Positions 1 through 64,000 of a DNA stretch of 64,000 bases are shown piece by piece; the first letter of the stretch is position 1; each line of letters opens with the position of its first letter. Origin of the DNA: Acidobacteriota bacterium (lineage in GTDB: Bacteria > Acidobacteriota > Terriglobia > Terriglobales > Acidobacteriaceae). The stretch is from positions 1,426,001 through 1,490,000 of the forward strand of contig JACPYL010000010.1 in NCBI GenBank assembly GCA_016196065.1, written 5' to 3'. A program made the position numbers and the translations under genes. A model generated the notes under the pieces. It did no database searches. It was not told the origin of the DNA and worked only from the letters and a program-made list of their open reading frames with translations.

Positions 1-628
1 TCCCTGCAACCTGCTCAAACACTTTCGTGAAGTCCAGAGAGTGATAATTCTGGATGATCAGGAACAGGGCGATCAAGAATCCGAAGTCGCCGATTCGATT
101 GACGATGAATGCCTTCTTGCCCGCTGCTGCCGCCGAATCTTTCGTGAACCAGAATCCGATCAGCAAGTACGAGGCCAGGCCCACGCCTTCCCATCCGATG
201 AACATGACCAGATAGTTCTTCGCCAGCACCAGCGTCAGCATGAAGAACATGAACAGGTTCAGATAGGACATGAAGCGGTAGTAGGAAGCGTCGTCCCACA
301 TGTAGCCGACCGAGTAGATGTGGATGAGGAATCCGACCCCGGTGACGACCAGCAGCATTACAAGCGATAGTTGGTCCAGATAGAAAGCGAAGTCGACTTG
401 AAAATCGCCGGCTCGCATCCAATGGATGCCCCGATCGAAGACATACGGAGCTTCTGCTGCTGAAAACCCGAACGCAATCTTGAGTGCAAGCAGGAATGCA
501 GCGCCACAGAAGACGAGCGCAATCGTCGTGACTGCGGTCTTCGACGACCGGCGTCCGAAGATGCCGTTGATCGCCGCTCCAGCCAGTGGCAGGACCGGAA
601 TGAGCCAGAGATAAGGGTTCGGCGTCAT
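1..628 (-). CDS. nuoL: NADH-quinone oxidoreductase subunit L (partial)
   Basis: This is the N-terminal part, about 209 residues, of the large antiporter-like proton-pumping subunit of complex I. The 3' end lies beyond the window. Reading down from the ATG at 628, the protein starts [19 protein letters not shown] and continues with hydrophobic helices. The segments [14 protein letters not shown] and [18 protein letters not shown] are typical of NuoL/MrpA antiporter subunits. The ATG overlaps the nuoK stop as ATGA, so translation is probably coupled. It is the most distal nuo gene visible; nuoM and nuoN would be expected further along. Confidence 0.95.
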
Positions 629-927
629 AGTTTGAGCAGGTTCACCTGGTCCACATTCAAAGTTTCGCGCGTACGGTAGACCGCAATGATGATTGCCAAT
701 CCCACCGCGGCTTCTGCAGCCGCCACCACCATCACAAAGAACACGAAGATCTGTCCGCTCAGCGCATGCCAGTGCGCGGCGAAGGCGACGAAGGAGAGAT
801 TCACGCCGTTCAGCATCAACTCAATCGACATGAAGATGGTGATGATGTTGCGCTTGATGAGGAAGCCGAGCACACCGCACACAAAGAGGATTCCACTCAA
901 TGCCAGATAGTAATAAAGAGGAATCAT
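625..927 (-). CDS. nuoK: NADH-quinone oxidoreductase subunit K
   Basis: This 100-residue protein has three predicted membrane helices and is the MrpC-like small membrane subunit of complex I. The conserved glutamate of the second helix is visible in the segment [18 protein letters not shown], and the third helix carries the [12 protein letters not shown] segment. Length matches the family (about 100 residues). It overlaps nuoJ upstream by 4 bases and nuoL downstream by 4 bases, so the J-K-L block looks translationally coupled. Confidence 0.97.
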
Positions 928-1493
928 CGCCGCTCCCTTCCCGCGCCCACCAGTTCGAGCGTTTCTTTGTCCGCCGGTTCTTCATGCGTGCGGGCGATCG
1001 ACTCGGGCTTGCTGGCGAGAACTACCGCGCCCATGATTGCAATCAGGACCAGAACGGACGTCACTTCAAACGGAAGCAGGAAATCGTGGAACAGCAATTG
1101 AGCGATATCGTGGGGAACTCCGGGCAGGGCAAACAACGAAACCGAACCCATCTCGGAGTGACGCAACAACACCCATGCCACCAATACTGCCCCGATCACG
1201 ACTCCCGGCACTCCCAACAAAACGGCAACCCGGCTCCCGCCCGCGCGTTCTTCTTCGCCGGCGTTCAGCAACATGATGGTGAAGATGAACAGCACCATGA
1301 TCGCGCCCGCATAAACGATGACCTGGATGGCGGCGACAAATTCCGCGCCCAGCAGAAGGTACTCGCCGGCGAGCGAGGCCATCACCACCACCAACGACAA
1401 CGCGCTGTTAATGGGGTGACGCTGCACCAGCAGGTTGACCGCTCCCGCTACGCAGATCCCGCCGAAGAACAAAAATAGTATGAGATGAACCAT
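924..1493 (-). CDS. nuoJ: NADH-quinone oxidoreductase subunit J
   Basis: A 189-residue membrane subunit of complex I with five predicted helices. The segment [20 protein letters not shown] is the signature of the family and lines the proton channel with NuoK. The gene begins 29 bases after nuoH. In most bacteria nuoI lies between nuoH and nuoJ. Here there is no room for it, so the two 4Fe-4S ferredoxin clusters of NuoI must come from another locus or a paralogue. Confidence 0.96.
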
Positions 1494-1522
1494 TCGTTTC
1501 GCAGTTCTCGTGCTGATTCCAA

Positions 1523-2575
1523 CTACTTCGCTGCTACGGAAAACACATTCGGATACAACGCCACCACCAGTGCCGTTGCGACCAGATTTGCGATCGCAAC
1601 GGGCAGCAGGAACTTCCAGCCAAACGCCATGAGCTGGTCATAGCGGAAACGGGGAAGCGTCCAGCGCACCCAAACGTACAGAAACATGAAAAAGAAAACT
1701 TTCAGACAGAACCAGACAATGGGTAGTACCGCTCGCACGATGTAAGGCCCAAACAATGGACCCGACCATCCGCCGAAAAACAGCAGCGTCGACAGACACG
1801 CTACCGTTACCATGTTGGAATATTCCGCCATGAAGAACATGGCAAACTTCATCGCGCTGTACTCGGTGTGATATCCCGCCACCAATTCGGATTCCGCTTC
1901 GGGAAGGTCGAACGGGGTACGGTTTGTTTCCGCGTATGCGGAAATCAGATAAACAAAAAATGCGATCGTCCCGAGCGGGAAAAAGAAGATGTTCCAGTGC
2001 TTGTGCGCCTGCGCTTCCACGATATGGCGCAAGCTGAAGCTTCCTGCCAGGATCATCACCGGAATTAGTGACAGGCCCAGCGAAACTTCATAGCTGATCA
2101 TCTGAGCGCTGGCACGCAGTCCGCCGAGCAGGGAATACTTGCTGTTCGAAGACCATCCTGCCAGAGCAATTCCGTACACTCCCATGGAGGTGATACCGAG
2201 GACGACCAGCAGGCCGATGTTGAGATCGGTGATCTGCAGCTGAGTCGTGATCGGCCCAACGGTGATCGAATTTCCAAACGGAATTACCGAAATCGCCGTG
2301 ATGGCAAACACGACCGCGATGATCGGCGACGCGATATACAGCGCCTTGTACACGTACGGCTGCGTGAGATCTTCTTTGAAGATGAACTTGATGCCGTCCG
2401 CTAAAGGTTGCAGCAGGCCGAATGGGCCGACCCGCGTGGGTCCCCAGCGATTCTGAATGCGCGCGGACACCTTGCGCTCCAGCCAGACGCTATAAGCAAC
2501 CGCCGTGAGCAGCACAAAAACCACGGCGACCGACTTGATGATCGAGATGATGGCGAAGATCGCGAGTTGATTCAA
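1523..2575 (-). CDS. nuoH: NADH-quinone oxidoreductase subunit H
   Basis: A 350-residue membrane subunit with about eight helices that joins the peripheral arm to the membrane arm and forms part of the quinone chamber. Family motifs are clear: ERKVSARIQNRWGPTRVGP in the first loop, and FDLPEAESELVAGYHTEYS with its cluster of acidic residues. Length is normal. It begins 36 bases after the nuoG stop. Downstream is nuoJ; nuoI is missing from the gap. Confidence 0.97.
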   Translation of the reverse strand: MNQLAIFAIISIIKSVAVVFVLLTAVAYSVWLERKVSARIQNRWGPTRVGPFGLLQPLADGIKFIFKEDLTQPYVYKALYIASPIIAVVFAITAISVIPFGNSITVGPITTQLQITDLNIGLLVVLGITSMGVYGIALAGWSSNSKYSLLGGLRASAQMISYEVSLGLSLIPVMILAGSFSLRHIVEAQAHKHWNIFFFPLGTIAFFVYLISAYAETNRTPFDLPEAESELVAGYHTEYSAMKFAMFFMAEYSNMVTVACLSTLLFFGGWSGPLFGPYIVRAVLPIVWFCLKVFFFMFLYVWVRWTLPRFRYDQLMAFGWKFLLPVAIANLVATALVVALYPNVFSVAAK

Positions 2576-2611
2576 CGAAGTGTCCGTGATCCCTGTGCTG
2601 GTATTTGTGTG

Positions 2612-4966
2612 CTAGTCGGCCGCAATTTCTGTTTCCGCCGACTTGTTTTCCATGACCGAATTCAATGTATGGGAATATCGCCCCAAAGTTCCGGAGCTAA
2701 ATAGATCGTCGTGCGCTGGAACGATGAGTTCCGGCGCGTGCAACGCGCTCGGACCGCTACTGGCAATCTCGGTGTGTTGATCGTTACCTGCCAGCAGATT
2801 GAGTCGCGAAACATCGTATCCCGCCACAACCCGCTGGATTTCATCCAGAATTGCGATCGGATCGAACGGCGTCATACGTGGTTCAAGATTGTGCGCTTCG
2901 AGCCAGACTGCATGGCGGTCGGCTTCGCCCGACTGCACGCCGCGGGTCTGACCCATGTCGGCGCGAGTACCGTGTCCGAAGGGAACCAGCTTGCGCACAT
3001 CGAAGCCCATCGCGTCGGCGATGCGAACGATCATTTCAAAATCCGGTTTGGTGCCGCTGACGTCCCCGGCCTTCTTGGCGAGCTGTACATCGCCGCAAGT
3101 GTTGGTGACCGTGCCTTCCTTTTCGTAGGCATTGGCTGCCGGCAACACAACGTCCGCCAGGGTGGCGGTTTCCGTGATGAACATCTCTTGCACGACGATG
3201 AAAGTTTTGGATAACGAAGCAGGATCAATGCCAAGCCGTCCCACCGGATTCGATCCGACTACGTAGAGTGCTTTCAGTTTGCCAGTCGCTGCGGCATCTA
3301 ACATTCCCGGCAAGTTCAAACCTTTGTCCTGCGGAATGTTGCCCCACTCGTCGCGGAACTGTACGGAATCCGCAACCGGTTGATATCCTGGCAGCAAGTC
3401 AGGGTAGAGTCCCATGTCGGCCGCGCCGCGCGAATTCGCGTAGTCGCTCAGGCAGATCAACTTTGCTCCTGCGAGTGACGAGGCCAACGCAACTAACTTC
3501 TGGACGTCCGCGCCGCGTACTTCCGATCCAAACGCGATGATGAGATTTTGTTCGCCACGAACTTTCTCACGCAGCGCCGTCCAGGCATCGCGATTCGTCA
3601 TGTCGGTGACGAGCGAATCGAGAAGGGAATCGTCGCCGGAGAGGAATCCGACTGCCTTTCCTTCCGTTCCTGCGGGAAGCAGGCCGAATGCGGCGGATTG
3701 ACGGCGCAACTTGATCGGTGCGGAGTTAATCGTGTACAGCCGCGACCGATGGAGCCGAACATTGTTGCGAATCTGGTAAGCGAGCAGTGGATGCTGATTG
3801 GTGGGGTCGTTCCCCAGAAGCAACACAGCCGGCGCATCAAAGACTTCGCGCATGGTGGCTGTCATTCCGGGCTTGCCGTGCAGAGAACCCGCCAGCGCCG
3901 CATAGTCGGCAGTGCGATGGTGATCGACGTTGTTCGTCTTCAATACCACGCGCGCAAATTTTGACAGCAGATAATTTTCTTCGTTGGTCGTGCGATTCGA
4001 TCCGATCACGCCGATCGCTGAGCCGCCATCTTTGTCCCGCACTTCGGCAAAGCGTTTGCCGATGAGGGTGAAGGCTTCTTCCCAAGTGGCGGGATTGAGT
4101 TTGCCATTCTTGCGAATAAGAGGTTGGGTCAGGCGTTCTTTGTGATGGGCGAAATCAAAAGCGTAGCGGCCCTTGATACAGAGAAAGTCGTTGTTGATAC
4201 CGCTCTTGTCGCGGTTGTCACCGCGCACGATTTCCATGCCGGTATCGCAGCGGCGAACGCCGAGAGTGGTTTTACAGCCGTCTCCGCAATGCGTGCAGAC
4301 CGTGCCGACGTGGTTCATTTCCCACGGACGAGTCTTGTAGCGGTACGCGCCGGACGTAAGCGCGCCGACCGGGCAGATGTCGATGCACATGCCGCACTCT
4401 TCGCAATCCAGATGATCGTCCTGGTTGGGAGAAATGAGGGAACCGACACCGCGATTCTGGACGCCCAGGGCCCAGACATCCATGGCTTCACCGCAAACCC
4501 GCACGCAGCGATAACAAAGTATGCAACGCGGACGATCGAAAAATACGACCGGAGACCACTGCTGTTCTTCTTTGTGGTTCTTGGCCTCCATGAACTTCGA
4601 CTCGGCGGCGCCGTACGAGAACGTCATGTCCTGCAATTCACACTCGCCGCCCGCATCGCACACCGGGCAATCAAGCGGATGGTTCCCCAGCAGCAACTCG
4701 ACCATGGCCTTGCGAGATTGACGTATTTCGTCACTGTCGGTGGTAACGATCATGCCTTCGGCAACCACCGTCGTGCAGGCGGTCTGCAGCTTAGGCATCT
4801 TCTCGACTTTGACAACGCACATGCGGCAAGCGCCCTGCAGCGACAGGTTGGGGTAATAACAAAAGGATGGAACTTCGATGGCCGCGCTCTTGCAGGCTTC
4901 AATGAGCAGCGTCCCAGCCGGAGCTGTGAGGGTCTTGCCGTCGACAGTTAGTGTGACATCAGGCAT
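2612..4966 (-). CDS. nuoG: NADH-quinone oxidoreductase subunit G
   Basis: A 784-residue iron-sulfur subunit of the peripheral arm. Visible ligands are a 2Fe-2S site (C36, C47, C50, C64), a His-Cys3 site (H96, C100, C103, C109), a 4Fe-4S set (C148, C151, C154 and C188-C198 residues), and a further set (C224, C227, C231, C263) matching the N7 cluster kept in some bacteria. A molybdopterin-oxidoreductase-like domain without recognised catalytic use follows. The ATG at 4966 has no Shine-Dalgarno sequence. It lies directly against an array of octamers ending in ATTAC, which is unusual and described separately. Confidence 0.97.
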   Translation of the reverse strand: MPDVTLTVDGKTLTAPAGTLLIEACKSAAIEVPSFCYYPNLSLQGACRMCVVKVEKMPKLQTACTTVVAEGMIVTTDSDEIRQSRKAMVELLLGNHPLDCPVCDAGGECELQDMTFSYGAAESKFMEAKNHKEEQQWSPVVFFDRPRCILCYRCVRVCGEAMDVWALGVQNRGVGSLISPNQDDHLDCEECGMCIDICPVGALTSGAYRYKTRPWEMNHVGTVCTHCGDGCKTTLGVRRCDTGMEIVRGDNRDKSGINNDFLCIKGRYAFDFAHHKERLTQPLIRKNGKLNPATWEEAFTLIGKRFAEVRDKDGGSAIGVIGSNRTTNEENYLLSKFARVVLKTNNVDHHRTADYAALAGSLHGKPGMTATMREVFDAPAVLLLGNDPTNQHPLLAYQIRNNVRLHRSRLYTINSAPIKLRRQSAAFGLLPAGTEGKAVGFLSGDDSLLDSLVTDMTNRDAWTALREKVRGEQNLIIAFGSEVRGADVQKLVALASSLAGAKLICLSDYANSRGAADMGLYPDLLPGYQPVADSVQFRDEWGNIPQDKGLNLPGMLDAAATGKLKALYVVGSNPVGRLGIDPASLSKTFIVVQEMFITETATLADVVLPAANAYEKEGTVTNTCGDVQLAKKAGDVSGTKPDFEMIVRIADAMGFDVRKLVPFGHGTRADMGQTRGVQSGEADRHAVWLEAHNLEPRMTPFDPIAILDEIQRVVAGYDVSRLNLLAGNDQHTEIASSGPSALHAPELIVPAHDDLFSSGTLGRYSHTLNSVMENKSAETEIAAD

Positions 4967-4969
4967 TTT

Positions 4970-5001
4970 GTAATTTTGTAATCGGGTAATTTTGCAATCT
5001 A
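4970..5001 (-). repeat. octamer array abutting the nuoG start
   Basis: Four contiguous 8-base units read on the coding (minus) strand as TAGATTGC, AAAATTAC, CCGATTAC and AAAATTAC, ending three bases before the nuoG ATG. The array occupies the place where a ribosome binding site would be. It is the inverted counterpart of the array at 5374-5413, so the two could pair in the transcript around the intervening gene. Confidence 0.85.
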
Positions 5002-5005
5002 AATT

Positions 5006-5365
5006 CTACCGATTCCCGCGAGCCGTAAACTGGGACGCCGTGAAAATCGCACACAGTTCGTGCGCTTCCGCCAGCAGCGGTTCCAGTTTCTTCAACGGGA
5101 CGATGTTACAGTCCGAAAGCATCTCCAGCCAAAACACCGTCTCGTCTGCTTCTTCGACAACAATGCCGATCTTGGCAACCCACTCTGCTTTCGATCGAGC
5201 TCGACATGTCGCTCGATAATTTGCCGCGACCGCTGTCCCACATCGCAAAAGTTGTTTTCCCAAGACTTGCGCGTCCGTCTTAAACGAGAGCGCCCGATAA
5301 ACCCCAACGATTCTAATTGCAAATGCTTTCGTGCGAGCGCGAAGGTCTTCTTGTTGTGACGGCAT
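5006..5365 (-). CDS. four-helix bundle protein (23S rRNA IVP family)
   Basis: A 119-residue helical protein (from the ATG at 5365; a GTG at 5374 is an alternative start). It resembles the four-helix bundle family (TIGR02436 / 23S rRNA intervening-sequence protein, Avd-like). The conserved segments are FKTDAQVLGKQLLRCGTAVAANYRAT near residues 30-55, then a Lys/Glu-rich helix and EADETVFWLEML. It is a foreign-looking gene placed between nuoF and nuoG, which are normally adjacent, and is bracketed by inverted octamer arrays. Members of this family occur inside 23S rRNA inserts and as solitary genes; the biochemical role is not established. No function in complex I is implied. Confidence 0.8.
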   Translation of the reverse strand: MPSQQEDLRARTKAFAIRIVGVYRALSFKTDAQVLGKQLLRCGTAVAANYRATCRARSKAEWVAKIGIVVEEADETVFWLEMLSDCNIVPLKKLEPLLAEAHELCAIFTASQFTARGNR

Positions 5366-5373
5366 CAGGTTCA

Positions 5374-5413
5374 CAAATTACAAAATTACCCGATTACCCG
5401 ATTACCAAGTTAC
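5374..5413 (-). repeat. octamer array after the nuoF stop
   Basis: Five contiguous 8-base units read on the plus strand as CAAATTAC, AAAATTAC, CCGATTAC, CCGATTAC and CAAGTTAC. On the coding strand they become GTAANNNN units. Because the unit is 8 bases and holds TAA, this strand has stops in all three frames. The array starts 8 bases after the nuoF stop codon and is inverted relative to 4970-5001. Confidence 0.85.
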
Positions 5414-5421
5414 AAAATCTT

Positions 5422-6741
5422 CTACGCAAAAACAGGTAACGGCGCGAGCGTGCTCGCTTTTTCAAACGGACACGGCTTGCCTTCCAAATGATCTTCAAAC
5501 TCTTTTCTGAACTTCTTCACGAACGCCATCGTCGGCATCGCGGCCGCATCTCCGAGCGGACAGAAAGTCTTGCCCAGCATGTTTTCGGAGAGGTAGTAAA
5601 TATTATCAATGTCTTTCATCACGCCGCCGCCGGAATGGAAGCGCTTCAGCGTCTTCTCCAGCCAGTCCGTACCCTCGCGGCACGGGATACACCATCCGCA
5701 ACTTTCGTGGCGGTAGAACTTCATCGTGCGCAGCGCGAATTTGACCATGCAGTTGGAATCGTCGAGCACGACCACGCCGCCGGAACCGAGCATGGATCCC
5801 GCTTTTGCGACGCCATCGAAATCCATCGCCACATCGATCTCGGCCGCGGTTAGTATCGGAGTGCTTGATCCGCCAGGAACAACTGCCTTGAGCGCGCGTC
5901 CATTCGGAATCCCGCCGCCGACCTCGTAGATCATCTTCTTGAGGTTGTAGCCCATCGGCAATTCGTAGACGCCCGGCTTGTTCAGGTTGCCCGCGAGACA
6001 GAACAGCCGCGTGCCGCCGTTCTTCGGCGTACCCAGTCCCGCGAACCATTCCGCACCGCCCAGAATAATGTGCGGCACAGAGGCCAGCGTCTCGGCATTG
6101 TTGATAACCGTCGGTCCGCCCCAAAGTCCAACCACGGCCGGGAAGGGAGGTCGAATGCGGGGAATGCCGCGCTTGCCTTCAAGCGACTCCATCAGCGCCG
6201 ACTCTTCGCCGACTTCGTAAGCGCCCGCGCCGCCGTGCCAGAAGATGTCGAGATCGTATCCACTGCCAAAAATGTTCTTGCCGAGAAAGCCTTTTGCGTA
6301 GGCGTCTCGGATCGCCTTCTGCATGATGATCGACAGGTAGCGATACTCGCCGCGAATGTAGATGTAGCCGGTGTGGGATCCAACGGCGATGGCGGCGATC
6401 ATCACGCCTTCGATCACCGCATGCGGATCGTGTTCGAAGATCAGCCGGTCTTTACAGGTGCCGGGCTCGCTCTCGTCCCCGTTGCACAAAACGTATTTCG
6501 GCTTGGCCGACTGTTTGGGAACGAATGACCATTTCATCCCGGTCGAGAATCCTGCGCCGCCGCGCCCGCGCAACCCGGAGTTCTTGACTTCATTGATGAT
6601 CGCGTCCGGTTGCATGCTGAGGGCTTTCTGCACGGCTTTGTAGCCGTCCAGTTCCAGGTAGCGATCGATGTTCGTCGCTCCCTGGCCAAAGCGCTTCGAG
6701 ACTACTCGTACCTCGTCGGGATGTGAGACCAAAGATGCCAT
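5422..6741 (-). CDS. nuoF: NADH-quinone oxidoreductase subunit F
   Basis: A 439-residue flavoprotein that binds NADH and FMN at the tip of complex I. Visible are GLRGRGGAGFSTGMKW (NADH site, about 57-71), the FMN-site region CNGDESEPGTCKDR (86-99), and the N3 4Fe-4S ligands C348, C351, C354 and C394. The usual segment GAGAYICGEE reads GAGAYEVGEE here (171-180), an unusual substitution. No Shine-Dalgarno precedes the ATG at 6741; it follows an octamer repeat directly. The next nuo gene, nuoG, is separated by the four-helix gene. Confidence 0.97.
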   Translation of the reverse strand: MASLVSHPDEVRVVSKRFGQGATNIDRYLELDGYKAVQKALSMQPDAIINEVKNSGLRGRGGAGFSTGMKWSFVPKQSAKPKYVLCNGDESEPGTCKDRLIFEHDPHAVIEGVMIAAIAVGSHTGYIYIRGEYRYLSIIMQKAIRDAYAKGFLGKNIFGSGYDLDIFWHGGAGAYEVGEESALMESLEGKRGIPRIRPPFPAVVGLWGGPTVINNAETLASVPHIILGGAEWFAGLGTPKNGGTRLFCLAGNLNKPGVYELPMGYNLKKMIYEVGGGIPNGRALKAVVPGGSSTPILTAAEIDVAMDFDGVAKAGSMLGSGGVVVLDDSNCMVKFALRTMKFYRHESCGWCIPCREGTDWLEKTLKRFHSGGGVMKDIDNIYYLSENMLGKTFCPLGDAAAMPTMAFVKKFRKEFEDHLEGKPCPFEKASTLAPLPVFA

Positions 6742-6744
6742 GTT

Positions 6745-6822
6745 GTAATTTGGAAATTTTGTAATCTGGTAACTTAAAAACCTGCGGCCACCGAGCCTCG
6801 CATTGCAAAATTACCAATTGCT
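6745..6822 (-). repeat. gene-free octamer element between nuoE and nuoF
   Basis: On the plus strand four 8-base units (GTAATTTG, GAAATTTT, GTAATCTG, GTAACTTA; 6745-6776) are followed by about 25 unique bases and an inverted partner (AAAATTAC, CAATTGCT; 6807-6822). The last two bases overlap the nuoE stop codon, and the other end lies three bases from the nuoF ATG. It has the same plan as the element around the four-helix gene but holds no ORF. Confidence 0.8.
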
Positions 6823-7303
6823 ACTGCTTCCCCTTTTTCTTGTACTCATCGAGCACCTGGTCGAGCCTGTCGATGGTCAGGTTTTCGTGGAAATCGTAGT
6901 TGACCTGGATCGCGGGCGCCCAACTGCAGGCACCGATGCACTCCACCTCTTCCACAGTGAACATCCCGTCTGCGGTCGTGCCTTTGTGTTGGACGCCAAG
7001 TTTTTTCTTGCAGTGATCGAGAAGTTGCTCTCCGCCGACCAGCATACACGCAATGTTTGTGCAGACCTGCACGTTGTATTTCCCGCGCGGCTTCGTGGAA
7101 AGCAGGGAGTAGTAGCTGATCACATTGCGGACTTCAAGTTCGGTCAAGTCAAGGCGCTGCGCCAATTCCAGGATGACTTCGTCGGTCAGCGACCCGACCT
7201 CGTCCTGCGCGTACAAGAGAGTCGGGACGAGCACGGAACGCTTCGTCGGATAATGTCCGAGCATCTCGGTGAAGCGGCTCTCGAATTCTTGCGAAAATTT
7301 CAT
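6821..7303 (-). CDS. nuoE: NADH-quinone oxidoreductase subunit E
   Basis: A 160-residue thioredoxin-fold 2Fe-2S subunit of the NADH dehydrogenase module. The N1a ligands are C81, C86, C122 and C126 in the pattern C-x4-C ... C-x3-C (CTNIAC and CIGAC). I chose the ATG at 7303, giving MKFSQEFESRF, because it leaves a 16-base gap after nuoD. A GTG-like in-frame start at 7351 would overlap nuoD by 32 bases and add residues without family similarity. Confidence 0.95.
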   Translation of the reverse strand: MKFSQEFESRFTEMLGHYPTKRSVLVPTLLYAQDEVGSLTDEVILELAQRLDLTELEVRNVISYYSLLSTKPRGKYNVQVCTNIACMLVGGEQLLDHCKKKLGVQHKGTTADGMFTVEEVECIGACSWAPAIQVNYDFHENLTIDRLDQVLDEYKKKGKQ

Positions 7304-7319
7304 GGTCTTTTGTGTCGCC

Positions 7320-8531
7320 TCAGCGGTCGATATCGCCCACGACCACGTCAATGCTACCTATCGCGGCGATTACGTCCGCAATCAGCCTTCCTTCGCACAT
7401 CTTTGCGAGCACCTGCATGTTGGCAAAGGATGGAGAGCGCATATGAACGCGGTACGGTTTCGCGGTACCGTCGCTGACGATGTAATACCCCATTTCGCCG
7501 CGAGGAGATTCTACTGCCTGATATACCTCTCCAGCGGGAACTGTGAAGCCTTCAGTAATAATTTTGAAGTGATAGATGAGGGCTTCCATCTGCGTCTTCA
7601 TTTTTTCGCGATCAGGCAGGACGACTTTCGGCGCGTCGGCCTTGGTCGACCCTTCCGGCATACCCGCCAATGCCTGCTGCACGATGCCAATCGACTCGCG
7701 GAGTTCCTGTACGCGGCAAACGTAACGAGCCCACACGTCTCCGCCGTTGGAAACCGGCACTTTGAATTTGAATTTTTCGTAGCTCGAGTAGGGAGCGTCG
7801 CGACGCAGATCGATGTCCACTCCACTGCCGCGCAGTGTCGGACCAGTAGCGCCCAAGGCGATGGCATCCTCTTTACTCAAGTGAGCCACGCCCTTCACGC
7901 GCATTAAGAAGATGGGATTCCCGGTTAGCAGGCCTTCGTACTCGTCCACATTCCCGAGGAAACGATCGGCAAATGCTTTCACCTTCTTGAAGAATCCGAG
8001 GGGCGGATCGAGCGCGAGCCCTCCAATGCGGAAGTACGAGGTCATCATGCGCTGTCCGCTGACCATTTCGAACAGTCGAAGCACGTCCTCGCGTTCCCGG
8101 AAGCAATATAAGAAGACCGTCATCGCACCGAGATCCATCGCATGGGTGCCCAGCCATACCAGGTGCGAATTAATGCGCGTCAGTTCGTTCATCAGGACAC
8201 GCATCCACTGCGCCCGCGGCGGAATTTCCAGGCCCAACAACTTCTCGACCGCCAGGCAGTAGGTCAGGTTGTTGGTCATCGGACAGAGATAGTCGATACG
8301 ATCGGTTAGCGGGACGACTTGCTGGTAGAACTTCGCTTCGCAGGTCTTTTCAATGCCGGTGTGCAGGAAGCCGATTTCCGGCATCACGCGGACCACGGTC
8401 TCGCCATCAATTTCCAGTACCAGCCGCAAAACGCCGTGGGTCGACGGATGCTGCGGCCCCATGTTCAGAACAAGAGTCTTTTCCTGACCGGCTACCGGTT
8501 CCAGCACTGGGGATGTGGGATATTGCGTCAT
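7320..8531 (-). CDS. nuoD: NADH-quinone oxidoreductase subunit D
   Basis: A 403-residue 49-kDa subunit, homologous to the large subunit of NiFe hydrogenases, that helps form the quinone site. Motifs include LNMGPQHPSTHGVLRLVLE near the N terminus, GFLHTGIEK, RINSHLVWLG, and the C-terminal SPSFANMQVLAKMCEGRLIAD and IGSIDVVVGDIDR. Length is typical. The gap to nuoC is three bases. Confidence 0.98.
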   Translation of the reverse strand: MTQYPTSPVLEPVAGQEKTLVLNMGPQHPSTHGVLRLVLEIDGETVVRVMPEIGFLHTGIEKTCEAKFYQQVVPLTDRIDYLCPMTNNLTYCLAVEKLLGLEIPPRAQWMRVLMNELTRINSHLVWLGTHAMDLGAMTVFLYCFREREDVLRLFEMVSGQRMMTSYFRIGGLALDPPLGFFKKVKAFADRFLGNVDEYEGLLTGNPIFLMRVKGVAHLSKEDAIALGATGPTLRGSGVDIDLRRDAPYSSYEKFKFKVPVSNGGDVWARYVCRVQELRESIGIVQQALAGMPEGSTKADAPKVVLPDREKMKTQMEALIYHFKIITEGFTVPAGEVYQAVESPRGEMGYYIVSDGTAKPYRVHMRSPSFANMQVLAKMCEGRLIADVIAAIGSIDVVVGDIDR

Positions 8532-8534
8532 GAA

Positions 8535-9032
8535 TTACCGGTATCCCTCCACTGGATAGTCTTTCCGCAGCGGATGGCCTTCCCAATCGTCGGGCATCAA
8601 AAGGCGTTCCAGACGGGGATGGCCGGTGAAGCGAATGCCGAACAGGTCAAATACTTCGCGCTCAAAATAGTTTGCAGCAGGCCATACCGACGTGACCGAC
8701 TCCAGCACCGGACCTTCATCATCCAGCCGGGCCTTCAATCGCACGCGCTCCTTCTTCGAGAGCGACAAGAGATGGTAAACAACCTCGAAGCGTGGCTGCG
8801 AAGGAAACCAGTCGACCGCGGTCACGTCACACAAGTAATCGAATGGGCAAGCCGGATTATCACGCAAAATCGCGCACGCATCGCGGATCAGGTGTTTGTC
8901 GACCCAGATCGTGAGTTCATCGCGATCGTACTTGGCGCTTTGCACGGCAGCAGTGTTCCATTCCAGCAGGCGCGCCACCGCTGGATGCGATTTCAACTGC
9001 TCGAGATCGGTGATAGCGGGGGTGAGCGCCAT
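8535..9032 (-). CDS. nuoC: NADH-quinone oxidoreductase subunit C
   Basis: A 165-residue 30-kDa subunit of complex I. The signature is ANYFEREVFDLFGIRFTGHP followed by RLLMPDDWEGHPLRKDYPV. The ATG at 9032 overlaps the nuoA stop by one base (TAATG), so the two are coupled. nuoB normally lies between nuoA and nuoC and is absent. The NuoC protein is not fused to NuoB or NuoD. Confidence 0.97.
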   Translation of the reverse strand: MALTPAITDLEQLKSHPAVARLLEWNTAAVQSAKYDRDELTIWVDKHLIRDACAILRDNPACPFDYLCDVTAVDWFPSQPRFEVVYHLLSLSKKERVRLKARLDDEGPVLESVTSVWPAANYFEREVFDLFGIRFTGHPRLERLLMPDDWEGHPLRKDYPVEGYR

Positions 9033-9427
9033 TAGACGTGTCCTCGCTTGCCGCCGGTCGCGCCCCAATCAAGCACGCCTTTTTTCCAGACGTAGAAAAG
9101 GCCCACCAGCACGATGCCGACGTACACCAGCATTTCCAGGAATCCAAACATCCTCAATTCACGCAAAATGATTGCCCATGGATAGAGGAAAACCGCTTCT
9201 ACGTCGAACAATATAAAGAGCATTGCCACCAGGTAAAACTTGACCGAAAACCGTTCCCGGGCGTTGCCAACCGGCGTCACGCCGCACTCGTAGGGAGACA
9301 TCTTGGCGCGGTTCGGCTTCCGCTGTCCGATCAGCCAGGACAGGGTCACAATTGCGCCCGCGACCGTGAATGCGATCACGAAATGCAACAACAGAGGCAG
9401 GTAACTCTCGAAATAATTGGCTGGCAT
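9032..9427 (-). CDS. nuoA: NADH-quinone oxidoreductase subunit A
   Basis: A 131-residue membrane subunit with three helices. The family motif is visible as MSPYECGVTPVGNARERFSVKFYLVAMLFILFDVEAVFLYPWA. It is the first gene of the operon. A promoter-like pair lies immediately upstream and would give a transcript starting only a few bases before the ATG, so it may be leaderless. No Shine-Dalgarno sequence is seen. Confidence 0.97.
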   Translation of the reverse strand: MPANYFESYLPLLLHFVIAFTVAGAIVTLSWLIGQRKPNRAKMSPYECGVTPVGNARERFSVKFYLVAMLFILFDVEAVFLYPWAIILRELRMFGFLEMLVYVGIVLVGLFYVWKKGVLDWGATGGKRGHV

Positions 9428-9436
9428 AGGAAGAGC

Positions 9437-9468
9437 TATATATAATCTGCGCCAAGCACTACAGTAAA
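9437..9468 (-). promoter_or_regulatory. putative nuo operon promoter
   Basis: On the minus strand TTTACT (9468-9463) is followed after 18 bases by TATATA (about 9444-9439), which ends roughly a dozen bases before the nuoA ATG. Spacing and sequence suit a housekeeping sigma factor. The implied start point would make the leader very short or absent. Confidence 0.45.
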
Positions 9469-9576
9469 CGTTCTAGATTAGTTATTGGCGAGCGGACGTG
9501 TCAAGCAAACTGCGATATTTAACAGAGGTTTAATTCCGGCGATCCCATTTTGACGCCCGCGAAAGTTTAATCACGC

Positions 9577-10164
9577 ATGATTTTTGGCTTTAATACCGAC
9601 ATCAAGCACCAAGACACTGTCTACCACGTGCAAAGTGAAGCCCGCGAAGGCGAGCAACTTTTGCAGACGCAGGTGTTCGTTCGCGGCCGCTGCATTGGGA
9701 AACGCGCCGTCACCTACGCCTCGATTGCCTCCGAAGTGGAAGGCGGCGATCCCCACAAAGAGAAGATGTTGCGTGAACAACACCGCCAGGTGCTGGACGC
9801 GATCCGGGAAGGGAAGCTTGACTCACTGCTCGACAAGCGGGAGACCCCGGAAACTCTGGCTGCGGTCAAGCAGTTGGAAGTGGAATGGCTCAATTCCGCT
9901 TCCGTCCATACAGGCGGCAGTTTGCTCATGAACCTGCGAGTGACGGATGGCGGTGCCGCTGTCGAAGGGGCGCGCCTCACGTTTCGCCTGGCCCGTCCCG
10001 ATTCAGCTCCGTACTACGCCCAGGTGCTGACCGACGCCAGCGGCAATGCCGAAATGAGTTTTCAGGTAGATGAGTCTTCATTGCCTGATTCGTCGGTGCT
10101 GGTACAGGCCAATTTTTCTGGACGCACCGCCACCCGAAAGTTCCGCCTGCGCGCGGGCAACTGA
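9577..10164 (+). CDS. conserved hypothetical protein with Ig-like C-terminus
   Basis: A 195-residue cytoplasmic-looking protein without a signal peptide. The N-terminal half begins MIFGFNTDIKHQDTVYHVQSE and is mixed alpha/beta, with a charged helical stretch around residues 65-110. The C-terminal part (about 115-195) looks like a beta-sandwich, as in FixH or Ig-like domains (LRVTDGGAAVEGARLTFRL ... LVQANFSGRTATRKFRLRAG). I recognise it only as a conserved acidobacterial type and cannot assign a function. It is divergently placed from nuoA and precedes a ThiS-like gene by about 60 bases. Confidence 0.75.
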   Translation: MIFGFNTDIKHQDTVYHVQSEAREGEQLLQTQVFVRGRCIGKRAVTYASIASEVEGGDPHKEKMLREQHRQVLDAIREGKLDSLLDKRETPETLAAVKQLEVEWLNSASVHTGGSLLMNLRVTDGGAAVEGARLTFRLARPDSAPYYAQVLTDASGNAEMSFQVDESSLPDSSVLVQANFSGRTATRKFRLRAGN

Positions 10165-10221
10165 TTCGCGAAAGTCGCCGCGCCCTTGCCGCCTGCTCTC
10201 CGTACTGAGAAAATTGCCAAG

Positions 10222-10449
10222 ATGAACTTAACCATCAACGGGGAGCTTCGTACCCTCCCTTCCGCCGGAACCCTGGAGGTTCTAGTCGACCAGCTCGGCA
10301 TGAAGTCGGATCGCGTTGCGATTGAATTGAATCGTGAGATCGTTCCTCGCGACCGCTGGTCGCAAACCAGCCTGCGAGATGGAGACCGCCTCGAGATCGT
10401 GCACTTCGTAGGTGGCGGTCTTGGCAAAGAATCGGAGAAAAGTGTATGA
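10222..10449 (+). CDS. thiS: ThiS/MoaD-like sulfur carrier protein with C-terminal tail
   Basis: A 75-residue beta-grasp protein. The start [12 protein letters not shown] and the segments [26 protein letters not shown] and [16 protein letters not shown] are typical of ThiS, the sulfur carrier of thiamine-thiazole synthesis. ThiS proteins normally end exactly at Gly-Gly, which is activated by ThiF. Here the protein continues for nine residues after GGG (LGKESEKSV), so processing would be needed for the classical role. The stop overlaps the start of the next gene as ATGA. No thiG, thiF or thiO is nearby. Confidence 0.8.
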
Positions 10450-11309
10450 GTGATTCCAACTCAAGAATTTTCAAGGCAGCTTTGCTCGCAAGCCTCTTGG
10501 CGGTTGGCATTCCGCTGTTGGCGCAGCGCGCGCACAACTTCTCGCCCGGGTTCAATCTCTTCTCCAAGGAACAAGATATGCAACTCGGGCAGGAATCGGC
10601 CGCGCAAGTTCGCAAGCAGATGACCGTCATTCAGGATCCCGTTCTGACTGCGTATGTCACGCGAGTCGGCAAGCGCCTCATGGCTTCCCGTGAAGCGCAG
10701 GAGAGCGGGTTTCCGTTCACGTTCGAAGTGGTCGCCGATCCGTCTATCAACGCATTCGCGCTGCCGGGCGGCCCCATGTTCATCAATACCGGCCTGCTGC
10801 GCGCGGTCGATAACGAAGCCCAACTTGCTGGCGTGATGGGACATGAAATGTCCCATGTGATCCTGCGCCACGGGACGAACCAGGCTTCCAAAAGAAACTT
10901 GTTTCAGTTGGGCCCGGCGTTGGCGGCGCAGCTGACAAATAAAGGAACATTGGTTGGGCAACTCGAGCAAATGGGGATTGGAGTCTTTGCGGGAGGCGTT
11001 CTCCTGAAATTTTCCCGCACCGCCGAAAGCGAGGCTGACCTGACGGGATCTCACTTAATGTCAGAATCCGGCTACGATCCGATGGAGATGGCGCGTTTTT
11101 TCAATAAACTGAACGCTCAAGGCGGACATGGACTTCAATTCTTGTCCGACCATCCTAATCCCGCCAATCGGGAGCGTGCGATCCAGCAGGAAGCGCGGGC
11201 TCTGCCGCAAAAGCGCTACGGTTCCGAGAGCGGCGAGTTCAAGAGAATGAAAGGAGTCGTGGCGAAGATCCAAGAGCCGAAGCCAAAGCCGCAAGCCCCC
11301 CAGAACTAG
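10446..11309 (+). CDS. M48 family metallopeptidase, exported
   Basis: A 287-residue zinc metalloprotease. A signal peptide is visible at residues 1-27 (hydrophobic [16 protein letters not shown]). The zinc motif HEMSH is at 133-137 and the third ligand lies in [10 protein letters not shown]. Related proteins (LoiP/BepA/HtpX-like) act in the periplasm in outer-membrane quality control. The start overlaps the ThiS-like gene by four bases. The C-terminus ends in a basic, proline-rich tail. A second M48 protein is at 28541-29731. Confidence 0.92.
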
Positions 11310-11415
11310 AGGGTTGACAACCGTCCCAGGGTCGTCGCGCTCGGCTTCGTCGCTGGCTTGGCGGATCGCGTAACTCTACCGCCGCCACTTTCCGAACAAG
11401 GAGTGGAACCGTTCC

Positions 11416-12138
11416 TCAGGGTTTGTATTTCCCAAAAACTTCTTTCAACAGACTGGTCGTGCGCGCGGCTGGATTCTTCCGAATTTCCTTTTCCTGTTGT
11501 CCCAGCGTGTAGAACAAGCCATCGAGGGCTTTCGTCACGACATAGTTGTCGATGTCCATGTCTTGCTTTTTAGCAAAGGGAATCGACTTATATTGCCCCA
11601 CCAGCGTGTTGTACTGCTGCGTGACGCCATTCGCGTTCATGGTCTTTTCAATGATCGGACGAAATGCAGCCGTCAACTGCTCGGTAGTTTTGCTTTTGAA
11701 ATAGTCGGTGGCGGCGGTGTCTCCGCCTGAAAATATTTTGCGCGCATCCTCGAACGTCATCGCCAGAATTGCATCGCCAAAAATCTTTCTCGCCTGCGGC
11801 GCGGCTGCCTCTGCTGCGCGATTCATGCTCAGCACGAACTCGTCCACTTTCGAACCGTAGCCGATTGCCCGCAATCCGGTTTCGAGCGGATGCAGGTTCT
11901 TCGGCACCAGGATCTTGATCGCCTCATTGGCAAAGTATCCATCTGTGCGTCCGGTCAGCTTCACGGACTTGTCCGCGCCCACTCGCAGAGCTTCCTTTAA
12001 TCCTGACGCCAGTTTTGTGTCGCTGAGTTTGGTTTGCTGTCCCAGCCCAAGGTCCCTGGCAATATCCCCGAGTTGCGCGAAACCGAATGTGGCCGAAAAA
12101 AACAACACGGCGCCAAATGCACGAGTGCGAATCCTCAT
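11416..12138 (-). CDS. DUF4197 domain protein, exported
   Basis: A 240-residue protein with a signal peptide ([22 protein letters not shown]). The body is helical and matches the DUF4197 family ([25 protein letters not shown] ... [35 protein letters not shown]). The function of the family is unknown. I chose the ATG at 12138 because GGGAGAA stands just upstream and a signal peptide follows directly; a longer form from 12219 is less likely. Confidence 0.88.
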
Positions 12139-12219
12139 AGATGTTCTCCCGGGAGGAGGATGTGCTGCGTAGCGATCATATACCTGTAAAGGATGGCTGG
12201 AGATGAGGGAGTAGTTCAA

Positions 12220-12296
12220 TGGAGGCCCCGGGCGGAGTCGAACCGCCGACCAACGGTTTAGGAAACCGCTGCTCTATCCAACTGAGCTACGGGGCC
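12220..12296 (-). tRNA. tRNA-Arg (anticodon CCU)
   Basis: On the minus strand the sequence folds into a standard cloverleaf. The acceptor stem GGCCCCG pairs with CGGGGCC, the D-arm starts GCTCAGTTGGATAGAGC, the anticodon loop is TTCCTAA with anticodon CCT, and the T-arm contains GGTTCGACTCC. A genomically encoded CCA is at 12222-12220 after the discriminator T. This tRNA reads AGG codons. Confidence 0.95.
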
Positions 12297-12692
12297 ATGG
12301 GATGAAAGCAATTCTCGATCCGATCTCAGTTTACAACGCCTGCGGTCGACGTTGACACCGTGACGTGATTCCACGCCTCTCAAATTGCCTTCCGCAAAAT
12401 ACTGTCGAAGTCGGCACTGGAAGGGTTAAGATTCAATCCAGCGATTGCCAATTTCACTCCGAGGTGCCCGCGGTGGTCGATGTTGGTGGCGGAGAGCTTC
12501 TTGTCGGTCTTACCAAACTGATCGCCCACGCCGTGGGAGAAGCGCTTGGCATGTTGGACCTGTGGTGGGAGAAGCACTTTGGCCGGTCTCTCAGTGGCCG
12601 CCTTGTTCCTTTTGAGTTTCAGACCATCTTCCATGGAAATACCCGCGAGCAAGATCGAATCTGAAAACTATCTCAGTACAAAAAGGAGTCAC
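12297..12692. other. intergenic region without a recognised gene
   Basis: About 400 bases between the tRNA and the TPR protein. Two opposed open frames exist (plus 12365-12664, 99 residues; minus 12380-12652, 90 residues) but neither shows a family motif or a convincing ribosome binding site. The only clear signal is AAAAGGAG at 12681-12688, the ribosome binding site of the next gene. Confidence 0.5.
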
Positions 12693-14183
12693 ATGTTTCA
12701 GGGATGTCGAAAACTCCTCTTTGCAGTATTTCTGATCGTTTCGTTCGGGGCCGCGCAGGAGACTCATCTTCATAACCCGCCTGAGAAGTTGGGGACGGTG
12801 TCATTTCCGATTTCCTGCCAGGCCAGCGTTCGCGCGGAGTTCAACCGCGGGGTAGCGCTCCTGCACTCATTTGCTTACGCGGCTGCCGAGGACGTGTTCA
12901 GAGAAGTGGCGAAGCAAGATCCGGACTGCGCGATCGCTCACTGGGGCGGTGCGATGGCGTACTTTCGCCAGCTCTGGGAGCCGGCCATTTTGCCCAGTAC
13001 GATCGCTGCCGCCCAATCTGAAATCGAGCAGGCACTGCGCATCCGCGCCGGCACCGAGCTTGAACACAAGTTCATCGACGCGGCCGCTGGGCTGTTTCGC
13101 GATGCAGGTTCTGTCCCTTATTCAGTGCGGGCACTCAACTATGAACATGCAATGGCGGAACTTGCGAATGGGAACAACAAAAATGTGGAAGCGCAAGTTT
13201 TCTACGCGCTCGCACTGCTGGCCAACGCATCACCCGCCGACAAGACACACAGCAAGCAGAAACAAGCCGCGGACATCCTGGAGCCTCTCTATCGTGCCTA
13301 TCCAGAACATCCCGGTATCGCTCACTACTTGATCCATGCCTACGACAACGCGGAACTTGCTGCGCGAGGCCTTCCCATGGCCCGCGCGTATTCCAGAATT
13401 GCGCCGTCCGCACCACACGCGTTGCATATGCCCAGCCATATCTTCACGCGACTCGGCCTGTGGGATGACTCCATCATTTCTAACCTTGCGGCAAAAGACG
13501 CAGCCCGCAAAGCAGGCGATACCGGAGAAGAACTGCACTCCATGGACTATCTGGTTTACGCATACTTGCAGAGCGGACGAGAGGCTGAGGCGGCGCAACT
13601 CCTCCAGCAACTTAAGTCCATGCCCAATCTGAACAAGGCTGATTTCAAGATTGGTTACGCCTCGACTGCCATGCCCATCCGATACCTGGTCGAACGGCAG
13701 AAATGGGCAGACGCGGCTCTTGTGGCTCCCCCTGCAGGCGCTCCGCCTCACGTGATCGCGATTGCGATCTGGGCGCATGGAATCGGGCTCGCTCGCAGCG
13801 GACACGCCGAGACTCTCCAGCCGATGTCCGATTTGCAGAAGATCGAGGAAGAACTACAAGCTTCCGGCAATGTCTATTGGGCCACGCAGGTAAGGGTTAT
13901 GAAGCGCGAAGTGATGGCATGGTCTGCGCAAAAGGAAGGCAAGCGCGATCAAGCCCTGGCGTTGCTCCGCGAAGCAGCGGATGAAGAAGATGCTATCGAG
14001 AAGCTGCCTGTAACGCCGGGACCGATTATCCCTGCGCGCGAGCAACTTGGGGATCTGTTGCAACAGCAGGCGCAGCCGGATCTGGCAGCAAAGGAGTTCC
14101 AAACCGCACTGGTCAATGCGCCCGGACGGCGAGCGGCCCAGCAGGGAGTCGCCGAGGCGGCCAAACGTTCAGGCAAACCTTAA
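12693..14183 (+). CDS. TPR-repeat protein, exported
   Basis: A 496-residue protein beginning MFQGCRKLLFAVFLIVSFGAAQ, a signal peptide. The rest is helical with TPR-like repeats, for example FNRGVALLHSFAYAAAEDVFREVAKQDPDCAIAHWGGAMAYF near residues 45-85 and a C-terminal repeat EQLGDLLQQQAQPDLAAKEFQTALVNAPG. Such proteins are common in Acidobacteria and are usually annotated only by the repeats. The start at 12693 is set by AAAAGGAG eight bases upstream; the frame is open further upstream but without signal. No enzyme motif is seen. Confidence 0.85.
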   Translation: MFQGCRKLLFAVFLIVSFGAAQETHLHNPPEKLGTVSFPISCQASVRAEFNRGVALLHSFAYAAAEDVFREVAKQDPDCAIAHWGGAMAYFRQLWEPAILPSTIAAAQSEIEQALRIRAGTELEHKFIDAAAGLFRDAGSVPYSVRALNYEHAMAELANGNNKNVEAQVFYALALLANASPADKTHSKQKQAADILEPLYRAYPEHPGIAHYLIHAYDNAELAARGLPMARAYSRIAPSAPHALHMPSHIFTRLGLWDDSIISNLAAKDAARKAGDTGEELHSMDYLVYAYLQSGREAEAAQLLQQLKSMPNLNKADFKIGYASTAMPIRYLVERQKWADAALVAPPAGAPPHVIAIAIWAHGIGLARSGHAETLQPMSDLQKIEEELQASGNVYWATQVRVMKREVMAWSAQKEGKRDQALALLREAADEEDAIEKLPVTPGPIIPAREQLGDLLQQQAQPDLAAKEFQTALVNAPGRRAAQQGVAEAAKRSGKP

Positions 14184-14315
14184 TTCTGTCGCCGCATACA
14201 GGAATAACTTCGCCATGCTTCGCGTGATGCCGTGCATTCAGCATGGTATCGTTGCCCCATAGTCTGCCCATCAATCTTCATGAACACCTTCTGTCCGCGT
14301 TGGGAGAGAGTTCGC

Positions 14316-16547
14316 ATGTCTCGAACTGCATTTGCCTGGATGTTTGTATTTCTGGTGACCGCCTGTTTTGCTCAACAAGAAACTTCTGCCCAACCCCCGG
14401 CGACGATTGCCGCGCCCGGCGATCAAGCCGCAAAACCAAGGCGCCCGCGGATCGGTGTGGCGCTCGAAGGCGGCGGCGCGCTCGGCTTCGCGCATATTGG
14501 CGTGCTGCGTTGGTTCGAAGAGCACCATATTCCGATCGACTACATCGCCGGTACGAGCATGGGTGGTTTGATTGGCGGGCTCTACGCTACCGGCCAGAGT
14601 CCCAAGCAGATGGAGGAATTCGTCCGAGAGCAGGACTGGGACACGGTCATTGCCGGTCGCACTGCCTACGAGGATCTTTCGTATCGAAGAAAAGAGGATG
14701 TGCGCGCGTTTCAAAACGCGATCAAGCTTGGCTTGAAGAACGGTTTTTCAGTGGCCTCCGGTCTGAATGCGGGACACGAAGTGAGCATGATCATCGATCG
14801 CGAAGTACTCCCTTACTCCGGCCTTAGTTCCTTTGACGACTTGCCGATTCCGTTTCGCTGTGTAGCGACTGACCTGGTGTCTGCAAAAGAAGTCGTGTTC
14901 TCGCAAGGTTCGTTGCAGACCGCGTTGCGCGCCACCATGTCCATACCGGGTTTATTTGCCCCGGTGCACGACGGTGACAAAGTCTATGTTGACGGTGGAT
15001 TGATCGGAAATCTGCCCACCGACGTCGTCCGCGCGATGGGCGCCGATATCGTGATTGCCGTGCACCTGGATACGACACCGATCGATCCCAAGCAGATTCA
15101 GTCGGTGTTCGGAGTCTTGGGGCGCTCGATCGATGTTGTGATTCGCGACAATGAAATACGAGGCATGCGAAACGCCGACCTGATCGTGAATGTTGATCTG
15201 CGAGCTTACAACTCGCTCGACTACAACAAAGGTGGATCCATCGTTGGCATCGGCACCGAAGCGGCTGCGGCCAAGGCTCGCGTGCTGGAACCCTATTCGA
15301 TGGACGAAACCGCGTGGCAGGAATATCTGCAGGCGAGAAAGGCACGCGAGCGCCGGACCGTAGCCGTCCCGCAGTTTGTGCGCGTTGAAGGAACCAATCC
15401 GGAAGCAGCTCGCAATTTAGAAAAATTTCTACAGCCGCTGGTCGGCAAACCTGTCAACAGTGCGCGCCTGAATCAATATCTGACGCGCCTGACCGGAATC
15501 GGCAAGTACGATTCGGCCGACTACGCTCTCGCGCATCGTGACGGACAAGATGGCCTCACCATCACTGTCCACGAGAAGACCTACGCGCCTCCAATTCTGC
15601 AAGTCGGGTTCAGCGTGGATGGCTCTGAAAATGACGATGTAAGCTTCACGCTCCTCACTCGACTCACGTTCATGGACATTGCCGGATATCGCTCCGAGTG
15701 GCGCACCGATGTGCAATTTGGCAATACCTATGGAGTGTCGACTGAACTCTATCGACCCTTCGCGGCGACGAGTCGATGGTTTGTTGCACCGCACGCCGAC
15801 GCTGTCAGTACCTCGTTCAAGGTGTTCGTCAAGAATAATCCGCACGCTGACTACCGGCTCTACCGCACGCACGTGGGCACTGATCTGGGATATGGATTCA
15901 ACCGTTTCACCGAACTCCGCGCGGGTTATGAGGTCGGATACCTCGACGCCCATTTGCGTCTCGGTACGCCGGAGTTTGCCTCCATCGCGGGCCGCGTCGG
16001 CGATACCAAACTGCATTTTCTGGCCACCCACCTCGACGACCCCATTGCGCCCCGTGATGGCTACAGCTTCGAAAGCACATTTCAATGGTTTGACACCAAC
16101 CCCGGCGCTACTGGCTCCTTTCCGTTGCTGCATGCCGAGGGAATGTATTTCAAGCCGATCACTCATCCCGCATCGCTTTTTGTGCAGGCAGAAGGCGGTA
16201 CCGCATTCGGATCTCGCCGTATCGGTGTGCCGCAGTTTTTCCTGGGAGGTCCGGCGCGTCTGAGCGCCTATGGCACGAATGAATTCTTCGGCAACCAGTT
16301 CTACTATTTTCGCGCCGGGTACCTGCACGACCTCCTGACGCTACCGCCGTTCGTCGGCAAGAAGGTGTATGCGTTTGGTGCCTACGAATTCGGCAAGATG
16401 TACGAATCTCCTACTGCCAGCAAGTTTCCCAACGATATTGCCGCCGGTATTCTTGCGGAAACGGCGGTCGGACCGCTCCTGGTCGGCGCGAGCGTAGGAG
16501 ACAGCGGCCACCGAAAATGGTTCTTCCAACTGGGACACGTGTTCTAG
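14316..16547 (+). CDS. patatin-like phospholipase with surface-antigen barrel
   Basis: A 743-residue outer-membrane protein. After a signal peptide (residues 1-20) comes a patatin domain with the oxyanion loop GGGALG (52-57), nucleophile motif GTSMG (Ser81) and the catalytic Asp in DGG (Asp226). A POTRA-like stretch (about 345-420) and a C-terminal D15/surface-antigen beta-barrel ending in WFFQLGHVF follow. The architecture matches PlpD/FplA-type class V autotransporters. The ATG at 14316 is chosen because GGGAGAGAG precedes it and the signal peptide follows. Substrate is probably a phospholipid or acyl ester. Confidence 0.9.
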   Translation: MSRTAFAWMFVFLVTACFAQQETSAQPPATIAAPGDQAAKPRRPRIGVALEGGGALGFAHIGVLRWFEEHHIPIDYIAGTSMGGLIGGLYATGQSPKQMEEFVREQDWDTVIAGRTAYEDLSYRRKEDVRAFQNAIKLGLKNGFSVASGLNAGHEVSMIIDREVLPYSGLSSFDDLPIPFRCVATDLVSAKEVVFSQGSLQTALRATMSIPGLFAPVHDGDKVYVDGGLIGNLPTDVVRAMGADIVIAVHLDTTPIDPKQIQSVFGVLGRSIDVVIRDNEIRGMRNADLIVNVDLRAYNSLDYNKGGSIVGIGTEAAAAKARVLEPYSMDETAWQEYLQARKARERRTVAVPQFVRVEGTNPEAARNLEKFLQPLVGKPVNSARLNQYLTRLTGIGKYDSADYALAHRDGQDGLTITVHEKTYAPPILQVGFSVDGSENDDVSFTLLTRLTFMDIAGYRSEWRTDVQFGNTYGVSTELYRPFAATSRWFVAPHADAVSTSFKVFVKNNPHADYRLYRTHVGTDLGYGFNRFTELRAGYEVGYLDAHLRLGTPEFASIAGRVGDTKLHFLATHLDDPIAPRDGYSFESTFQWFDTNPGATGSFPLLHAEGMYFKPITHPASLFVQAEGGTAFGSRRIGVPQFFLGGPARLSAYGTNEFFGNQFYYFRAGYLHDLLTLPPFVGKKVYAFGAYEFGKMYESPTASKFPNDIAAGILAETAVGPLLVGASVGDSGHRKWFFQLGHVF

Positions 16548-16581
16548 ATGGGCAGGCCGGAACGCCGTGGCACCCACAACG

Positions 16582-16657
16582 CTGTCATCCCGAGCGAAGC
16601 GAGGGATCTGCATCTTGCCGGCGAACTGCAGATCCCTCGCTTCGCTCGGGATGACAG
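16582..16657. repeat. perfect 31-bp inverted repeat (palindrome family A)
   Basis: The arms 16582-16612 and 16627-16657 are exact reverse complements, each built around GAGCGAAGCGAGGGATC, with a 14-base loop. It lies 34 bases after the patatin gene. A diverged copy is at 36781-36853. It could act as a transcript-end hairpin, but no T-run follows, and the repetition elsewhere points to a dispersed repeat. Confidence 0.9.
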
Positions 16658-16701
16658 TTTCGAAGAGACTTGATTTGTCGCTGGATAGAACCTTAAAGAC
16701 T

Positions 16702-16743
16702 GAGAACCGAGAACCGAGAACCGAGAACCGAGAACTGAGAACT
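16702..16743. repeat. six-copy heptamer tandem repeat (GAGAACC)
   Basis: Four perfect GAGAACC units are followed by two GAGAACT units, 42 bases in total, in the gap between the patatin gene and a small hypothetical gene. The unit has no stop codon on either strand, so it can be read through in any frame. Unit length equals that of the larger array at 60811-60964. Confidence 0.9.
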
Positions 16744-16893
16744 GGTCTCCCTTGCCACGCTGGCGGTTACTCGGCCGATTACCTCGATGGTTACTCGACT
16801 CCGGCCACCCCGCAGTTCATTCCAGTGGAGTGCCGTGGGAGTGCAAATCGCTGCACTTCCTCCGCCGACTGGAGCATCAAAGAGGCAGTATTC

Positions 16894-17352
16894 ATGGGCC
16901 ATTTCGCGGCACGCAGCGTGCCCTTATGGATGGCCATGATGACCGTCCTCCGACCCGCGATTGTCGCCCTGATCGTTCTGACTGGTTACTCTGCCTGCGC
17001 GCAGCAGTTCACGCTGCCCGACGCGCCTTCCCAGCACAAGTTCTTCGATCGCCAGAACAAGATCGCGTTCGGCACTCTCGCCGGACTGATTGCTGCGGAC
17101 TCCATCACCACCCAACGACTCACCAACTCCGGCCGGGCAATGGAAGCGAACCCTATTTGGCGCCCGATGGTCCGCCAAGGATGGGCTGGGCAAACAGCCG
17201 CGTCGGCTCTCGGATTTGCATCCGCTCTCGGTGTCTCCTACACGCTCCACAAGACCGGACACCACAAAATGGAACGCTGGGCGAACTGGCTCGCGGTGAG
17301 TTTCGAAGGCGCCAATGATGCCCGCAACATCTACATGGATGCTTCCCAATAG
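16894..17352 (+). CDS. hypothetical membrane-associated protein
   Basis: A 152-residue protein with a hydrophobic N-terminal segment (about residues 15-36, signal-peptide-like, ending ACAQQF). Then comes LPDAPSQHKFFDRQNKIAFGTLAGLIAADSITTQRL, a second hydrophobic stretch (GQTAASALGFASALGVSYTLH) and a tail with HKTGHHKMERW. I do not recognise the family with certainty; similar small proteins are frequent in Acidobacteria. The start at 16894 is the first ATG that gives a signal peptide. Confidence 0.6.
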   Translation: MGHFAARSVPLWMAMMTVLRPAIVALIVLTGYSACAQQFTLPDAPSQHKFFDRQNKIAFGTLAGLIAADSITTQRLTNSGRAMEANPIWRPMVRQGWAGQTAASALGFASALGVSYTLHKTGHHKMERWANWLAVSFEGANDARNIYMDASQ

Positions 17353-17449
17353 GTTTGAACCGCGGACGTCCGGGTGTTTCGCGGCACACAGAGGGCGACC
17401 CCGACAAGTAACTGAGAATTGAGCCGAGCGCTGCCGTATAATTGTCGCA

Positions 17450-18427
17450 GTGTTCAAATATTCAATCGTAGTTCCTCTCCACAACGAACAGGAGAACGTC
17501 ACCGACCTGTACGCCCGGCTGAAGTCTGTCATGGAAGCCAGCGGCGAAACTTTTGAAATGGTTCTGGTGGATGACGGCTCTACCGACGGCACGTTCCAGT
17601 TACTGCGTGAAGTCGCCGCAGTGGACAGCCGGGTGACGGTCGTAAAACTCCGTCGTAATTTTGGCCAGACCGCTGGCCTGGCTGCCGGCTTTGACCACGC
17701 CCGCGGCGAATACATCATCGCCATGGATGGCGATCTGCAGCATGACCCCGCCGACATTCCAATTTTCCTGGAGAAGATTGCCGAAGGGTATGACATCGTC
17801 AGCGGCTGGCGGAAGAATCGTGTCGACAACTTCTGGCTGCGCCGTTTCCCGTCGCGTTGCGCCAACTGGCTGATGGCGAAATTCAGCGGCGTCGATATCC
17901 ACGATTTCGGTACGACGTTCAAAGCTTATCGCCGCGAGATCCTCGAGCAAGTGCCGCTTTACGGAGAAATGCACCGCTTCATCCCGGCGCTCGCGTCGTG
18001 GTATGGCGCGTCGATCATCGAAGTGCCGATCAAGAACGTGAACCGTGAGCGTGGCGCTTCGCATTACGGCATCTCGCGTACATTCCGCGTCTTCTTTGAT
18101 TTGCTCACCATCCGCTTCCTGCTGCGATACCTGGCGCGTCCGCTGCACTTCTTCGGAACCGTAGGCATGGTCAGCATCTTCGCGGGCTGTTCTGTCGGAG
18201 GATGGCTGCTGATGGAGAAGCTCCTTCATCAAGCGGACGTTATGGTGAAGCACGGCCCCTTGATGCTGTTTGGGTCTGTACTCCTGCTCGCGGGATTTAA
18301 CTTGCTCGCGATCGGCTTGCTGGGCGAGATGCAGGTTCGTCATTATCACGAGCCCACCCAGCGTGCGCCTTACTCTGTCGAAAAACTCCTGCGCGCTCAC
18401 AGCGAAGAGAGCACGATCTCGGAATAA
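17450..18427 (+). CDS. GT2 family glycosyltransferase (DPM1/GtrB-like)
   Basis: A 325-residue inner-membrane enzyme. The N-terminal GT-A domain shows YSIVVPLHNEQENV, LVDDGSTDGT and the DxD-type AMDGDLQHDP (about residues 92-101). Two C-terminal helices (about 235-255 and 265-290) anchor it. Relatives move a sugar from a nucleotide donor to polyprenyl phosphate. The start is GTG at 17450, and TATAAT at 17437-17442 lies so close that the transcript may be leaderless. No partner glycosyltransferase is adjacent; a GT39-type enzyme that could use such a lipid-linked sugar is at 26415. Confidence 0.92.
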   Translation: MFKYSIVVPLHNEQENVTDLYARLKSVMEASGETFEMVLVDDGSTDGTFQLLREVAAVDSRVTVVKLRRNFGQTAGLAAGFDHARGEYIIAMDGDLQHDPADIPIFLEKIAEGYDIVSGWRKNRVDNFWLRRFPSRCANWLMAKFSGVDIHDFGTTFKAYRREILEQVPLYGEMHRFIPALASWYGASIIEVPIKNVNRERGASHYGISRTFRVFFDLLTIRFLLRYLARPLHFFGTVGMVSIFAGCSVGGWLLMEKLLHQADVMVKHGPLMLFGSVLLLAGFNLLAIGLLGEMQVRHYHEPTQRAPYSVEKLLRAHSEESTISE

Positions 18428-18645
18428 GGTTAGAGGTCAGAGGTTAGATTGCAGAGGTTAAGTCCCAACTGCAACTTTTTTTTGCCGTCCAGGGGCGTCA
18501 CCCATTCCAAACTCTCTATTCCGTAATTGAGCGCTGGTTTCGTCACACGATCCTGTGATGCCGGTGACTGACGTGCACTGCGGCGGGAGCCAAACTGGAT
18601 ATCGGCCAAGCTAGCCTGTGAGGCGTTATAATGCCATCCGCCGTT

Positions 18646-19839
18646 ATGGAACCCACAACTATGTTCGAACTTCGTCTGGCTGGCCGCATGTCGCGGCTTG
18701 GCACCGAGACCGCCTTTGAAGTCCTGAATCGCGCGCGAGCGCTTGAGAAACAGGGCAAGGAAATCATCCATCTCGAAATCGGCGAGCCTGATTTCGATAC
18801 TCCTGCAAACGTTGTCGAAGCGGGCATCGCTGCGCTGCGCAAGGGGTGGACTCACTACGGTCCTTCGGCCGGACTGCCCGAGTTGCGGCAGACCATCGCC
18901 GACTACGTCAGCCGTACTCGCGGTGTCCCGGTCTCGAGCGATGAAGTCGTTGTGGTGCCCGGCGGCAAGCCAATTATTTTCTTCACGATTCTGGCACTAA
19001 TTGAATCAGGAGATGAAGTTCTTTATCCCAACCCCGGCTTCCCGATTTACGAATCGATGGTGAATTACTCGGTCGGGAAAGGGATTCCCATCCCGCTCCG
19101 CGAGAACCGTAATTTCTCGGTGGACGTGAAGGAACTGGCCTCACTGATTAACGATCGTACGCGCCTGATTATCCTGAACTCGCCGCACAATCCAACCGGC
19201 GGAATTCTGACGAAGAAGGACGTCCATGAGATTGCCGAAGCGATCGGCGATCGCAACATCATGGTTTTGTCGGACGAGATCTACAGCCGCCTGATCTACG
19301 ACGGCGAGCACTTCTCGATCATGAGCGTGCCGGGATTCAAGGAACGCACCATCCTGCTGGACGGCTTTTCCAAGACCTACGCGATGACCGGATGGCGTCT
19401 GGGTTATGGCGTGATGCGAGCCGACCTTGCCAGCCAGATTGCGAAGCTTACGACCAATTCCAATTCCTGCACGGCCAGCTTTACGCAGATGGCCGGTATC
19501 GAAGCCTTGCGCGGCGATCAATCCTCGGTCGACAAGATGAGTACTGAATTCCGCCGCCGTCGTGATGCGTTTGTTGCCGGATTGAACAAGATCAAGGGAT
19601 TTTCCTGCCAGATGCCGAAAGGTGCGTTCTACGCGTTTCCGAATATCACGGCGACGGGATGGCCGTCCAAGAAACTGGCCGACGCTTTGCTCGATGAGGC
19701 TGGCGTTGCCGCCCTGGCAGGGACTGCATTCGGAGCCTACGGCGAAGGCTACCTACGTTTCAGCGTCGCCAACTCGCTGGAGAACCTGAACAAGGCGCTG
19801 GCAAGGATCGAAGCCTGGGTGGGAAAGAATCTGAAGTAG
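18646..19839 (+). CDS. PLP-dependent aminotransferase class I/II
   Basis: A fold-type I aminotransferase of about 397 residues from the ATG at 18646 (other in-frame starts are at 18631 and 18661). It has HLEIGEPDFDTP, NSPHNPTGG, SDEIYSRLIYDG and the cofactor lysine in GFSKTYAMTGWRLGYG. It resembles aspartate/aromatic aminotransferases; the substrate cannot be fixed from sequence. TATAAT at 18627-18632 is a likely -10 element, which disfavours the start at 18631. Confidence 0.9.
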   Translation: MEPTTMFELRLAGRMSRLGTETAFEVLNRARALEKQGKEIIHLEIGEPDFDTPANVVEAGIAALRKGWTHYGPSAGLPELRQTIADYVSRTRGVPVSSDEVVVVPGGKPIIFFTILALIESGDEVLYPNPGFPIYESMVNYSVGKGIPIPLRENRNFSVDVKELASLINDRTRLIILNSPHNPTGGILTKKDVHEIAEAIGDRNIMVLSDEIYSRLIYDGEHFSIMSVPGFKERTILLDGFSKTYAMTGWRLGYGVMRADLASQIAKLTTNSNSCTASFTQMAGIEALRGDQSSVDKMSTEFRRRRDAFVAGLNKIKGFSCQMPKGAFYAFPNITATGWPSKKLADALLDEAGVAALAGTAFGAYGEGYLRFSVANSLENLNKALARIEAWVGKNLK

Positions 19840-19887
19840 AGACGCGAAAGAAGCCACGTTTCTAGAGAATTCTGTTTTCACCGGTCA

Positions 19888-19917
19888 TTGACATCTTCTC
19901 GTCTGAATTGTTGTAAA
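19888..19917 (+). promoter_or_regulatory. putative promoter of the VOC gene
   Basis: TTGACA (19888-19893) is followed by an 18-base spacer and TGTAAA (19912-19917). The ATG is at 19929, so the predicted leader is only a few bases long. Confidence 0.5.
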
Positions 19918-19928
19918 CTCCTGCCGCT

Positions 19929-20714
19929 ATGACACACATCGACAAACACCCCGCTGGCTCCTTTTGCTGGATTGAACTCGCTACCACGGACCAACCGGCC
20001 GCAAAGAAATTCTATGGTGCCCTGTTTGGATGGACGCCGAACGACCTTCCCATGGGACCGGGCGAGTTCTACACGATGTTCAAACTGGAAGGCCGCGACG
20101 CGGCTGCTGGTTATACCCTTCGAGCCGATCAGCGTGCCCAAGGCGTGCCTACGCACTGGATGCCGTACATTGCCGTCGAGAGCGCCGACCGAGCCGCCGA
20201 CACAGCGAAGCAACTCGGCGGGAACGTCATCCTGGCGGCATTCGATGTGATGGATGCAGGCCGCATGGCCGTGCTGCAGGATCCAACCGGGGCAGTCTTC
20301 TGTGTGTGGCAAGCGGCGAGGAACACTGGAATCGGTGTCGCGGGCGCCCATGGCACGCTCTGCTGGGCCGACCTCAGTACCACGGATGTGAAGCGGGCCA
20401 GCGCTTTTTACTCCGGGTTGTTTGGCTGGCAGATCATGGCGGGCGAAAACGACAAATCTGGCTACCTGCATATCAAGAACGGTGAACATTTCATTGGCGG
20501 CATCCCTCCAGCGGAGCATCGCCAACCGGGCGCTCCTTCGCACTGGCTGTCTTATTTCTGGGTGGATGATGTCGATGCTTCCGCGACCAAGGTAAAAGAA
20601 TCGGGAGCCACTCTATACGCCGGCCCCATGAGTATCGAGAATGTCGGCAGGATGGCAATCATTGCCGATCCGCAGGGAGCGGTATTCGCGATCTTCCATT
20701 CTCCGAAACACTAG
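19929..20714 (+). CDS. tandem VOC (glyoxalase-fold) protein
   Basis: A 261-residue cytosolic protein made of two VOC domains. The first (about 8-125) starts HPAGSFCWIELATTDQPAAKKFYGALFGW. The second (about 135-258) starts GTLCWADLSTTDVKRASAFYSGLFGW. Each carries the usual hydrophobic bab-bab pattern and a terminal DPTGA / DPQGAVFAIF segment. Similar proteins include the mycobacterial antigen Cfp30B. The chemistry is not known and metal ligands are not obvious. Confidence 0.9.
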   Translation: MTHIDKHPAGSFCWIELATTDQPAAKKFYGALFGWTPNDLPMGPGEFYTMFKLEGRDAAAGYTLRADQRAQGVPTHWMPYIAVESADRAADTAKQLGGNVILAAFDVMDAGRMAVLQDPTGAVFCVWQAARNTGIGVAGAHGTLCWADLSTTDVKRASAFYSGLFGWQIMAGENDKSGYLHIKNGEHFIGGIPPAEHRQPGAPSHWLSYFWVDDVDASATKVKESGATLYAGPMSIENVGRMAIIADPQGAVFAIFHSPKH

Positions 20715-20786
20715 TAGCTTGTTGAGGGCTCCGCAGTTTGCCTATGAACACCGCGGGGTGGTACAAACCAGCGGAGGCCTACGCTC

Positions 20787-23570
20787 GTGAAAAAGTTTGC
20801 TGCTATCGTCCTCCTGGCGTTGTCATCCTTTGCCGTTGTGTTCATGACCGTGCGTGCTGCAGATCGTGCGCGCGTGATCAATCTTCCAAGCAGCAAGAAT
20901 CTGACGCTCCCTGTTCCCGGATTTATCGCTCGCACCAACAGTTTTCCCGCAACCATCGCGCTCAGCCCCGACGGCCGCTATGCCGCGCTGCTCAACCAGG
21001 GCTACGGCACGCAGGAAACAGGCGCCCGGCAATCCGTCGCGATTCTGGATCTGAGTAACAACCAGTTGCACGACTTTCCTGACGACCGCCTGAGTGATGA
21101 GCCTTCGACCCATCAGAGTTACTACATTGGCCTCGCCTTCAGCAGCGATGGGACCCATCTCTACGCGTCCATGGGATCGATCTCGGACCCTGAAGGCAAG
21201 GGAAAGACAAGCACTGGAAACGGAATCGCCGTCTACAAGTTCGCGGCCGGACAGGTGACGCCCGATCGCTTCATCAAGCTTGCTCCGCAAAAAGTTGCCG
21301 CTGGGAAGCAAGTCGCCGTCGGTATCCGTAACACGCCGTCGGGAACGGCGCCGTCCTATCCCGCTGGATTCGCGGTGCTGCACGGAGCCAAGGGTGATCG
21401 GTTGCTGATTGCTAATAATCTCTCCGACAACGTTGTGTTGCTGGATGTGAATTCAGGACAGGTTTTGCAGTCTTTCGACTTGAGCAAGAGCAAGTATGTT
21501 CCCAGTGCTTATCCCTACACGGTAATCGCCAACAAAGAGGGAACGAAGGCGTGGGTAAGCTTGTGGAACGCTTCCGCTGTGGCGGAACTGAATCTGAAAA
21601 CGGGTAAGGTCGATGCTCGATACGACATGTTTGGGCGCACCGATCCGGTTTCTCCCAGCACTCATCCAACCGCAATGGTTCTCAGTCCAAGCGGCGAGAC
21701 TCTCTACGTGGCGCTCAGCAATACCGACTCCGATTATGTGCTTGCGCTTGATTTACGTGACGGCAAAACCATCGTACGTTTCCATGCCAACCTGGACAGT
21801 TCCTTAAGAAGCAGCCCGGGGTCTGTTCCGCTCGCTGCTGTACTTTCGTTGGACGGCCGGCGTCTGTTTGTTGGTTGCGCATCGCTCGATGCCGTTGCTG
21901 TGTTCGATACGAGTGCCCATGACGAAGTCTCTCCTCTCGGCTTCATCCCCACCGAGTGGTATCCCAGTGCAATCGCGATCGTCGGCAACGACTTGCTCAT
22001 AGCGACCGCCAAGGGAGAGGGAAGCGGCCCCAACAACATGCAAGGCACGTTAAAAGGCGAACGCAAGAGAAAAGAACATCCCTACATCCCGACCTTGATC
22101 GGAGGATCTGTCCAGCGCGTCAGCCTGGCCGAGATCGACAAGAATCTCGCCGCCTTCACGAAGCAAGTTGAGGAAGACAATCTGCTGCAATCCAATGGCG
22201 GCAAGTTCGAATTCGCCGGCGGCCAGAATCTCATCAAGCACGTCATCTACATCCTGAAAGAAAATCGCACCTACGATCAGGTCTTCGGGGATCTCCCGGT
22301 AGGCAATGGAGACCCATCTCTGACTCTTTACGGTGCCGAGATCACACCCAACCAGCACAAACTGGCGCTGCAATTCGGCGTGCTCGACAATTTCTACGAT
22401 AGCGGAGAAGTTTCCGGCGACGGACACATCTGGTCGAATGCAGCGATCACCAGTGACTACAACGAAAAAAATTGGCCGATTGGGTATCGCAGCCGCGAAC
22501 GCAGCTACGACGCGGACGGCACAGTCTCCGATGAAATGCCACTCGAACAGGGAATCCCTGACATCGACGATCCCGCCACCGGCTTCCTCTGGGACAACCT
22601 CGCGAAACGCGGCCTGAGCTATCGCGTTTATGGAGAGTTCATCCATGCCGTTTGGTGTAGCAATGAGAAGGCAAAGTCTCCGAAGGAGGGAACGCCTTCG
22701 GGAGAGTCTGCGTCTTGCCCGGTGTCAGAAATCAAGAAGGGTGATCCGTTGCCTGCGCATCTCGGCGATCCGCGTGGTGGGCCAAGCCCGTGGCCATGGA
22801 CGATTCCAGTGATGAAGCGCATGCGCCCCACCAAGGCTGCCCTGCGTGATCACTATGATCCGCAATTTCCGGATTTCAATACCGACTATCCTGATCAGCT
22901 GCGTGCCGATGAATTCTTGCGCGAGTTCGATGAATTTGTGAAAGCGCGCGGCACATCGAAAGAATTGCCGCAGTTCATCCTGCTGTACCTTCCCGATGAC
23001 CACACGGGAGGTACCCGCCCCGGTAAGGCGACGCCGCAGGCGAACGTTGCCGACAACGATCTAGCCGTGGGTCGCGTCGTCGATGCCGTGTCGCACAGTT
23101 TGTATTGGGACGACACTGCCATCTTTGTGATCGAGGACGATGCGCAGGATGGTGCTGACCACGTCGACGCCCATCGCTCCACTGCGCTTGCCATTAGCAA
23201 ATATGCGCCGCGAGGGGATCATCCCTTCGTCGATTCGCATTTCTATTCGACGGTCAGCCTGATTCACACGATGGAAGAGCTTATCGGACTCCCGCCCATG
23301 AACCTGTTCGATGCACATGCGCCGCTCATGGCTCCTCTGTTTTCCGGGCCGGGAACGCAACCACCCTACAAAGCGGACGATCAGAATTTGCGCAGCGGCT
23401 TGCTCTATAGAGTGAATTCCAAGACTGCGCCCGGAGCCAAACAGTCGTCGAAGATGGATTTCTCCCGCCCGGACGCGGCCAACAACGTGGAACTGAATAA
23501 AATTCTCTGGCGCAATGAAAAGGGGAATGTGCCGATGCCCGCTCCGCGGGACGGCGATTCCACGCAATAA
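20787..23570 (+). CDS. beta-propeller / phosphoesterase fusion, exported
   Basis: A 927-residue protein beginning at GTG with a signal peptide (residues 1-25). Residues about 45-420 form YncE-like beta-propeller repeats (ALSPDGRYAALLNQGYG, VVLLDVNSGQVLQSFD, MVLSPSGETLYVAL). Residues about 485-900 match the phosphoesterase/phospholipase C superfamily (PF04185), with HVIYILKENRTYDQVFGD and later FVIEDDAQDGADHVDAHRS. Fusions of this kind are frequent in Acidobacteria. Role and substrate are unknown; a periplasmic or secreted phosphate-ester hydrolase is the likely type. Confidence 0.88.
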   Translation: MKKFAAIVLLALSSFAVVFMTVRAADRARVINLPSSKNLTLPVPGFIARTNSFPATIALSPDGRYAALLNQGYGTQETGARQSVAILDLSNNQLHDFPDDRLSDEPSTHQSYYIGLAFSSDGTHLYASMGSISDPEGKGKTSTGNGIAVYKFAAGQVTPDRFIKLAPQKVAAGKQVAVGIRNTPSGTAPSYPAGFAVLHGAKGDRLLIANNLSDNVVLLDVNSGQVLQSFDLSKSKYVPSAYPYTVIANKEGTKAWVSLWNASAVAELNLKTGKVDARYDMFGRTDPVSPSTHPTAMVLSPSGETLYVALSNTDSDYVLALDLRDGKTIVRFHANLDSSLRSSPGSVPLAAVLSLDGRRLFVGCASLDAVAVFDTSAHDEVSPLGFIPTEWYPSAIAIVGNDLLIATAKGEGSGPNNMQGTLKGERKRKEHPYIPTLIGGSVQRVSLAEIDKNLAAFTKQVEEDNLLQSNGGKFEFAGGQNLIKHVIYILKENRTYDQVFGDLPVGNGDPSLTLYGAEITPNQHKLALQFGVLDNFYDSGEVSGDGHIWSNAAITSDYNEKNWPIGYRSRERSYDADGTVSDEMPLEQGIPDIDDPATGFLWDNLAKRGLSYRVYGEFIHAVWCSNEKAKSPKEGTPSGESASCPVSEIKKGDPLPAHLGDPRGGPSPWPWTIPVMKRMRPTKAALRDHYDPQFPDFNTDYPDQLRADEFLREFDEFVKARGTSKELPQFILLYLPDDHTGGTRPGKATPQANVADNDLAVGRVVDAVSHSLYWDDTAIFVIEDDAQDGADHVDAHRSTALAISKYAPRGDHPFVDSHFYSTVSLIHTMEELIGLPPMNLFDAHAPLMAPLFSGPGTQPPYKADDQNLRSGLLYRVNSKTAPGAKQSSKMDFSRPDAANNVELNKILWRNEKGNVPMPAPRDGDSTQ

Positions 23571-23590
23571 ACCTCAGGTGAGTGCATCTG

Positions 23591-23614
23591 GTGGCGGCGG
23601 CGAGCCGCCGCCAC
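23591..23614. repeat. GC-rich hairpin between convergent genes
   Basis: GTGGCGGCGGC (23591-23601) is the exact complement of GCCGCCGCCAC (23604-23614). It stands 21 bases after the phosphoesterase stop and 24 bases before the end of the convergent Met/His-rich gene. It may stop transcription in both directions although no T-run follows. Confidence 0.7.
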
Positions 23615-23637
23615 TCCCGCAATGGTGGTGACGCTAA

Positions 23638-24045
23638 TTACTGCGGCTTCGTTTCTGCTGGCGGAGCAGCGGCGTGGCCGCCCATCTCGCCGTGGTGCAT
23701 CATGCCGGGGCCCATCATTCCATCCGGCCCCATCATTTCCATATGTTTCGACATCTGTTCCATGTGGCCAACCATGACCGTCCACATGTCGACATTAGTT
23801 TGCCAGCGTGCTTTCTCACTCGAGTCCTTGATCTTATCCACGTTGGCTTTGAGTTGATCGAGCGATGCTTTCATTTTTTCCACGTCGGCCTTCATCGCGT
23901 CCATGTGTTTCTGATGCATTTCCGCCATCATTTTGTGATGACGCATGGGCGGCGCCGGTGGAGGTGGCGGAGCGGGTGCGGTCTGTGCAAAGGCCAGGGA
24001 AGAGAGAAGCAACGTAACGGCCAGCAAGGAAATTCTACGGTGCAT
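23638..24045 (-). CDS. Met/His-rich exported protein
   Basis: A 135-residue protein. The ATG at 24045 follows GAAAGGA at a good distance and gives a signal peptide (MHRRISLLAVTLLLSSLAFAQ). A Pro-rich link (PAPPPPPAPPMRHH) leads to a helical, probably coiled-coil stretch (MAEMHQKHMDAMKADVEKMK...) and a C-terminus with many Met and His residues (MMGPGMMHHGEMGGH). The composition suggests metal binding, for example copper, but this is inference only. It resembles no family I can name with confidence. Confidence 0.75.
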   Translation of the reverse strand: MHRRISLLAVTLLLSSLAFAQTAPAPPPPPAPPMRHHKMMAEMHQKHMDAMKADVEKMKASLDQLKANVDKIKDSSEKARWQTNVDMWTVMVGHMEQMSKHMEMMGPDGMMGPGMMHHGEMGGHAAAPPAETKPQ

Positions 24046-24140
24046 AAAGGTAATCCTTTCAGATTGCGATTCAAGTATAGGCCTGGTGCGCTCTTGAGTA
24101 GACACTCAATGCCCCAGCTAGTCACTGGGTTGGCGGGTCT

Positions 24141-24839
24141 TCACTGGACCTCGAAGATCAGGAAGTAATCCATGCCATCCGCTTTCACGAAATCATAGCG
24201 ATTGACTAGCTTGTATCCGGCTTGTTGCGCCTCGGAAACAACGACCTTTTCGGCGATGCCGTGGTCTTCGCCATTTCCGTTGCGGTCGATGATCCCGATC
24301 ATGGCTTTAGGAGCCAGGGACTTTCGAAGGTTCTTCATCAGAGCGACTGGGGCGGCCACCTCGTGATACGTCTTGAGCAGCAGGACTGCATTGATCTTTC
24401 CGGCGGGCAGCGGGGCGTCGTCACTAGTGCCGAGAACAGTTTGCAAATTGGCAATGCCTTCCTTGGCCGCGCGACCTTTGATGTGGGCGATGGCGTCTGG
24501 GTTGATTTCGACGGCATAGACTTCGCCATCCTTCCCGACCCGCTTCGCGGCACGCACTGAAAACCACCCCGAGCCTGCGCCGATGTCAGCGACAACACTG
24601 CCCGGGGCGACCTTCAGGATGTCCATCACGCGATTGATTTGCAGCCGGTCTTCACGCCCAGGAGAGTCAAAGATCGACAGGTCTCCCGTATAGGGCGTAC
24701 TGGTTTTGCGCGAGGCGGTGGCGGGAGATTGTGCTTGCGCCGGCCTAGCAGCGAATCCCGCAGCGATGAGTAGAAAAAGAGAGAGAAAATTTCTTGCAGC
24801 TCTCCCCGCACATTGAGTGCGAATCGAAAAATGCGCCAT
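24141..24839 (-). CDS. class I SAM-methyltransferase-like protein, exported
   Basis: A 232-residue protein with a Rossmann methyltransferase core: VVADIGAGSGWFSVRAAKRVG (motif I), VYAVEINPDAI, and a later LLKTYHEVAAP. The N-terminus is a signal peptide (NFLSLFLLIAAGFAARPAQAQS), so the protein is predicted to leave the cytosol, where SAM is not expected. I chose the ATG at 24839; GTG at 24848 is possible. Similar exported methyltransferase-like proteins occur in other bacteria, with unknown substrates. Confidence 0.85.
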   Translation of the reverse strand: MAHFSIRTQCAGRAARNFLSLFLLIAAGFAARPAQAQSPATASRKTSTPYTGDLSIFDSPGREDRLQINRVMDILKVAPGSVVADIGAGSGWFSVRAAKRVGKDGEVYAVEINPDAIAHIKGRAAKEGIANLQTVLGTSDDAPLPAGKINAVLLLKTYHEVAAPVALMKNLRKSLAPKAMIGIIDRNGNGEDHGIAEKVVVSEAQQAGYKLVNRYDFVKADGMDYFLIFEVQ

Positions 24840-24941
24840 TTCTTGCACCCTGCATTAGACGATAAGCCGTGCGCTTAGGAAGGGGCAAGGTCTCGAATGG
24901 TTTGCCGCACAACACTTCACAACTGGACGGCGTGTTGGTGT

Positions 24942-26231
24942 CTAGGCCGCGCTTTTCTTTTTTCGATACTCGTCGAACGCCTCCAGGAAGTGGTCAATGT
25001 CCTGCTTCGAGATGTAATAGGGGGTCGACAAGCGCAGCTTGTGTGGATCGGCGCCGCGCACCCGAATCTTCTTTTCCTTCCAGAGCCATTTCTCCAAATC
25101 CAGACGCTGCAGAGGAGGAACATTTACGGTCGCGATGCCGCACCGCATCGTCGGGTCGGGAGAAGTCCAGGAGCTTGCGCCGCGCTTCAACATCGCATCG
25201 AGCAGGTAATCGCAAAGTTGACGATGCCGCCGTTCGATGCGGTCGATGCCAATTTCACCGGCTAGCTGGATTGCCGCTCGCAGTCCCGCCAGAGCCGGCA
25301 CATTCGAACTACCAATGCGCTGGAATCGTTCTGCGCGAATCTTCACATCGTCCCAGCCTTCGGTAGCGATCGTGTTCCAGACGCGATCGATCACTTCATT
25401 GCGGACATAGAGAAACCCCGACCCCTTGGGCGCCTGCAACCACTTGTGCGGACTGGACGAATAGAAATCACATCCCAGGTCGTGCACATGCAACCGCATC
25501 ATGCCCGGTGCATGGGCTCCGTCGGCCGCTGACAGGATTCCTTTGCTGCGAGCCAGAGCGCTCAGCTCCTTCACCGGCAATACCACTCCCGTGAAAGTAC
25601 TGATGTGGCTGAAGAACAACACGCGCGTGCGCGGCGTGATGGCGTCGTTGAACAAGTTCAGCACCTGCGCAGGATTTTCCACCGGCTTCGGTAACGTGAC
25701 TTTTTTGACGACGATCCCGTAGCGCTTCGCTCGCAGTTGCCACGGCATCTCGCCACCGGGATGCTCTTGATCGGTCATGAGCACTTCGTCGCCCGGCTTA
25801 AGATCGACGCCATTGGCGATGTAGCTGTTGGCCTCCGTGGCATTGCGCAGCAACGCGATTTCGTCCCGATCGCAGCCCACGAAATTGGCCAGCGGATCGC
25901 GGAACTGGTTCCATGATGCGTATCCCCAGATCGGATAATCCTCCGGATCCTCTTCATTCAGTTTTTCGGATTTCTCATACGATTCGAAGATTGCCCGCAA
26001 CACCGGCGCGGGGCTCGATCCGACCGTGCCATTGTTCAAATAGACTTCGTCGGTTGGGATCAGGAACTGCTTGCGCATTTCGCGCCAGTAAGCGTCTTCG
26101 TTTGCGTCGTAACGCGAGTGATCCGGCAACTTGGTCGGCAGGGTAGCGAGCTGTGCCCAAAGACTCTCGGTAAGGGTCAGGCCGGCACCGACTGCGAAGG
26201 AGGACGAGAGAAATCCACGACGGTTGAGCAT
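24942..26231 (-). CDS. class V aminotransferase-fold protein with Tat-like leader
   Basis: A 429-residue PLP-fold protein of the class V/IscS-like group. The leader MLNRRGFLSSSFAVGAGLTL has twin arginines followed by a hydrophobic stretch, as in Tat substrates. The PLP lysine is in CDFYSSSPHKWLQAPKGSGFLY, and the substrate-side motifs include LLRNATEANSYIANGVDL. It resembles isopenicillin-N epimerase/cysteine-desulfurase-like proteins. The start at 26231 is chosen for the Tat motif and an upstream GGAG; the frame is open further back. Export would be unusual for a PLP enzyme but is common in this subfamily. Confidence 0.88.
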   Translation of the reverse strand: MLNRRGFLSSSFAVGAGLTLTESLWAQLATLPTKLPDHSRYDANEDAYWREMRKQFLIPTDEVYLNNGTVGSSPAPVLRAIFESYEKSEKLNEEDPEDYPIWGYASWNQFRDPLANFVGCDRDEIALLRNATEANSYIANGVDLKPGDEVLMTDQEHPGGEMPWQLRAKRYGIVVKKVTLPKPVENPAQVLNLFNDAITPRTRVLFFSHISTFTGVVLPVKELSALARSKGILSAADGAHAPGMMRLHVHDLGCDFYSSSPHKWLQAPKGSGFLYVRNEVIDRVWNTIATEGWDDVKIRAERFQRIGSSNVPALAGLRAAIQLAGEIGIDRIERRHRQLCDYLLDAMLKRGASSWTSPDPTMRCGIATVNVPPLQRLDLEKWLWKEKKIRVRGADPHKLRLSTPYYISKQDIDHFLEAFDEYRKKKSAA

Positions 26232-26414
26232 GATTGGCTCCGATCTTTGGGAAACGGGAAATGGTACACCCTGGGACGCATGACGCGAAACGACACCGTG
26301 TGCAGATGTGGAGCGGGCGCCCCCGCCCGCGATCGCGTGAGCCATGTCCTTGACGTCGGAGAACGCGATAAGAGAGCCTTGTCGGTCGCAATCATTTTTG
26401 TTGAAGGAACAATA

Positions 26415-28433
26415 ATGGAACCAACGAAGCCCACGCGATCCTCATGGACCGTTGCCAGCGTTGCCATTCTCCTCGCTGTCCTCATGCTGCAACTTGCGCT
26501 GGCTGCCCGCCGGAACTCCATCACGTGGGACGAAGATGACCACCTGTACGCGGGATACATGACATGGAAGCACGGGGATTTCGGCCTGAATCCCGAGCAC
26601 CCTCCGCTCGTGAAGTTGCTGTCGGCTCTCCCGATATTGAATATGCCGCTGAAAATGCCCGCGCTCGAGAATCGCAATTTCAAGATCGAAGCGTTTCTCG
26701 GAGGCAAAGACTTTCTGTTTAAGAACGACGCCGACACGATGCTCTTTCGCGCCCGCATGGCGTCTGCTCTCTTGACCCTGGCGCTCGCTCTGATCGTCTT
26801 TCTCGCGGCCCAGGAAATGTTCAGTACCGGAGCCGCCTTCATTGCGCTCGCGCTGCTGGTGTTCGATCCCAACCTGCTGGCTCACGGAGCGGTTGTCGCC
26901 ACCGACGCCGCTCTCTCCTGCTTCATGGTTGGTGCGATCTATGCTTTCTATCGATATGTGAAGGTTCCAACCGCATGGCGGATGATCGTCGTAGGAGTTG
27001 CCACCGGCTTGTGCCTGGCGTCCAAGCACACGGGAATTCTGCTTTTTCCGATGTTTGTATTGCTCGCGCTCTGCGAACTCATTTGGCCATGGCGCTCTGA
27101 GAATCAATCCGGAAATGTGCCAAGAGGGAAGCACGCGCTGCAGTTGGCGCTCGCACTGGTCGTGATCTCCGCTGTGGCCGTGACAATTCTTTGGGCTTTT
27201 TACGGATTTCGATACTCCGCCCGAGCCGATGGATGGCAACTGAACCCACCACTCGCGGAGACTCTGAGCTACCTTTCAAGGCCTCGCGACATTCAACTCC
27301 TCTCTGCGGTCGCCCGGTGGCATCTGCTGCCCGAATCGTACATTTACGGTCTGGCTGATGTTCGGTTCATGTCGGACTTCTACAGCAGTTATCTATTCGG
27401 CAAGGTTTATCCCCACGGTGTCTGGTTCTATTTCCCCGCTGCAATTGCGGTGAAGTCGACTCTCACATTCCTCGCGCTGAGCATTCTCGCGACCTGGGGC
27501 ATTGCCACCAAAAAACTGTCCAACTGGCGCCAGGTTCTCTTTCTTACGGTGCCGTCGGCGGTTTACCTGGAGGTGGCGATGGGAGCGGGCATGAATATCG
27601 GCGTCCGGCACATCCTTCCGATCTACATGTTCCTGGCGGTGCTGCTGGCTGGCGTGGCCTGGAAATTCATTCAACAGGACCGCCGGTGGACATGGGTGGT
27701 CGCCGCCCTCCTGATTTTTCAGGCAGTCTCTTCGTTGCGATCGTACCCAGCCTATCTTGCCTATGCGAATGAACTCTGGGGCGGCCCTTCGCAAACCTAT
27801 CGCTATCTCAGCGATTCCAACGCCGACTGGGGACAACAGCTTAAGGCCACGAAGCGGTATCTCGATCAACGGGGAATCAAGAACTGTTGGTTTATCTATT
27901 TCGCGGACGGTGTTGTAGACACAAGCTATTACGGCATACCCTGCAAGTCGCTGCCGACCATTGCCACACTCTGGTTAAATCAACCCACCGAAGCTCCCGC
28001 GGCAATCGACGGAACGGTATTGATCAGCGCCGGCACTCTTTCAGGATTTGAGTTCGGTCCTGGTCCGTTGAATCCCTACGACCAATTCCAGCGACTTCAT
28101 CCGACGGCAGTGATCGATCACGGAGTCTTCGTCTTCGACGGTCACTTCGAGATTCCTCTGGCTGCCGCCTTCAGCCATGTCCAGAATGCGCGCAACCTTC
28201 TCACCGCGAACCAGCCCTCTGAAGCACTTAAGGAAGCCCAACAAGCCGTAGCGCTGGCTCCCGACGCCGTGCGGTCGAATGCGATGCTGGGAGATGTGCT
28301 AGAGGCGCTACACCGGCCCGAGGAGGCCCGCGCCGCGTACCAGAAGGCTCTCGGCCTTGCTCAAACCATCGAGCCGGAGTTTCAGGTTGGGTGGGTGGCG
28401 GACTTGGAACGCAAGATTGCATCACAAAGGTAA
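26415..28433 (+). CDS. GT39-type membrane glycosyltransferase with TPR tail
   Basis: A 672-residue protein with an N-terminal helix, the DE-type motif SITWDEDDHLYAGYMTW (about residues 35-51) typical of ArnT/PMT-like GT-C enzymes, and about ten membrane helices. The segment NPEHPPLVKLL is typical of the family. The C-terminal region (about 590-672) carries a soluble TPR-like repeat. Such enzymes transfer a sugar from a polyprenyl-phosphate donor to an extracytoplasmic acceptor. The ATG at 26415 follows GAAGGAAC. It is divergent from the class V aminotransferase gene. Confidence 0.85.
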   Translation: MEPTKPTRSSWTVASVAILLAVLMLQLALAARRNSITWDEDDHLYAGYMTWKHGDFGLNPEHPPLVKLLSALPILNMPLKMPALENRNFKIEAFLGGKDFLFKNDADTMLFRARMASALLTLALALIVFLAAQEMFSTGAAFIALALLVFDPNLLAHGAVVATDAALSCFMVGAIYAFYRYVKVPTAWRMIVVGVATGLCLASKHTGILLFPMFVLLALCELIWPWRSENQSGNVPRGKHALQLALALVVISAVAVTILWAFYGFRYSARADGWQLNPPLAETLSYLSRPRDIQLLSAVARWHLLPESYIYGLADVRFMSDFYSSYLFGKVYPHGVWFYFPAAIAVKSTLTFLALSILATWGIATKKLSNWRQVLFLTVPSAVYLEVAMGAGMNIGVRHILPIYMFLAVLLAGVAWKFIQQDRRWTWVVAALLIFQAVSSLRSYPAYLAYANELWGGPSQTYRYLSDSNADWGQQLKATKRYLDQRGIKNCWFIYFADGVVDTSYYGIPCKSLPTIATLWLNQPTEAPAAIDGTVLISAGTLSGFEFGPGPLNPYDQFQRLHPTAVIDHGVFVFDGHFEIPLAAAFSHVQNARNLLTANQPSEALKEAQQAVALAPDAVRSNAMLGDVLEALHRPEEARAAYQKALGLAQTIEPEFQVGWVADLERKIASQR

Positions 28434-28540
28434 CTTTCCGGCTCCCTGAAGCGTCCAAGTAGCAGGGAATTCCATCGGTTGAGGCTTGCCATGCGGAGTA
28501 TAATCGCCTCAATCGCCCGGTTCCGATGGGGAGTGTCCAC

Positions 28541-29731
28541 ATGTTAATCCGTAAAATGCTGATTTCGCTCATGTTGCTGGCGCTCGCGATGCCGGCGACA
28601 TTTGCACAAGACCAATCTTCCCAGCCGGACGCCACCAAAACCGACACCACCGCCAAGCCCGACTCGACGAAGCCCGACTCAACCAAGACTGACTCAACGA
28701 AGCCGGATACCTCCAAGGCCGACTCCGCTGACACAGCCACGACTCCCGTCCAAGGTGAGCCGCCCGTGCAGCAGCCGGACGACAGCAAGGTTAAGCACGA
28801 CGGCAGCAAGAAGGACGTCGACGCGATCGGCAACCGCAAAATTGGCGGACGCGGGATGGGCAATTGGTACTCGCTTGAAACCGAGATTCGCATGGGTAAG
28901 GAATATTCCCAGCAGGTTGAAGCCAGCGTGAAGCTGGTCAACGATCCGGTCGTCACCGAATACGTGAATCGTATCGGACAGAATCTTGTACGGAATTCTG
29001 ACGCGCAGGTACCCTTCACCATTAAGGTGATCGACTCCGACGAAGTGAATGCCTTTGCATTGCCTGGCGGATTTTTCTACGTAAACTCCGGCTTGATCCT
29101 GGCAGCCGACGAAGAGGCGGAGCTTGCGGGCGTCATGGCCCATGAGATCGCCCACGTCGCCGCCCGTCACGCGACCAAACAGATGACGCGCGGGAACTGG
29201 GCGAACATTGCGACGATTCCACTGATCTTTGTCGGCGGCGGTATTGGCTACGCGGTTCGTTCCGCGGCAGGCCTGGCGCTGCCCATGACGTTCCTGAGTT
29301 TCTCCCGCGGATTTGAACAGGAAGCTGACTACCTCGGATTGCAGTACATGTATAAGACGGGCTACGATCCGCAGGCGTTCGTGAGCTTCTTCGAAAAGCT
29401 GCAGGCCAAAGAGAAGAAGAAGCCGGGGACTCTGGCGCGAGCGTTTTCAACCCATCCGCAGACTCCAGACCGGATTGAGAAATCGCAGGAGGAGATTGGC
29501 ACGATTCTTCCAGCTCGTCCGCAGTATGTCGTTTCGACTTCAGAATTCGACGACGTGAAGGCACGGCTGGCGGTGATCGAGAACCGGCACAAGGTCCTCG
29601 ACGACAAGGAAGGAACCAAGCCCAGCCTGCGGCGAACGTCGACTTCCGACAAGTCCGGCAAAGACGATAAGGACAAGACGGACGATGATCGCCCGACGCT
29701 GAAGCGCCGCGACGATACGAAACAGAATTAG
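28541..29731 (+). CDS. M48 family metallopeptidase with Thr/Lys/Asp-rich linker
   Basis: A 396-residue exported protease. A signal peptide (1-22) is followed by a low-complexity linker (about 35-66) of repeats such as DSTKP, then a PDZ-free M48 domain with HEIAH (201-205) and the third ligand in FEQEADYLG. The tail is highly charged (DKSGKDDKDKTDDDRPTLKRRDD). The ATG at 28541 has GGGGAG seven bases upstream. TATAAT at 28499-28504 is a possible -10. It is a periplasmic BepA/LoiP-like protease by similarity. Confidence 0.92.
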   Translation: MLIRKMLISLMLLALAMPATFAQDQSSQPDATKTDTTAKPDSTKPDSTKTDSTKPDTSKADSADTATTPVQGEPPVQQPDDSKVKHDGSKKDVDAIGNRKIGGRGMGNWYSLETEIRMGKEYSQQVEASVKLVNDPVVTEYVNRIGQNLVRNSDAQVPFTIKVIDSDEVNAFALPGGFFYVNSGLILAADEEAELAGVMAHEIAHVAARHATKQMTRGNWANIATIPLIFVGGGIGYAVRSAAGLALPMTFLSFSRGFEQEADYLGLQYMYKTGYDPQAFVSFFEKLQAKEKKKPGTLARAFSTHPQTPDRIEKSQEEIGTILPARPQYVVSTSEFDDVKARLAVIENRHKVLDDKEGTKPSLRRTSTSDKSGKDDKDKTDDDRPTLKRRDDTKQN

Positions 29732-29750
29732 TACCTGGAGTCAAAAACAG

Positions 29751-29780
29751 AAAACGGCGGCGATGGCCGCCGTTTTGTTT
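29751..29780. terminator. Rho-independent terminator after M48 gene
   Basis: The stem AAAACGGCGG (29751-29760) pairs perfectly with CCGCCGTTTT (29767-29776) over a short loop and is flanked by A and T runs. It stands about 20 bases after the M48 stop and 28 bases before the 3' end of the convergent ABC permease gene, and can work on either strand. Confidence 0.85.
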
Positions 29781-29807
29781 TGCTCGAATGAGCGATGCTC
29801 CCGAGTT

Positions 29808-30575
29808 CTAGCTTACTGCCTTGTTCCGAAACTGCCTCAAGCCAACCACCAGCAACACGCAGTCAAACACAGCGAGGCCGATCAACACTGCAAGCAACGG
29901 AAGGTGAGGGAACTGGGGCACCATAGTGGCGCGCAGTCCTTCACTGGCATACACCAGCGGGTTGATCAACACTGCCTTTTGAAGGATCGGAAAGCTGTTG
30001 AGCGCGCTCCACGGATAGTAGGTACATCCGAAAAAGATCATCGGTGTCAGCACCATGCTGAACATTACGCCGATATGGTTCTGATTGACGCTGCATCCCA
30101 GCGCCAGGCCGCCGCAAGCTGAGAACAGCGCCACCATCACGGTCACGCAGGCAAAGGTTCCGATTGACGGTATGTTGAATGGAATCGGCCGAAGAATCAG
30201 CCATGCCATCGGGATCACCATCAGCCCCGCCAGCAGTGCCTGGACCGCACCCGCAAACACTTTTTCGATCGCGACCCAGGAGATGTCCATCGGAGCGAGC
30301 AACCGGTCTTCGATCTCGCGCGTGAATTGAAACTCCGCGATCAGCGGCATGGCGACCGCCCAGACTCCCGTGAACACCATGCTGATGGCCATGATGCCCG
30401 GCAAGAGCAGGCTCTTATAAGCCTCCGGCATATATCCGCTGCGCACCATCACCCGGCCGAAGATGAAGACGAACATCAACGGCTGAAGGAAGGTCTGCGT
30501 CAGCAAGAGGAAGAAATTGCGCCGGACGACATGTGCATCGCGCCCCAGCATCGCGAAAAAACATTTCCAGTTCAT
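29808..30575 (-). CDS. ABC-2 type transporter permease
   Basis: A 255-residue inner-membrane protein with about six helices, of the ABC-2/DrrB type. It has the family region PLMFVFIFGRVMVRSG and the C-terminal FFGCTYYPWSALNSFPILQKAVLINPLVYASEGLRA. Its ATG overlaps the stop of the upstream ATPase gene by four bases, so the two form one exporter. Substrate unknown: drug, lipid or polysaccharide precursors are typical. Confidence 0.92.
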   Translation of the reverse strand: MNWKCFFAMLGRDAHVVRRNFFLLLTQTFLQPLMFVFIFGRVMVRSGYMPEAYKSLLLPGIMAISMVFTGVWAVAMPLIAEFQFTREIEDRLLAPMDISWVAIEKVFAGAVQALLAGLMVIPMAWLILRPIPFNIPSIGTFACVTVMVALFSACGGLALGCSVNQNHIGVMFSMVLTPMIFFGCTYYPWSALNSFPILQKAVLINPLVYASEGLRATMVPQFPHLPLLAVLIGLAVFDCVLLVVGLRQFRNKAVS

Positions 30576-31579
30576 TCCCGAAGGCTCCTTCCGGTGTGGT
30601 GAAGGAACAGATTCTCGAGACTCGGCTCTGATATATGAACATCGTTCAAGTCCACGCTGGCGGCGGAAGCCATCGCCACAATCGCGCCGATCAAGGAGCC
30701 ACCACGGTCCGCGTAGAGATCGGCTCCGGTTGGTTCCTTTGCGCGCACTTCCCGCACTCCTTCAATGGATCGCAGCCGCTCCAGCAACTCCGCCGAGTGT
30801 TGGCTGAAGCGCAGTTGGAGCAGGTAGCCGCCTGGTACGGAACCCTTTAGTTCGCCCGGCGTTCCTAGCGCGATATTTCGTCCGTGATCGATGATGGCGA
30901 GGCGGTCACAGAGCGCATCCGCTTCTTCCATGTTGTGGGTCGTCAGCAGGATCGTTTTTCCGCTCCGGTTGTATTCGCGGATGATTTCCCAGAGCAGCAA
31001 TCTTGTCTGCGGATCCAGGCCGGCGCTGGGTTCGTCGAGAAACAGCACCTGCGGATCGTGCATCATGGCGCGCGCGATGGCCAGCCGCTGCATCATGCCG
31101 CCCGAGAATCCGCGGACCATCTGGTCGGCTCGATCGCGAAGCTTGAATCGCTCCAGGAGTTCGTCGGCACGCTTGGACGACTGCTCGGAACTGACTCCGA
31201 AGTAGCGTGCGTGGAAGCGCAGGATTTCGCGCGCCGTCAGGGAAAAGTCAAGATTCGGGCGCTGCGCCACGACCCCGATCAATCGTTTGACTGCGACCTG
31301 CTCTTTCCAGACGTCGTGTTCGCCGATCCAGGCCTGTCCCGCCGTCGGTCGAACACGCGTGGTCAGAATCCCTACGGTTGTAGATTTTCCCGCCCCGTTT
31401 GGCCCGAGCAAGCCAAAGACTTCGCCACTTCGAATTTCGAGCGTCAGACTGTCTAGAGCAACGATCTGCGGCTTGGATTGTGGATTCTGCTTTCCTGTGG
31501 ACGGCGGGCCGCCGCCTGCCGCGAAAGGCGGTGCGGTGGTATAGACCTTTTTCAAATCTCGGGTGCGTATATCAACCAT
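30572..31579 (-). CDS. ABC transporter ATP-binding protein (DrrA-like)
   Basis: A 335-residue ATPase. Walker A is GPNGAGKST, the signature is FSGGM (a variant of LSGGQ), Walker B is VLFLDEPSAGLDP, and the switch His is in LLTTHNMEEADALCD. An insert of about 25 residues rich in Pro, Gly and Lys sits near the N-terminus. A C-terminal extension (about 240-335) matches the DrrA/CcmA group. It pairs with the permease downstream. Confidence 0.93.
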   Translation of the reverse strand: MVDIRTRDLKKVYTTAPPFAAGGGPPSTGKQNPQSKPQIVALDSLTLEIRSGEVFGLLGPNGAGKSTTVGILTTRVRPTAGQAWIGEHDVWKEQVAVKRLIGVVAQRPNLDFSLTAREILRFHARYFGVSSEQSSKRADELLERFKLRDRADQMVRGFSGGMMQRLAIARAMMHDPQVLFLDEPSAGLDPQTRLLLWEIIREYNRSGKTILLTTHNMEEADALCDRLAIIDHGRNIALGTPGELKGSVPGGYLLQLRFSQHSAELLERLRSIEGVREVRAKEPTGADLYADRGGSLIGAIVAMASAASVDLNDVHISEPSLENLFLHHTGRSLRE

Positions 31580-31706
31580 TGCGAGTTACCAATCCGAAGA
31601 CGAGCAGGCCGTCATGCGCAGAATTCATTGAAAACATCTCCGGAGACGCCAGCCTAAGGTCAAATCGCGGCTGGCGGCGCCCGGAAACTGAATGAAGAAC
31701 TAGACG

Positions 31707-32051
31707 CTAGGAACCAGCGCTCACCGATTTTACCGCGATGGTCTCTCCCTTAACTTCGCCAGTCACTTTGGCCGACGCTCCGGCAAGGTCATGGAGTTTG
31801 TCGAGCGCCGCTTTGTCCGCGGTTTCGAGTGTGTAAACCTTGTCGCCGACGACCAGGGCATATTTCGACCCGCCCTTCACGCATTCCTGCGTGCACTTTA
31901 CGTCGCTGCCGGCCATCTGGTGTTTGGCTCCGCACATGGCGTCGCTGACTTTGCCAGTCATGGTGGAATCAGCTGCCCATGCGGGATACACTGCGAGTCC
32001 TGCCAGGAGTTGAATACCTAGTACGCTGCTTGCAAGCTTGCTCATCTTCAT
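31707..32051 (-). CDS. small exported Cys-containing protein
   Basis: A 114-residue protein with a signal peptide (MKMSKLASSVLGIQLLAGLAVYPAWAA) and a compact domain with DAMCGAKHQM, KCTQECVKGGSKYALVVGDKVYTLET and a lysine-rich C-terminal beta stretch. The Cys/His layout (Cys-x3-His and two further Cys) suggests a metal site or disulfide. I recognise it as a recurrent acidobacterial secreted type without a known role. The ATG at 32051 is preceded by AGGAG. Confidence 0.8.
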   Translation of the reverse strand: MKMSKLASSVLGIQLLAGLAVYPAWAADSTMTGKVSDAMCGAKHQMAGSDVKCTQECVKGGSKYALVVGDKVYTLETADKAALDKLHDLAGASAKVTGEVKGETIAVKSVSAGS

Positions 32052-32149
32052 CGATCCGTCTCCTAGGAATGGTTCAAGAGACACGAGTCCCGTGCCTCTT
32101 TTTTCAACATGTATGCGTGTCCCTGGACGTGCCCCACGTTTCTTCTATT

Positions 32150-33466
32150 TTACTCGGAAGCGAACCGTATGGTGACATCCACGGTCTTGTCTTTTTCGTT
32201 TACGGCTTCGTGGATGCCAATTTTCCACGGTACGCCCGACGGAACGAATCGGGACGTCTCGTTGATGAACTTCCGGGGATATTCACTGTCGTATGGGTCC
32301 CCCTCACGCAGTTTCCACACTGACTGCAGATGGGCACGAGATTGGGAATCCAGCCCCGTGACCTCGAACTCGCCCATTTTGAATTGATCTCCTTCGCTGA
32401 CCACCAAGGCATAGTGCACGGTGCTGTGCTCGTCATCCAACGTGGGCTTTGGGGTCACGCGAGCCATCATGTATCCCTTGCCGTGGTAGAGCTTCCCAAC
32501 TGCCTCCAAGTCGCTGACGAGTTGCACTGCGTCTGCCGGCTTGCCGGTGGACAGGTGAATGAGGCGTTGCAATTCGTCCCCTTGGAAGACCTTGTTGTCT
32601 TTCCATTCCACTGCTGCCGTGGAATACACCTTGCCGGGAGTCACGGGCAAGATTGCGTCCACTTCCACTTCGCCTTCCGACTGCGACACGACCCGCGCCT
32701 GGGACTCGCCAAACGATGCCTTGAGATATCCACGACGCAGGCAAACAGGCAGGAACTCTATCGTCGCCACTTGTCCCAAAGGTGAGCGCATGTAGTCTGC
32801 TCCAGAGAGTTTGTGCGCCGCTGCCTGCAGGGCCGGCAGCTGATCGGGAGTAGCACCGGGAAACTCTATATTTCGAATCTTGATTTCCAGTGCCTCGACT
32901 CGATAGGCAATCGCGATCAACTCTCCACCTTTTTCGGGTGCTTCGCGCAGGTAATCGACTCGCGCCGGAATCCTATTCTCGTCGAGTACCGCTTGCAGTG
33001 CCTGTTCCACGTTGTCCGGCATCGTTCCCGCCACCGGCATCCTCGGCTTGAACAGAGGAACACGTTTCTGGATTTCCGTGAGCAGCAGGTCATCCGTGAA
33101 CCAGACGAAGTTTTCAAAATGTGCCGGAACGAGCTTTACGTCTTCGAGATCCGTAACCTGCAACTCAACCTTAGTTCCAACGGACGAATACGAGAACGAA
33201 TAAGCAATGTCCGTAAACAACCCGGTATTGCCCAGGCGCCGGGCGGCTTCTTTGAAGTCCGCCTCGATCACATTCTGACCAAGCGTCAGGCCGCTCGCCG
33301 GCAAGATTTCCTTTTCCGTGTACCTTTGGCTGCCACTGATCTTGACGGCAATGAGTCGGTTCTGAAGATCGGCAGCGACCTTCTTGTTGGCAGGCGGCTT
33401 TTGTGCCCCAGCGCTGTTCATCCACAGCGAACAGGAGACAAGGAAAATGACGAAAGTCTTCTTCAT
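32150..33466 (-). CDS. POTRA-domain protein without a barrel, exported
   Basis: A 438-residue protein with a signal peptide (residues 1-21). It consists of several POTRA-like repeats: RLIAVKISGSQRYTEKEILPASGLTLGQ near 37-64, a middle set, and a last one (FEVTGLDSQSRAHLQSVWKLREGDPYD). These resemble the periplasmic part of BamA/TamA/Omp85 proteins. The protein ends after the last POTRA with no beta-barrel, so it cannot itself insert in the outer membrane. It begins two bases after the LysR gene, so the two are co-transcribed. Confidence 0.85.
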   Translation of the reverse strand: MKKTFVIFLVSCSLWMNSAGAQKPPANKKVAADLQNRLIAVKISGSQRYTEKEILPASGLTLGQNVIEADFKEAARRLGNTGLFTDIAYSFSYSSVGTKVELQVTDLEDVKLVPAHFENFVWFTDDLLLTEIQKRVPLFKPRMPVAGTMPDNVEQALQAVLDENRIPARVDYLREAPEKGGELIAIAYRVEALEIKIRNIEFPGATPDQLPALQAAAHKLSGADYMRSPLGQVATIEFLPVCLRRGYLKASFGESQARVVSQSEGEVEVDAILPVTPGKVYSTAAVEWKDNKVFQGDELQRLIHLSTGKPADAVQLVSDLEAVGKLYHGKGYMMARVTPKPTLDDEHSTVHYALVVSEGDQFKMGEFEVTGLDSQSRAHLQSVWKLREGDPYDSEYPRKFINETSRFVPSGVPWKIGIHEAVNEKDKTVDVTIRFASE

Positions 33467-33468
33467 GG

Positions 33469-34386
33469 CTATCGGGAGCGTTTTGCAGGTGCAGCGGCGG
33501 TCGAGAAGTTTTTCTGCTTTTCGGCAATCTCAATAAATGCCTTGGCGGCCCGGCTCAGCGACTTATCCTTGCGGAAAACCAAGGCTAGGTCGCGACGGAT
33601 CTGCGCATCCGACAACGTGAGCGCAACCAGCGCATTCGCGAGAATGTCTTCCTGAATGTTGGAGCGTGCGATAAAGCCGACTCCGACATCCGCCGCCACA
33701 AAGCGCTTCAGCAGTTCGCTAGAATCAAGTTCCATCGCATAGTGCGGTTTCAAATGGAGATCGTAGAAAAGAGTCTCAAGCGCATCTCTGGTATGCCCGC
33801 CCTTCGGGACAACCAAGGGAAATGCCGCTACTTCGGCCACGGTAACACTCTTCTTCGCTGCCAGCGGATGCTTCGGCGGGGTGATTACCACCAGTTCGTC
33901 CCGGTGGATGGGCACACACTGGAGGCGATTGTCAGTAACCGGCAGTGACACCACTCCGAAGTCCACGGAATTGTCGCTCACCGACTCCAGAATCTTGGCA
34001 TAGTCCGAGCGCTTGATATTGACGGCTACATCCGGGTAATTCCGTTTGAACTGCGCAAATACTTCGGGCAGGATGTGCAGGCACGTGCCTTCATTGGCGC
34101 CCACGACAATCGCCCCGCGCGGTACATGCTCGGTTTCGGCAATGGCCGTAACGATCGCCTTGCGTTGCTCCAGAGTTTCTTCGGCGTACTTGAAAAACAG
34201 TTTGCCCGCGACCGTCAGCGAAACGCGTCCCCCGGACCGATCGAGCAATCTCGCCCCAATCTCTTCTTCTAAGGCGCGAATCTGCGAAGAGATGGCTGGC
34301 TGCGTGCGAAAGCGCTTTTCAGCAGCACGCGAGAAACTCGAGAGCCGGGCAACTTCCAGGAAAATTTCGAGCTGATCGAAGTCCAT
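33469..34386 (-). CDS. LysR family transcriptional regulator
   Basis: A 305-residue regulator. The N-terminal winged helix (MDFDQLEIFLEVARLSSFSRAA ... QPAISSQIRALEEEIGARLLDRSGGRVSLT) is typical, followed by a LysR substrate-binding domain. The ATG at 34386 is chosen so that the helix-turn-helix starts at the usual place; an earlier in-frame codon at 34404 exists. It lies two bases upstream of the POTRA gene, unlike the usual divergent LysR layout. Confidence 0.92.
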   Translation of the reverse strand: MDFDQLEIFLEVARLSSFSRAAEKRFRTQPAISSQIRALEEEIGARLLDRSGGRVSLTVAGKLFFKYAEETLEQRKAIVTAIAETEHVPRGAIVVGANEGTCLHILPEVFAQFKRNYPDVAVNIKRSDYAKILESVSDNSVDFGVVSLPVTDNRLQCVPIHRDELVVITPPKHPLAAKKSVTVAEVAAFPLVVPKGGHTRDALETLFYDLHLKPHYAMELDSSELLKRFVAADVGVGFIARSNIQEDILANALVALTLSDAQIRRDLALVFRKDKSLSRAAKAFIEIAEKQKNFSTAAAPAKRSR

Positions 34387-34458
34387 TGAAAGGATTGGCC
34401 CCAAACACTATATCCAGCATCGCGCTGCGGTGGAAGGGGGTAGAGAAACGGAGGGTGC

Positions 34459-34483
34459 CCCGTCCAAGTTCCACTTGGGCGGG
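34459..34483. repeat. 11-bp stem hairpin after TPR membrane gene
   Basis: CCCGTCCAAGT (34459-34469) pairs with ACTTGGGCGGG (34473-34483) with one G-T pair and a three-base loop. It lies just after the stop codon (minus strand) of the TPR membrane gene and before the LysR gene, with no T-run. It may limit read-through into the regulator. Confidence 0.6.
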
Positions 34484-34491
34484 AATGCGTG

Positions 34492-36660
34492 CTAGGGCTT
34501 GCTTTGGAGCTGTAGAACCTGCTCAAGGAGTGGCGCAGGGTTCTTACGGATTGCAGTTGCGTCCTTGCCGAGTGCACCTTCCAGTTCCGTTCGAAGCGGT
34601 AGCGGAGCGGAGGGTGGCGTGTTGGTCGTGCCCATCAGGGCCTCCGCTTGCAACAGGGCTGCATAGGCAAGTTTCTTGGAGTAGCCCTGCTGGTCAAGAA
34701 AGACGCCAAATGCCAGCCAGTCCGCCGCTTCCGCAGTCGCCTCACTCGCGGACCGGTCCAGTTTCACTGCGTTCTGATACAAGGAGAGTGCATTCTTTAC
34801 CCGCCCCGATTTCGATTCCAGTATTGCCTGATTGACGGACGCAACGCTCTCGATCCTGGGTTGGTGAGTTTGGGAAGCAATGTTTCGTCCCAGTTCGTAA
34901 AGCTTCAGAGCGCGTTCCGGATGGTTCGCCCGCAAATTGCAGTCGGCCAGCCTCATGAGAACCGGCAATACGGTATTCGGGTCCGGCCGCACGCCACTTT
35001 TCGCGACGCTGTCCAAAAAGATCGTGTAGTGCGGGATGGCGTCTTCAAATTTCTGTTGCCCATCCAACTGGCCCGCCAGGTAGAGATGCGCATAAGGCTG
35101 CGAAGGATCCACGGCCAGCGACTTCTCCCAGTTCGCGATCGCTTCCGCCGACCTGCCAAAATAGGCGGCGAGAATTCCGTGGTTTACGAGCAGATCGGCA
35201 TCCTGCGGCCACTTGGCGAGTGCTTGTGATGCAACCAGGTCGGCCTCTTCGAAACGCTGATGCGCCGTCAGGTACTTCAGGAATGCGATCCGTGGAGCCG
35301 GGTCCGACAGATTCGTCGCAATTGCCTGTTGGTATGAAGCGGTCGCTGCATCGGCATTTCCGGAATCAGCCTGTTTCTTGGCCAGCCGCATCTCCAGCGA
35401 GGCGTCAAATGGATTGAGGAACGCAGCCTTCTGCATGGATTGCAGATCGTTGTTGTGGACCACGAAGGCATAGCGCGTTTGATCCAGCCCCGCCAACGCA
35501 ATCAGGAAGATTGCCGTCGCAATTCGAAATGCTCGCGGCGCTGCCGCCTGACTACGCATCCAGGCCCATGCCGGCCTTGCCTTGCCAGCAGCAGCTCCGG
35601 CCGCCGATGTCACGCGCTCCTGCGTGTTGAGCAGGAGTGCAGCGATGCGTCCATCGCGAAGCTTCCAGAGTGCGCCGTCCAAAATAAAGTGATGCAGGTT
35701 TACGAGGGCAGTGAAGATCAGAAAGCTTGCCGTGAAATCGTAGTGGAAGACGTAGCTCGTCAGCCATGGACCGGGCACGAACAACGCCACGCCGCCCACA
35801 ATCTGAATCGCGAAGTAAGCGAATGGACGCCAGCTTCGACGCTCTGCAATCGCCTCACGCCGCGCATAGTAACTTGTGATCCACAAATATTGTGCCGAAT
35901 GCATCAGCGGCAGGACACCCGTGCTGTAGCGGCTCTGCGGAAGGCTGATGCCTTTCAGCATGGCCAGAATTCCAGGAACAAAGAACCAGAGCACCTGCGT
36001 GGAAAACAGCACCAGAGGCGGCATCATCGCCTTCCAGCCAATCTGGCGAATCAGGCCGCGAAGTCCATAGCCTGCAAAACCAACAAAGGCGAGCGCTAGC
36101 ACTCCGCGCACAATCAGGGCCGCTTTTTCTGGAATTCCAATGGAAAGAAAAAGCCGGTCGGATGGGCCAGCATGCAGATTCAAGAACAGAATTACATACG
36201 ACAAAATGAAAGCTGAATAGATCGCTTGCCGCACATTTTCTTCAATCTGAGCCCCGGCACGTCGCGCAAACATCATGAACAGCCCGTAGTTTTGTCCCGA
36301 GTAGTGCCACGGGCTGATCGTCAGGTACAGAGTGAAGATCCACGGCAGGAGCGAGAACCGAAGATGCGAAAGCAGCACTGTAAGTAAGACGAGCCCGGTG
36401 ATGTGAATCGTGAAAATACGATATTTATTGAAGTCGGACTCGTTGTGATACGCGCGGTACAGCGTCGACATGTAATGCGGGTAGTTCAGAAAAAGCGCCA
36501 GACCATAAAATGCGATGGCCCAGGTCGGCGAATTGGAAAGGGAAGAGTATCCCAGCAGAATCAGCGGAAGGGACCACGCCCCACATCCCACAATTATGTC
36601 AAGCGCCGGATTGTGAATCCAGCGGACAGTCGATTGCTCAGAAATGGCCTGGTTCGTCAT
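34492..36660 (-). CDS. multi-helix membrane protein with TPR domain
   Basis: A 722-residue protein. Residues about 20-400 hold around ten membrane helices (for example LPLILLGYSSL and PWIFTLYLTISPWHYSGQNYGLFMMFARR). Residues about 400-720 form a soluble TPR region (DAATASYQQAIATNLSDPAPRIAFLKYL, AEAIANWEKSLAVDPSQPYAHLYLAGQLDGQQKFEDAIPHY). I find no catalytic motif I can name; the HYSGQNYG stretch is a possible active-site feature. It may be an O-linked glycosyltransferase-like or assembly protein, but this is open. Confidence 0.85.
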   Translation of the reverse strand: MTNQAISEQSTVRWIHNPALDIIVGCGAWSLPLILLGYSSLSNSPTWAIAFYGLALFLNYPHYMSTLYRAYHNESDFNKYRIFTIHITGLVLLTVLLSHLRFSLLPWIFTLYLTISPWHYSGQNYGLFMMFARRAGAQIEENVRQAIYSAFILSYVILFLNLHAGPSDRLFLSIGIPEKAALIVRGVLALAFVGFAGYGLRGLIRQIGWKAMMPPLVLFSTQVLWFFVPGILAMLKGISLPQSRYSTGVLPLMHSAQYLWITSYYARREAIAERRSWRPFAYFAIQIVGGVALFVPGPWLTSYVFHYDFTASFLIFTALVNLHHFILDGALWKLRDGRIAALLLNTQERVTSAAGAAAGKARPAWAWMRSQAAAPRAFRIATAIFLIALAGLDQTRYAFVVHNNDLQSMQKAAFLNPFDASLEMRLAKKQADSGNADAATASYQQAIATNLSDPAPRIAFLKYLTAHQRFEEADLVASQALAKWPQDADLLVNHGILAAYFGRSAEAIANWEKSLAVDPSQPYAHLYLAGQLDGQQKFEDAIPHYTIFLDSVAKSGVRPDPNTVLPVLMRLADCNLRANHPERALKLYELGRNIASQTHQPRIESVASVNQAILESKSGRVKNALSLYQNAVKLDRSASEATAEAADWLAFGVFLDQQGYSKKLAYAALLQAEALMGTTNTPPSAPLPLRTELEGALGKDATAIRKNPAPLLEQVLQLQSKP

Positions 36661-36780
36661 TCTGTTTAGTGAAAGGGGGGTGAACAGAATTATAGGGTTG
36701 AACCAACTCGGAGATCGAAACCGGGAGTACAGGGCTGGAAGTAACTCCCCGCTGCACCCAAGACAACCTCACAAGAAAAT

Positions 36781-36853
36781 GTCATCCTGAGCGAAGCGAA
36801 GGACCTGCTGTCTTGAGCAGTGTACCGACAGCAGGACCTTCGTTCAGGATGAC
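36781..36853. repeat. imperfect inverted repeat (palindrome family A)
   Basis: The left arm starts GTCATCCTGAGCGAAGCG (36781-) and the right arm ends CGTTCAGGATGAC (-36853). They are reverse complements apart from a small deletion and a mismatch. It is a diverged relative of the perfect repeat at 16582-16657 and lies between the TPR membrane gene and mdh. Confidence 0.85.
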
Positions 36854-36886
36854 GATGCCAAACGGTAGAAATTGCGAAAGAGCTAG

Positions 36887-37825
<939 letters not shown>

Positions 37826-37866
37826 TCAATGAATCCGTAAAAATCCCAAAGAGGGAGCACAGCGCA

Positions 37867-39291
37867 CTACCTGACTGTGGTCGCCACCGCCGCGCCCATG
37901 TTCTCGATCATGGCGCTGGCAAATTCACTTGTCTTGACCTTGCTTGCGCCTTCCATCAGGCGCTCGAAGTCGTAGGTGACTTTCTTTTGTTCGATGGTGC
38001 GTTCCAAACTCTGCTCAATCAAGTCTGCCGCTTCGTTCCAACCCAGAAACCGGAACATCATCATGCCCGATAGCATCACGGACCCAGGGTTGATCACATC
38101 CTTGTCCGCATACTTCGGGGCCGTGCCATGCGTCGCTTCGAAGATTGCGTAGCCATCGCCGATATTGGCTCCCGGCGCGATCCCGAGCCCTCCAACCTGC
38201 GCCGCGCATGCGTCTGAAATGTAATCGCCATTCAGGTTCGGAGTGGCAAGGACACTGTATTCATCCGCACGCGTAACCACTTGCTGAAAGATCGAATCCG
38301 CAATGCGGTCGTTGATCATCAGTTTCTTCTTCCAAGCGCCGTGGCCATGGGTCGCATAGATCGAATCCAGGCAGTCCTTCACTTCCTTGTAAAGCGCCGT
38401 ACGAAAATCCTCAGTGGCAAATTCCAGACCGGGCTCGATTAGGCTCGCGTTCTGCTCCACCGTGAGATTCGGATTCCTGTCTTTGTTGTCGACAATCCAG
38501 CTTTCACGTTCGGTCACGATTTGAGCGCGAAATTCTTCCGCCGCAACTTCGTAGCCCCACTTGCGGAAAGCGCCCTCCGTGAATTTCTGAATGTTGCCTT
38601 TGTGCACGAGCGTGACTGTCTTCCGCTTGAATTCAAGAGCATGTTGGATCGCCATCCGCACCAATCGCTTGGTGCCGGTGACGGACATGGGCTTGATGCC
38701 GACCCCGGAATCGAGGCGCACCTGCTTCTTGCCGCCTTTCAACATGTCCTTGTTCAGGAACTCGATGAGTCGGGCGCAATCGGCCGTGCCTTGTTCCCAT
38801 TCGATGCCCGCGTAGACGTCTTCCGTGTTTTCGCGAAAAATTACGACATCCATGCGCTCAGGATGTTTCACAGGGGAGGGCACTCCACTGTAGTACTTCA
38901 CCGGGCGTACGCAGGAGTACAGGTCAAGGATCTGGCGCAACGCCACGTTGAGCGAACGGATGCCGCCGCCCACGGGCGTGGTGAGCGGTCCTTTGATGGC
39001 GACCCGAAATTCGCGGATCGCAGAAACCGTGTCATCGGGCAGCCAATTTTGGAAGCGTGCCTTGGCTTTTTCACCCGCAAAAACTTCGTACCAGGCCACG
39101 GATCGCTTGCCGCCATAGGCCTTTTCGACCGCAGCGTCGAACACACGCACGGATGCTTTCCAGATGTCGCGTCCCGTTCCATCGCCCTCGATGAACGGCA
39201 CGATGGGATGGTCTGGCACGCGATACTTGCCATTGCTGTACTCGATCGGTTGCCCGTTCGCCGGGACCGGAACGCCATTAAACGATGCCAT
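37867..39291 (-). CDS. icd: NADP-dependent isocitrate dehydrogenase
   Basis: A 474-residue decarboxylating enzyme of the TCA cycle. The substrate motif is visible as [29 protein letters not shown], followed by [13 protein letters not shown] and [29 protein letters not shown]. It is longer than the classical 416-residue E. coli enzyme, but the architecture is the same. It is upstream of mdh. Confidence 0.95.
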
Positions 39292-39317
39292 GAATGAAAG
39301 CCTCCGAGAGCCTAGAC

Positions 39318-39845
39318 CTAAACCCGCTCAATTGTCAGTGACGTCACAACCACGTCTTTGTTCGGACGATCCTGCCGGTTGCGCGCTACCTTGGAAATCT
39401 TTTCCACGATGTCCTGGCCTTCGACTACTTCGCCGAAGATGGTGTGCTTGCCACTGAGCCAGTCCGTGTTGGCAACCGTGATGAAGAACTGCGACCCGTT
39501 CGTGTTCGGACCGGCATTGGCCATCGCCAATTTGCCCGCCTTGTCGAAACGATGCGGCGAACCCTTGGTCTCATCTTCAAACTGGTAGCCGGGGCCGCCC
39601 ATGCCAGTGCCTTGCGGATCTCCACCCTGAATCATGAAATCGGGGATCACGCGGTGAAAGATGCTTCCGTTGTAAAGCGGATCCTTGCTCTTCTTGCGCG
39701 TGCTCGGGTGGGTCCACTCGCGTGTGCCTTCGGCGAGTTCGACAAAGTTGGCGATCGTCTTGGGAGCGTCCTTTTCAAACAAGCGGCAAACGATGTTGCC
39801 TTCAGTCGTATTGAAAACGGCGTAAGTGCCGGGAGTACGTGCCAT
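39318..39845 (-). CDS. peptidyl-prolyl cis-trans isomerase (cyclophilin), cytosolic
   Basis: A 175-residue cyclophilin without a signal peptide. Active-site pieces are visible: [48 protein letters not shown] and [15 protein letters not shown]. It is close to the exported cyclophilin encoded immediately upstream. Confidence 0.95.
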
Positions 39846-39873
39846 GAATGTCCTCTTCTCTTTGGATGATGTT

Positions 39874-40605
39874 CTATTTCTGGTCGGGCGCTGCCTTTTT
39901 AACCGCCGCTGACGGCTTTGCAGCCGGTGTGGTGTGCGGAGTTGCCAGTCTGGGTGCAGCCGGCTTCGCGGGTGCGGCGCCTTTTGGGATTTCGATATGC
40001 GTGATCTTCACCGGACGGAGCGGTTTTTCACCGTCGGTCGCCATGCGCGCAATCTTCTTAACGAGTTCGACCGCTGCCAGGTCGCACTGTCCGAAAATCG
40101 TGTATCCGCCATTCAGACTCGGATACGGAACCTCAGTGATGAAGAACTGCGAGCCATTGGTGCCCGGTCCGGCGTCTGCGTAGGCAAGGCGTCCCGGGCG
40201 ATCGAACTTCAACTCAGGCGAAGTCTCATTCTTGAACTTATAGCCAGGATCGCCCATCCCGTTGCCCGCAGGGTCACCACCTTGAATCATGAATTCGGGA
40301 ATGACCCGGTGAAAGATCGTGCCGTCATAAAGGGGCACGCCATGTTTCTTCGCGTGCGAGACGGGGCTCGTCCAATCTTTCGTGCCGTTAGACAGGCCGA
40401 TGAAATTGGCGACTCCGATCGGCGCCTGCTTCTCGAAGAGTTCGCACTTCATATCGCCGGCAGTCGTATGGATCACGGCGGTCGGTGCAGCGCTGGTGGC
40501 TGCGACTGGCGTGCGGACGGGAGGCTTCGCGGGAGTTGCTGCCTGGCCGAAGCCGGACAGGGAAGCGCTGGCTATCAAGACAAGAATGCTGACAATCGTT
40601 CGCAT
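39874..40605 (-). CDS. peptidyl-prolyl cis-trans isomerase (cyclophilin), exported
   Basis: A 243-residue cyclophilin with a signal peptide (MRTIVSILVLIASASLSGFGQ) and a Pro/Ala-rich linker. The catalytic region ([45 protein letters not shown]) resembles that of the neighbouring cytosolic enzyme, which suggests duplication and re-targeting. The ATG at 40605 is preceded by AAGGAA. The C-terminus is a Pro/Ala/Lys-rich tail. Confidence 0.93.
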   Translation of the reverse strand: MRTIVSILVLIASASLSGFGQAATPAKPPVRTPVAATSAAPTAVIHTTAGDMKCELFEKQAPIGVANFIGLSNGTKDWTSPVSHAKKHGVPLYDGTIFHRVIPEFMIQGGDPAGNGMGDPGYKFKNETSPELKFDRPGRLAYADAGPGTNGSQFFITEVPYPSLNGGYTIFGQCDLAAVELVKKIARMATDGEKPLRPVKITHIEIPKGAAPAKPAAPRLATPHTTPAAKPSAAVKKAAPDQK

Positions 40606-40755
40606 AGGTATTCCTTGATGGTAGGTTGGCAACTGACAATTGTACCAAGATAGAGCGCAGGAATTGCGCCTAGGGGCCTGTTCGCTGCCAGTGTGTCTTC
40701 GTGAACCTTCGTGAATCCTTAGTGACCTTAGTGGTAAGGGGTTTGAGTTGAACGC

Positions 40756-42009
40756 CTACCGTCTTGCGTCGGCTCGCATTTCCCGGCTGATGCGTTCTGT
40801 CTCGCGAAACACGCGCATCAAATTCCCACCCAGGATTTTCCGGATATCGTCCGCGCTGTATCCCCGATCCAGCAGTGCCTGCGTGATCTTCGGCAGGTCG
40901 GCCGCGGAGTCGATTCCTTGCGGAGTCGCTCCACTCACCCCATCGTAGTCCGACCCAAGTCCTACATGGTCGACGCCCGCAACCTTGGCGATGTGATCAA
41001 TGTGGTCGATCAACGACTTCAATGGTGGACGAGGAATTTTCGCTCCCCACTCGCGATCGATGCGGTCGATGTCGACATAGGTAACAGTTTTCCCAGCGGC
41101 TTTCATTTGCTCTTCGAAGGCTTTCACGGCGGCATCGCGCTCGTTCTTCTGCGCGTCCGCGGCCTTGCGATAGTCCTCGTCAATGAATGCGTTGTAGAAA
41201 TTTGCCTGCACCACTCCGCCGTTTTTGGCGACTGCGCGCAGCATGTCGTCGGTCATGTTTCGCGGATGGTTGGTAAGAGCGCGTGCCGAGGAGTGGGACG
41301 CAATCACCGGCGCTTTCGTCAGGGCGATCGTGTCGTAAAAAGTCTTGTCCGAAACATGCGAAATATCTACCAGCATGCCGAGACGATTCATCTCCAGCAC
41401 AATCTGTTTCCCGCCATCCGTCAGGCCGTTGTGGTGCTCGATCTTCGGATTGTTGATGTCCCCGGAAGAATCCGCCCATTCGTTCGTATTCGACCAGCTC
41501 AGCGTCATATAACGAATGCCCAGCCGGTAGAAATCGCGCAGCACATGAATGTCGTTCTCAATCGAGTGCCCGCCTTCAATCCCCATCAGGGCCGCGAGTT
41601 TCTTCTGTTTGTGCGCGCGTTCAATATCGTCCGTGCTGAACGCCATCATCATGCGGTCGGGATGCCGCGCCGCCTGCTCGTAGACGGAATCGATCAGATC
41701 CAGCGTGTGCCGGGCGAAGTGGCCTTGGTTGGTTTCCGGTTCGGCCCAGATCGAAAAGAATTCTGCTCCAAGGTTGCCGGCCTTGGCTTTGTCGAGGCTG
41801 ATGTGTCCGTAATCCTTCGGGTCGGTCGATGCGATATCGAAGCCTTCGTCGAGAAAACGCTGCGGCGTGTCCGCGTGCGTATCGACAATCAGAGCGGACT
41901 CGTGAATCTGCCGGGCCTTGGCGCTGATTTCATTCGTTCCAGTTTGAGCGAGAGCGCAACCGAGCAATGCCACCAATAGTAGGGGAAGCCACATTTTTCG
42001 CTGGTTCAT
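40756..42009 (-). CDS. M19 family membrane dipeptidase
   Basis: A 417-residue zinc peptidase with a signal peptide (or lipobox-like LLGCALAQ). Family motifs are LIVDTHADTPQRF, GIEGGHSIENDIHVLRDFYRLGIRYMTLSW (zinc Glu), and VDISHVSDKTFYD with ASHSSARALTNHPRNM. The enzyme hydrolyses dipeptides and related amide bonds outside the cytosol. Confidence 0.92.
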   Translation of the reverse strand: MNQRKMWLPLLLVALLGCALAQTGTNEISAKARQIHESALIVDTHADTPQRFLDEGFDIASTDPKDYGHISLDKAKAGNLGAEFFSIWAEPETNQGHFARHTLDLIDSVYEQAARHPDRMMMAFSTDDIERAHKQKKLAALMGIEGGHSIENDIHVLRDFYRLGIRYMTLSWSNTNEWADSSGDINNPKIEHHNGLTDGGKQIVLEMNRLGMLVDISHVSDKTFYDTIALTKAPVIASHSSARALTNHPRNMTDDMLRAVAKNGGVVQANFYNAFIDEDYRKAADAQKNERDAAVKAFEEQMKAAGKTVTYVDIDRIDREWGAKIPRPPLKSLIDHIDHIAKVAGVDHVGLGSDYDGVSGATPQGIDSAADLPKITQALLDRGYSADDIRKILGGNLMRVFRETERISREMRADARR

Positions 42010-42046
42010 AAGTGAAGAGGATTCTATACGAGAAGCATGCTTTCAA

Positions 42047-42553
42047 TCAGGCGAAGGTGGCAAGAGCTTGCTGGAGGTTTTGCTCGAGCGGCCGATCGGT
42101 GTCGAGGACTGTCTTGCGAAATTCAATCGGCTCGAAATTTGCTTTCACATCCAGATACAAAGAGAAATCGCGATTGCGAGCGACGTGGGAAGAATCTTGC
42201 GCGAGGCGCCGTCGAACCGAATCTTCCGAGCAAGTACATTCCAGGATGATCCACGGCTGGGCGATCTCTGCGGCCGAGGCGAGCACCCTCTCGATCTGGT
42301 AGCGCCGCGAGAAAGTACGGCCATCGAGGAACACCTTGCGTTGCGGATCTTTCTTCAACAGGAATCGAGCGGCTTGGAGCATGACTTCCATACAAAAGTC
42401 ATCTTGGGTGGTCGAATACTCGATGTCCGCCGGAGCAAACAGGGCAGCACGAATTTCGTCTTTGCCGAGCACGCTGCCCCCGGCGGATTGGGCTAACGCT
42501 CGCGCCAACGTCGTCTTTCCCGTTCCGGGGAGTCCGGCCATGAGGATGATCAT
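42047..42553 (-). CDS. small P-loop kinase-like ATPase
   Basis: A 168-residue single-domain protein. The P-loop is GLPGTGKTT (7-15). Then follow SVLGKDEIRAALF, VFLDGRTFSRRY and a C-terminal basic stretch (SVRRRLAQDSSHVARNR). It belongs to the broad AAA-33/zeta-toxin-like/kinase group. The acceptor cannot be deduced. Upstream lies a palindromic repeat pair. Confidence 0.88.
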   Translation of the reverse strand: MIILMAGLPGTGKTTLARALAQSAGGSVLGKDEIRAALFAPADIEYSTTQDDFCMEVMLQAARFLLKKDPQRKVFLDGRTFSRRYQIERVLASAAEIAQPWIILECTCSEDSVRRRLAQDSSHVARNRDFSLYLDVKANFEPIEFRKTVLDTDRPLEQNLQQALATFA

Positions 42554-42583
42554 AAATATGACATATATGACAAATCACCAGAC

Positions 42584-42645
42584 GTAGAGACGCGGCTTGC
42601 CGCGTCTCCCCCAACGCGAGAGACGGGGCAAGCCCGCGTCTCTAC
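42584..42645. repeat. inverted pair of GTAGAGACG palindromes (family B)
   Basis: Two near-palindromes of the GTAGAGACGNGGCTTGCC type, 42584-42609 and 42619-42645, face each other. A third, shorter member is at 49816-49840. They lie between the kinase-like gene and the DUF5715-type gene. Confidence 0.85.
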
Positions 42646-42684
42646 TCTAGTTTGTTTTGACTTGGAGGTGGTGGAGCGAAAGCG

Positions 42685-43440
42685 CTACTTCGATCCAGTG
42701 ACGGCAACTTCAGTGTCGTCAGTCGGGATGTGCTGGAAGATCGTCTGGCTCTGGCGCCAGTCGGCGTAACGATCCGACACCATCACGTGGAAGCACCAGT
42801 GGCGGCGTTCTTCTTCAGGTTCAACCAATCCGAGTTCGCGAAGATAGAACAAATAGCGTTCCACGAACCGCACTTGCTCTTTCGTCATGCCGCGCCGTTG
42901 CAGGTCGACCGTGATTCCGGCCAGATGCGAGGACGCAGTTTCGCCTTCCGCCGGAGCGGCATTGCGATTATGACGGCGCAATTTCTTCTGAACCTTAACG
43001 GTGCGGACTGCCGAGTTCACCTGGATCTGTGCATGAAACTGTTTGTAATAAGCCTGACTGAGATCTTCCACGAAATCGCGCGTCCACGGACGGCAATAGC
43101 GGCGGGCCGGATCGAGACTGCGTTCGATCTTCACGGTAGCGCTTTCGCGAATCGGAACCAGCGCATTCGAAGCCTTCAGTGCTTCCAGTTCGTCGTCGTC
43201 CTGGATGCGAGGCAACTCGATGCGATCAATTTCCTCATTCTGGCGCAGCAGGGAATCGTGCGAAGGCCGGAACATCGGGTTCCAGCGGAGCTTCCTATGA
43301 TGGCTTGATTTGTGACGCGATTTCCCGGACGAGGCTCGATTCGGTTGCGTGCTGTGCAGGGCAAATGCCGCTCCCTGCGCCAGAAGTAGCGCAACCATCA
43401 ATGCGATCAGCGAATTGAATCGTGTCCGATTCGTCATCAT
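42685..43440 (-). CDS. DUF5715-type exported protein, M15-like
   Basis: A 251-residue protein with an N-terminal hydrophobic signal segment (LIALMVALLLAQGAAFA). The middle is basic and variable. The C-terminal half carries SSHLAGITVDL (an H-x6-D pattern) and RHWCFHVMV (late His). Together these recall the zinc ligands of M15/VanY-type D,D-carboxypeptidases. I treat the enzymatic role as a hypothesis. The ATG at 43440 is preferred over the TTG at 43473. Confidence 0.75.
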   Translation of the reverse strand: MMTNRTRFNSLIALMVALLLAQGAAFALHSTQPNRASSGKSRHKSSHHRKLRWNPMFRPSHDSLLRQNEEIDRIELPRIQDDDELEALKASNALVPIRESATVKIERSLDPARRYCRPWTRDFVEDLSQAYYKQFHAQIQVNSAVRTVKVQKKLRRHNRNAAPAEGETASSHLAGITVDLQRRGMTKEQVRFVERYLFYLRELGLVEPEEERRHWCFHVMVSDRYADWRQSQTIFQHIPTDDTEVAVTGSK

Positions 43441-43636
43441 TCGGGGAAGCTGCTCACCCCTGAAAATGCCCAAAGGTGCAGCAGGAGTGGTTATTCTAAC
43501 CCACCAGTCAAGTCAAGGGGGATGGAATCGCCCTAAACGGCGTTACGGAAGAGACTTACCAGTAACGGGTTACCGTCCTGAGATGCCCCCAACCCCGGTC
43601 AAAGGAATCAACATTTTGAGCGAAACCTGGGGTCGG

Positions 43637-44389
43637 TTACTTCCTGAACAGGTCGCCGAGCGCCTGTTTCATGACCTGTCCGCTCACTTCGGATATCGAT
43701 TTCGTCAGCGGAATATCCTTGGGACAGATCTCGACACAGTTCTGGGCAAACCCGCATTCATGGATGCCGCCGTCACCCATCAGGGCAGATAGACGTTCGC
43801 GGGCCAAAGCCTGTCCGGTTGGATGCGTATTGAACAGGCGTACCTGGGAGATCGTTGCCGCGCCCACAAAACCGGTGGACTCGTTGAACTGCGGGCAGGC
43901 TTCCATGCAACTGCAGCACGAAATACAGCGTGAAAGCGGATACGCGACTTCCTGGTCGGAGGGAGTCAAACGCGGGCCGGGGCCCAGATCGTACGTGCCA
44001 TCGACCGGTACCCATGCCTTAACTTTCTTCAGGTTCTCGAACAGCACACTCCGATCGACGGAAAGATCGCGCACCAGCGGGAATTTCGACAACGGCTCCA
44101 GCTTGATCGGCTGATCTAACTTGTCGAGGAGAGCCGAGCAAGCCATGCGCGCTTTGCCATTGATCAACATGGCGCATGATCCGCAGATTTCTTCCAGGCA
44201 ATTCGAGTCGTAGGTGATCGGCGTCGTCTTCTTGCCGTCACGCGTTACGGGATTGGCTGCAATCTCCATGAGTGCCGACGTGACGTTCATGCCGGGATGA
44301 TTGGGGACATCGAACTCTTCCCAGACGGACTTGCCGTCGGGAGTGAGCTGGCGCTTGATTTTGATAACGACTGTATTGTTGCTAGCCAT
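43637..44389 (-). CDS. sdhB: succinate dehydrogenase iron-sulfur subunit
   Basis: A 250-residue subunit with the 2Fe-2S ligands C64, C69, C72 and C84, followed by two ferredoxin sets (SRCISCCSCMEACP and ECGFAQNCVEICP) for the 4Fe-4S and 3Fe-4S clusters. The third gene of sdhCAB. The TCA-cycle enzyme feeds electrons to quinone together with SdhA and SdhC. Confidence 0.96.
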   Translation of the reverse strand: MASNNTVVIKIKRQLTPDGKSVWEEFDVPNHPGMNVTSALMEIAANPVTRDGKKTTPITYDSNCLEEICGSCAMLINGKARMACSALLDKLDQPIKLEPLSKFPLVRDLSVDRSVLFENLKKVKAWVPVDGTYDLGPGPRLTPSDQEVAYPLSRCISCCSCMEACPQFNESTGFVGAATISQVRLFNTHPTGQALARERLSALMGDGGIHECGFAQNCVEICPKDIPLTKSISEVSGQVMKQALGDLFRK

Positions 44390-44429
44390 TCTCTCTTAGC
44401 CTTTAGCGTCTCGCGCTCGTACCAATCTC

Positions 44430-46208
44430 TTACTTCGCCACGTCGTACTTTCGTGGCCGCGGCGGAATCAGCGACGCGTCCACTGGTTCGAACTCAAACT
44501 TTGGCTCATCCGCATCCGGCGCGAAGGTTGCTTTGGTTGTCTTCATCCAATTCTTGTCATCGCGATCCGGGAAATCAGGCTTGTAGTGCGAACCGCGCGA
44601 CTCATCGCGCATTCCGGCGCCCTGCGCAATGACCCGCGACAGCTGCAGCATGTTGTAGAGCTGCCGAGCGAACGCCACGGTCGTGTTGGCCCACTGCGAA
44701 CGGTCGCTCAGGTTGATGTGCTGGAAGCGTTCCAGCATCTCGACCAGCTTGGCATCCGTTTCCTGCAGGGGCTTGTTGTAACGAAGCACCGTGCAGTTCT
44801 TGGTCATCAGTTCGCCCAGTTCGCGCCAAAGCAGAAATGGATTCTCCTTGCCGTCCGCGCTCATCAGTCCGGCATTGATGTCTTGCTGGCGTTTTCGTTC
44901 CGCGTCGAAGTGCCCATTGCTCGGTGCCGCAGGCAGACTCTTGGCGTACTGCACCGCATTCGGACCGGCAACGAATCCGCCGTAGATGCACGACACGAGA
45001 GAATTCGCGCCCAGCCGATTGGCTCCGTGATATTGATATTCGGCTTCACCGGCTGCGAAAATCCCCGGGACATTCGTCCCCTGTTTGTAATCAACCCAGA
45101 GTCCGCCCATGGTGTAATGCATGCCGGGGAAAATCTTCATCGGCACGTCGCGCGGATCGTCACCCACAAATTTCTCGTAGATTTCGAGGATGCCTTCGAG
45201 CTTCCGGTCAAGCACCTTGCGGTCGATGTGGGTCAGGTCGAGATAGACCATCGGCTTGCCGTCGATTCCGAGATTGTGTTCATACACAACCTTGAAGATC
45301 GCACGCGTCGCCACATCACGCGGCACGAGGTTTCCATACTTTGGATACCACTCTTCCAGGAAATACCAGCGCTCACTTTGGGGAATACTCTTCGGATCGC
45401 GCTTGTCGCCCTGCGTCTTCGGAACCCAGACTCGTCCGCCTTCACCGCGTGCCGACTCCGACATCAGGCGCAGCTTGTCTTCTCCAGGAATGGAAGTGGG
45501 GTGAACCTGGATAAATTCGCCGTTCGCGTAGTAGCAGCCTTGCTGGTAGAGCGCGGATTGCGCCGATCCCGTGCACACCACGGAGTTCGTCGACTTGCCG
45601 AAGATGGCGCCAATGCCGCCGGTTGCAACAATGATTGCGTCCGCCGGGAAAGTGCGGATCTCCATGGTGCGAAGATCCATCGCGCAGATTCCGCGGCAGG
45701 TGCGCGTCCCGTCGAGCACGGCAGAGAGAAATTCCCAGTGCTCGTATTTCTTTACTTTGCCCTCGGATTCGTAGCGCCGAACCTGTTCATCAAGCGCGTA
45801 GAGAAGTTGCTGGCCGGTAGTTGCTCCGGCAAATGCAGTGCGGTTGTAGAGCGTGCCGCCAAAACGGCGAAAGTCGAGCAGCCCTTCGGGCGTGCGGTTG
45901 AAGGTAACGCCCATCCGGTCGAGCAGATCGATAATGCCGGGCGCTGCCTCGCACATTGCCTTTACAGGAGGCTGGTTGGCGAGGAAGTCTCCACCGTAGA
46001 TGGTGTCGTCAAAATGCTGCCAGGTGGAATCGCCTTCGCCCTTCAGATTCTTGGCAGCGTTGATGCCGCCTTGCGCACATACGGAGTGCGATCGCTTTAC
46101 GGGGACGATGGAAAACAAATCCACTTCGCCGCCCATTTCAGCAATCTTAATGACGGCCGCCAGGCCTGCCAGGCCACCGCCTACCACGATGATTTTCGGA
46201 GCTGCCAT
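44430..46208 (-). CDS. sdhA: succinate dehydrogenase flavoprotein subunit
   Basis: A 592-residue FAD protein. The FAD-binding motif is VVGGGLAGLAAVIKIAE, the covalent FAD His is in KRSHSVCAQGGINAA, and the active-site region has PTSIPGEDKLRLMSESARGEGGRVWV. The C-terminal region has the typical GSHYKPDFPDRDD. The organisation without SdhD matches the menaquinone-linked Bacillus-type complex. The gap to sdhC is about 80 bases. Confidence 0.96.
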   Translation of the reverse strand: MAAPKIIVVGGGLAGLAAVIKIAEMGGEVDLFSIVPVKRSHSVCAQGGINAAKNLKGEGDSTWQHFDDTIYGGDFLANQPPVKAMCEAAPGIIDLLDRMGVTFNRTPEGLLDFRRFGGTLYNRTAFAGATTGQQLLYALDEQVRRYESEGKVKKYEHWEFLSAVLDGTRTCRGICAMDLRTMEIRTFPADAIIVATGGIGAIFGKSTNSVVCTGSAQSALYQQGCYYANGEFIQVHPTSIPGEDKLRLMSESARGEGGRVWVPKTQGDKRDPKSIPQSERWYFLEEWYPKYGNLVPRDVATRAIFKVVYEHNLGIDGKPMVYLDLTHIDRKVLDRKLEGILEIYEKFVGDDPRDVPMKIFPGMHYTMGGLWVDYKQGTNVPGIFAAGEAEYQYHGANRLGANSLVSCIYGGFVAGPNAVQYAKSLPAAPSNGHFDAERKRQQDINAGLMSADGKENPFLLWRELGELMTKNCTVLRYNKPLQETDAKLVEMLERFQHINLSDRSQWANTTVAFARQLYNMLQLSRVIAQGAGMRDESRGSHYKPDFPDRDDKNWMKTTKATFAPDADEPKFEFEPVDASLIPPRPRKYDVAK

Positions 46209-46287
46209 GCTGGTTAGAATCCGATCTCTGAAAGTACGACTCCGAGCCAGGCTCGGACCTGCTTGCTCAGCAATTTTGACGACAAAA

Positions 46288-47022
46288 CTATCGCATCACA
46301 ATATTTTCCGTGTCTGCACCGGAATTCAAGGGTTGCAACGGTGTCCTGAAGAACCCGTTCATGCTGAGCCCGCCCAGGAGAATCAGGCCCAGCGCCAGCA
46401 CGACACAGACATAGCCCAGGCGGCGGCGCGCAATTTCTCCCGTGGTGATTCCCCATTTCGCCGCGAACAGCCACACGCCGTAGCTGAAATGCCATGATGC
46501 GGCAATGATGCCGGCGCAATAGAAAGCGATCATCCACGGATTCTGGAACTCGTGTTGCACTTTCGCGAATGCCTGGTCGGGATGAACTCCGAGTACCGTG
46601 CCGGTGAAGCGCAAGTGATAGGTGTGTTGCGCGATGTATGCGAAGGCGACGATTCCAGTCCAACGTTGCGCCGTGTACAGCCAGTTGCCGGTCCACGGAT
46701 ATTCAATGTTATTGGACTCTCCGCGATACCAGATAAATATGCCGTAGAGCGCGTGGTAGAGAATCGGAATCCAGATGCCGACCAACTCCAGCACGAACAC
46801 GAACGGGAGGCTGTTCAGGAACTCGACTTGCTTGGCATAGGCGACCGGACCCTTGAACGCCTCCGCATTCGAAACGAAGTGTTCGAGTAGAAAGAGGCCG
46901 ATGGGGACGATTCCGGTGAGGGAGTGCAGACGGCGCCAGAAGAACGACGTGCCCACTCCAGCGCGCAAGGGAGCAACTCCCGGTTTAATCTTCGCAGGCA
47001 CAGATTGCGTGGACGATGCCAA
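46288..47022 (-). CDS. sdhC: succinate dehydrogenase cytochrome b subunit
   Basis: A 244-residue diheme-type cytochrome b membrane subunit with about five helices. Heme-ligand His candidates are in HSLTGIVPIGLFLLEHF, PILYHALYG, AQHTYHLRF and SWHFSYG. Length and the order C-A-B match the B. subtilis-type complex. The start is TTG at 47022, eight bases after AAGGAA. It is the first gene of the operon. Confidence 0.93.
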   Translation of the reverse strand: MASSTQSVPAKIKPGVAPLRAGVGTSFFWRRLHSLTGIVPIGLFLLEHFVSNAEAFKGPVAYAKQVEFLNSLPFVFVLELVGIWIPILYHALYGIFIWYRGESNNIEYPWTGNWLYTAQRWTGIVAFAYIAQHTYHLRFTGTVLGVHPDQAFAKVQHEFQNPWMIAFYCAGIIAASWHFSYGVWLFAAKWGITTGEIARRRLGYVCVVLALGLILLGGLSMNGFFRTPLQPLNSGADTENIVMR

Positions 47023-47066
47023 CGTTACGGTTCCTTATCTGATCCGAAGTCAAGAACCAACCTTTC

Positions 47067-47096
47067 ATTATGTTGGTTGATGGAGGCCCGCGTCAA
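47067..47096 (-). promoter_or_regulatory. putative sdh operon promoter
   Basis: On the minus strand TTGACG (47096-47091), 18 bases of spacer, then CATAAT (47072-47067). The predicted transcript starts about 37 bases before the sdhC start codon. Confidence 0.6.
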
Positions 47097-47139
47097 GAAA
47101 GCAGTTTGGTTGGTCGTGGTGCAACTTGAAGAGAGGCGG

Positions 47140-47286
47140 TTCGTATCAGGGCATTGCTTCAGCAATGCCGCAGTGCCGCGAAACGGAAGCGGCTTCAGCC
47201 GCTGGGATTCATGCCACATTGGCCGCGGCTAAAGCCGCCGGCTGCTTGGCTCTTTGGCATGTCCTGAAGGCATGCCCTGATACGAA
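47140..47286. repeat. nested palindromic repeat (family C)
   Basis: The outer arms (47140-47154 and 47272-47286) are perfect 15-bp reverse complements (TTCGTATCAGGGCAT). Inside lie smaller hairpins with TTCA, TAAA or related loops: 47151-47168, 47188-47203 and 47225-47238. It occupies most of the gap between sdhC and rdgB. Related but shorter hairpins are at 60674-60728. Confidence 0.85.
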
Positions 47287-47290
47287 TCGT

Positions 47291-47914
47291 TCATTCGGCT
47301 TGACCCTTGTCAACCCACGCCAAGAACTCACGAAACGCTTTTCCCCGATGGCTGTAGCGAGATTTTTCCACTGCGGTAAGTTCGGCAAATGTCTTTCCAA
47401 TGTGCGGAAAATAGAAGAGGGGATCGTATCCAAAGCCATTTTCGCCGCGGGGTTCGTTCAGAATCACTCCCGCTGACTCTCCGCGAAAGGTGGCGATCGT
47501 CTTGCCGTCGCGCGCCGCTGCCAACACGCAGACGAATCGTGCGCCGCGTTGTTCGTCAGCAACGTTCCCGAGTTCACGAAGCACGCGGGCGTTGTTGGCA
47601 TGGTCTTCGGTGTTGGCGCCCACGAGATGTGGTTGCTCGGCTGCGTAGCGTGCCGAGTGAACTCCCGGCGCACCTCCGAGAGCATCCACCTCCAAGCCGG
47701 AATCATCGGCGAGCACCAGTTGCCCGGGGGCCGCCAGACTGTACTCTGTCGCTTTCTTGCAAGCGTTCGCCTCGAAGGTTTGACCATCTTCCACGACCTG
47801 GGGCAGGGAAGAAAAGCCAGGAATACCCACGATCCTGACGCCATGCGTCTCCGCCGCGCCCGCGAAGTCGCGCAGTTTACCCGGATTCGAAGTGGCTACC
47901 AGAACTTGCATCAT
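47291..47914 (-). CDS. rdgB: XTP/dITP diphosphatase
   Basis: A 207-residue housecleaning enzyme that hydrolyses non-canonical purine nucleoside triphosphates such as XTP and dITP. The N-terminal SNPGKLRDF is the substrate motif, followed by LADDSGLEVDALGGAPGVHSARYA and a C-terminal YDPLFYFPHIGKTFAEL ... SHRGKAFREF. The start at 47914 or the adjacent 47911 are equally good. Downstream of a large membrane protein gene (17-base gap). Confidence 0.95.
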   Translation of the reverse strand: MMQVLVATSNPGKLRDFAGAAETHGVRIVGIPGFSSLPQVVEDGQTFEANACKKATEYSLAAPGQLVLADDSGLEVDALGGAPGVHSARYAAEQPHLVGANTEDHANNARVLRELGNVADEQRGARFVCVLAAARDGKTIATFRGESAGVILNEPRGENGFGYDPLFYFPHIGKTFAELTAVEKSRYSHRGKAFREFLAWVDKGQAE

Positions 47915-47930
47915 TTATGCGTTCGCGGTT

Positions 47931-49595
47931 TTACCTGGTGACATCTGTGGTGCAAGCTTTTGATTCCAGACGATCACGCCGATTGCTCCCGATGATCCAC
48001 GTACCGAGCAGAATCCCGAAGGTCAACAGAGAAATAGTCCCTCCGAGAGTCCGATCGAGCGTCCTCCCGAAATGAATTTGAATTTCATTCCGCCCCGCGG
48101 TGACTGGAATCATCATCTCCTGGGTGATCTCACTGCTTTGCGTCTCGACGCGATTCCCATTCAATGTCACTTCCCATGCGGGGTAGTTGAACAGGCGCAA
48201 AGTTAGAACCTCGGGTCGCGTGCTCTGGACGAGAAGGTGCGCTTTCTTCGCACTCCATGCCAAAGTACGGTCAGGCACAGCGCGTCCGGCCGCGTCGGTG
48301 ACGTGCGCCTGATCCTTGTTCAATTCATAGGGATCGGCTCCGGCGGGGACATATTCGTCGGTGCCCTCGTAGCCGACGCCATCGGCAACCGCATCCGACA
48401 TTTCTTTGATGTCCGCCGCGTTGTCCCACCATGGAGCCTGGATTCGGTATCCCGCCACCAGAACAGTTCCCAGCAACACGGCAGTTGCGAATACGCGAGA
48501 CGTCCAGCGCCGCGTGGCCATCGTCAACAGCAGCACCATCGCGGCATTCAGACACAGCAGCCATCGCCAGGGAAGTTGCACAAAACGGAGCTTCGGCAGA
48601 AGCTGCCAGAGCGGATTCGCAATCGGAATCATCAGCAGGGCAGCCAACGCGCCCCAGCACAAAAGCAAGGGCCATGGACTCCCGGCCGCAGTGCGCGTTC
48701 TTCGCGAACTCCAAATCACGAGAACCAGAAAACCGATTTCAACGGCTGCTACCGTGGACACGAGCAGATTGAAGCGGTCGTGCTCGGGTTCGGGAATGCT
48801 GGTAAATAGGAAATTGTCTTGCGGGCGAAGTCCCGGAGCCAGCACCTCGTTGATGTTGACCCATCCTGTCTCGTGAATCGTCGGAATCAGATAGAACGAA
48901 GCCAAGCCCGCCCCCAGCAAGATCGCGAGCGAGGTATTCCATATCGGACGCCACGAGCGTCCGAGAATAGCGCTGGCAAGTGCTAGGCCAGCAACCGAAT
49001 AGTGGATCATGACGGATGCCGGCGCGTTGACTAACCACGCCGCTGCGAGGATCATCCCCAAACGGATCGCGGGTCGCCAACCGGGTTCCGTTATTTTCAG
49101 CAGCGCCAGCAGCAACAGCGGCAGCAACACGGCGGCCAGCAATTCCGCAAACGCGCTTCTCCAATACACGATGACGAGGTGATACGGATTTACGGCATAG
49201 AGTACCGCTGCAAACAACGCGTCTCTCGCGGGGAGCCACCTCCTGGCCAGCGAATACATCGACACGCCGGACAGCGTGAGAACCAGCCAGCAGTAGGCTC
49301 CAGGCACGATTTTCCAAGGCAGCAAAGCCCCTAGTGCAGCGCCCAGTGCCCATGACGCTGGCGGATAAAACAGGAAACGCGCTTCGCCGTATCCCCAATG
49401 GGCCAGCGCCGCCCATCGCGGATACACGATGCCTTGCTTCCATTGCCCAAGCACTTCCATCCATGAGTACATGTGGAATTCGAAATCATGGCCCGAGGGC
49501 GATCCTCGCCAGAAAAACGGTGTGATTGCCAGGAGGCAGACGGCTGCCAATATCAGCAAGTGCAGCGGCGTAATTTTGGAGGAGGGAAGTGACAT
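47931..49595 (-). CDS. large multi-helix membrane protein (GT-C-like)
   Basis: A 554-residue protein with about ten membrane helices and a C-terminal soluble beta-rich region (about 435-520) ending in a helix. The motif PSGHDFEFHMYSWMEVLGQWKQG (residues 33-55) with Asp37 resembles the DE/D-x-H site of GT-C-type glycosyltransferases, and the region YVVWRSAFAELLA is similar to DUF6541/6-pyruvoyl-tetrahydropterin-synthase-related membrane proteins. Function not established. Confidence 0.8.
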   Translation of the reverse strand: MSLPSSKITPLHLLILAAVCLLAITPFFWRGSPSGHDFEFHMYSWMEVLGQWKQGIVYPRWAALAHWGYGEARFLFYPPASWALGAALGALLPWKIVPGAYCWLVLTLSGVSMYSLARRWLPARDALFAAVLYAVNPYHLVIVYWRSAFAELLAAVLLPLLLLALLKITEPGWRPAIRLGMILAAAWLVNAPASVMIHYSVAGLALASAILGRSWRPIWNTSLAILLGAGLASFYLIPTIHETGWVNINEVLAPGLRPQDNFLFTSIPEPEHDRFNLLVSTVAAVEIGFLVLVIWSSRRTRTAAGSPWPLLLCWGALAALLMIPIANPLWQLLPKLRFVQLPWRWLLCLNAAMVLLLTMATRRWTSRVFATAVLLGTVLVAGYRIQAPWWDNAADIKEMSDAVADGVGYEGTDEYVPAGADPYELNKDQAHVTDAAGRAVPDRTLAWSAKKAHLLVQSTRPEVLTLRLFNYPAWEVTLNGNRVETQSSEITQEMMIPVTAGRNEIQIHFGRTLDRTLGGTISLLTFGILLGTWIIGSNRRDRLESKACTTDVTR

Positions 49596-49815
49596 TCGGC
49601 TGCAGCGTTGCAGTCCGGGCGCATCCTGGCGACGCCACGGACCTACGGCAGCAATTCTAGAGCATTCTCAAAAATTCTCAGAGAATTAACCGGGACGAAA
49701 TATTGCCGCTGCAGTTTTGCGCTACGCTGCGAACATCGAGGTGGAACAGACCGCCGGGGATTTGGTCGCACCAGAGACGGGGGTGCCGGCTGAGTCCCCG
49801 GTTTTTTGTGCGGAT

Positions 49816-49840
49816 GAGACGAGGCAAGCCTCGTCTCTAC
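49816..49840. repeat. GAGACG palindrome (family B)
   Basis: A 25-base near-palindrome, GAGACGAGGCAAGCCTCGTC plus TCTAC, related to the pair at 42584-42645. It is 14 bases before the 3' end of the PilZ gene. Confidence 0.85.
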
Positions 49841-49853
49841 AGGGAGATTTGTA

Positions 49854-50996
49854 TTATTGGCTTACTTCGGCAGAATTGCGCTGGCGATGCAGGTCTTCCA
49901 GAAATTGGCTCTGCGCAAGGGCGGTGCCGGTCCGCAGCAACTCCAGCAGGGGATCTTCATTTTCCGAGCCAGGCGCCGAAGTCGAAGTAAGCTCTTCCAC
50001 GCTGGCGACTAATGCCCGCGGAGAGATTTCCAGTTCCGGCTTGGCTCCCGGTTGTGATGTCAGAAACTCAATAAATTCACCAACACTCTTGCGCTGTTCT
50101 TCGGTTCGCGCTGGAAATTCAATGCCCATGCCGTGCGTGGGGTGCATGACCCGTACCAATCCTTCGGTATGGATCTCCATTCCTTCTGCCTTCAGGCACA
50201 GGTCGACGGCCGAGGATTGGGGAAAGGGAGACTCGGTTTCGACGTAACATCCACCCAAACTCATATCCGTCAGCTTGCAATGCGAAACCGGATCCGCTTC
50301 CTCCGGAAGAGCTTCGTGCGAGTGCGAAGTCAACCAGTCATGCAACTGGTCGCGCATGCGAACGTCGATATCCAGAAAGCGCAGGCCGGTTTGGCCATTG
50401 GCGCTGCTCCAGGCTACTTCGGCGTCGCCTTCTATTTGGAGATTGCCATCCGTTAGCTCAAAAGAAAAGTGTGCCAGGGCGGCAGACGGCATTGGCCTGG
50501 CTGCCAGTACGTCGATCCCGCCGCTGCTTACGTCCAGCAGAATGCCTTCGGTGTGTTCGCCCTCTGCCAGACGGAGTGAGATTGGTGCTTGTACGGGGAC
50601 GCGGAACGCCTGTCGCCGCTCGCGCTTCAACATGGCGGTTGCCGCACGGAGCGTTGCATGGGCCTGTTCATGAATGATGGGTTTGACGAGGATGAAATGC
50701 GCACCGGCTCCGAGAATCGCCCGGATTTCGGACGCATCCTGCAAGAGCGCCAAGGTCACTGCGGGCGTCGCCTGCTGTGGTCCAGTACTACGCCGATTCG
50801 CTTCCAGCACCTGCGAGGCAGCCTCGCGGTCGTCGAAGTCGACAATGATCTGGTCGAAGTGTTGTTCTTCCAGACGAGCGACTGCGACGTCGGCTGCGCT
50901 TGAGCGCTCCACGGCCACGCCGAAGTTCGCCAACACCTGGGTCAGCGTTTCAGCGGCCAAATCGTCCTTCGATACCAGCAGTGCCTGCAATGTCAT
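49854..50996 (-). CDS. receiver-like and tandem PilZ protein
   Basis: A 380-residue cytosolic protein. An N-terminal receiver-like domain (residues 1-125) has one Asp-rich strand (IIVDFDDREA). The first PilZ domain (about 128-225) has RRQAFRVPVQ and DVSSGG, the RxxxR and D/NxSxxG pattern expected to bind cyclic-di-GMP. The second PilZ domain (about 230-320) has DMSLGG but no RxxxR motif I can see. A c-di-GMP effector is therefore likely, with one functional and one degenerate PilZ domain. Output partner unknown. Confidence 0.9.
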   Translation of the reverse strand: MTLQALLVSKDDLAAETLTQVLANFGVAVERSSAADVAVARLEEQHFDQIIVDFDDREAASQVLEANRRSTGPQQATPAVTLALLQDASEIRAILGAGAHFILVKPIIHEQAHATLRAATAMLKRERRQAFRVPVQAPISLRLAEGEHTEGILLDVSSGGIDVLAARPMPSAALAHFSFELTDGNLQIEGDAEVAWSSANGQTGLRFLDIDVRMRDQLHDWLTSHSHEALPEEADPVSHCKLTDMSLGGCYVETESPFPQSSAVDLCLKAEGMEIHTEGLVRVMHPTHGMGIEFPARTEEQRKSVGEFIEFLTSQPGAKPELEISPRALVASVEELTSTSAPGSENEDPLLELLRTGTALAQSQFLEDLHRQRNSAEVSQ

Positions 50997-51033
50997 CGAA
51001 GCGGAGCCTCCTGCCCGCTCCCGCGCGATACGT

Positions 51034-51288
51034 CTACGGCCAGCGCGGAGTTGTACGCGCCGGCTTGGCTGCTGCCGACGAGGATTGTGCGCCGGCCCGG
51101 GCGGCCATTGCGTTGGTGTCTTCGTCTACTTCTGCCAGGACCGCGCTGTCGTCTTCTGCTTCGTTTTCAGCCAGAAGGGGCGCGACCTCGCGCAGTTTCT
51201 CGGCGGCTTGCTGCAGCATCTCGATCTGCTTGCCTAACTGTGCGTACTGCGTCTGCTTGCGGCGCAAGACCTCATGGATATCCTTCAT
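51034..51288 (-). CDS. small coiled-coil protein
   Basis: An 84-residue hydrophilic protein with a helical coiled-coil part (RRKQTQYAQLGKQIEMLQQAAEKLREVAPLLAE). The ATG at 51288 has AGGGGG a few bases upstream. It lies 37 bases upstream of the PilZ protein on the same strand and may be co-transcribed. No family recognised. Confidence 0.65.
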   Translation of the reverse strand: MKDIHEVLRRKQTQYAQLGKQIEMLQQAAEKLREVAPLLAENEAEDDSAVLAEVDEDTNAMAARAGAQSSSAAAKPARTTPRWP

Positions 51289-51425
51289 ACGTCCCCCTGC
51301 GATGAATGTAGGTTTCATCAAAAGTAACGTCAACGGCTATCGCCCCGCGCGCGGTTACGCCGGTAACGAATCCGGACCGGGAAGGGTTTGTGCTGGCTGA
51401 CGTCGGCAGTAGGGGAAGCAGTGCC

Positions 51426-51457
51426 AAAAATCAAAAGCCCCGCCGGAAGGCGGGGCT
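51426..51457 (-). terminator. Rho-independent terminator of PEP-CTERM gene
   Basis: On the minus strand AGCCCCGCC pairs with GGCGGGGCT (51449-51457 with 51436-51444) over a four-base loop, followed by a T-rich run (TTTTGATTTTT). It is about 40 bases after the stop of the PEP-CTERM gene. Confidence 0.85.
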
Positions 51458-51496
51458 ATGAGTTGAGAGTGTTGGAGGTAATACCCGATCGTGAAA

Positions 51497-52102
51497 TTAG
51501 GCGTTAACCGTGAACTTACGGCGCAGCATACCAGCGATTGCCACTAACCCAGTTCCCAACAAGCCAAGTGTTCCCGGCTCAGGTGTTCCGAAAGTGGTGT
51601 CGCCCATCCGGATGTGACCAATGCCCTGTGTGATCTGACCCTTTACGGAATAAATCGTCTGGGTCGTCGTTCCGGTCACAAAATGACCGTTCCACAAGGT
51701 GCCTGCGATCGTGCCGCTCAGACTGTAGGTGAGGCTCTGTCCGCTCGAAGATACCAGCGTCCAGGAAACCGGACCAACGAATGCGCCGCTGAAGATCGTG
51801 CCCTTGTGCGGTGTTTCGGATCCTTTTCCGATCACGACAAAGCTCGAACCTGCGTCCGAGAAGGTGCCGCCGTTCAGAATGCTGCCGCTCAGAAGTGCGC
51901 CCGTAGAGAACGACACCGAACCCAAAGTGTGCCCCGGACTGGCCACAATTCCATTAAAGGAATGAAGTTGCGAGCCTACAGAAGTGATTCCCGCGTTGGA
52001 AATCGAAATCGAACCGTGGAGGTTGACTAGATCAATCCCATCCGCCCAAGCTGCCATCGGCAGAGCCAATGCCAGCAATGCCAAAACCAACACTCGTCTC
52101 AT
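51497..52102 (-). CDS. PEP-CTERM sorting-signal protein
   Basis: A 201-residue exported protein with a signal peptide (MRRVLVLALLALALPMAAWA), a glycine/serine-rich beta-type body, and a C-terminal TPEPGTLGLLGTGLVAIAG followed by MLRRKFTVNA. That tail is the PEP-CTERM signal (PEP motif, hydrophobic helix, basic end) read by an exosortase. No exosortase or EPS cluster is nearby, so the sorting enzyme lies elsewhere. The ATG at 52102 is chosen for the signal peptide. Confidence 0.9.
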   Translation of the reverse strand: MRRVLVLALLALALPMAAWADGIDLVNLHGSISISNAGITSVGSQLHSFNGIVASPGHTLGSVSFSTGALLSGSILNGGTFSDAGSSFVVIGKGSETPHKGTIFSGAFVGPVSWTLVSSSGQSLTYSLSGTIAGTLWNGHFVTGTTTQTIYSVKGQITQGIGHIRMGDTTFGTPEPGTLGLLGTGLVAIAGMLRRKFTVNA

Positions 52103-52622
52103 GTTTCCTCCAAAAGTTACAATCTTCCATGAGCCATCCTCACGCTGTGAGAGGTATGGATTACACGGACGCCTAGTTACCACCGTGCATCTCTACTGCC
52201 AAAGTCTGCCGTCATCGCTTGTCTTTAAATATCAACTACTTACAAGAGATTCTGGACCCAACCCGCAAGTGCCGACTGAAATTCTCTGCACACTTGCAAC
52301 ATTCGACTTCGGTTTTCCTGGAGTTTAGGCGGTGGGAAAAACTTGTAGAATTTCCTCTTGGAGACCTAGTTCCAGAACCCTGGGACGACTGGGAAGCCCA
52401 ATCGTTGTGTGGCTAATGCTATCAAGAATCATAGATTTGGCAAGTGGCTCTTTCGTGCCATCTACTCCTCGATAGTGGCGTTCCATTTCTGGCTGCAGTT
52501 TCGTATCTTCTCCATGAGCAGTTCTGGGGGAGGGCTGTTCGGGCGTCCCGTGATTCTTTGAATCCGGGGCGCTTCTTATTTGGGGCGTACCCTACCCTTC
52601 CACCGTTCGGATTGTTTGTTCT
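52103..52622. other. 520-base intergenic region without a gene
   Basis: Between the PEP-CTERM gene and the Gfo/Idh gene. Several short open frames on the plus strand (for example 52219-52416 and 52444-52698) lack a ribosome binding site or a recognisable family. I see no repeat, RNA or palindrome here. Confidence 0.5.
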
Positions 52623-53627
52623 CTATCCAGTGCCCAGAGTCATTTCCTCCGACTTCCCGGATGCAATGCTGCGATACGCAGCGTCCAGAATCATCTGATT
52701 CTTCCAGCCCTCGACTCCCGCGACGGGAAATGTTCCTTTTCCTTCGATCGCGTCCGCGAAACTGTCAACCTGCCGCGCATAGGCGAGCTGGTTGGTAACG
52801 GTCTCCGCTGCGACGACCTTCTGCTCCCGCCACAACTCGATCACTACCGGACGATCCACCGTAAGCCCATCATCTGCTCGCAGCACACCCTGTCTCCCGA
52901 CGAATTCCACCGGAGTACGGTAATTTGCGCGAGTGGATACCAAAACCGTTGCGAGCGTGCCTTTCGAAAATTCCAAGGTCAAAATGGCAGCCCCTTCCAC
53001 ATCCCCTGACTGTTCGTCCTTTCGAGCGATTGCCGTAATCCGGACGGGATCGTCCTGCAGGATGTAGCGCAGCGCGTCGATGCAATGCACCCCGACATCA
53101 GCGACGGGTCCCCCGGCCGCGACCTTTCGGTCGTAGAGCCACGTCCGATGATGCCCGCTCCCGAGATAGGAAAATTCCACCCGGGCCGTGACAGGGGTAC
53201 CGATCGCTCCGCTGGCGATCTGTTCTCGCAGTCGTGCGGTGCTCGCTTCAAAGCGAAATACTTGCGCTACTCCCAAGAGAACGTTCGCCGCACGCGCCGC
53301 CTCGACCATTTCGCGGCACTCGCCAGTGTTCATCGCCATGGGCTTTTCGCAAAGGACCGGCTTTCCAGCGCACAATGCCGTGAGGGTATCCGCACGATGC
53401 AGGACGTCTGGGCTGGTGACCAGCACGGCATCGACATCGGGACAGCGGCACAGTTCTTCCGTGGATGTGAAAGCGTGCGCGATGCCGTAGTGACGAGCAG
53501 ATTCTTGTGCTTTTGCGGGATCACGACGTGAAAGGGCGACCACCTTGCAGTTCCGGGCAAGGTCGAAGCCCGGCATCAAACGCCGCACGGCGTGTAGTCC
53601 GAAGCCAACAATGCCGAAGCGAATCAT
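52623..53627 (-). CDS. Gfo/Idh/MocA family oxidoreductase
   Basis: A 334-residue NAD(P)-dependent oxidoreductase. The nucleotide motif is FGIVGFGLHAVRRLMPGF, the conserved catalytic segment is VLCEKPMAMNTGE, and the C-terminal domain has GGPVADVGVHCIDALRYIL. Substrates are usually sugars or cyclitols; the exact one is unknown. Confidence 0.92.
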   Translation of the reverse strand: MIRFGIVGFGLHAVRRLMPGFDLARNCKVVALSRRDPAKAQESARHYGIAHAFTSTEELCRCPDVDAVLVTSPDVLHRADTLTALCAGKPVLCEKPMAMNTGECREMVEAARAANVLLGVAQVFRFEASTARLREQIASGAIGTPVTARVEFSYLGSGHHRTWLYDRKVAAGGPVADVGVHCIDALRYILQDDPVRITAIARKDEQSGDVEGAAILTLEFSKGTLATVLVSTRANYRTPVEFVGRQGVLRADDGLTVDRPVVIELWREQKVVAAETVTNQLAYARQVDSFADAIEGKGTFPVAGVEGWKNQMILDAAYRSIASGKSEEMTLGTG

Positions 53628-53657
53628 ATTGTTTTGTTCCGCCGAATCTTTGAAGAA

Positions 53658-55004
53658 CTACGAATAGGGATAGAAAACAAAAAACAGCAGCGAAAGTGCA
53701 GTCAGCACCCACAGCGCGGGGCGCACTTCCCGAATCCTTCCCGAAAACAGTTTGCAGAATGGATACAACACAAACCCGGCTGTCATGCCGACTCCTACAT
53801 TGTAGGTAAAGGCCATCAGTGCGATCACGCCGAAGGCTGGCACCAGTTCGGTCAGATCATCGAATGGGACGCGGGTAATCGGCCTCAGCATCAGGAGCCC
53901 CACGAAGACCAGCGCGGGTCCGTAGGCTTGCGGAGGAATCGCAGAGATAAACGGTGCGAAGAACAGCGTCCCCAGGAAACAGAGTGCGGTTGTGACCGCC
54001 GTCAGACCGGTGCGTCCGCCTGCTTCGACCCCGGTGGCTGATTCAATGAATGCTCCCGACGTGGTCGTCCCGATCACCGCCGCGAATGTGGTGGCGAGAG
54101 CGTCCGCCATCATAGGCCTCTCAATATTGGGCAAATTGCCTTCGCTGTCGAGGAAGCCCGCGCGTGCGGAAACGCCGATGAGTGTGCCCATGGTATCCAC
54201 GAACGCGATCACGAAGATGGTGAGGACCACCGGAAAAAATCCCCACGTGAAAATGCTGTGCAGATCAAACTGGAGAAAGACCGGGGCCAGGCTCGGCGGT
54301 CGGCTCATCCAACCAGTTGGCGCCGGCGCAACGCCTGTCAGAAACGACAGCACCGCGGTCGCGAGCACACCCGTAAGAATGGCAGCAGGGAAGCGCCGTA
54401 TGGAAAGCACTGAAATCAGGAGAAATCCAGAGATCGCGACCAGCACGCTCGCCGACGTGAGGTGGCCGGGGCGAACGGGCGCTCCCGGAAATCCGATGGT
54501 GACAATGCCGGTCTGGTTCAGGCCAATGAACGTGAGAAACAGTCCGATGCCGACCGCATAGCTGTAGCGGAGAGTGAGTGGAATGGCGTCGACCATCCAC
54601 TTTCGCAGCCGGAAAATTGTCAGCAGAACAAAAACAATTCCTGCGAGCAATACCGCGCCCAGTGCGGCTTGCCAGGTATAGCCGAGAACGTGAACGACCG
54701 TGAAGGCGATGAAAGCGTTCTCGCCCATGTACGGTGCAATCGCGAACGGGCGGTTCGCATACAGCCCCATCAGGAGCGTGCCGAATATCGCCGTCAGGAT
54801 GGTCGCGGTGACGGACGCTTCGAGAGGCATGCCCGCCGTCTTGAGGATCGCAGGATTGACGGCCACGATGTAGGCCATCGTGAAGAACTTCGTCAGGCCA
54901 GCGACCACTTCCCGTCGAACAGTTGTTTGTTGCTGGGAGAGGCCAAAGAAACGATCAAGCCAATTGTGCAAGTTGCCCTCGGGTGGAAACTCAGCATTGT
55001 ACAT
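53658..55004 (-). CDS. NCS2/AzgA-type purine permease
   Basis: A 448-residue membrane transporter with about 12 helices. Motifs fit the AzgA subgroup: TKFFTMAYIVAVNPAIL and YMGENAFIAFTVV near the N-terminus, and FVIAFVDTMGTLIGVSARAG and SGAFIESATGVEAGGRTGLTA in the middle. It probably takes up adenine, guanine or hypoxanthine with protons. Confidence 0.92.
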   Translation of the reverse strand: MYNAEFPPEGNLHNWLDRFFGLSQQQTTVRREVVAGLTKFFTMAYIVAVNPAILKTAGMPLEASVTATILTAIFGTLLMGLYANRPFAIAPYMGENAFIAFTVVHVLGYTWQAALGAVLLAGIVFVLLTIFRLRKWMVDAIPLTLRYSYAVGIGLFLTFIGLNQTGIVTIGFPGAPVRPGHLTSASVLVAISGFLLISVLSIRRFPAAILTGVLATAVLSFLTGVAPAPTGWMSRPPSLAPVFLQFDLHSIFTWGFFPVVLTIFVIAFVDTMGTLIGVSARAGFLDSEGNLPNIERPMMADALATTFAAVIGTTTSGAFIESATGVEAGGRTGLTAVTTALCFLGTLFFAPFISAIPPQAYGPALVFVGLLMLRPITRVPFDDLTELVPAFGVIALMAFTYNVGVGMTAGFVLYPFCKLFSGRIREVRPALWVLTALSLLFFVFYPYS

Positions 55005-55117
55005 TCACGGAAGGAAAAGATTTTCCTGTGTCCTCCGTGCTCCCTGTGGTCAAGATTTTTGCAGCTCACTGAGAGAACACTACCCACTGAGATACAGAGG
55101 CGACAGGGAAAAGAAAA

Positions 55118-56074
55118 TCAGCTGCGGAGTTTGGCCAGAACTTGCGGATCGATATTTCCGCCGCTAATCACCGCGACGTTCCATGTGGTTTTGGGCAATT
55201 CGTCCGCATGAAAGAGGAATCCGGCAACTGCTGTGGCGCCGCTCGGTTCTGCGACCGTATCGGAGTGACCGCTGAGCGCGCGCATCGCCTGATCGATCTC
55301 GCTTTCCTTGACGGTGATGATGTCATCCACGTAAGTACGAATATGTTCGAAGTTGATCGCGCCGATACTCTGTGTTCGAAGTCCATCCGCCGCTGTCTGC
55401 GTGACCTGCTCGGCGGAGAATTCGACCACATGCCCGGCGCGTAGGCTCGCCTGGGCATCGGCCGCCAATTCCGGTTCCACGCCGATGATTTTCACCGGAG
55501 GCTTGCTCAACTTGAGGGCAACGGCGAGCCCGCTGATCAGTCCGCCCCCACCCACTGGAGCCAATACCGTCTCAACTTGGGGCAATTGCTCGAGAATCTC
55601 GAGACCCGTCGTACCCTGGCCCGCAATAATGTGCTCGTCGTTGTAGGGAGGCACGATCGCGTAGCCGTGCCTGGCTGCGAGCTCTTCGGCCCGAAGACGC
55701 CGCTCTTCGCTGCTTGGACCGACCTTTACGACCTCTGCTCCCAGAGCCGCAGTCGACTCCAGCTTGTTTCCAGGAGCATTGGCCGGCATCACGATGACCG
55801 CCTTGACGCCCATAGCGCGCGCCGCAAAAGCCACGCCCTGCGCATGATTGCCGCTGGAATAGGACACCACTCCCCGGCGCCGATCTTCGTCGCTCAGGGA
55901 CGCAATCTTGTTGTAGGCGCCGCGCAATTTGAATGCGCCGATGGGTTGGAGGTTTTCGAGTTTCAAATAGAGCTTGCGCGGATCGCTGGCCTTGGTCCAT
56001 TCCAGCAGGGGAGTGCGGACGGCGACCCCTTGAAGAAGAGCTTTAGCCTTTTGTATATCTGCCAGGGTAACCAT
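55118..56074 (-). CDS. threonine/serine dehydratase-like protein
   Basis: A 318-residue fold-type II PLP protein. The cofactor lysine is K49 in PIGAFKLRGAYNK, and the phosphate-binding glycine loop is PVGGGGLISG. The C-terminal ACT regulatory domain of biosynthetic IlvA is absent, so it resembles catabolic dehydratases or serine/threonine racemases. The gap to RNase J (minus strand, upstream) is about 50 bases. Confidence 0.9.
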   Translation of the reverse strand: MVTLADIQKAKALLQGVAVRTPLLEWTKASDPRKLYLKLENLQPIGAFKLRGAYNKIASLSDEDRRRGVVSYSSGNHAQGVAFAARAMGVKAVIVMPANAPGNKLESTAALGAEVVKVGPSSEERRLRAEELAARHGYAIVPPYNDEHIIAGQGTTGLEILEQLPQVETVLAPVGGGGLISGLAVALKLSKPPVKIIGVEPELAADAQASLRAGHVVEFSAEQVTQTAADGLRTQSIGAINFEHIRTYVDDIITVKESEIDQAMRALSGHSDTVAEPSGATAVAGFLFHADELPKTTWNVAVISGGNIDPQVLAKLRS

Positions 56075-56123
56075 CGAGATCTGTTGTCCTGTTTGGGTGG
56101 CGCGGACCCCACAGCCCGCGCAC

Positions 56124-57788
56124 TTAAATTTCCAATATCACCGGCATAATCAACGGCCGCCGCTGCGTCTGTTTCGAGATATATCGTTTCAGATCGGCGC
56201 GAATTTTCTCTTTGATGACGCCGTAGTCCGCCTTCTCTTCGTCGCTGGATTGCTCGAGCGTTTCCATGACGATCTCTCGAGCGCGAACGAGCAAGCCGTC
56301 GTCTCCAGGGTTGAATCCTCGCGTCACAATCTCAGGAGTGGCCTCGACTCGTCCCGTGTGTTTGTTGATCGCGATGATGGGTAGAACAAATCCGTCTTCG
56401 CTGAGATGCCGCCGGTCTTTGATGACCAGGTCTTCGACCACATCCGTGCGCGATCCGGAGTCGATACAGACTCGGCCAATATTGACTCGGCCTGCCTTGC
56501 GGGCTCCAAGTTCGTCAAACTCGAGAACGTCTCCACTTTCGATCAACATGACGTTGCCGACAGCGCCGCGCATCGAGCCAGCCAGTTCCGCATGCAGTTT
56601 GAGTTGGCGGTACTCGCCATGGACCGGGATGAAGTATTTCGGCCGCACGAGGTTGATGATGAGTTTCAGTTCTTCCTGGCTGGCATGTCCGCTGACGTGA
56701 ATCGGAGGATACGAGCCGTCGTCGTAGATCACGTGTGCTTCGCGGCGAAACAGGTGATCGACCATGCGGTAGATCGCTTTTTCGTTGCCGGGAATAATCC
56801 GCGACGAGAGGACTACGGTATCGCCTTTTTCAATCTTGGCGTGCTTGTGATTGTCCACGGCCGCTCGGGAGAGCGCGGACATCGGTTCGCCCTGCGTGCC
56901 GCTGATCATCACGCACACTTTTTCCGGCGGATAATTCTTCATCTCGCCGGGCTGAATCAGCAGTCCTTCCGGAATATTGATGTAGCCCAGATCTTCCGCA
57001 ATCTCGGACGAGTTGACCATCGAGCGGCCGATGAAACAGACTTTGCGGCCATGCTCGCGGGAGACGTCGACGGCAAGTTTGATGCGATGAATGGAAGACG
57101 AAAAACAGGAGATAAACAAGCGGCGCTGCGTGTGCGAGAATACTTCGTCAAACTTGCGCCGCACACTCCGTTCGCTCGGCGTGTAGCCTTTACGCTCGAC
57201 GTTGGTTGAGTCCTGCAGCAGCGCCAGCACACCTTCTTTGCCGTATTCGGCGAACGCGTGCAGGTCGAAGAGTTTGTTGTCGGTGGGAGTCGGGTCGACT
57301 TTAAAATCACCCGTATGCAGCACTACGCCTAGAGGTGTGTGAATGGCGAGAGCGACGCAATCCACCAGGCTATGCGTCACCTGGATCGCATGCACGGTAA
57401 AGGGTCCAACCTTGAACCGCTCTCCGGGACGTACCTCGCGAAGATCGGCATCATCGAGCAACTGATGTTCGTCGAGTTTGTCTTCGACGTAAGCCAGTGT
57501 GAATTCGGTGCCCCACACGGGAACGTTCAGTTCGCTGAGAATCCACGGCAATGCGCCGATGTGGTCTTCGTGTCCGTGGGTGAGAACGATTCCGCGCACG
57601 AGCTTGCGGTTCTCAATCAGGTAAGAAATATCAGGGACAACAATGTCGACGCCGAGAAGTTCTGCTTCGGGGAACATCAGTCCGGCGTCTATGACAATGA
57701 TGTCATCTCCCCAGCGGACGGCCATGCAGTTCATGCCGAATTCGCCAAGGCCGCCGAGCGGAACTATATGCAGTTTTCCAGAGGGCAT
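56124..57788 (-). CDS. rnj: ribonuclease J
   Basis: A 554-residue metallo-beta-lactamase-fold RNase of the J1/J2 type. The zinc motif HGHEDH is at 71-76 (GIVLTHGHEDHIGALPW), the beta-CASP part has the DSTNVE loop region, and the later motif SGHASQEELK is present. The start is ATG at 57788, giving MPSGKLHIVPLGGLGEFG; a longer frame from 57818 is less likely. Cells with RNase J use it for 5'-to-3' and endonucleolytic RNA processing. Confidence 0.94.
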   Translation of the reverse strand: MPSGKLHIVPLGGLGEFGMNCMAVRWGDDIIVIDAGLMFPEAELLGVDIVVPDISYLIENRKLVRGIVLTHGHEDHIGALPWILSELNVPVWGTEFTLAYVEDKLDEHQLLDDADLREVRPGERFKVGPFTVHAIQVTHSLVDCVALAIHTPLGVVLHTGDFKVDPTPTDNKLFDLHAFAEYGKEGVLALLQDSTNVERKGYTPSERSVRRKFDEVFSHTQRRLFISCFSSSIHRIKLAVDVSREHGRKVCFIGRSMVNSSEIAEDLGYINIPEGLLIQPGEMKNYPPEKVCVMISGTQGEPMSALSRAAVDNHKHAKIEKGDTVVLSSRIIPGNEKAIYRMVDHLFRREAHVIYDDGSYPPIHVSGHASQEELKLIINLVRPKYFIPVHGEYRQLKLHAELAGSMRGAVGNVMLIESGDVLEFDELGARKAGRVNIGRVCIDSGSRTDVVEDLVIKDRRHLSEDGFVLPIIAINKHTGRVEATPEIVTRGFNPGDDGLLVRAREIVMETLEQSSDEEKADYGVIKEKIRADLKRYISKQTQRRPLIMPVILEI

Positions 57789-57922
57789 TGAAGAGATGAT
57801 GCTAGCACAATGTGTCACCCGGCCCGCGTCGTCGAGCGATGCACGTCATGCCACTCGCTTCAAGACGCAAATCGATACGCACAACTCCGGCGGAGGATTC
57901 GAACTGATAGACTGCGATCCAG

Positions 57923-58621
57923 ATGCCCGAGGCCGAAAAAAGGTCATGGCTGCGGCGGCGTGCGGAAGGTGCAATCCGCGACGGGCTAACTCGCACCTAT
58001 CAGACGATTCGCGTCGATCCCGAACACTTTCTGACGCAACTTCGCGTCGCGCACGGACTGCCTATCTCTAGCTTTCGCGGCGTGTACTCGGTTGACCTGG
58101 AACAACTGGACACAGTTGCCGAATCCATCATTCGCGGCGGAATGAAACTGGCGGCCGTTGAGGGATCCGGATTCGGACTGGGCGGCGTTTTGACAATCGT
58201 GCCCGACCTCGGTGTTCTGTCAGCCATCACCATGCGTACGATCCAGAAGCTCAGCCTCGTGTATGGATTCGAAATGAACACCGACGACGAGATTGCCGAA
58301 CTCTGGATCGCTGCCGCAACCGCTGCCGGAGTGGATATCAGCCGCGAGTTGGTAGAAAAGAGCGTCGTCAGCCGTTTTGTGCCCCGGGTGATCCAGAGGA
58401 TTGCCGTCCGAGCCAGCGCTGAGGTTGTTGAGAAGTGGGCGGGACGCCTGATTCCAATCGCCAGTTCCGCGATTGGAGGTGTGCTCAACTACTACTTCGT
58501 GCGGGCCTGGGGAACGCGAGCCCTGAGACATTTCCGGGAGAAGCACCTCGTCCTACGCAAACAGCTTCCGGAACTCACCGATGGTGCGCACACTCCTATT
58601 TCGCGAAACGCCGAACACTGA
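57923..58621 (+). CDS. EcsC family protein
   Basis: A 232-residue protein of the EcsC/Pfam EcsC family. It has AEGAIRDGLTRTYQTIRVDPE near the N-terminus and a central hydrophobic Gly-rich segment (GSGFGLGGVLTIVPDLGVLSAI), followed by a second hydrophobic stretch. Role uncertain. The last 26 bases overlap the 3' end of the convergent gene. Confidence 0.85.
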   Translation: MPEAEKRSWLRRRAEGAIRDGLTRTYQTIRVDPEHFLTQLRVAHGLPISSFRGVYSVDLEQLDTVAESIIRGGMKLAAVEGSGFGLGGVLTIVPDLGVLSAITMRTIQKLSLVYGFEMNTDDEIAELWIAAATAAGVDISRELVEKSVVSRFVPRVIQRIAVRASAEVVEKWAGRLIPIASSAIGGVLNYYFVRAWGTRALRHFREKHLVLRKQLPELTDGAHTPISRNAEH

Positions 58622-59063
58622 AGGAAATCGGCAACCCGATGACGAAGCTGTGCACCAGCAAACCCTGAATCAAGTCATACAGTTCGTAAGGCCCCTTGGC
58701 ATGAAGCGCGGATAGCGGCAGAACGACAAGGCTCATAACGAGTTCGACTCCGGCGCCATATACCAAGCCGCAGACGAGTGGGTGTTCCTTCAAGAATTCC
58801 AATCGGCGGCTCATCGTGTAGTAAAAAGCCGCGAACGTGAGAGCGATGAAGAAGTGCAGCACGATGCCGAGAACATAAGTGCCCGCGCCGCCGTGGACAG
58901 CTTCCCGCCCTAACACGCCCCCGGCAATCGTTAGGGGGATGTCCCACCCGAACAAGGTGCAAGCTTGTATCAAATCCAAAGTGCCGGCAGTCAGACCGCC
59001 TACTCCGATTGCTAATAGAGCGTTTCGATTTCCCAACGGCTGAGTTGCTGAAGCTGAAATCAT
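58596..59063 (-). CDS. small polytopic membrane protein
   Basis: A 155-residue protein with four predicted membrane helices (ALLAIGVGGLTAGTLDLIQ, YVLGIVLHFFIALTFAAFYY, LVCGLVYGAGVELVMSLVVLPL and LLVHSFVIGLPISF). I chose the ATG at 59063, preceded by GGGGAGGAA. It is close to uncharacterised conserved membrane proteins of soil bacteria. Overlaps the EcsC gene's 3' end. Confidence 0.75.
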   Translation of the reverse strand: MISASATQPLGNRNALLAIGVGGLTAGTLDLIQACTLFGWDIPLTIAGGVLGREAVHGGAGTYVLGIVLHFFIALTFAAFYYTMSRRLEFLKEHPLVCGLVYGAGVELVMSLVVLPLSALHAKGPYELYDLIQGLLVHSFVIGLPISFSVRRFAK

Positions 59064-59182
59064 CAAGTTCCTCCCCGGGTGACCGCCGAATTCGTTCCAA
59101 TCTGGATGTGTCTTGTCTTTACGGTTCAAAACAAGTGCACATCCATTTGAGAACGACCATACTCAGCGACGACCAAGAAAGT

Positions 59183-59218
59183 CCTGAGGTAGCCCTGAAA
59201 CACTCTGAATACTTCTGA
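59183..59218. promoter_or_regulatory. CTGA-box cluster upstream of CadC-like gene
   Basis: CTGAG or CTGAA occurs at 59183, 59195, 59204 and 59214, spaced about 9-12 bases, in the divergent region before the winged-helix gene at 59334. It may be an operator set for that regulator. Spacing near one turn of DNA is suggestive only. Confidence 0.35.
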
Positions 59219-59333
59219 ATTAAGTGTTCTATCCTTGGCACGGCAGGAGTGTGAGGTGGATGCGGGCAAGGCTTCTGGGCGGTATTGGTAAGCTATTCTT
59301 CTGTTTAAGAATCGAAGGTGTTGCTGATCGAGT

Positions 59334-60314
59334 ATGGGGGACGCAATCAGAACAATTCTTCGGATTGGCGGGTGGCGAGTCGAACCCGCCGCCGGCCAGA
59401 TTTCCCGAGAAGGTGGGGAGCCCGTTCGGGTAGAAGCACGAACGATGCGACTGCTGCTATGCCTCGCGGAGCACGCCGGCGAGGTCGTCAGTATCGATGA
59501 TTTGCTGAATCAGGTCTGGTCCGGAGTCATCGTCACCCCGGATTCGGTATACCAGGGTGTCACGTCGCTGCGCCGCTTGCTGGGTGATGATCCGAAGCAA
59601 CCCACATACATCGTGACCGTGCCGCGGCTCGGGTATCGGATGGTGGCATCGGTCGCTCCCTGGCTCGATCGTTCCGACCAAGCCCTGACGTCTTCTGGGG
59701 ATCCGGACAGCAAAAATGCGGTCTCCGCAGTTACGGATACACCGGTGTCCAGCACGACGGCCACATCCGGTTATCGTTGGGTCGCTGGCGCGGCCATTTG
59801 CCTTGCTCTCGCGGTTGCTCTTGCTTTCGCGTACTTCGTCCTGGCTCACGACAAGAGCACAAAGAGCCAGATTTCCGCGCCAGGCGTCGCCAAGCCGTCA
59901 GAGAAGTCCATTGCCGTGCTGCCGTTTCTCGATCTGACCGAAACGATGAATCAGGAGCCCTTCGCAGACGGCATGACCGAGGAGTTGATCGACAAACTCA
60001 GCAAGATTCCGGGCCTTCAGGTGTCCGCTCCGACGTCTTCTTTCTATTTCAAGGGCAAACAGATTCCCGTCGCCGACATTGCCAAGGCGCTGGGTGTCGC
60101 GTATTTACTCGACGGAAGCGTGCGCAAGTCAGGGGCCAGGTTGCGAGTAGCCGCGCGGCTGGTTCGTGGGGACAGTGGGTACGTCGTTTGGTCTGAAACG
60201 TACGACCGTCCGTTGGACGACATATTGATGGTCCAGGACGATATTGCCGGCGAAGTCACCAAGGCTTTGAGGGTATCCATTGAAACCAAACCTGACCAAG
60301 TTCAGTCTCGATGA
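59334..60314 (+). CDS. CadC/ToxR-like winged-helix membrane regulator
   Basis: A 326-residue protein. The N-terminal OmpR-type winged helix (about 15-108) has AGEVVSIDDLLNQVWSGVIVTPDSVYQGVTSLRRLLGDDPKQPTYIVTVPRLGYRMV. A membrane helix (about 147-170) follows, then a FlgO/TolB-N-like domain with KSIAVLPFLDLTETMNQEPFADGMTEELIDKLSKIPGLQV. Such proteins often continue into TPR repeats; this one stops. It should sense an envelope signal and act on DNA. The next gene encodes a 44-residue membrane peptide. Confidence 0.88.
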   Translation: MGDAIRTILRIGGWRVEPAAGQISREGGEPVRVEARTMRLLLCLAEHAGEVVSIDDLLNQVWSGVIVTPDSVYQGVTSLRRLLGDDPKQPTYIVTVPRLGYRMVASVAPWLDRSDQALTSSGDPDSKNAVSAVTDTPVSSTTATSGYRWVAGAAICLALAVALAFAYFVLAHDKSTKSQISAPGVAKPSEKSIAVLPFLDLTETMNQEPFADGMTEELIDKLSKIPGLQVSAPTSSFYFKGKQIPVADIAKALGVAYLLDGSVRKSGARLRVAARLVRGDSGYVVWSETYDRPLDDILMVQDDIAGEVTKALRVSIETKPDQVQSR

Positions 60315-60442
60315 TCGGCTGGGTTTCATGGGCGCTATCACGACACGGATTCGACTCAGCCATAACATCGCCGGGCGAAACTTTTCCGATCCGGTTGGGT
60401 TACTGGATGCAGATCGCAACGCGGCCTGCGAGCGGAGGGTCC

Positions 60443-60577
60443 ATGAAACACAAACGTCACCAGAGCCTGCTGGAACGGACCATTGTGTTGATACTGATCG
60501 GAATCGTAATGGGCGGAGTCGGGGGCGCTGCAATCGGCTTCATTACCGGGCGTACCCCCAGTTCGACAAGCCAATAG
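60443..60577 (+). CDS. 44-residue single-helix membrane peptide
   Basis: A small ORF MKHKRHQSLLERTIVLILIG ... with a basic N-terminus and a hydrophobic helix (VLILIGIVMGGVGGAAIGFITG) rich in small residues. The ATG at 60443 follows GGAGGGT at a good distance. It lies 128 bases after the CadC-like gene. The composition is that of a small inner-membrane peptide; no family is known to me. Confidence 0.6.
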   Translation: MKHKRHQSLLERTIVLILIGIVMGGVGGAAIGFITGRTPSSTSQ

Positions 60578-60673
60578 CGTTGGGTCCTTCATTAAACTCG
60601 AAGGGTTGGAGCGCAACTGAGTTCGCTCGCAGGCTGCGGAGTGAGTCATTCCCGAGCGAAGAGTGTGCCCGCA

Positions 60674-60728
60674 GCGGCTAAAGCCGCATTCAAAAAACAA
60701 GGCGGGTACCGCAGCGGTGAACCGCTGC
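60674..60728. repeat. paired small hairpins (family C-like)
   Basis: GCGGCTAAAGCCGC (60674-60687) and GCAGCGGTGAACCGCTGC (60711-60728) each fold back on themselves. Both resemble hairpins inside the nested repeat at 47140-47286. Confidence 0.75.
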
Positions 60729-60734
60729 GCCACC

Positions 60735-60810
60735 CAAAATCTGAAACAACATTCAAAATCCAGAACAACACCCAAAATCCAGAACAACACCCAAAATCTA
60801 GAACAACACC
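60735..60810. repeat. four-copy 19-bp tandem repeat
   Basis: Four units of 19 bases of the type CAAAATCCAGAACAACACC, the second and third identical, occupy 60735-60810. They run directly into the heptamer array. Confidence 0.85.
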
Positions 60811-60964
60811 TAAAACCTGAAACCTGAAACCTAAAACCTAAAACCTAAAACCTAAAACCTAAAACCTAAAACCTAAAACCTAAAACCTAAAACCTAAAAC
60901 CTAAAACCTAAAACCTAAAACCTAAAACCTAAAACCTAAAACCTAAAACCTAAAACCTAAAACC
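60811..60964. repeat. 22-copy TAAAACC heptamer array
   Basis: Twenty-two contiguous 7-base units (20 TAAAACC and 2 TGAAACC) fill 60811-60964 exactly. On either strand the unit carries a stop trinucleotide, and since 7 is not a multiple of 3 all frames stop within about 21 bases. The 3' end of the minus-strand lipoprotein gene lies in this array. Confidence 0.95.
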
Positions 60965-62773
60965 TCGCCGCCTGCTCCACAACTCCGTTGCGAGGTTGGA
61001 CGCGTCATACGCGTGCAGGATGGCGGGGCCGCTTCCAAACGAACTAGGAACTCCGTAGCGACTGGCATCAATTGCCCAGACGATTCCGTGGGTCGTTCCC
61101 TGGGAAGAAACCGACGGAGTTGGCCCAGGGAAGGGAAAGACAGTGGCGGACGCCGAAGTTGCGGTGCTGTTGAATAGCTCGTTGGCGGGATCGAAAGCGA
61201 AGCTGCGCACGCTGTCGTCCGTGCCGCCCAGAAACAACTTGTTCTGCCAAAAGGCAGGTGTGCCGAAAATGTTCGGAGCGGCTAGAAAACTCTGCAGAAT
61301 ATTCGTGTCGGTGATGTTGCAGGATCCGCAGTATCCTCCCATCGCATCGCGATCGAGAAGATACAGCCTGCCTTCTTTGCCGCCTGCCACTAGCAGATGA
61401 GGCGTTCCGGAGGTCTGGTCCGGCAGCACGACCACGCCGGCCGACGCCACATCGAGGTCAACCGCGTTCAGGAAGTTCTGGTTGTAGGGGGTGAACCAGT
61501 CGTCGACTGAGAGGGTCGACAATGTTCCAATCTTCAACACGCTGTCCCCGAAATCATTGTTCGGAGGTACGCCAACGTTACCGTCGAACGTGCCGTTGCC
61601 CGTCGACAAATAAAGATTGTTCGAAGTATCGACCGCCGGTGCTCCGCCTGCCATCCAGATGCCAGCTCGTGAGCCATCGGGATTTGCGTTGAACACCGAG
61701 ACCTGCGCCAGCGTCGATGCGTCGTATCCCATAAGCCATCCGTGATAGGGGTCGCGGTCTTCGTGGGAGGCCCACGCGATGTACACAACACCATTCACGA
61801 GTGCCAGGCCGCTACGTTGATGCTGGTTCTGGGGACTGAAGGTCACCACTCCTTTGACCGACCCATCGCCCGTACCGGGAACTGAGGCCGAGATGGTGAC
61901 AGGCCCACCGAAGCTTTCATTGCCCGTCAGCAAATCGAGTGCGTGCAGCCGCTGATGAAAACTGCCTGCTGGACCTTCGGACTTGCTCACGAGATAGATC
62001 GTGTTCGTTCCTTGGTCGATCACCGGAGTGCCAGTCACGCCGATTTCCGGCTGGATATCTTGAAATCCATTGCCCACGTCTGCCGTCGGCACGGAAACTT
62101 CTCCGGCCGTGCCGCCGTGATTCGTATCCAGCAAATTGACATGCCAGACTTGCTGGCAAGGGCTCGCGTCCGCGTCAAAGAGATACGCGCTGTCGTGCTG
62201 TGTAGCCACGACAATCACGTTGCGAACTTTGCCGCCTGCATTGATGCCGGGAAGCCAAAGTGGCTGCGTGTAAGCAACGCCGTCCACGGCACACGAAAAC
62301 AGCTTTCCGAAGGATGCAGTCTTTACTGTGTTCGCCGTCAGCGCATACTCCTGGACATTGGTGCCGTCGCGAGCGGGATTGTTGTGATAGGTCAACACGC
62401 CGGAAAGGTCGGTGACCGCAATGGTCGCTGAGTCGCTCTTCGTGGAATCGGCAACGCTAATCGCTTTGACGGTGTGCGTTCCGGCGAGAGTGGGCGGAGT
62501 GTAGAGACCAGTGGCGTCAATGGTGCCGACCGTTGTATTGCCCCCATCCGTACCGTCAACGCTCCAGGTCACGCCGCTGCTGGTCTCGCCAGTCACAGTC
62601 GCGTGAAACTGCTGCGGCTGCGTGACCGCGAAAACCGCTGCGTTATGAGGTCCGACCACAACCGATGCCGTGGGGGGACCACCACTGCTCGTACCTCCAC
62701 CGCAACTTGCGAGTGCAAGACAAGCGATCAGTATCGCAATACCGCCATGTACGCGATGAATATTCTTCGGCAT
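60950..62773 (-). CDS. Ig-domain / PQQ-like propeller lipoprotein, 3' end in repeat
   Basis: A 607-residue lipoprotein (signal peptide with lipobox LASC at about 21-24). Residues about 35-125 form an Ig-like domain (TVTGETSSGVTWSVDGTDGG). The rest is a PQQ/quinoprotein-type propeller (KLFSCAVDGVAYTQPLWLPGINAGGKVRNVIVVATQHDSAYLFDADA ...). The last residues, RRRGFRF and the stop, are encoded at the edge of and inside the TAAAACC array. The family as I know it continues about 40-60 residues past LATELW, so the gene appears truncated by the array. The start at 62773 gives the lipoprotein signal. Confidence 0.82.
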   Translation of the reverse strand: MPKNIHRVHGGIAILIACLALASCGGGTSSGGPPTASVVVGPHNAAVFAVTQPQQFHATVTGETSSGVTWSVDGTDGGNTTVGTIDATGLYTPPTLAGTHTVKAISVADSTKSDSATIAVTDLSGVLTYHNNPARDGTNVQEYALTANTVKTASFGKLFSCAVDGVAYTQPLWLPGINAGGKVRNVIVVATQHDSAYLFDADASPCQQVWHVNLLDTNHGGTAGEVSVPTADVGNGFQDIQPEIGVTGTPVIDQGTNTIYLVSKSEGPAGSFHQRLHALDLLTGNESFGGPVTISASVPGTGDGSVKGVVTFSPQNQHQRSGLALVNGVVYIAWASHEDRDPYHGWLMGYDASTLAQVSVFNANPDGSRAGIWMAGGAPAVDTSNNLYLSTGNGTFDGNVGVPPNNDFGDSVLKIGTLSTLSVDDWFTPYNQNFLNAVDLDVASAGVVVLPDQTSGTPHLLVAGGKEGRLYLLDRDAMGGYCGSCNITDTNILQSFLAAPNIFGTPAFWQNKLFLGGTDDSVRSFAFDPANELFNSTATSASATVFPFPGPTPSVSSQGTTHGIVWAIDASRYGVPSSFGSGPAILHAYDASNLATELWSRRRGFRF

Positions 62774-62813
62774 GAGTGCCTCTCTTAAAGAAGTGCCTAC
62801 TTGAAGACAGTCG

Positions 62814-63638
62814 CTACCGCAGCCAGTCTTCCAATTCAATGCCGCTGTCCGTCTTTTCGTCACGATACTTGACGATCACCGGGGTGTAGAGAGAAAGGTT
62901 CCACTCTGAGCCTTTGCCTTTTTTGACTGCGCGTGATCCGGGCACAACCACGGCGTTCTCCGGCACTTCGAGCGGATGCTCGGGTGTCGCGCGATAGACT
63001 TTTCCGCGGACCAAATCGTAGATCGGCGTCGAGCGCGTGAGAATCGTTCCCGCCCCCAGCACTGCGCGTGTCCGCACCAGTGTGCCTTCGTACACACCGC
63101 AGTTTCCGCCAACCAGAACGTCGTCTTCGATGATCACCGGTGCGGCGTTGACTGGTTCCAGAACGCCACCAATCTGAGCGGCAGCACTGATGTGAACGCG
63201 TTTCCCGATCTGCGCGCAGGAACCGACCAACGCATGAGAATCGACCATCGTGCCTTCGTCCACATTAGCTCCGACATTGATGAACATCGGAGGCATGCAG
63301 ATCACAGACGGTGCTACATACGCTCCCTCGCGAATCGTCGATCCGCCGGGCACGACGCGCACTCGATCGGCCACGGAGAAATGTCGAGCAGGGAAGGTGT
63401 CCTTGTCGACGAAGGAGAAGACGCTGCCGTCCGACATTTCTTTCATTTCGCCCAGGCGGAAGCCCAGCAGGATGCCCTGTTTGACCCAGGCATTGACGAT
63501 CCATTGACCGTCAATTTTCTCGGCAGCGCGGATGTCGCCCCTTGTCAGGCAAGCGCGGAAATCAAGAAAAGTACGGCGCGCGGACTCGCGGTTGGGAATA
63601 GTCGCAAGAGCTGCCAATTTTTCTACGTCCGATTTCAA
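62814..63638 (-). CDS. dapD: tetrahydrodipicolinate N-succinyltransferase
   Basis: A 274-residue left-handed beta-helix enzyme of lysine/diaminopimelate synthesis. It has RAAEKIDGQWIVNAWVKQGILLGFRL, MPPMFINVGANVDEGTMVDSHALVGSCAQIGKRVHIS and hexapeptide repeats. The in-frame start is TTG at 63638; no ATG precedes it. An ATG at 63658 lies in another frame and encodes only seven residues before a stop. The true start is therefore uncertain. Confidence 0.9.
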   Translation of the reverse strand: MKSDVEKLAALATIPNRESARRTFLDFRACLTRGDIRAAEKIDGQWIVNAWVKQGILLGFRLGEMKEMSDGSVFSFVDKDTFPARHFSVADRVRVVPGGSTIREGAYVAPSVICMPPMFINVGANVDEGTMVDSHALVGSCAQIGKRVHISAAAQIGGVLEPVNAAPVIIEDDVLVGGNCGVYEGTLVRTRAVLGAGTILTRSTPIYDLVRGKVYRATPEHPLEVPENAVVVPGSRAVKKGKGSEWNLSLYTPVIVKYRDEKTDSGIELEDWLR

Positions 63639-63778
63639 TCCGGAGAGAGAAGTTGCATTGAGATGGCTGTCGGAAGTCGTAGAGAAGAAACCTCGGGGCT
63701 AAAGCCCTGTGTAATTCATAGGAGTATACGCGGCGCCAAGGGAGAGCGAGAGCAAAAACGAAATGCTGGCTGCTGACC

Positions 63779-64000
63779 TTATGCCACGCACTTGCACTCG
63801 CTGCGAATCAGAACTCCTTCCATCTGATGAGTCGCCGCGCGGGCTTCGACGGCATTGCCATACGGACCATGCCAGCGCGCGTGATTCGCGTCATGACCTG
63901 CCGGGCGTCCTTTTCCGGCATTACATTGTCCACAGTTGGCGCGATGCAACACCGCTTTATGTGGACCCGCAGCCCAATTCTCGTACACGAAGTATTCGCT
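63779..64000 (-). CDS. Cys/His-rich small protein (partial)
   Basis: The frame at 63779-63988 (GTG start) encodes YENWAAGPHKAVLHRANCGQC, a HARWHGPYGN segment and a C-terminal VRSECKCV-like RSECKCVA. The same frame is open to the window end (EYFV before YENW), so the protein probably begins outside. Cys-x2-Cys and a second Cys-x-Cys suggest a zinc site. Short conserved bacterial proteins of this type have no role known to me. Confidence 0.6.
   Translation of the reverse strand, partial: SEYFVYENWAAGPHKAVLHRANCGQCNAGKGRPAGHDANHARWHGPYGNAVEARAATHQMEGVLIRSECKCVA

What the first reader, a model, noticed from the sequence alone, without database searches (positions are those of the whole stretch)
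4967..5421. Octamer-bracketed four-helix gene between nuoF and nuoG
Seen directly: on the coding strand the nuoF stop is followed by five 8-base GTAANNNN units, then a four-helix-bundle ORF, then four NNNATTAC-type units that end three bases before the nuoG ATG. The two arrays are mutual inverses. The 5' array has TAA in all frames, while the 3' array is stop-free. No Shine-Dalgarno is seen before nuoG. The unit fits exactly between two genes that are normally adjacent. Inference: a mobile or domesticated intercistronic element that closes translation of one gene and opens the next, with an RNA stem that can form around the ORF. Functional link between the protein and the arrays is not shown.
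Basis: partly seen in the sequence, partly recalled or inferred. Interest (0 to 1): 0.78.

Follow-up and report, generated by a model that had tools for sequence, protein, structure and literature searches.

The report
Repeat-bracketed four-helix mobile element
A small gene sitting between two respiratory genes turns out to belong to a widespread type of apparently mobile DNA, in which a four-helix protein gene is bracketed by mirror-image runs of a 7-9 letter repeat that differs from element to element, and gene-less copies of such runs are scattered through genomes that carry the gene.

Summary
In detail: five GTAANNNN octamers, a four-helix ORF (PF05635/TIGR02436) and four inverted octamers fill the nuoF-nuoG gap. 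It is not a local oddity. At 132 of 156 distinct four-helix loci from many phyla the gene lies between matching inverted arms, mostly arrays of a 7-, 8- or 9-nt unit, against 2 of 257 displaced controls. The unit differs between elements. Similar proteins carry similar units even where flanks are unrelated: 1 of 2800 pairs below 30% identity match, 12 of 17 above 70%. Gene-less inverted pairs occur in sampled stretches of three genomes with the gene; at strict settings none (periods 7-9) in 669 kb from four genomes without it. Of 17 nuoF-nuoG junctions in the genus (own included), 6 are empty, 1 holds a deletion remnant, others hold different inserts. Five congeners have a related gene with heptamer arrays at nuoD-nuoE.

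Best reading: a mobile element resembling the 23S rRNA intervening sequence, with MITE/REPIN-like derivatives; the four-helix protein recognises its own repeat. The protein's role and the chemistry of movement are inferred. 'Closes one gene, opens the next' is not supported.

The parts
5374..5413 (-). 5' array: five 8-nt GTAANNNN units
5006..5365 (-). four-helix-bundle ORF, 119 aa from ATG (122 aa from GTG at 5374)
   Evidence: PF05635 E 3.1e-12; TIGR02436 E 7.7e-20; PDB 2RLD by sequence E 1.3e-15
4967..4998 (-). 3' array: four 8-nt units (ATTGCAAA, then three ATTACNNN), inverse of the 5' array, abutting the nuoG ATG
4967..5418 (-). whole element; paired arrays give a long terminal stem in the predicted RNA
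   Evidence: best arms 84-92% complementary; 4960-5424 folded: MFE -155 kcal/mol, z -2.57
6742..6820 (-). gene-less octamer mini-element of the same class, partly decayed, between nuoE and nuoF
   Evidence: read by eye in the sequence; weak fold z -1.2; not called by the array detector
5422..6741 (-). nuoF (upstream host gene)
   Evidence: 30 of 31 genomes searched, own included, have a match, some only a paralogue
2612..4966 (-). nuoG (downstream host gene)
   Evidence: named from the nuo context, with matches next to nuoF in congeners

Best explanation
A mobile (or until recently mobile) intercistronic element of about 450 bp: a four-helix-bundle (S23p/Avd-like) gene between two inverted arrays of an element-specific short unit, here 8 nt. 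Shown here: the architecture, its recurrence across phyla, the site differences between congeners, the scattered gene-less copies, and the link between protein similarity and unit similarity. Inferred: the protein, by homology a toroidal pentamer, binds successive units of its own arrays as DNA or as an RNA/ssDNA hairpin. It thereby marks the full element and, in trans, the gene-less copies for copying into gaps between genes. Host enzymes would do the cutting and joining, since I know of no catalytic site in this short fold. In the nuo mRNA the arrays should pair into a long stem around the ORF, possibly cut by RNase III as in 23S rRNA intervening sequences.
For: Arrays flank the gene: upstream and reverse-complemented downstream arms align with score >=26 at 134 of 158 scored loci (132 of 156 without two duplicates) against 2 of 257 displaced controls; best-fitting unit 7 in 104, 8 in 21, 9 in 8, 11 in 1. 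Breadth: 55 of 77 loci of named organisms (Acidobacteria, Patescibacteria, Clostridia, Bacteroidota, Proteobacteria, Chloroflexi, Planctomycetes, Gemmatimonadetes, an archaeon and others) reach the 99% point, 29, of the mismatched-pair null; plasmid copies lie between ribonucleotide reductase subunit genes and between cas6 and cas4. Mobility: of 17 nuoF-nuoG junctions in the genus, own included, 6 are empty, 1 holds a deletion remnant of the same element and 5 hold 7-mer minis; a related gene (58-69% identity by segment) sits at nuoD-nuoE in 5. Recognition: unit matches rise from 1 of 2800 to 12 of 17 with protein identity among pairs with unrelated flanks; Mantel rho 0.155, 300 permutations max 0.068. 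Gene-less copies at strict settings: own genome 7 in 400 kb at period 7 (mirror control 1); G025 3 at period 7 and 6 at period 8 in 200 kb (mirror 0); G050 2 at period 7 in 200 kb (mirror 0); 0 at periods 7-9 in 669 kb of four genomes without the gene. Minis match arms of their own genome's genes best on average in 3 of 3 genomes, narrowly in one (10.7 vs 10.1). Three of four octamer minis fold with z -7.1 to -9.1.
Against: No movement was observed and no target-site duplication or exact pre-insertion sequence was established. 24 of 156 distinct four-helix loci do not reach the array score. G047 has 2 gene matches but no strict mini in 100 kb; at relaxed settings two gene-free genomes give 2 period-7 hits each and mirror controls rise (5 against 17 in the own genome). 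Many minis match no four-helix gene found in their genome, and cross-genome matches are common. Agreement of unit length with the nearest protein is modest: 0.75 against 0.63 permuted, with a permuted maximum of 0.77. Y1 transposase (RAYT) counts correlate with counts of the gene (rho 0.75) and reverse-transcriptase counts weakly so (rho 0.38), 60 genomes, not corrected for genome size; a trans-acting transposase, or general tolerance of repeats, could explain the copies. Protein-unit association could partly reflect undetected common descent of whole elements. The scored loci are best-scoring picks, not a random sample.
Confidence: 0.68

Rival explanations
1. The arrays are operator or RNA-binding sites: the four-helix protein is a regulator that binds k-mer arrays around its own gene and at other genes, and arrays grow by replication slippage. 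Nothing is mobile.
For: Inverted arrays are kept at the same place upstream of dcd in all 17 readable loci of the genus (by eye; 14 of 17 called by script).
Against: Gene plus arrays occur at unrelated loci and in different phyla with matched units. The nuoF-nuoG site is empty, remnant or occupied by other units among congeners. Slippage does not explain inverted pairs.
Confidence: 0.15
2. A RAYT/Y1 transposase in the same genome moves the inverted arrays; the four-helix gene is a passenger or helper.
For: Y1_Tnp and four-helix match counts correlate across 60 genomes, rho 0.75, not corrected for genome size.
Against: Of six Y1 loci examined, none is flanked by k-mer arrays and four carry long inverted palindromes of another kind. 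G035, G044 and G019 have four-helix matches but no Y1_Tnp match. Units follow the four-helix protein.
Confidence: 0.12
3. The protein acts like the Avd of diversity-generating retroelements: the element moves through RNA copied by a reverse transcriptase supplied in trans.
For: PF05635 resembles Avd (PMC10053308, passage); the transcript would be a bracketed hairpin. RT and four-helix counts correlate weakly (rho 0.38, p 0.003, 60 genomes); the own genome has one PF00078 match, G059 seven, G050 one.
Against: No PF00078 match in G025 (11 four-helix matches, 99% complete), G007 (9, 89% complete) or G001 (7, 90% complete).
Confidence: 0.05

Closest known systems
23S rRNA intervening sequence (IVS) with S23p ORF
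   Same: Same protein family, about 430-450 nt, ORF enclosed by complementary ends. The IVS described in PMC4990558 has tandem heptamers before the ORF, varying in number between strains, is called a selfish element and is cut out by RNase III (abstract and passages).
   Different: Here it lies between protein genes, not in rRNA; both ends are unit arrays; units are mostly 7, 8 or 9 nt and element-specific; gene-less copies are scattered in the genome.
REPIN-RAYT system
   Same: Gene-less inverted doublets that form hairpins, scattered in intergenic space, with a cognate gene and proposed co-evolution (PMC3116915, passages).
   Different: The gene is a four-helix bundle, not a Y1 tyrosine transposase. 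Ends are tandem short-unit arrays; of six Y1 loci in related genomes, four carry palindromes of another kind and none has k-mer arrays.
Bacterial heptameric repeats (GGGAATC of Xanthomonas, GGGGATT of Nostoc, TAACTGA of Beggiatoaceae)
   Same: Runs of 7-nt units, mostly intergenic, of unexplained origin (PMC4692102 passages; PMC4679880 abstract and passages). Four-helix genes of the Xanthomonas group and of Nostoc are flanked by heptamer runs, of other letters.
   Different: The main texts of those papers contain neither 'S23' nor 'helix bundle' (term searches). Whether those exact repeats derive from such elements was not tested.
Avd of diversity-generating retroelements
   Same: Related protein family (PMC10053308, passage).
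   Different: No reverse transcriptase lies in the element, and none was found in three of the genomes rich in it.

Membership tests
TIGR02436 / PF05635 four-helix-bundle (S23p) family | profile score above curated cut-off | tested here: met
   71.1 bits vs 24; 47.1 vs 33.8
23S rRNA intervening sequence | S23p ORF between complementary termini | tested here: met
23S rRNA intervening sequence | located inside a 23S rRNA gene | tested here: not met
   lies between nuoF and nuoG
23S rRNA intervening sequence | excised from the transcript by RNase III | not testable with these tools
   only a predicted long stem
REPIN/RAYT | scattered gene-less inverted doublets forming hairpins | tested here: met
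   hairpins predicted for three of four minis folded
REPIN/RAYT | cognate Y1 tyrosine transposase gene with the element | tested here: not met
   the gene is TIGR02436; six Y1 loci examined carry no k-mer arrays
MITE of a DNA transposon | terminal inverted repeats | tested here: met
MITE of a DNA transposon | target-site duplication of fixed length | tested here: inconclusive
   occupied and empty sites compared by eye at nuoF-nuoG and clpB; congeners too diverged
Diversity-generating retroelement (Avd) | reverse transcriptase gene in the element | tested here: not met
   no RT between or beside the arrays (the own genome's one PF00078 match is on another contig); 0 PF00078 in G025, G007, G001

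The most novel reading that the evidence does not exclude
Four-helix-bundle genes with their k-mer arrays form one very widespread, unrecognised class of mobile DNA in bacteria and archaea. The small protein reads the length and sequence of its own repeat unit. Gene-less copies move in trans and seed much of the unexplained heptamer/octamer repeat content of bacterial genomes, and the 23S rRNA intervening sequences are members that landed in rRNA. Arrays at fixed sites can be rewritten from one unit length to another (between 8 and 7 nt at dcd and clpB), as if units were copied in from a cognate template.
Probability: 0.42. Interest if true: 0.92.

Novelty: new variant of a known kind. Interest (0 to 1): 0.8.

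Why it matters
It would join three loose ends: the unknown function of a common protein family, the origin of rRNA intervening sequences, and the unexplained 7-9 nt repeats of bacterial genomes. It also gives a testable pairing of a ~120-residue protein with a short repeat unit whose length and letters vary between elements, a natural set of recognition variants. If no catalytic partner is found inside the element, how it moves is an open mechanistic question that can now be tested.

Tried and rejected
Translational valve (stops in the 5' array, open 3' array): only 42 of 132 aligned upstream arm segments have stops in all frames, and several congeners without the insert show no clear Shine-Dalgarno before nuoG by eye.

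Reverse-transcriptase partner: no PF00078 match in G025 (11 four-helix matches), G007 (9) or G001 (7); but matches in G059 (9 four-helix), the own genome (8) and G050 (7), and a weak correlation of counts, rho 0.38. RAYT partner: counts correlate, rho 0.75, but ends differ.

Universal unit grammar (core of k-3 bases plus 3 variable bases), noticed by eye: top-3 variable phases contiguous in 15 of 45 untied 7-mer elements (9 expected), 4 of 11 8-mers (1.6 expected), 0 of 3 9-mers (0.3 expected); the share of variability in the best 3-base window lies within the permuted range for all three lengths. Not established.

Neighbour orientation: longest flanking ORF on the same strand upstream in 87 of 124, downstream in 72 of 125, both in 55 of 118; without a genome baseline this says little.

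Phages: no match. Structure prediction was not obtained, so the fold and the likeness to Avd rest on sequence and on a paper passage. Target-site duplication: not resolved.

Papers: ten searches listed no paper that I recognised, from titles, abstracts and the passages read, as tying four-helix/S23p genes outside rRNA to flanking k-mer arrays; the library is open-access only and most listed papers were not opened, so this is not proof of absence.

Full report
The finding. On the coding (minus) strand the nuoF stop is followed by five GTAANNNN octamers (5413-5374), a 119-122 aa ORF (ending 5006) and four octamers (ATTGCAAA, ATTACCCG, ATTACAAA, ATTACAAA; 4998-4967) that abut the nuoG ATG. The arrays are mutual inverses; nothing like them is expected by chance in the window or found with the backward pattern in the genome. 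The ORF belongs to PF05635 '23S rRNA-intervening sequence protein' and TIGR02436 'four helix bundle protein'. Solved relatives by sequence are 2GSC (profile of alignment A1, E 8e-36) and 2RLD (window protein, E 1.3e-15). A paper describes the Xanthomonas homologue as a toroidal homopentamer of four-helix bundles (PMC4990558, passage).

Gene-less copies in the same genome. The triple-octamer pattern occurs at three further places in the genome, each an inverted pair without an ORF of its own, next to coaX, clpB and dcd (gene names mine from the translated ORFs). A fourth, partly decayed pair is readable by eye at the window's own nuoE-nuoF junction. Three of the four fold into long hairpins, z -8.6, -9.1 and -7.1; the decayed one does not, z -1.2.

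The rule behind it. Besides the window's gene the genome holds six other four-helix genes, counting two fragments of one broken gene together. The five intact ones are also bracketed by inverted arrays, but of 7-mers, with a different unit for each gene; I saw none around the broken one (by eye). Of 34 scored loci in same-family genomes, 33 score 25 or more for upstream against reverse-complemented downstream arms (mismatched pairs: mean 17.5, sd 4.4, 95% point 22, maximum 53). Twenty further loci from three genomes mostly show the same; L176 and L177 score only 21 and 23. In 77 loci of named organisms from many phyla, 55 reach 29, the 99% point of the null; 22 do not. Pooled, 134 of 158 scored loci (132 of 156 without two duplicates) reach 26, against 2 of 257 controls displaced by 700 bp at the same spacing. 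The best-fitting unit is 7 in 104, 8 in 21, 9 in 8 and 11 in 1 of the 134. These loci are best-scoring matches, not a random sample. On cyanobacterial plasmids the gene with its arrays lies between ribonucleotide reductase subunit genes and between cas6 and cas4.

Protein and unit go together. Among 131 elements, protein identity and unit similarity correlate (Mantel rho 0.173; 500 permutations max 0.08). With pairs that share homologous flanks removed, unit matches rise stepwise: 1 of 2800 below 30% identity, 1 of 581 at 30-40%, 9 of 1753 at 40-45%, 25 of 1585 at 45-50%, 19 of 1058 at 50-55%, 15 of 407 at 55-60%, 12 of 170 at 60-65%, 6 of 43 at 65-70%, 12 of 17 above 70% (rho 0.155; 300 permutations max 0.068). 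Unit length also leans with subfamily: among well-fitting elements 84 of 94 canonical ones are 7-mers, but 12 of 25 of the divergent subfamily to which the window protein belongs, duplicates included. Nearest-neighbour agreement in unit length is modest (0.75 against 0.63 permuted, permuted maximum 0.77).

Scattered minis. In sampled stretches with strict settings, inverted periodic pairs number 7 in 400 kb (period 7, mirror control 1) in the window's genome, 3 (period 7) and 6 (period 8) in 200 kb of G025 (11 gene matches; also 2 at period 6 and 1 at period 10; mirror 0), and 2 (period 7) in 200 kb of G050 (7 matches; also 1 at period 6, as in its mirror). None at periods 7-9 occurs in 669 kb of four genomes without the gene, nor in 100 kb of G047, which has two matches. 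Relaxed settings raise counts and controls (own genome 17 against mirror 5) and give 2 period-7 hits each in two gene-free genomes. Minis resemble arms of their own genome's genes most on average (11.5 vs 9.8 and 9.4; 10.7 vs 7.3 and 10.1; 9.7 vs 6.1 and 7.9), but many match none. A query holding one ~97-bp octamer mini gives 1 to 39 matches per congener; a palindromic copy can count on both strands, some matches are to the flanking genes, and gapped matches may include 7-mer arrays.

Comparison of nuo operons. In 17 loci of the genus with a readable nuoF-nuoG junction (own included), 6 are empty (13-25 nt), 1 has the window element, 1 (G072) keeps its 5' array and the first ~40 bases of its ORF, 5 have 7-mer minis (three of them ATTTGTA-like), 1 has a 7-mer array running into a gap of N, 2 have another inverted repeat, and 1 has an unrelated ORF. 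Five congeners carry a related gene at nuoD-nuoE (62-66% identity in four; 69% and 58% in two frames in the fifth), bracketed by ATTTGTA-like heptamers; others hold octamer minis there. So the operon's gaps are repeatedly occupied.

Unit switching at fixed sites. Upstream of dcd, all 17 readable loci carry an inverted array at the same position by eye. By script the unit is 8 nt in three and 7 nt in eleven; three were not called, of which I read two as 8-mers. At clpB a similar left boundary is followed by octamers in some species and heptamers in another. Either arrays are replaced by conversion, or units are rewritten; this is the least explained observation.

What it works like and what it is. 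The nearest known thing is the 23S rRNA intervening sequence with an S23p ORF: same family, same size, complementary ends, and in one published case variable tandem heptamers before the ORF (PMC4990558, abstract and passages). It fails the location test, so I do not file it as one, but it may be handled alike at the RNA level. The gene-less copies resemble REPINs or MITEs, but the gene is not a Y1 transposase. Of six Y1 loci examined, none has k-mer arrays and four carry palindromes of another kind. Y1 counts nevertheless correlate with four-helix counts (rho 0.75, n = 60, not corrected for genome size). Reverse transcriptase was not found in three genomes rich in the gene but is present in others; the counts correlate weakly (rho 0.38).

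Mechanism, marked by status. Shown: architecture, recurrence, site differences, scattering, protein-unit association. Inferred: that the protein binds its unit; that binding enables copying; that the hairpin form is the substrate; that host enzymes supply catalysis; that RNase III trims the nuo transcript. Not supported: a translation-coupling purpose.

Noticed in passing
L283-L299 (dcd), L258-L282 (clpB): Inverted arrays at the same site differ in unit length (8 or 7 nt) between congeners, as if rewritten.
   Followed up: partly
G000:C8:408837-409156 (L007, L008): One four-helix gene of the same genome is found as two overlapping fragments in different frames, one with a stop inside.
   Followed up: no
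Counts of four-helix matches and of Y1_Tnp (RAYT) matches correlate across 60 genomes of the family (rho 0.75), although the flanking repeats of the six Y1 loci examined differ.
   Followed up: partly
L261, L262, L265, L268, L273 (clpB upstream): Another inverted-repeat element (TGTCATCCTGAGCG...) occupies the same gap in several congeners; in L273 it follows an array directly.
   Followed up: no
L059, L060 (nuoF-nuoG): A GC-rich inverted repeat (GTAGCGCCGGC..GCCGGCGCTAC), possibly REP-type, occupies the nuoF-nuoG gap in two congeners.
   Followed up: no
L054 (nuoF-nuoG): A ~600-nt gap with an unrelated ORF between nuoF and nuoG in G069.
   Followed up: no
L119 16668-16823, L122 2309-2386: Inverted CACAGAG-type 8-mer arrays in G025 match none of the four-helix genes found there.
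   Followed up: no
L205, L225, L241: Four-helix genes of Xanthomonas codiaei, an unclassified proteobacterium and Pseudoxanthomonas are flanked by CGGGACC heptamers, reminiscent of the GGGAATC repeats studied as G-quadruplex formers (PMC4692102).
   Followed up: no
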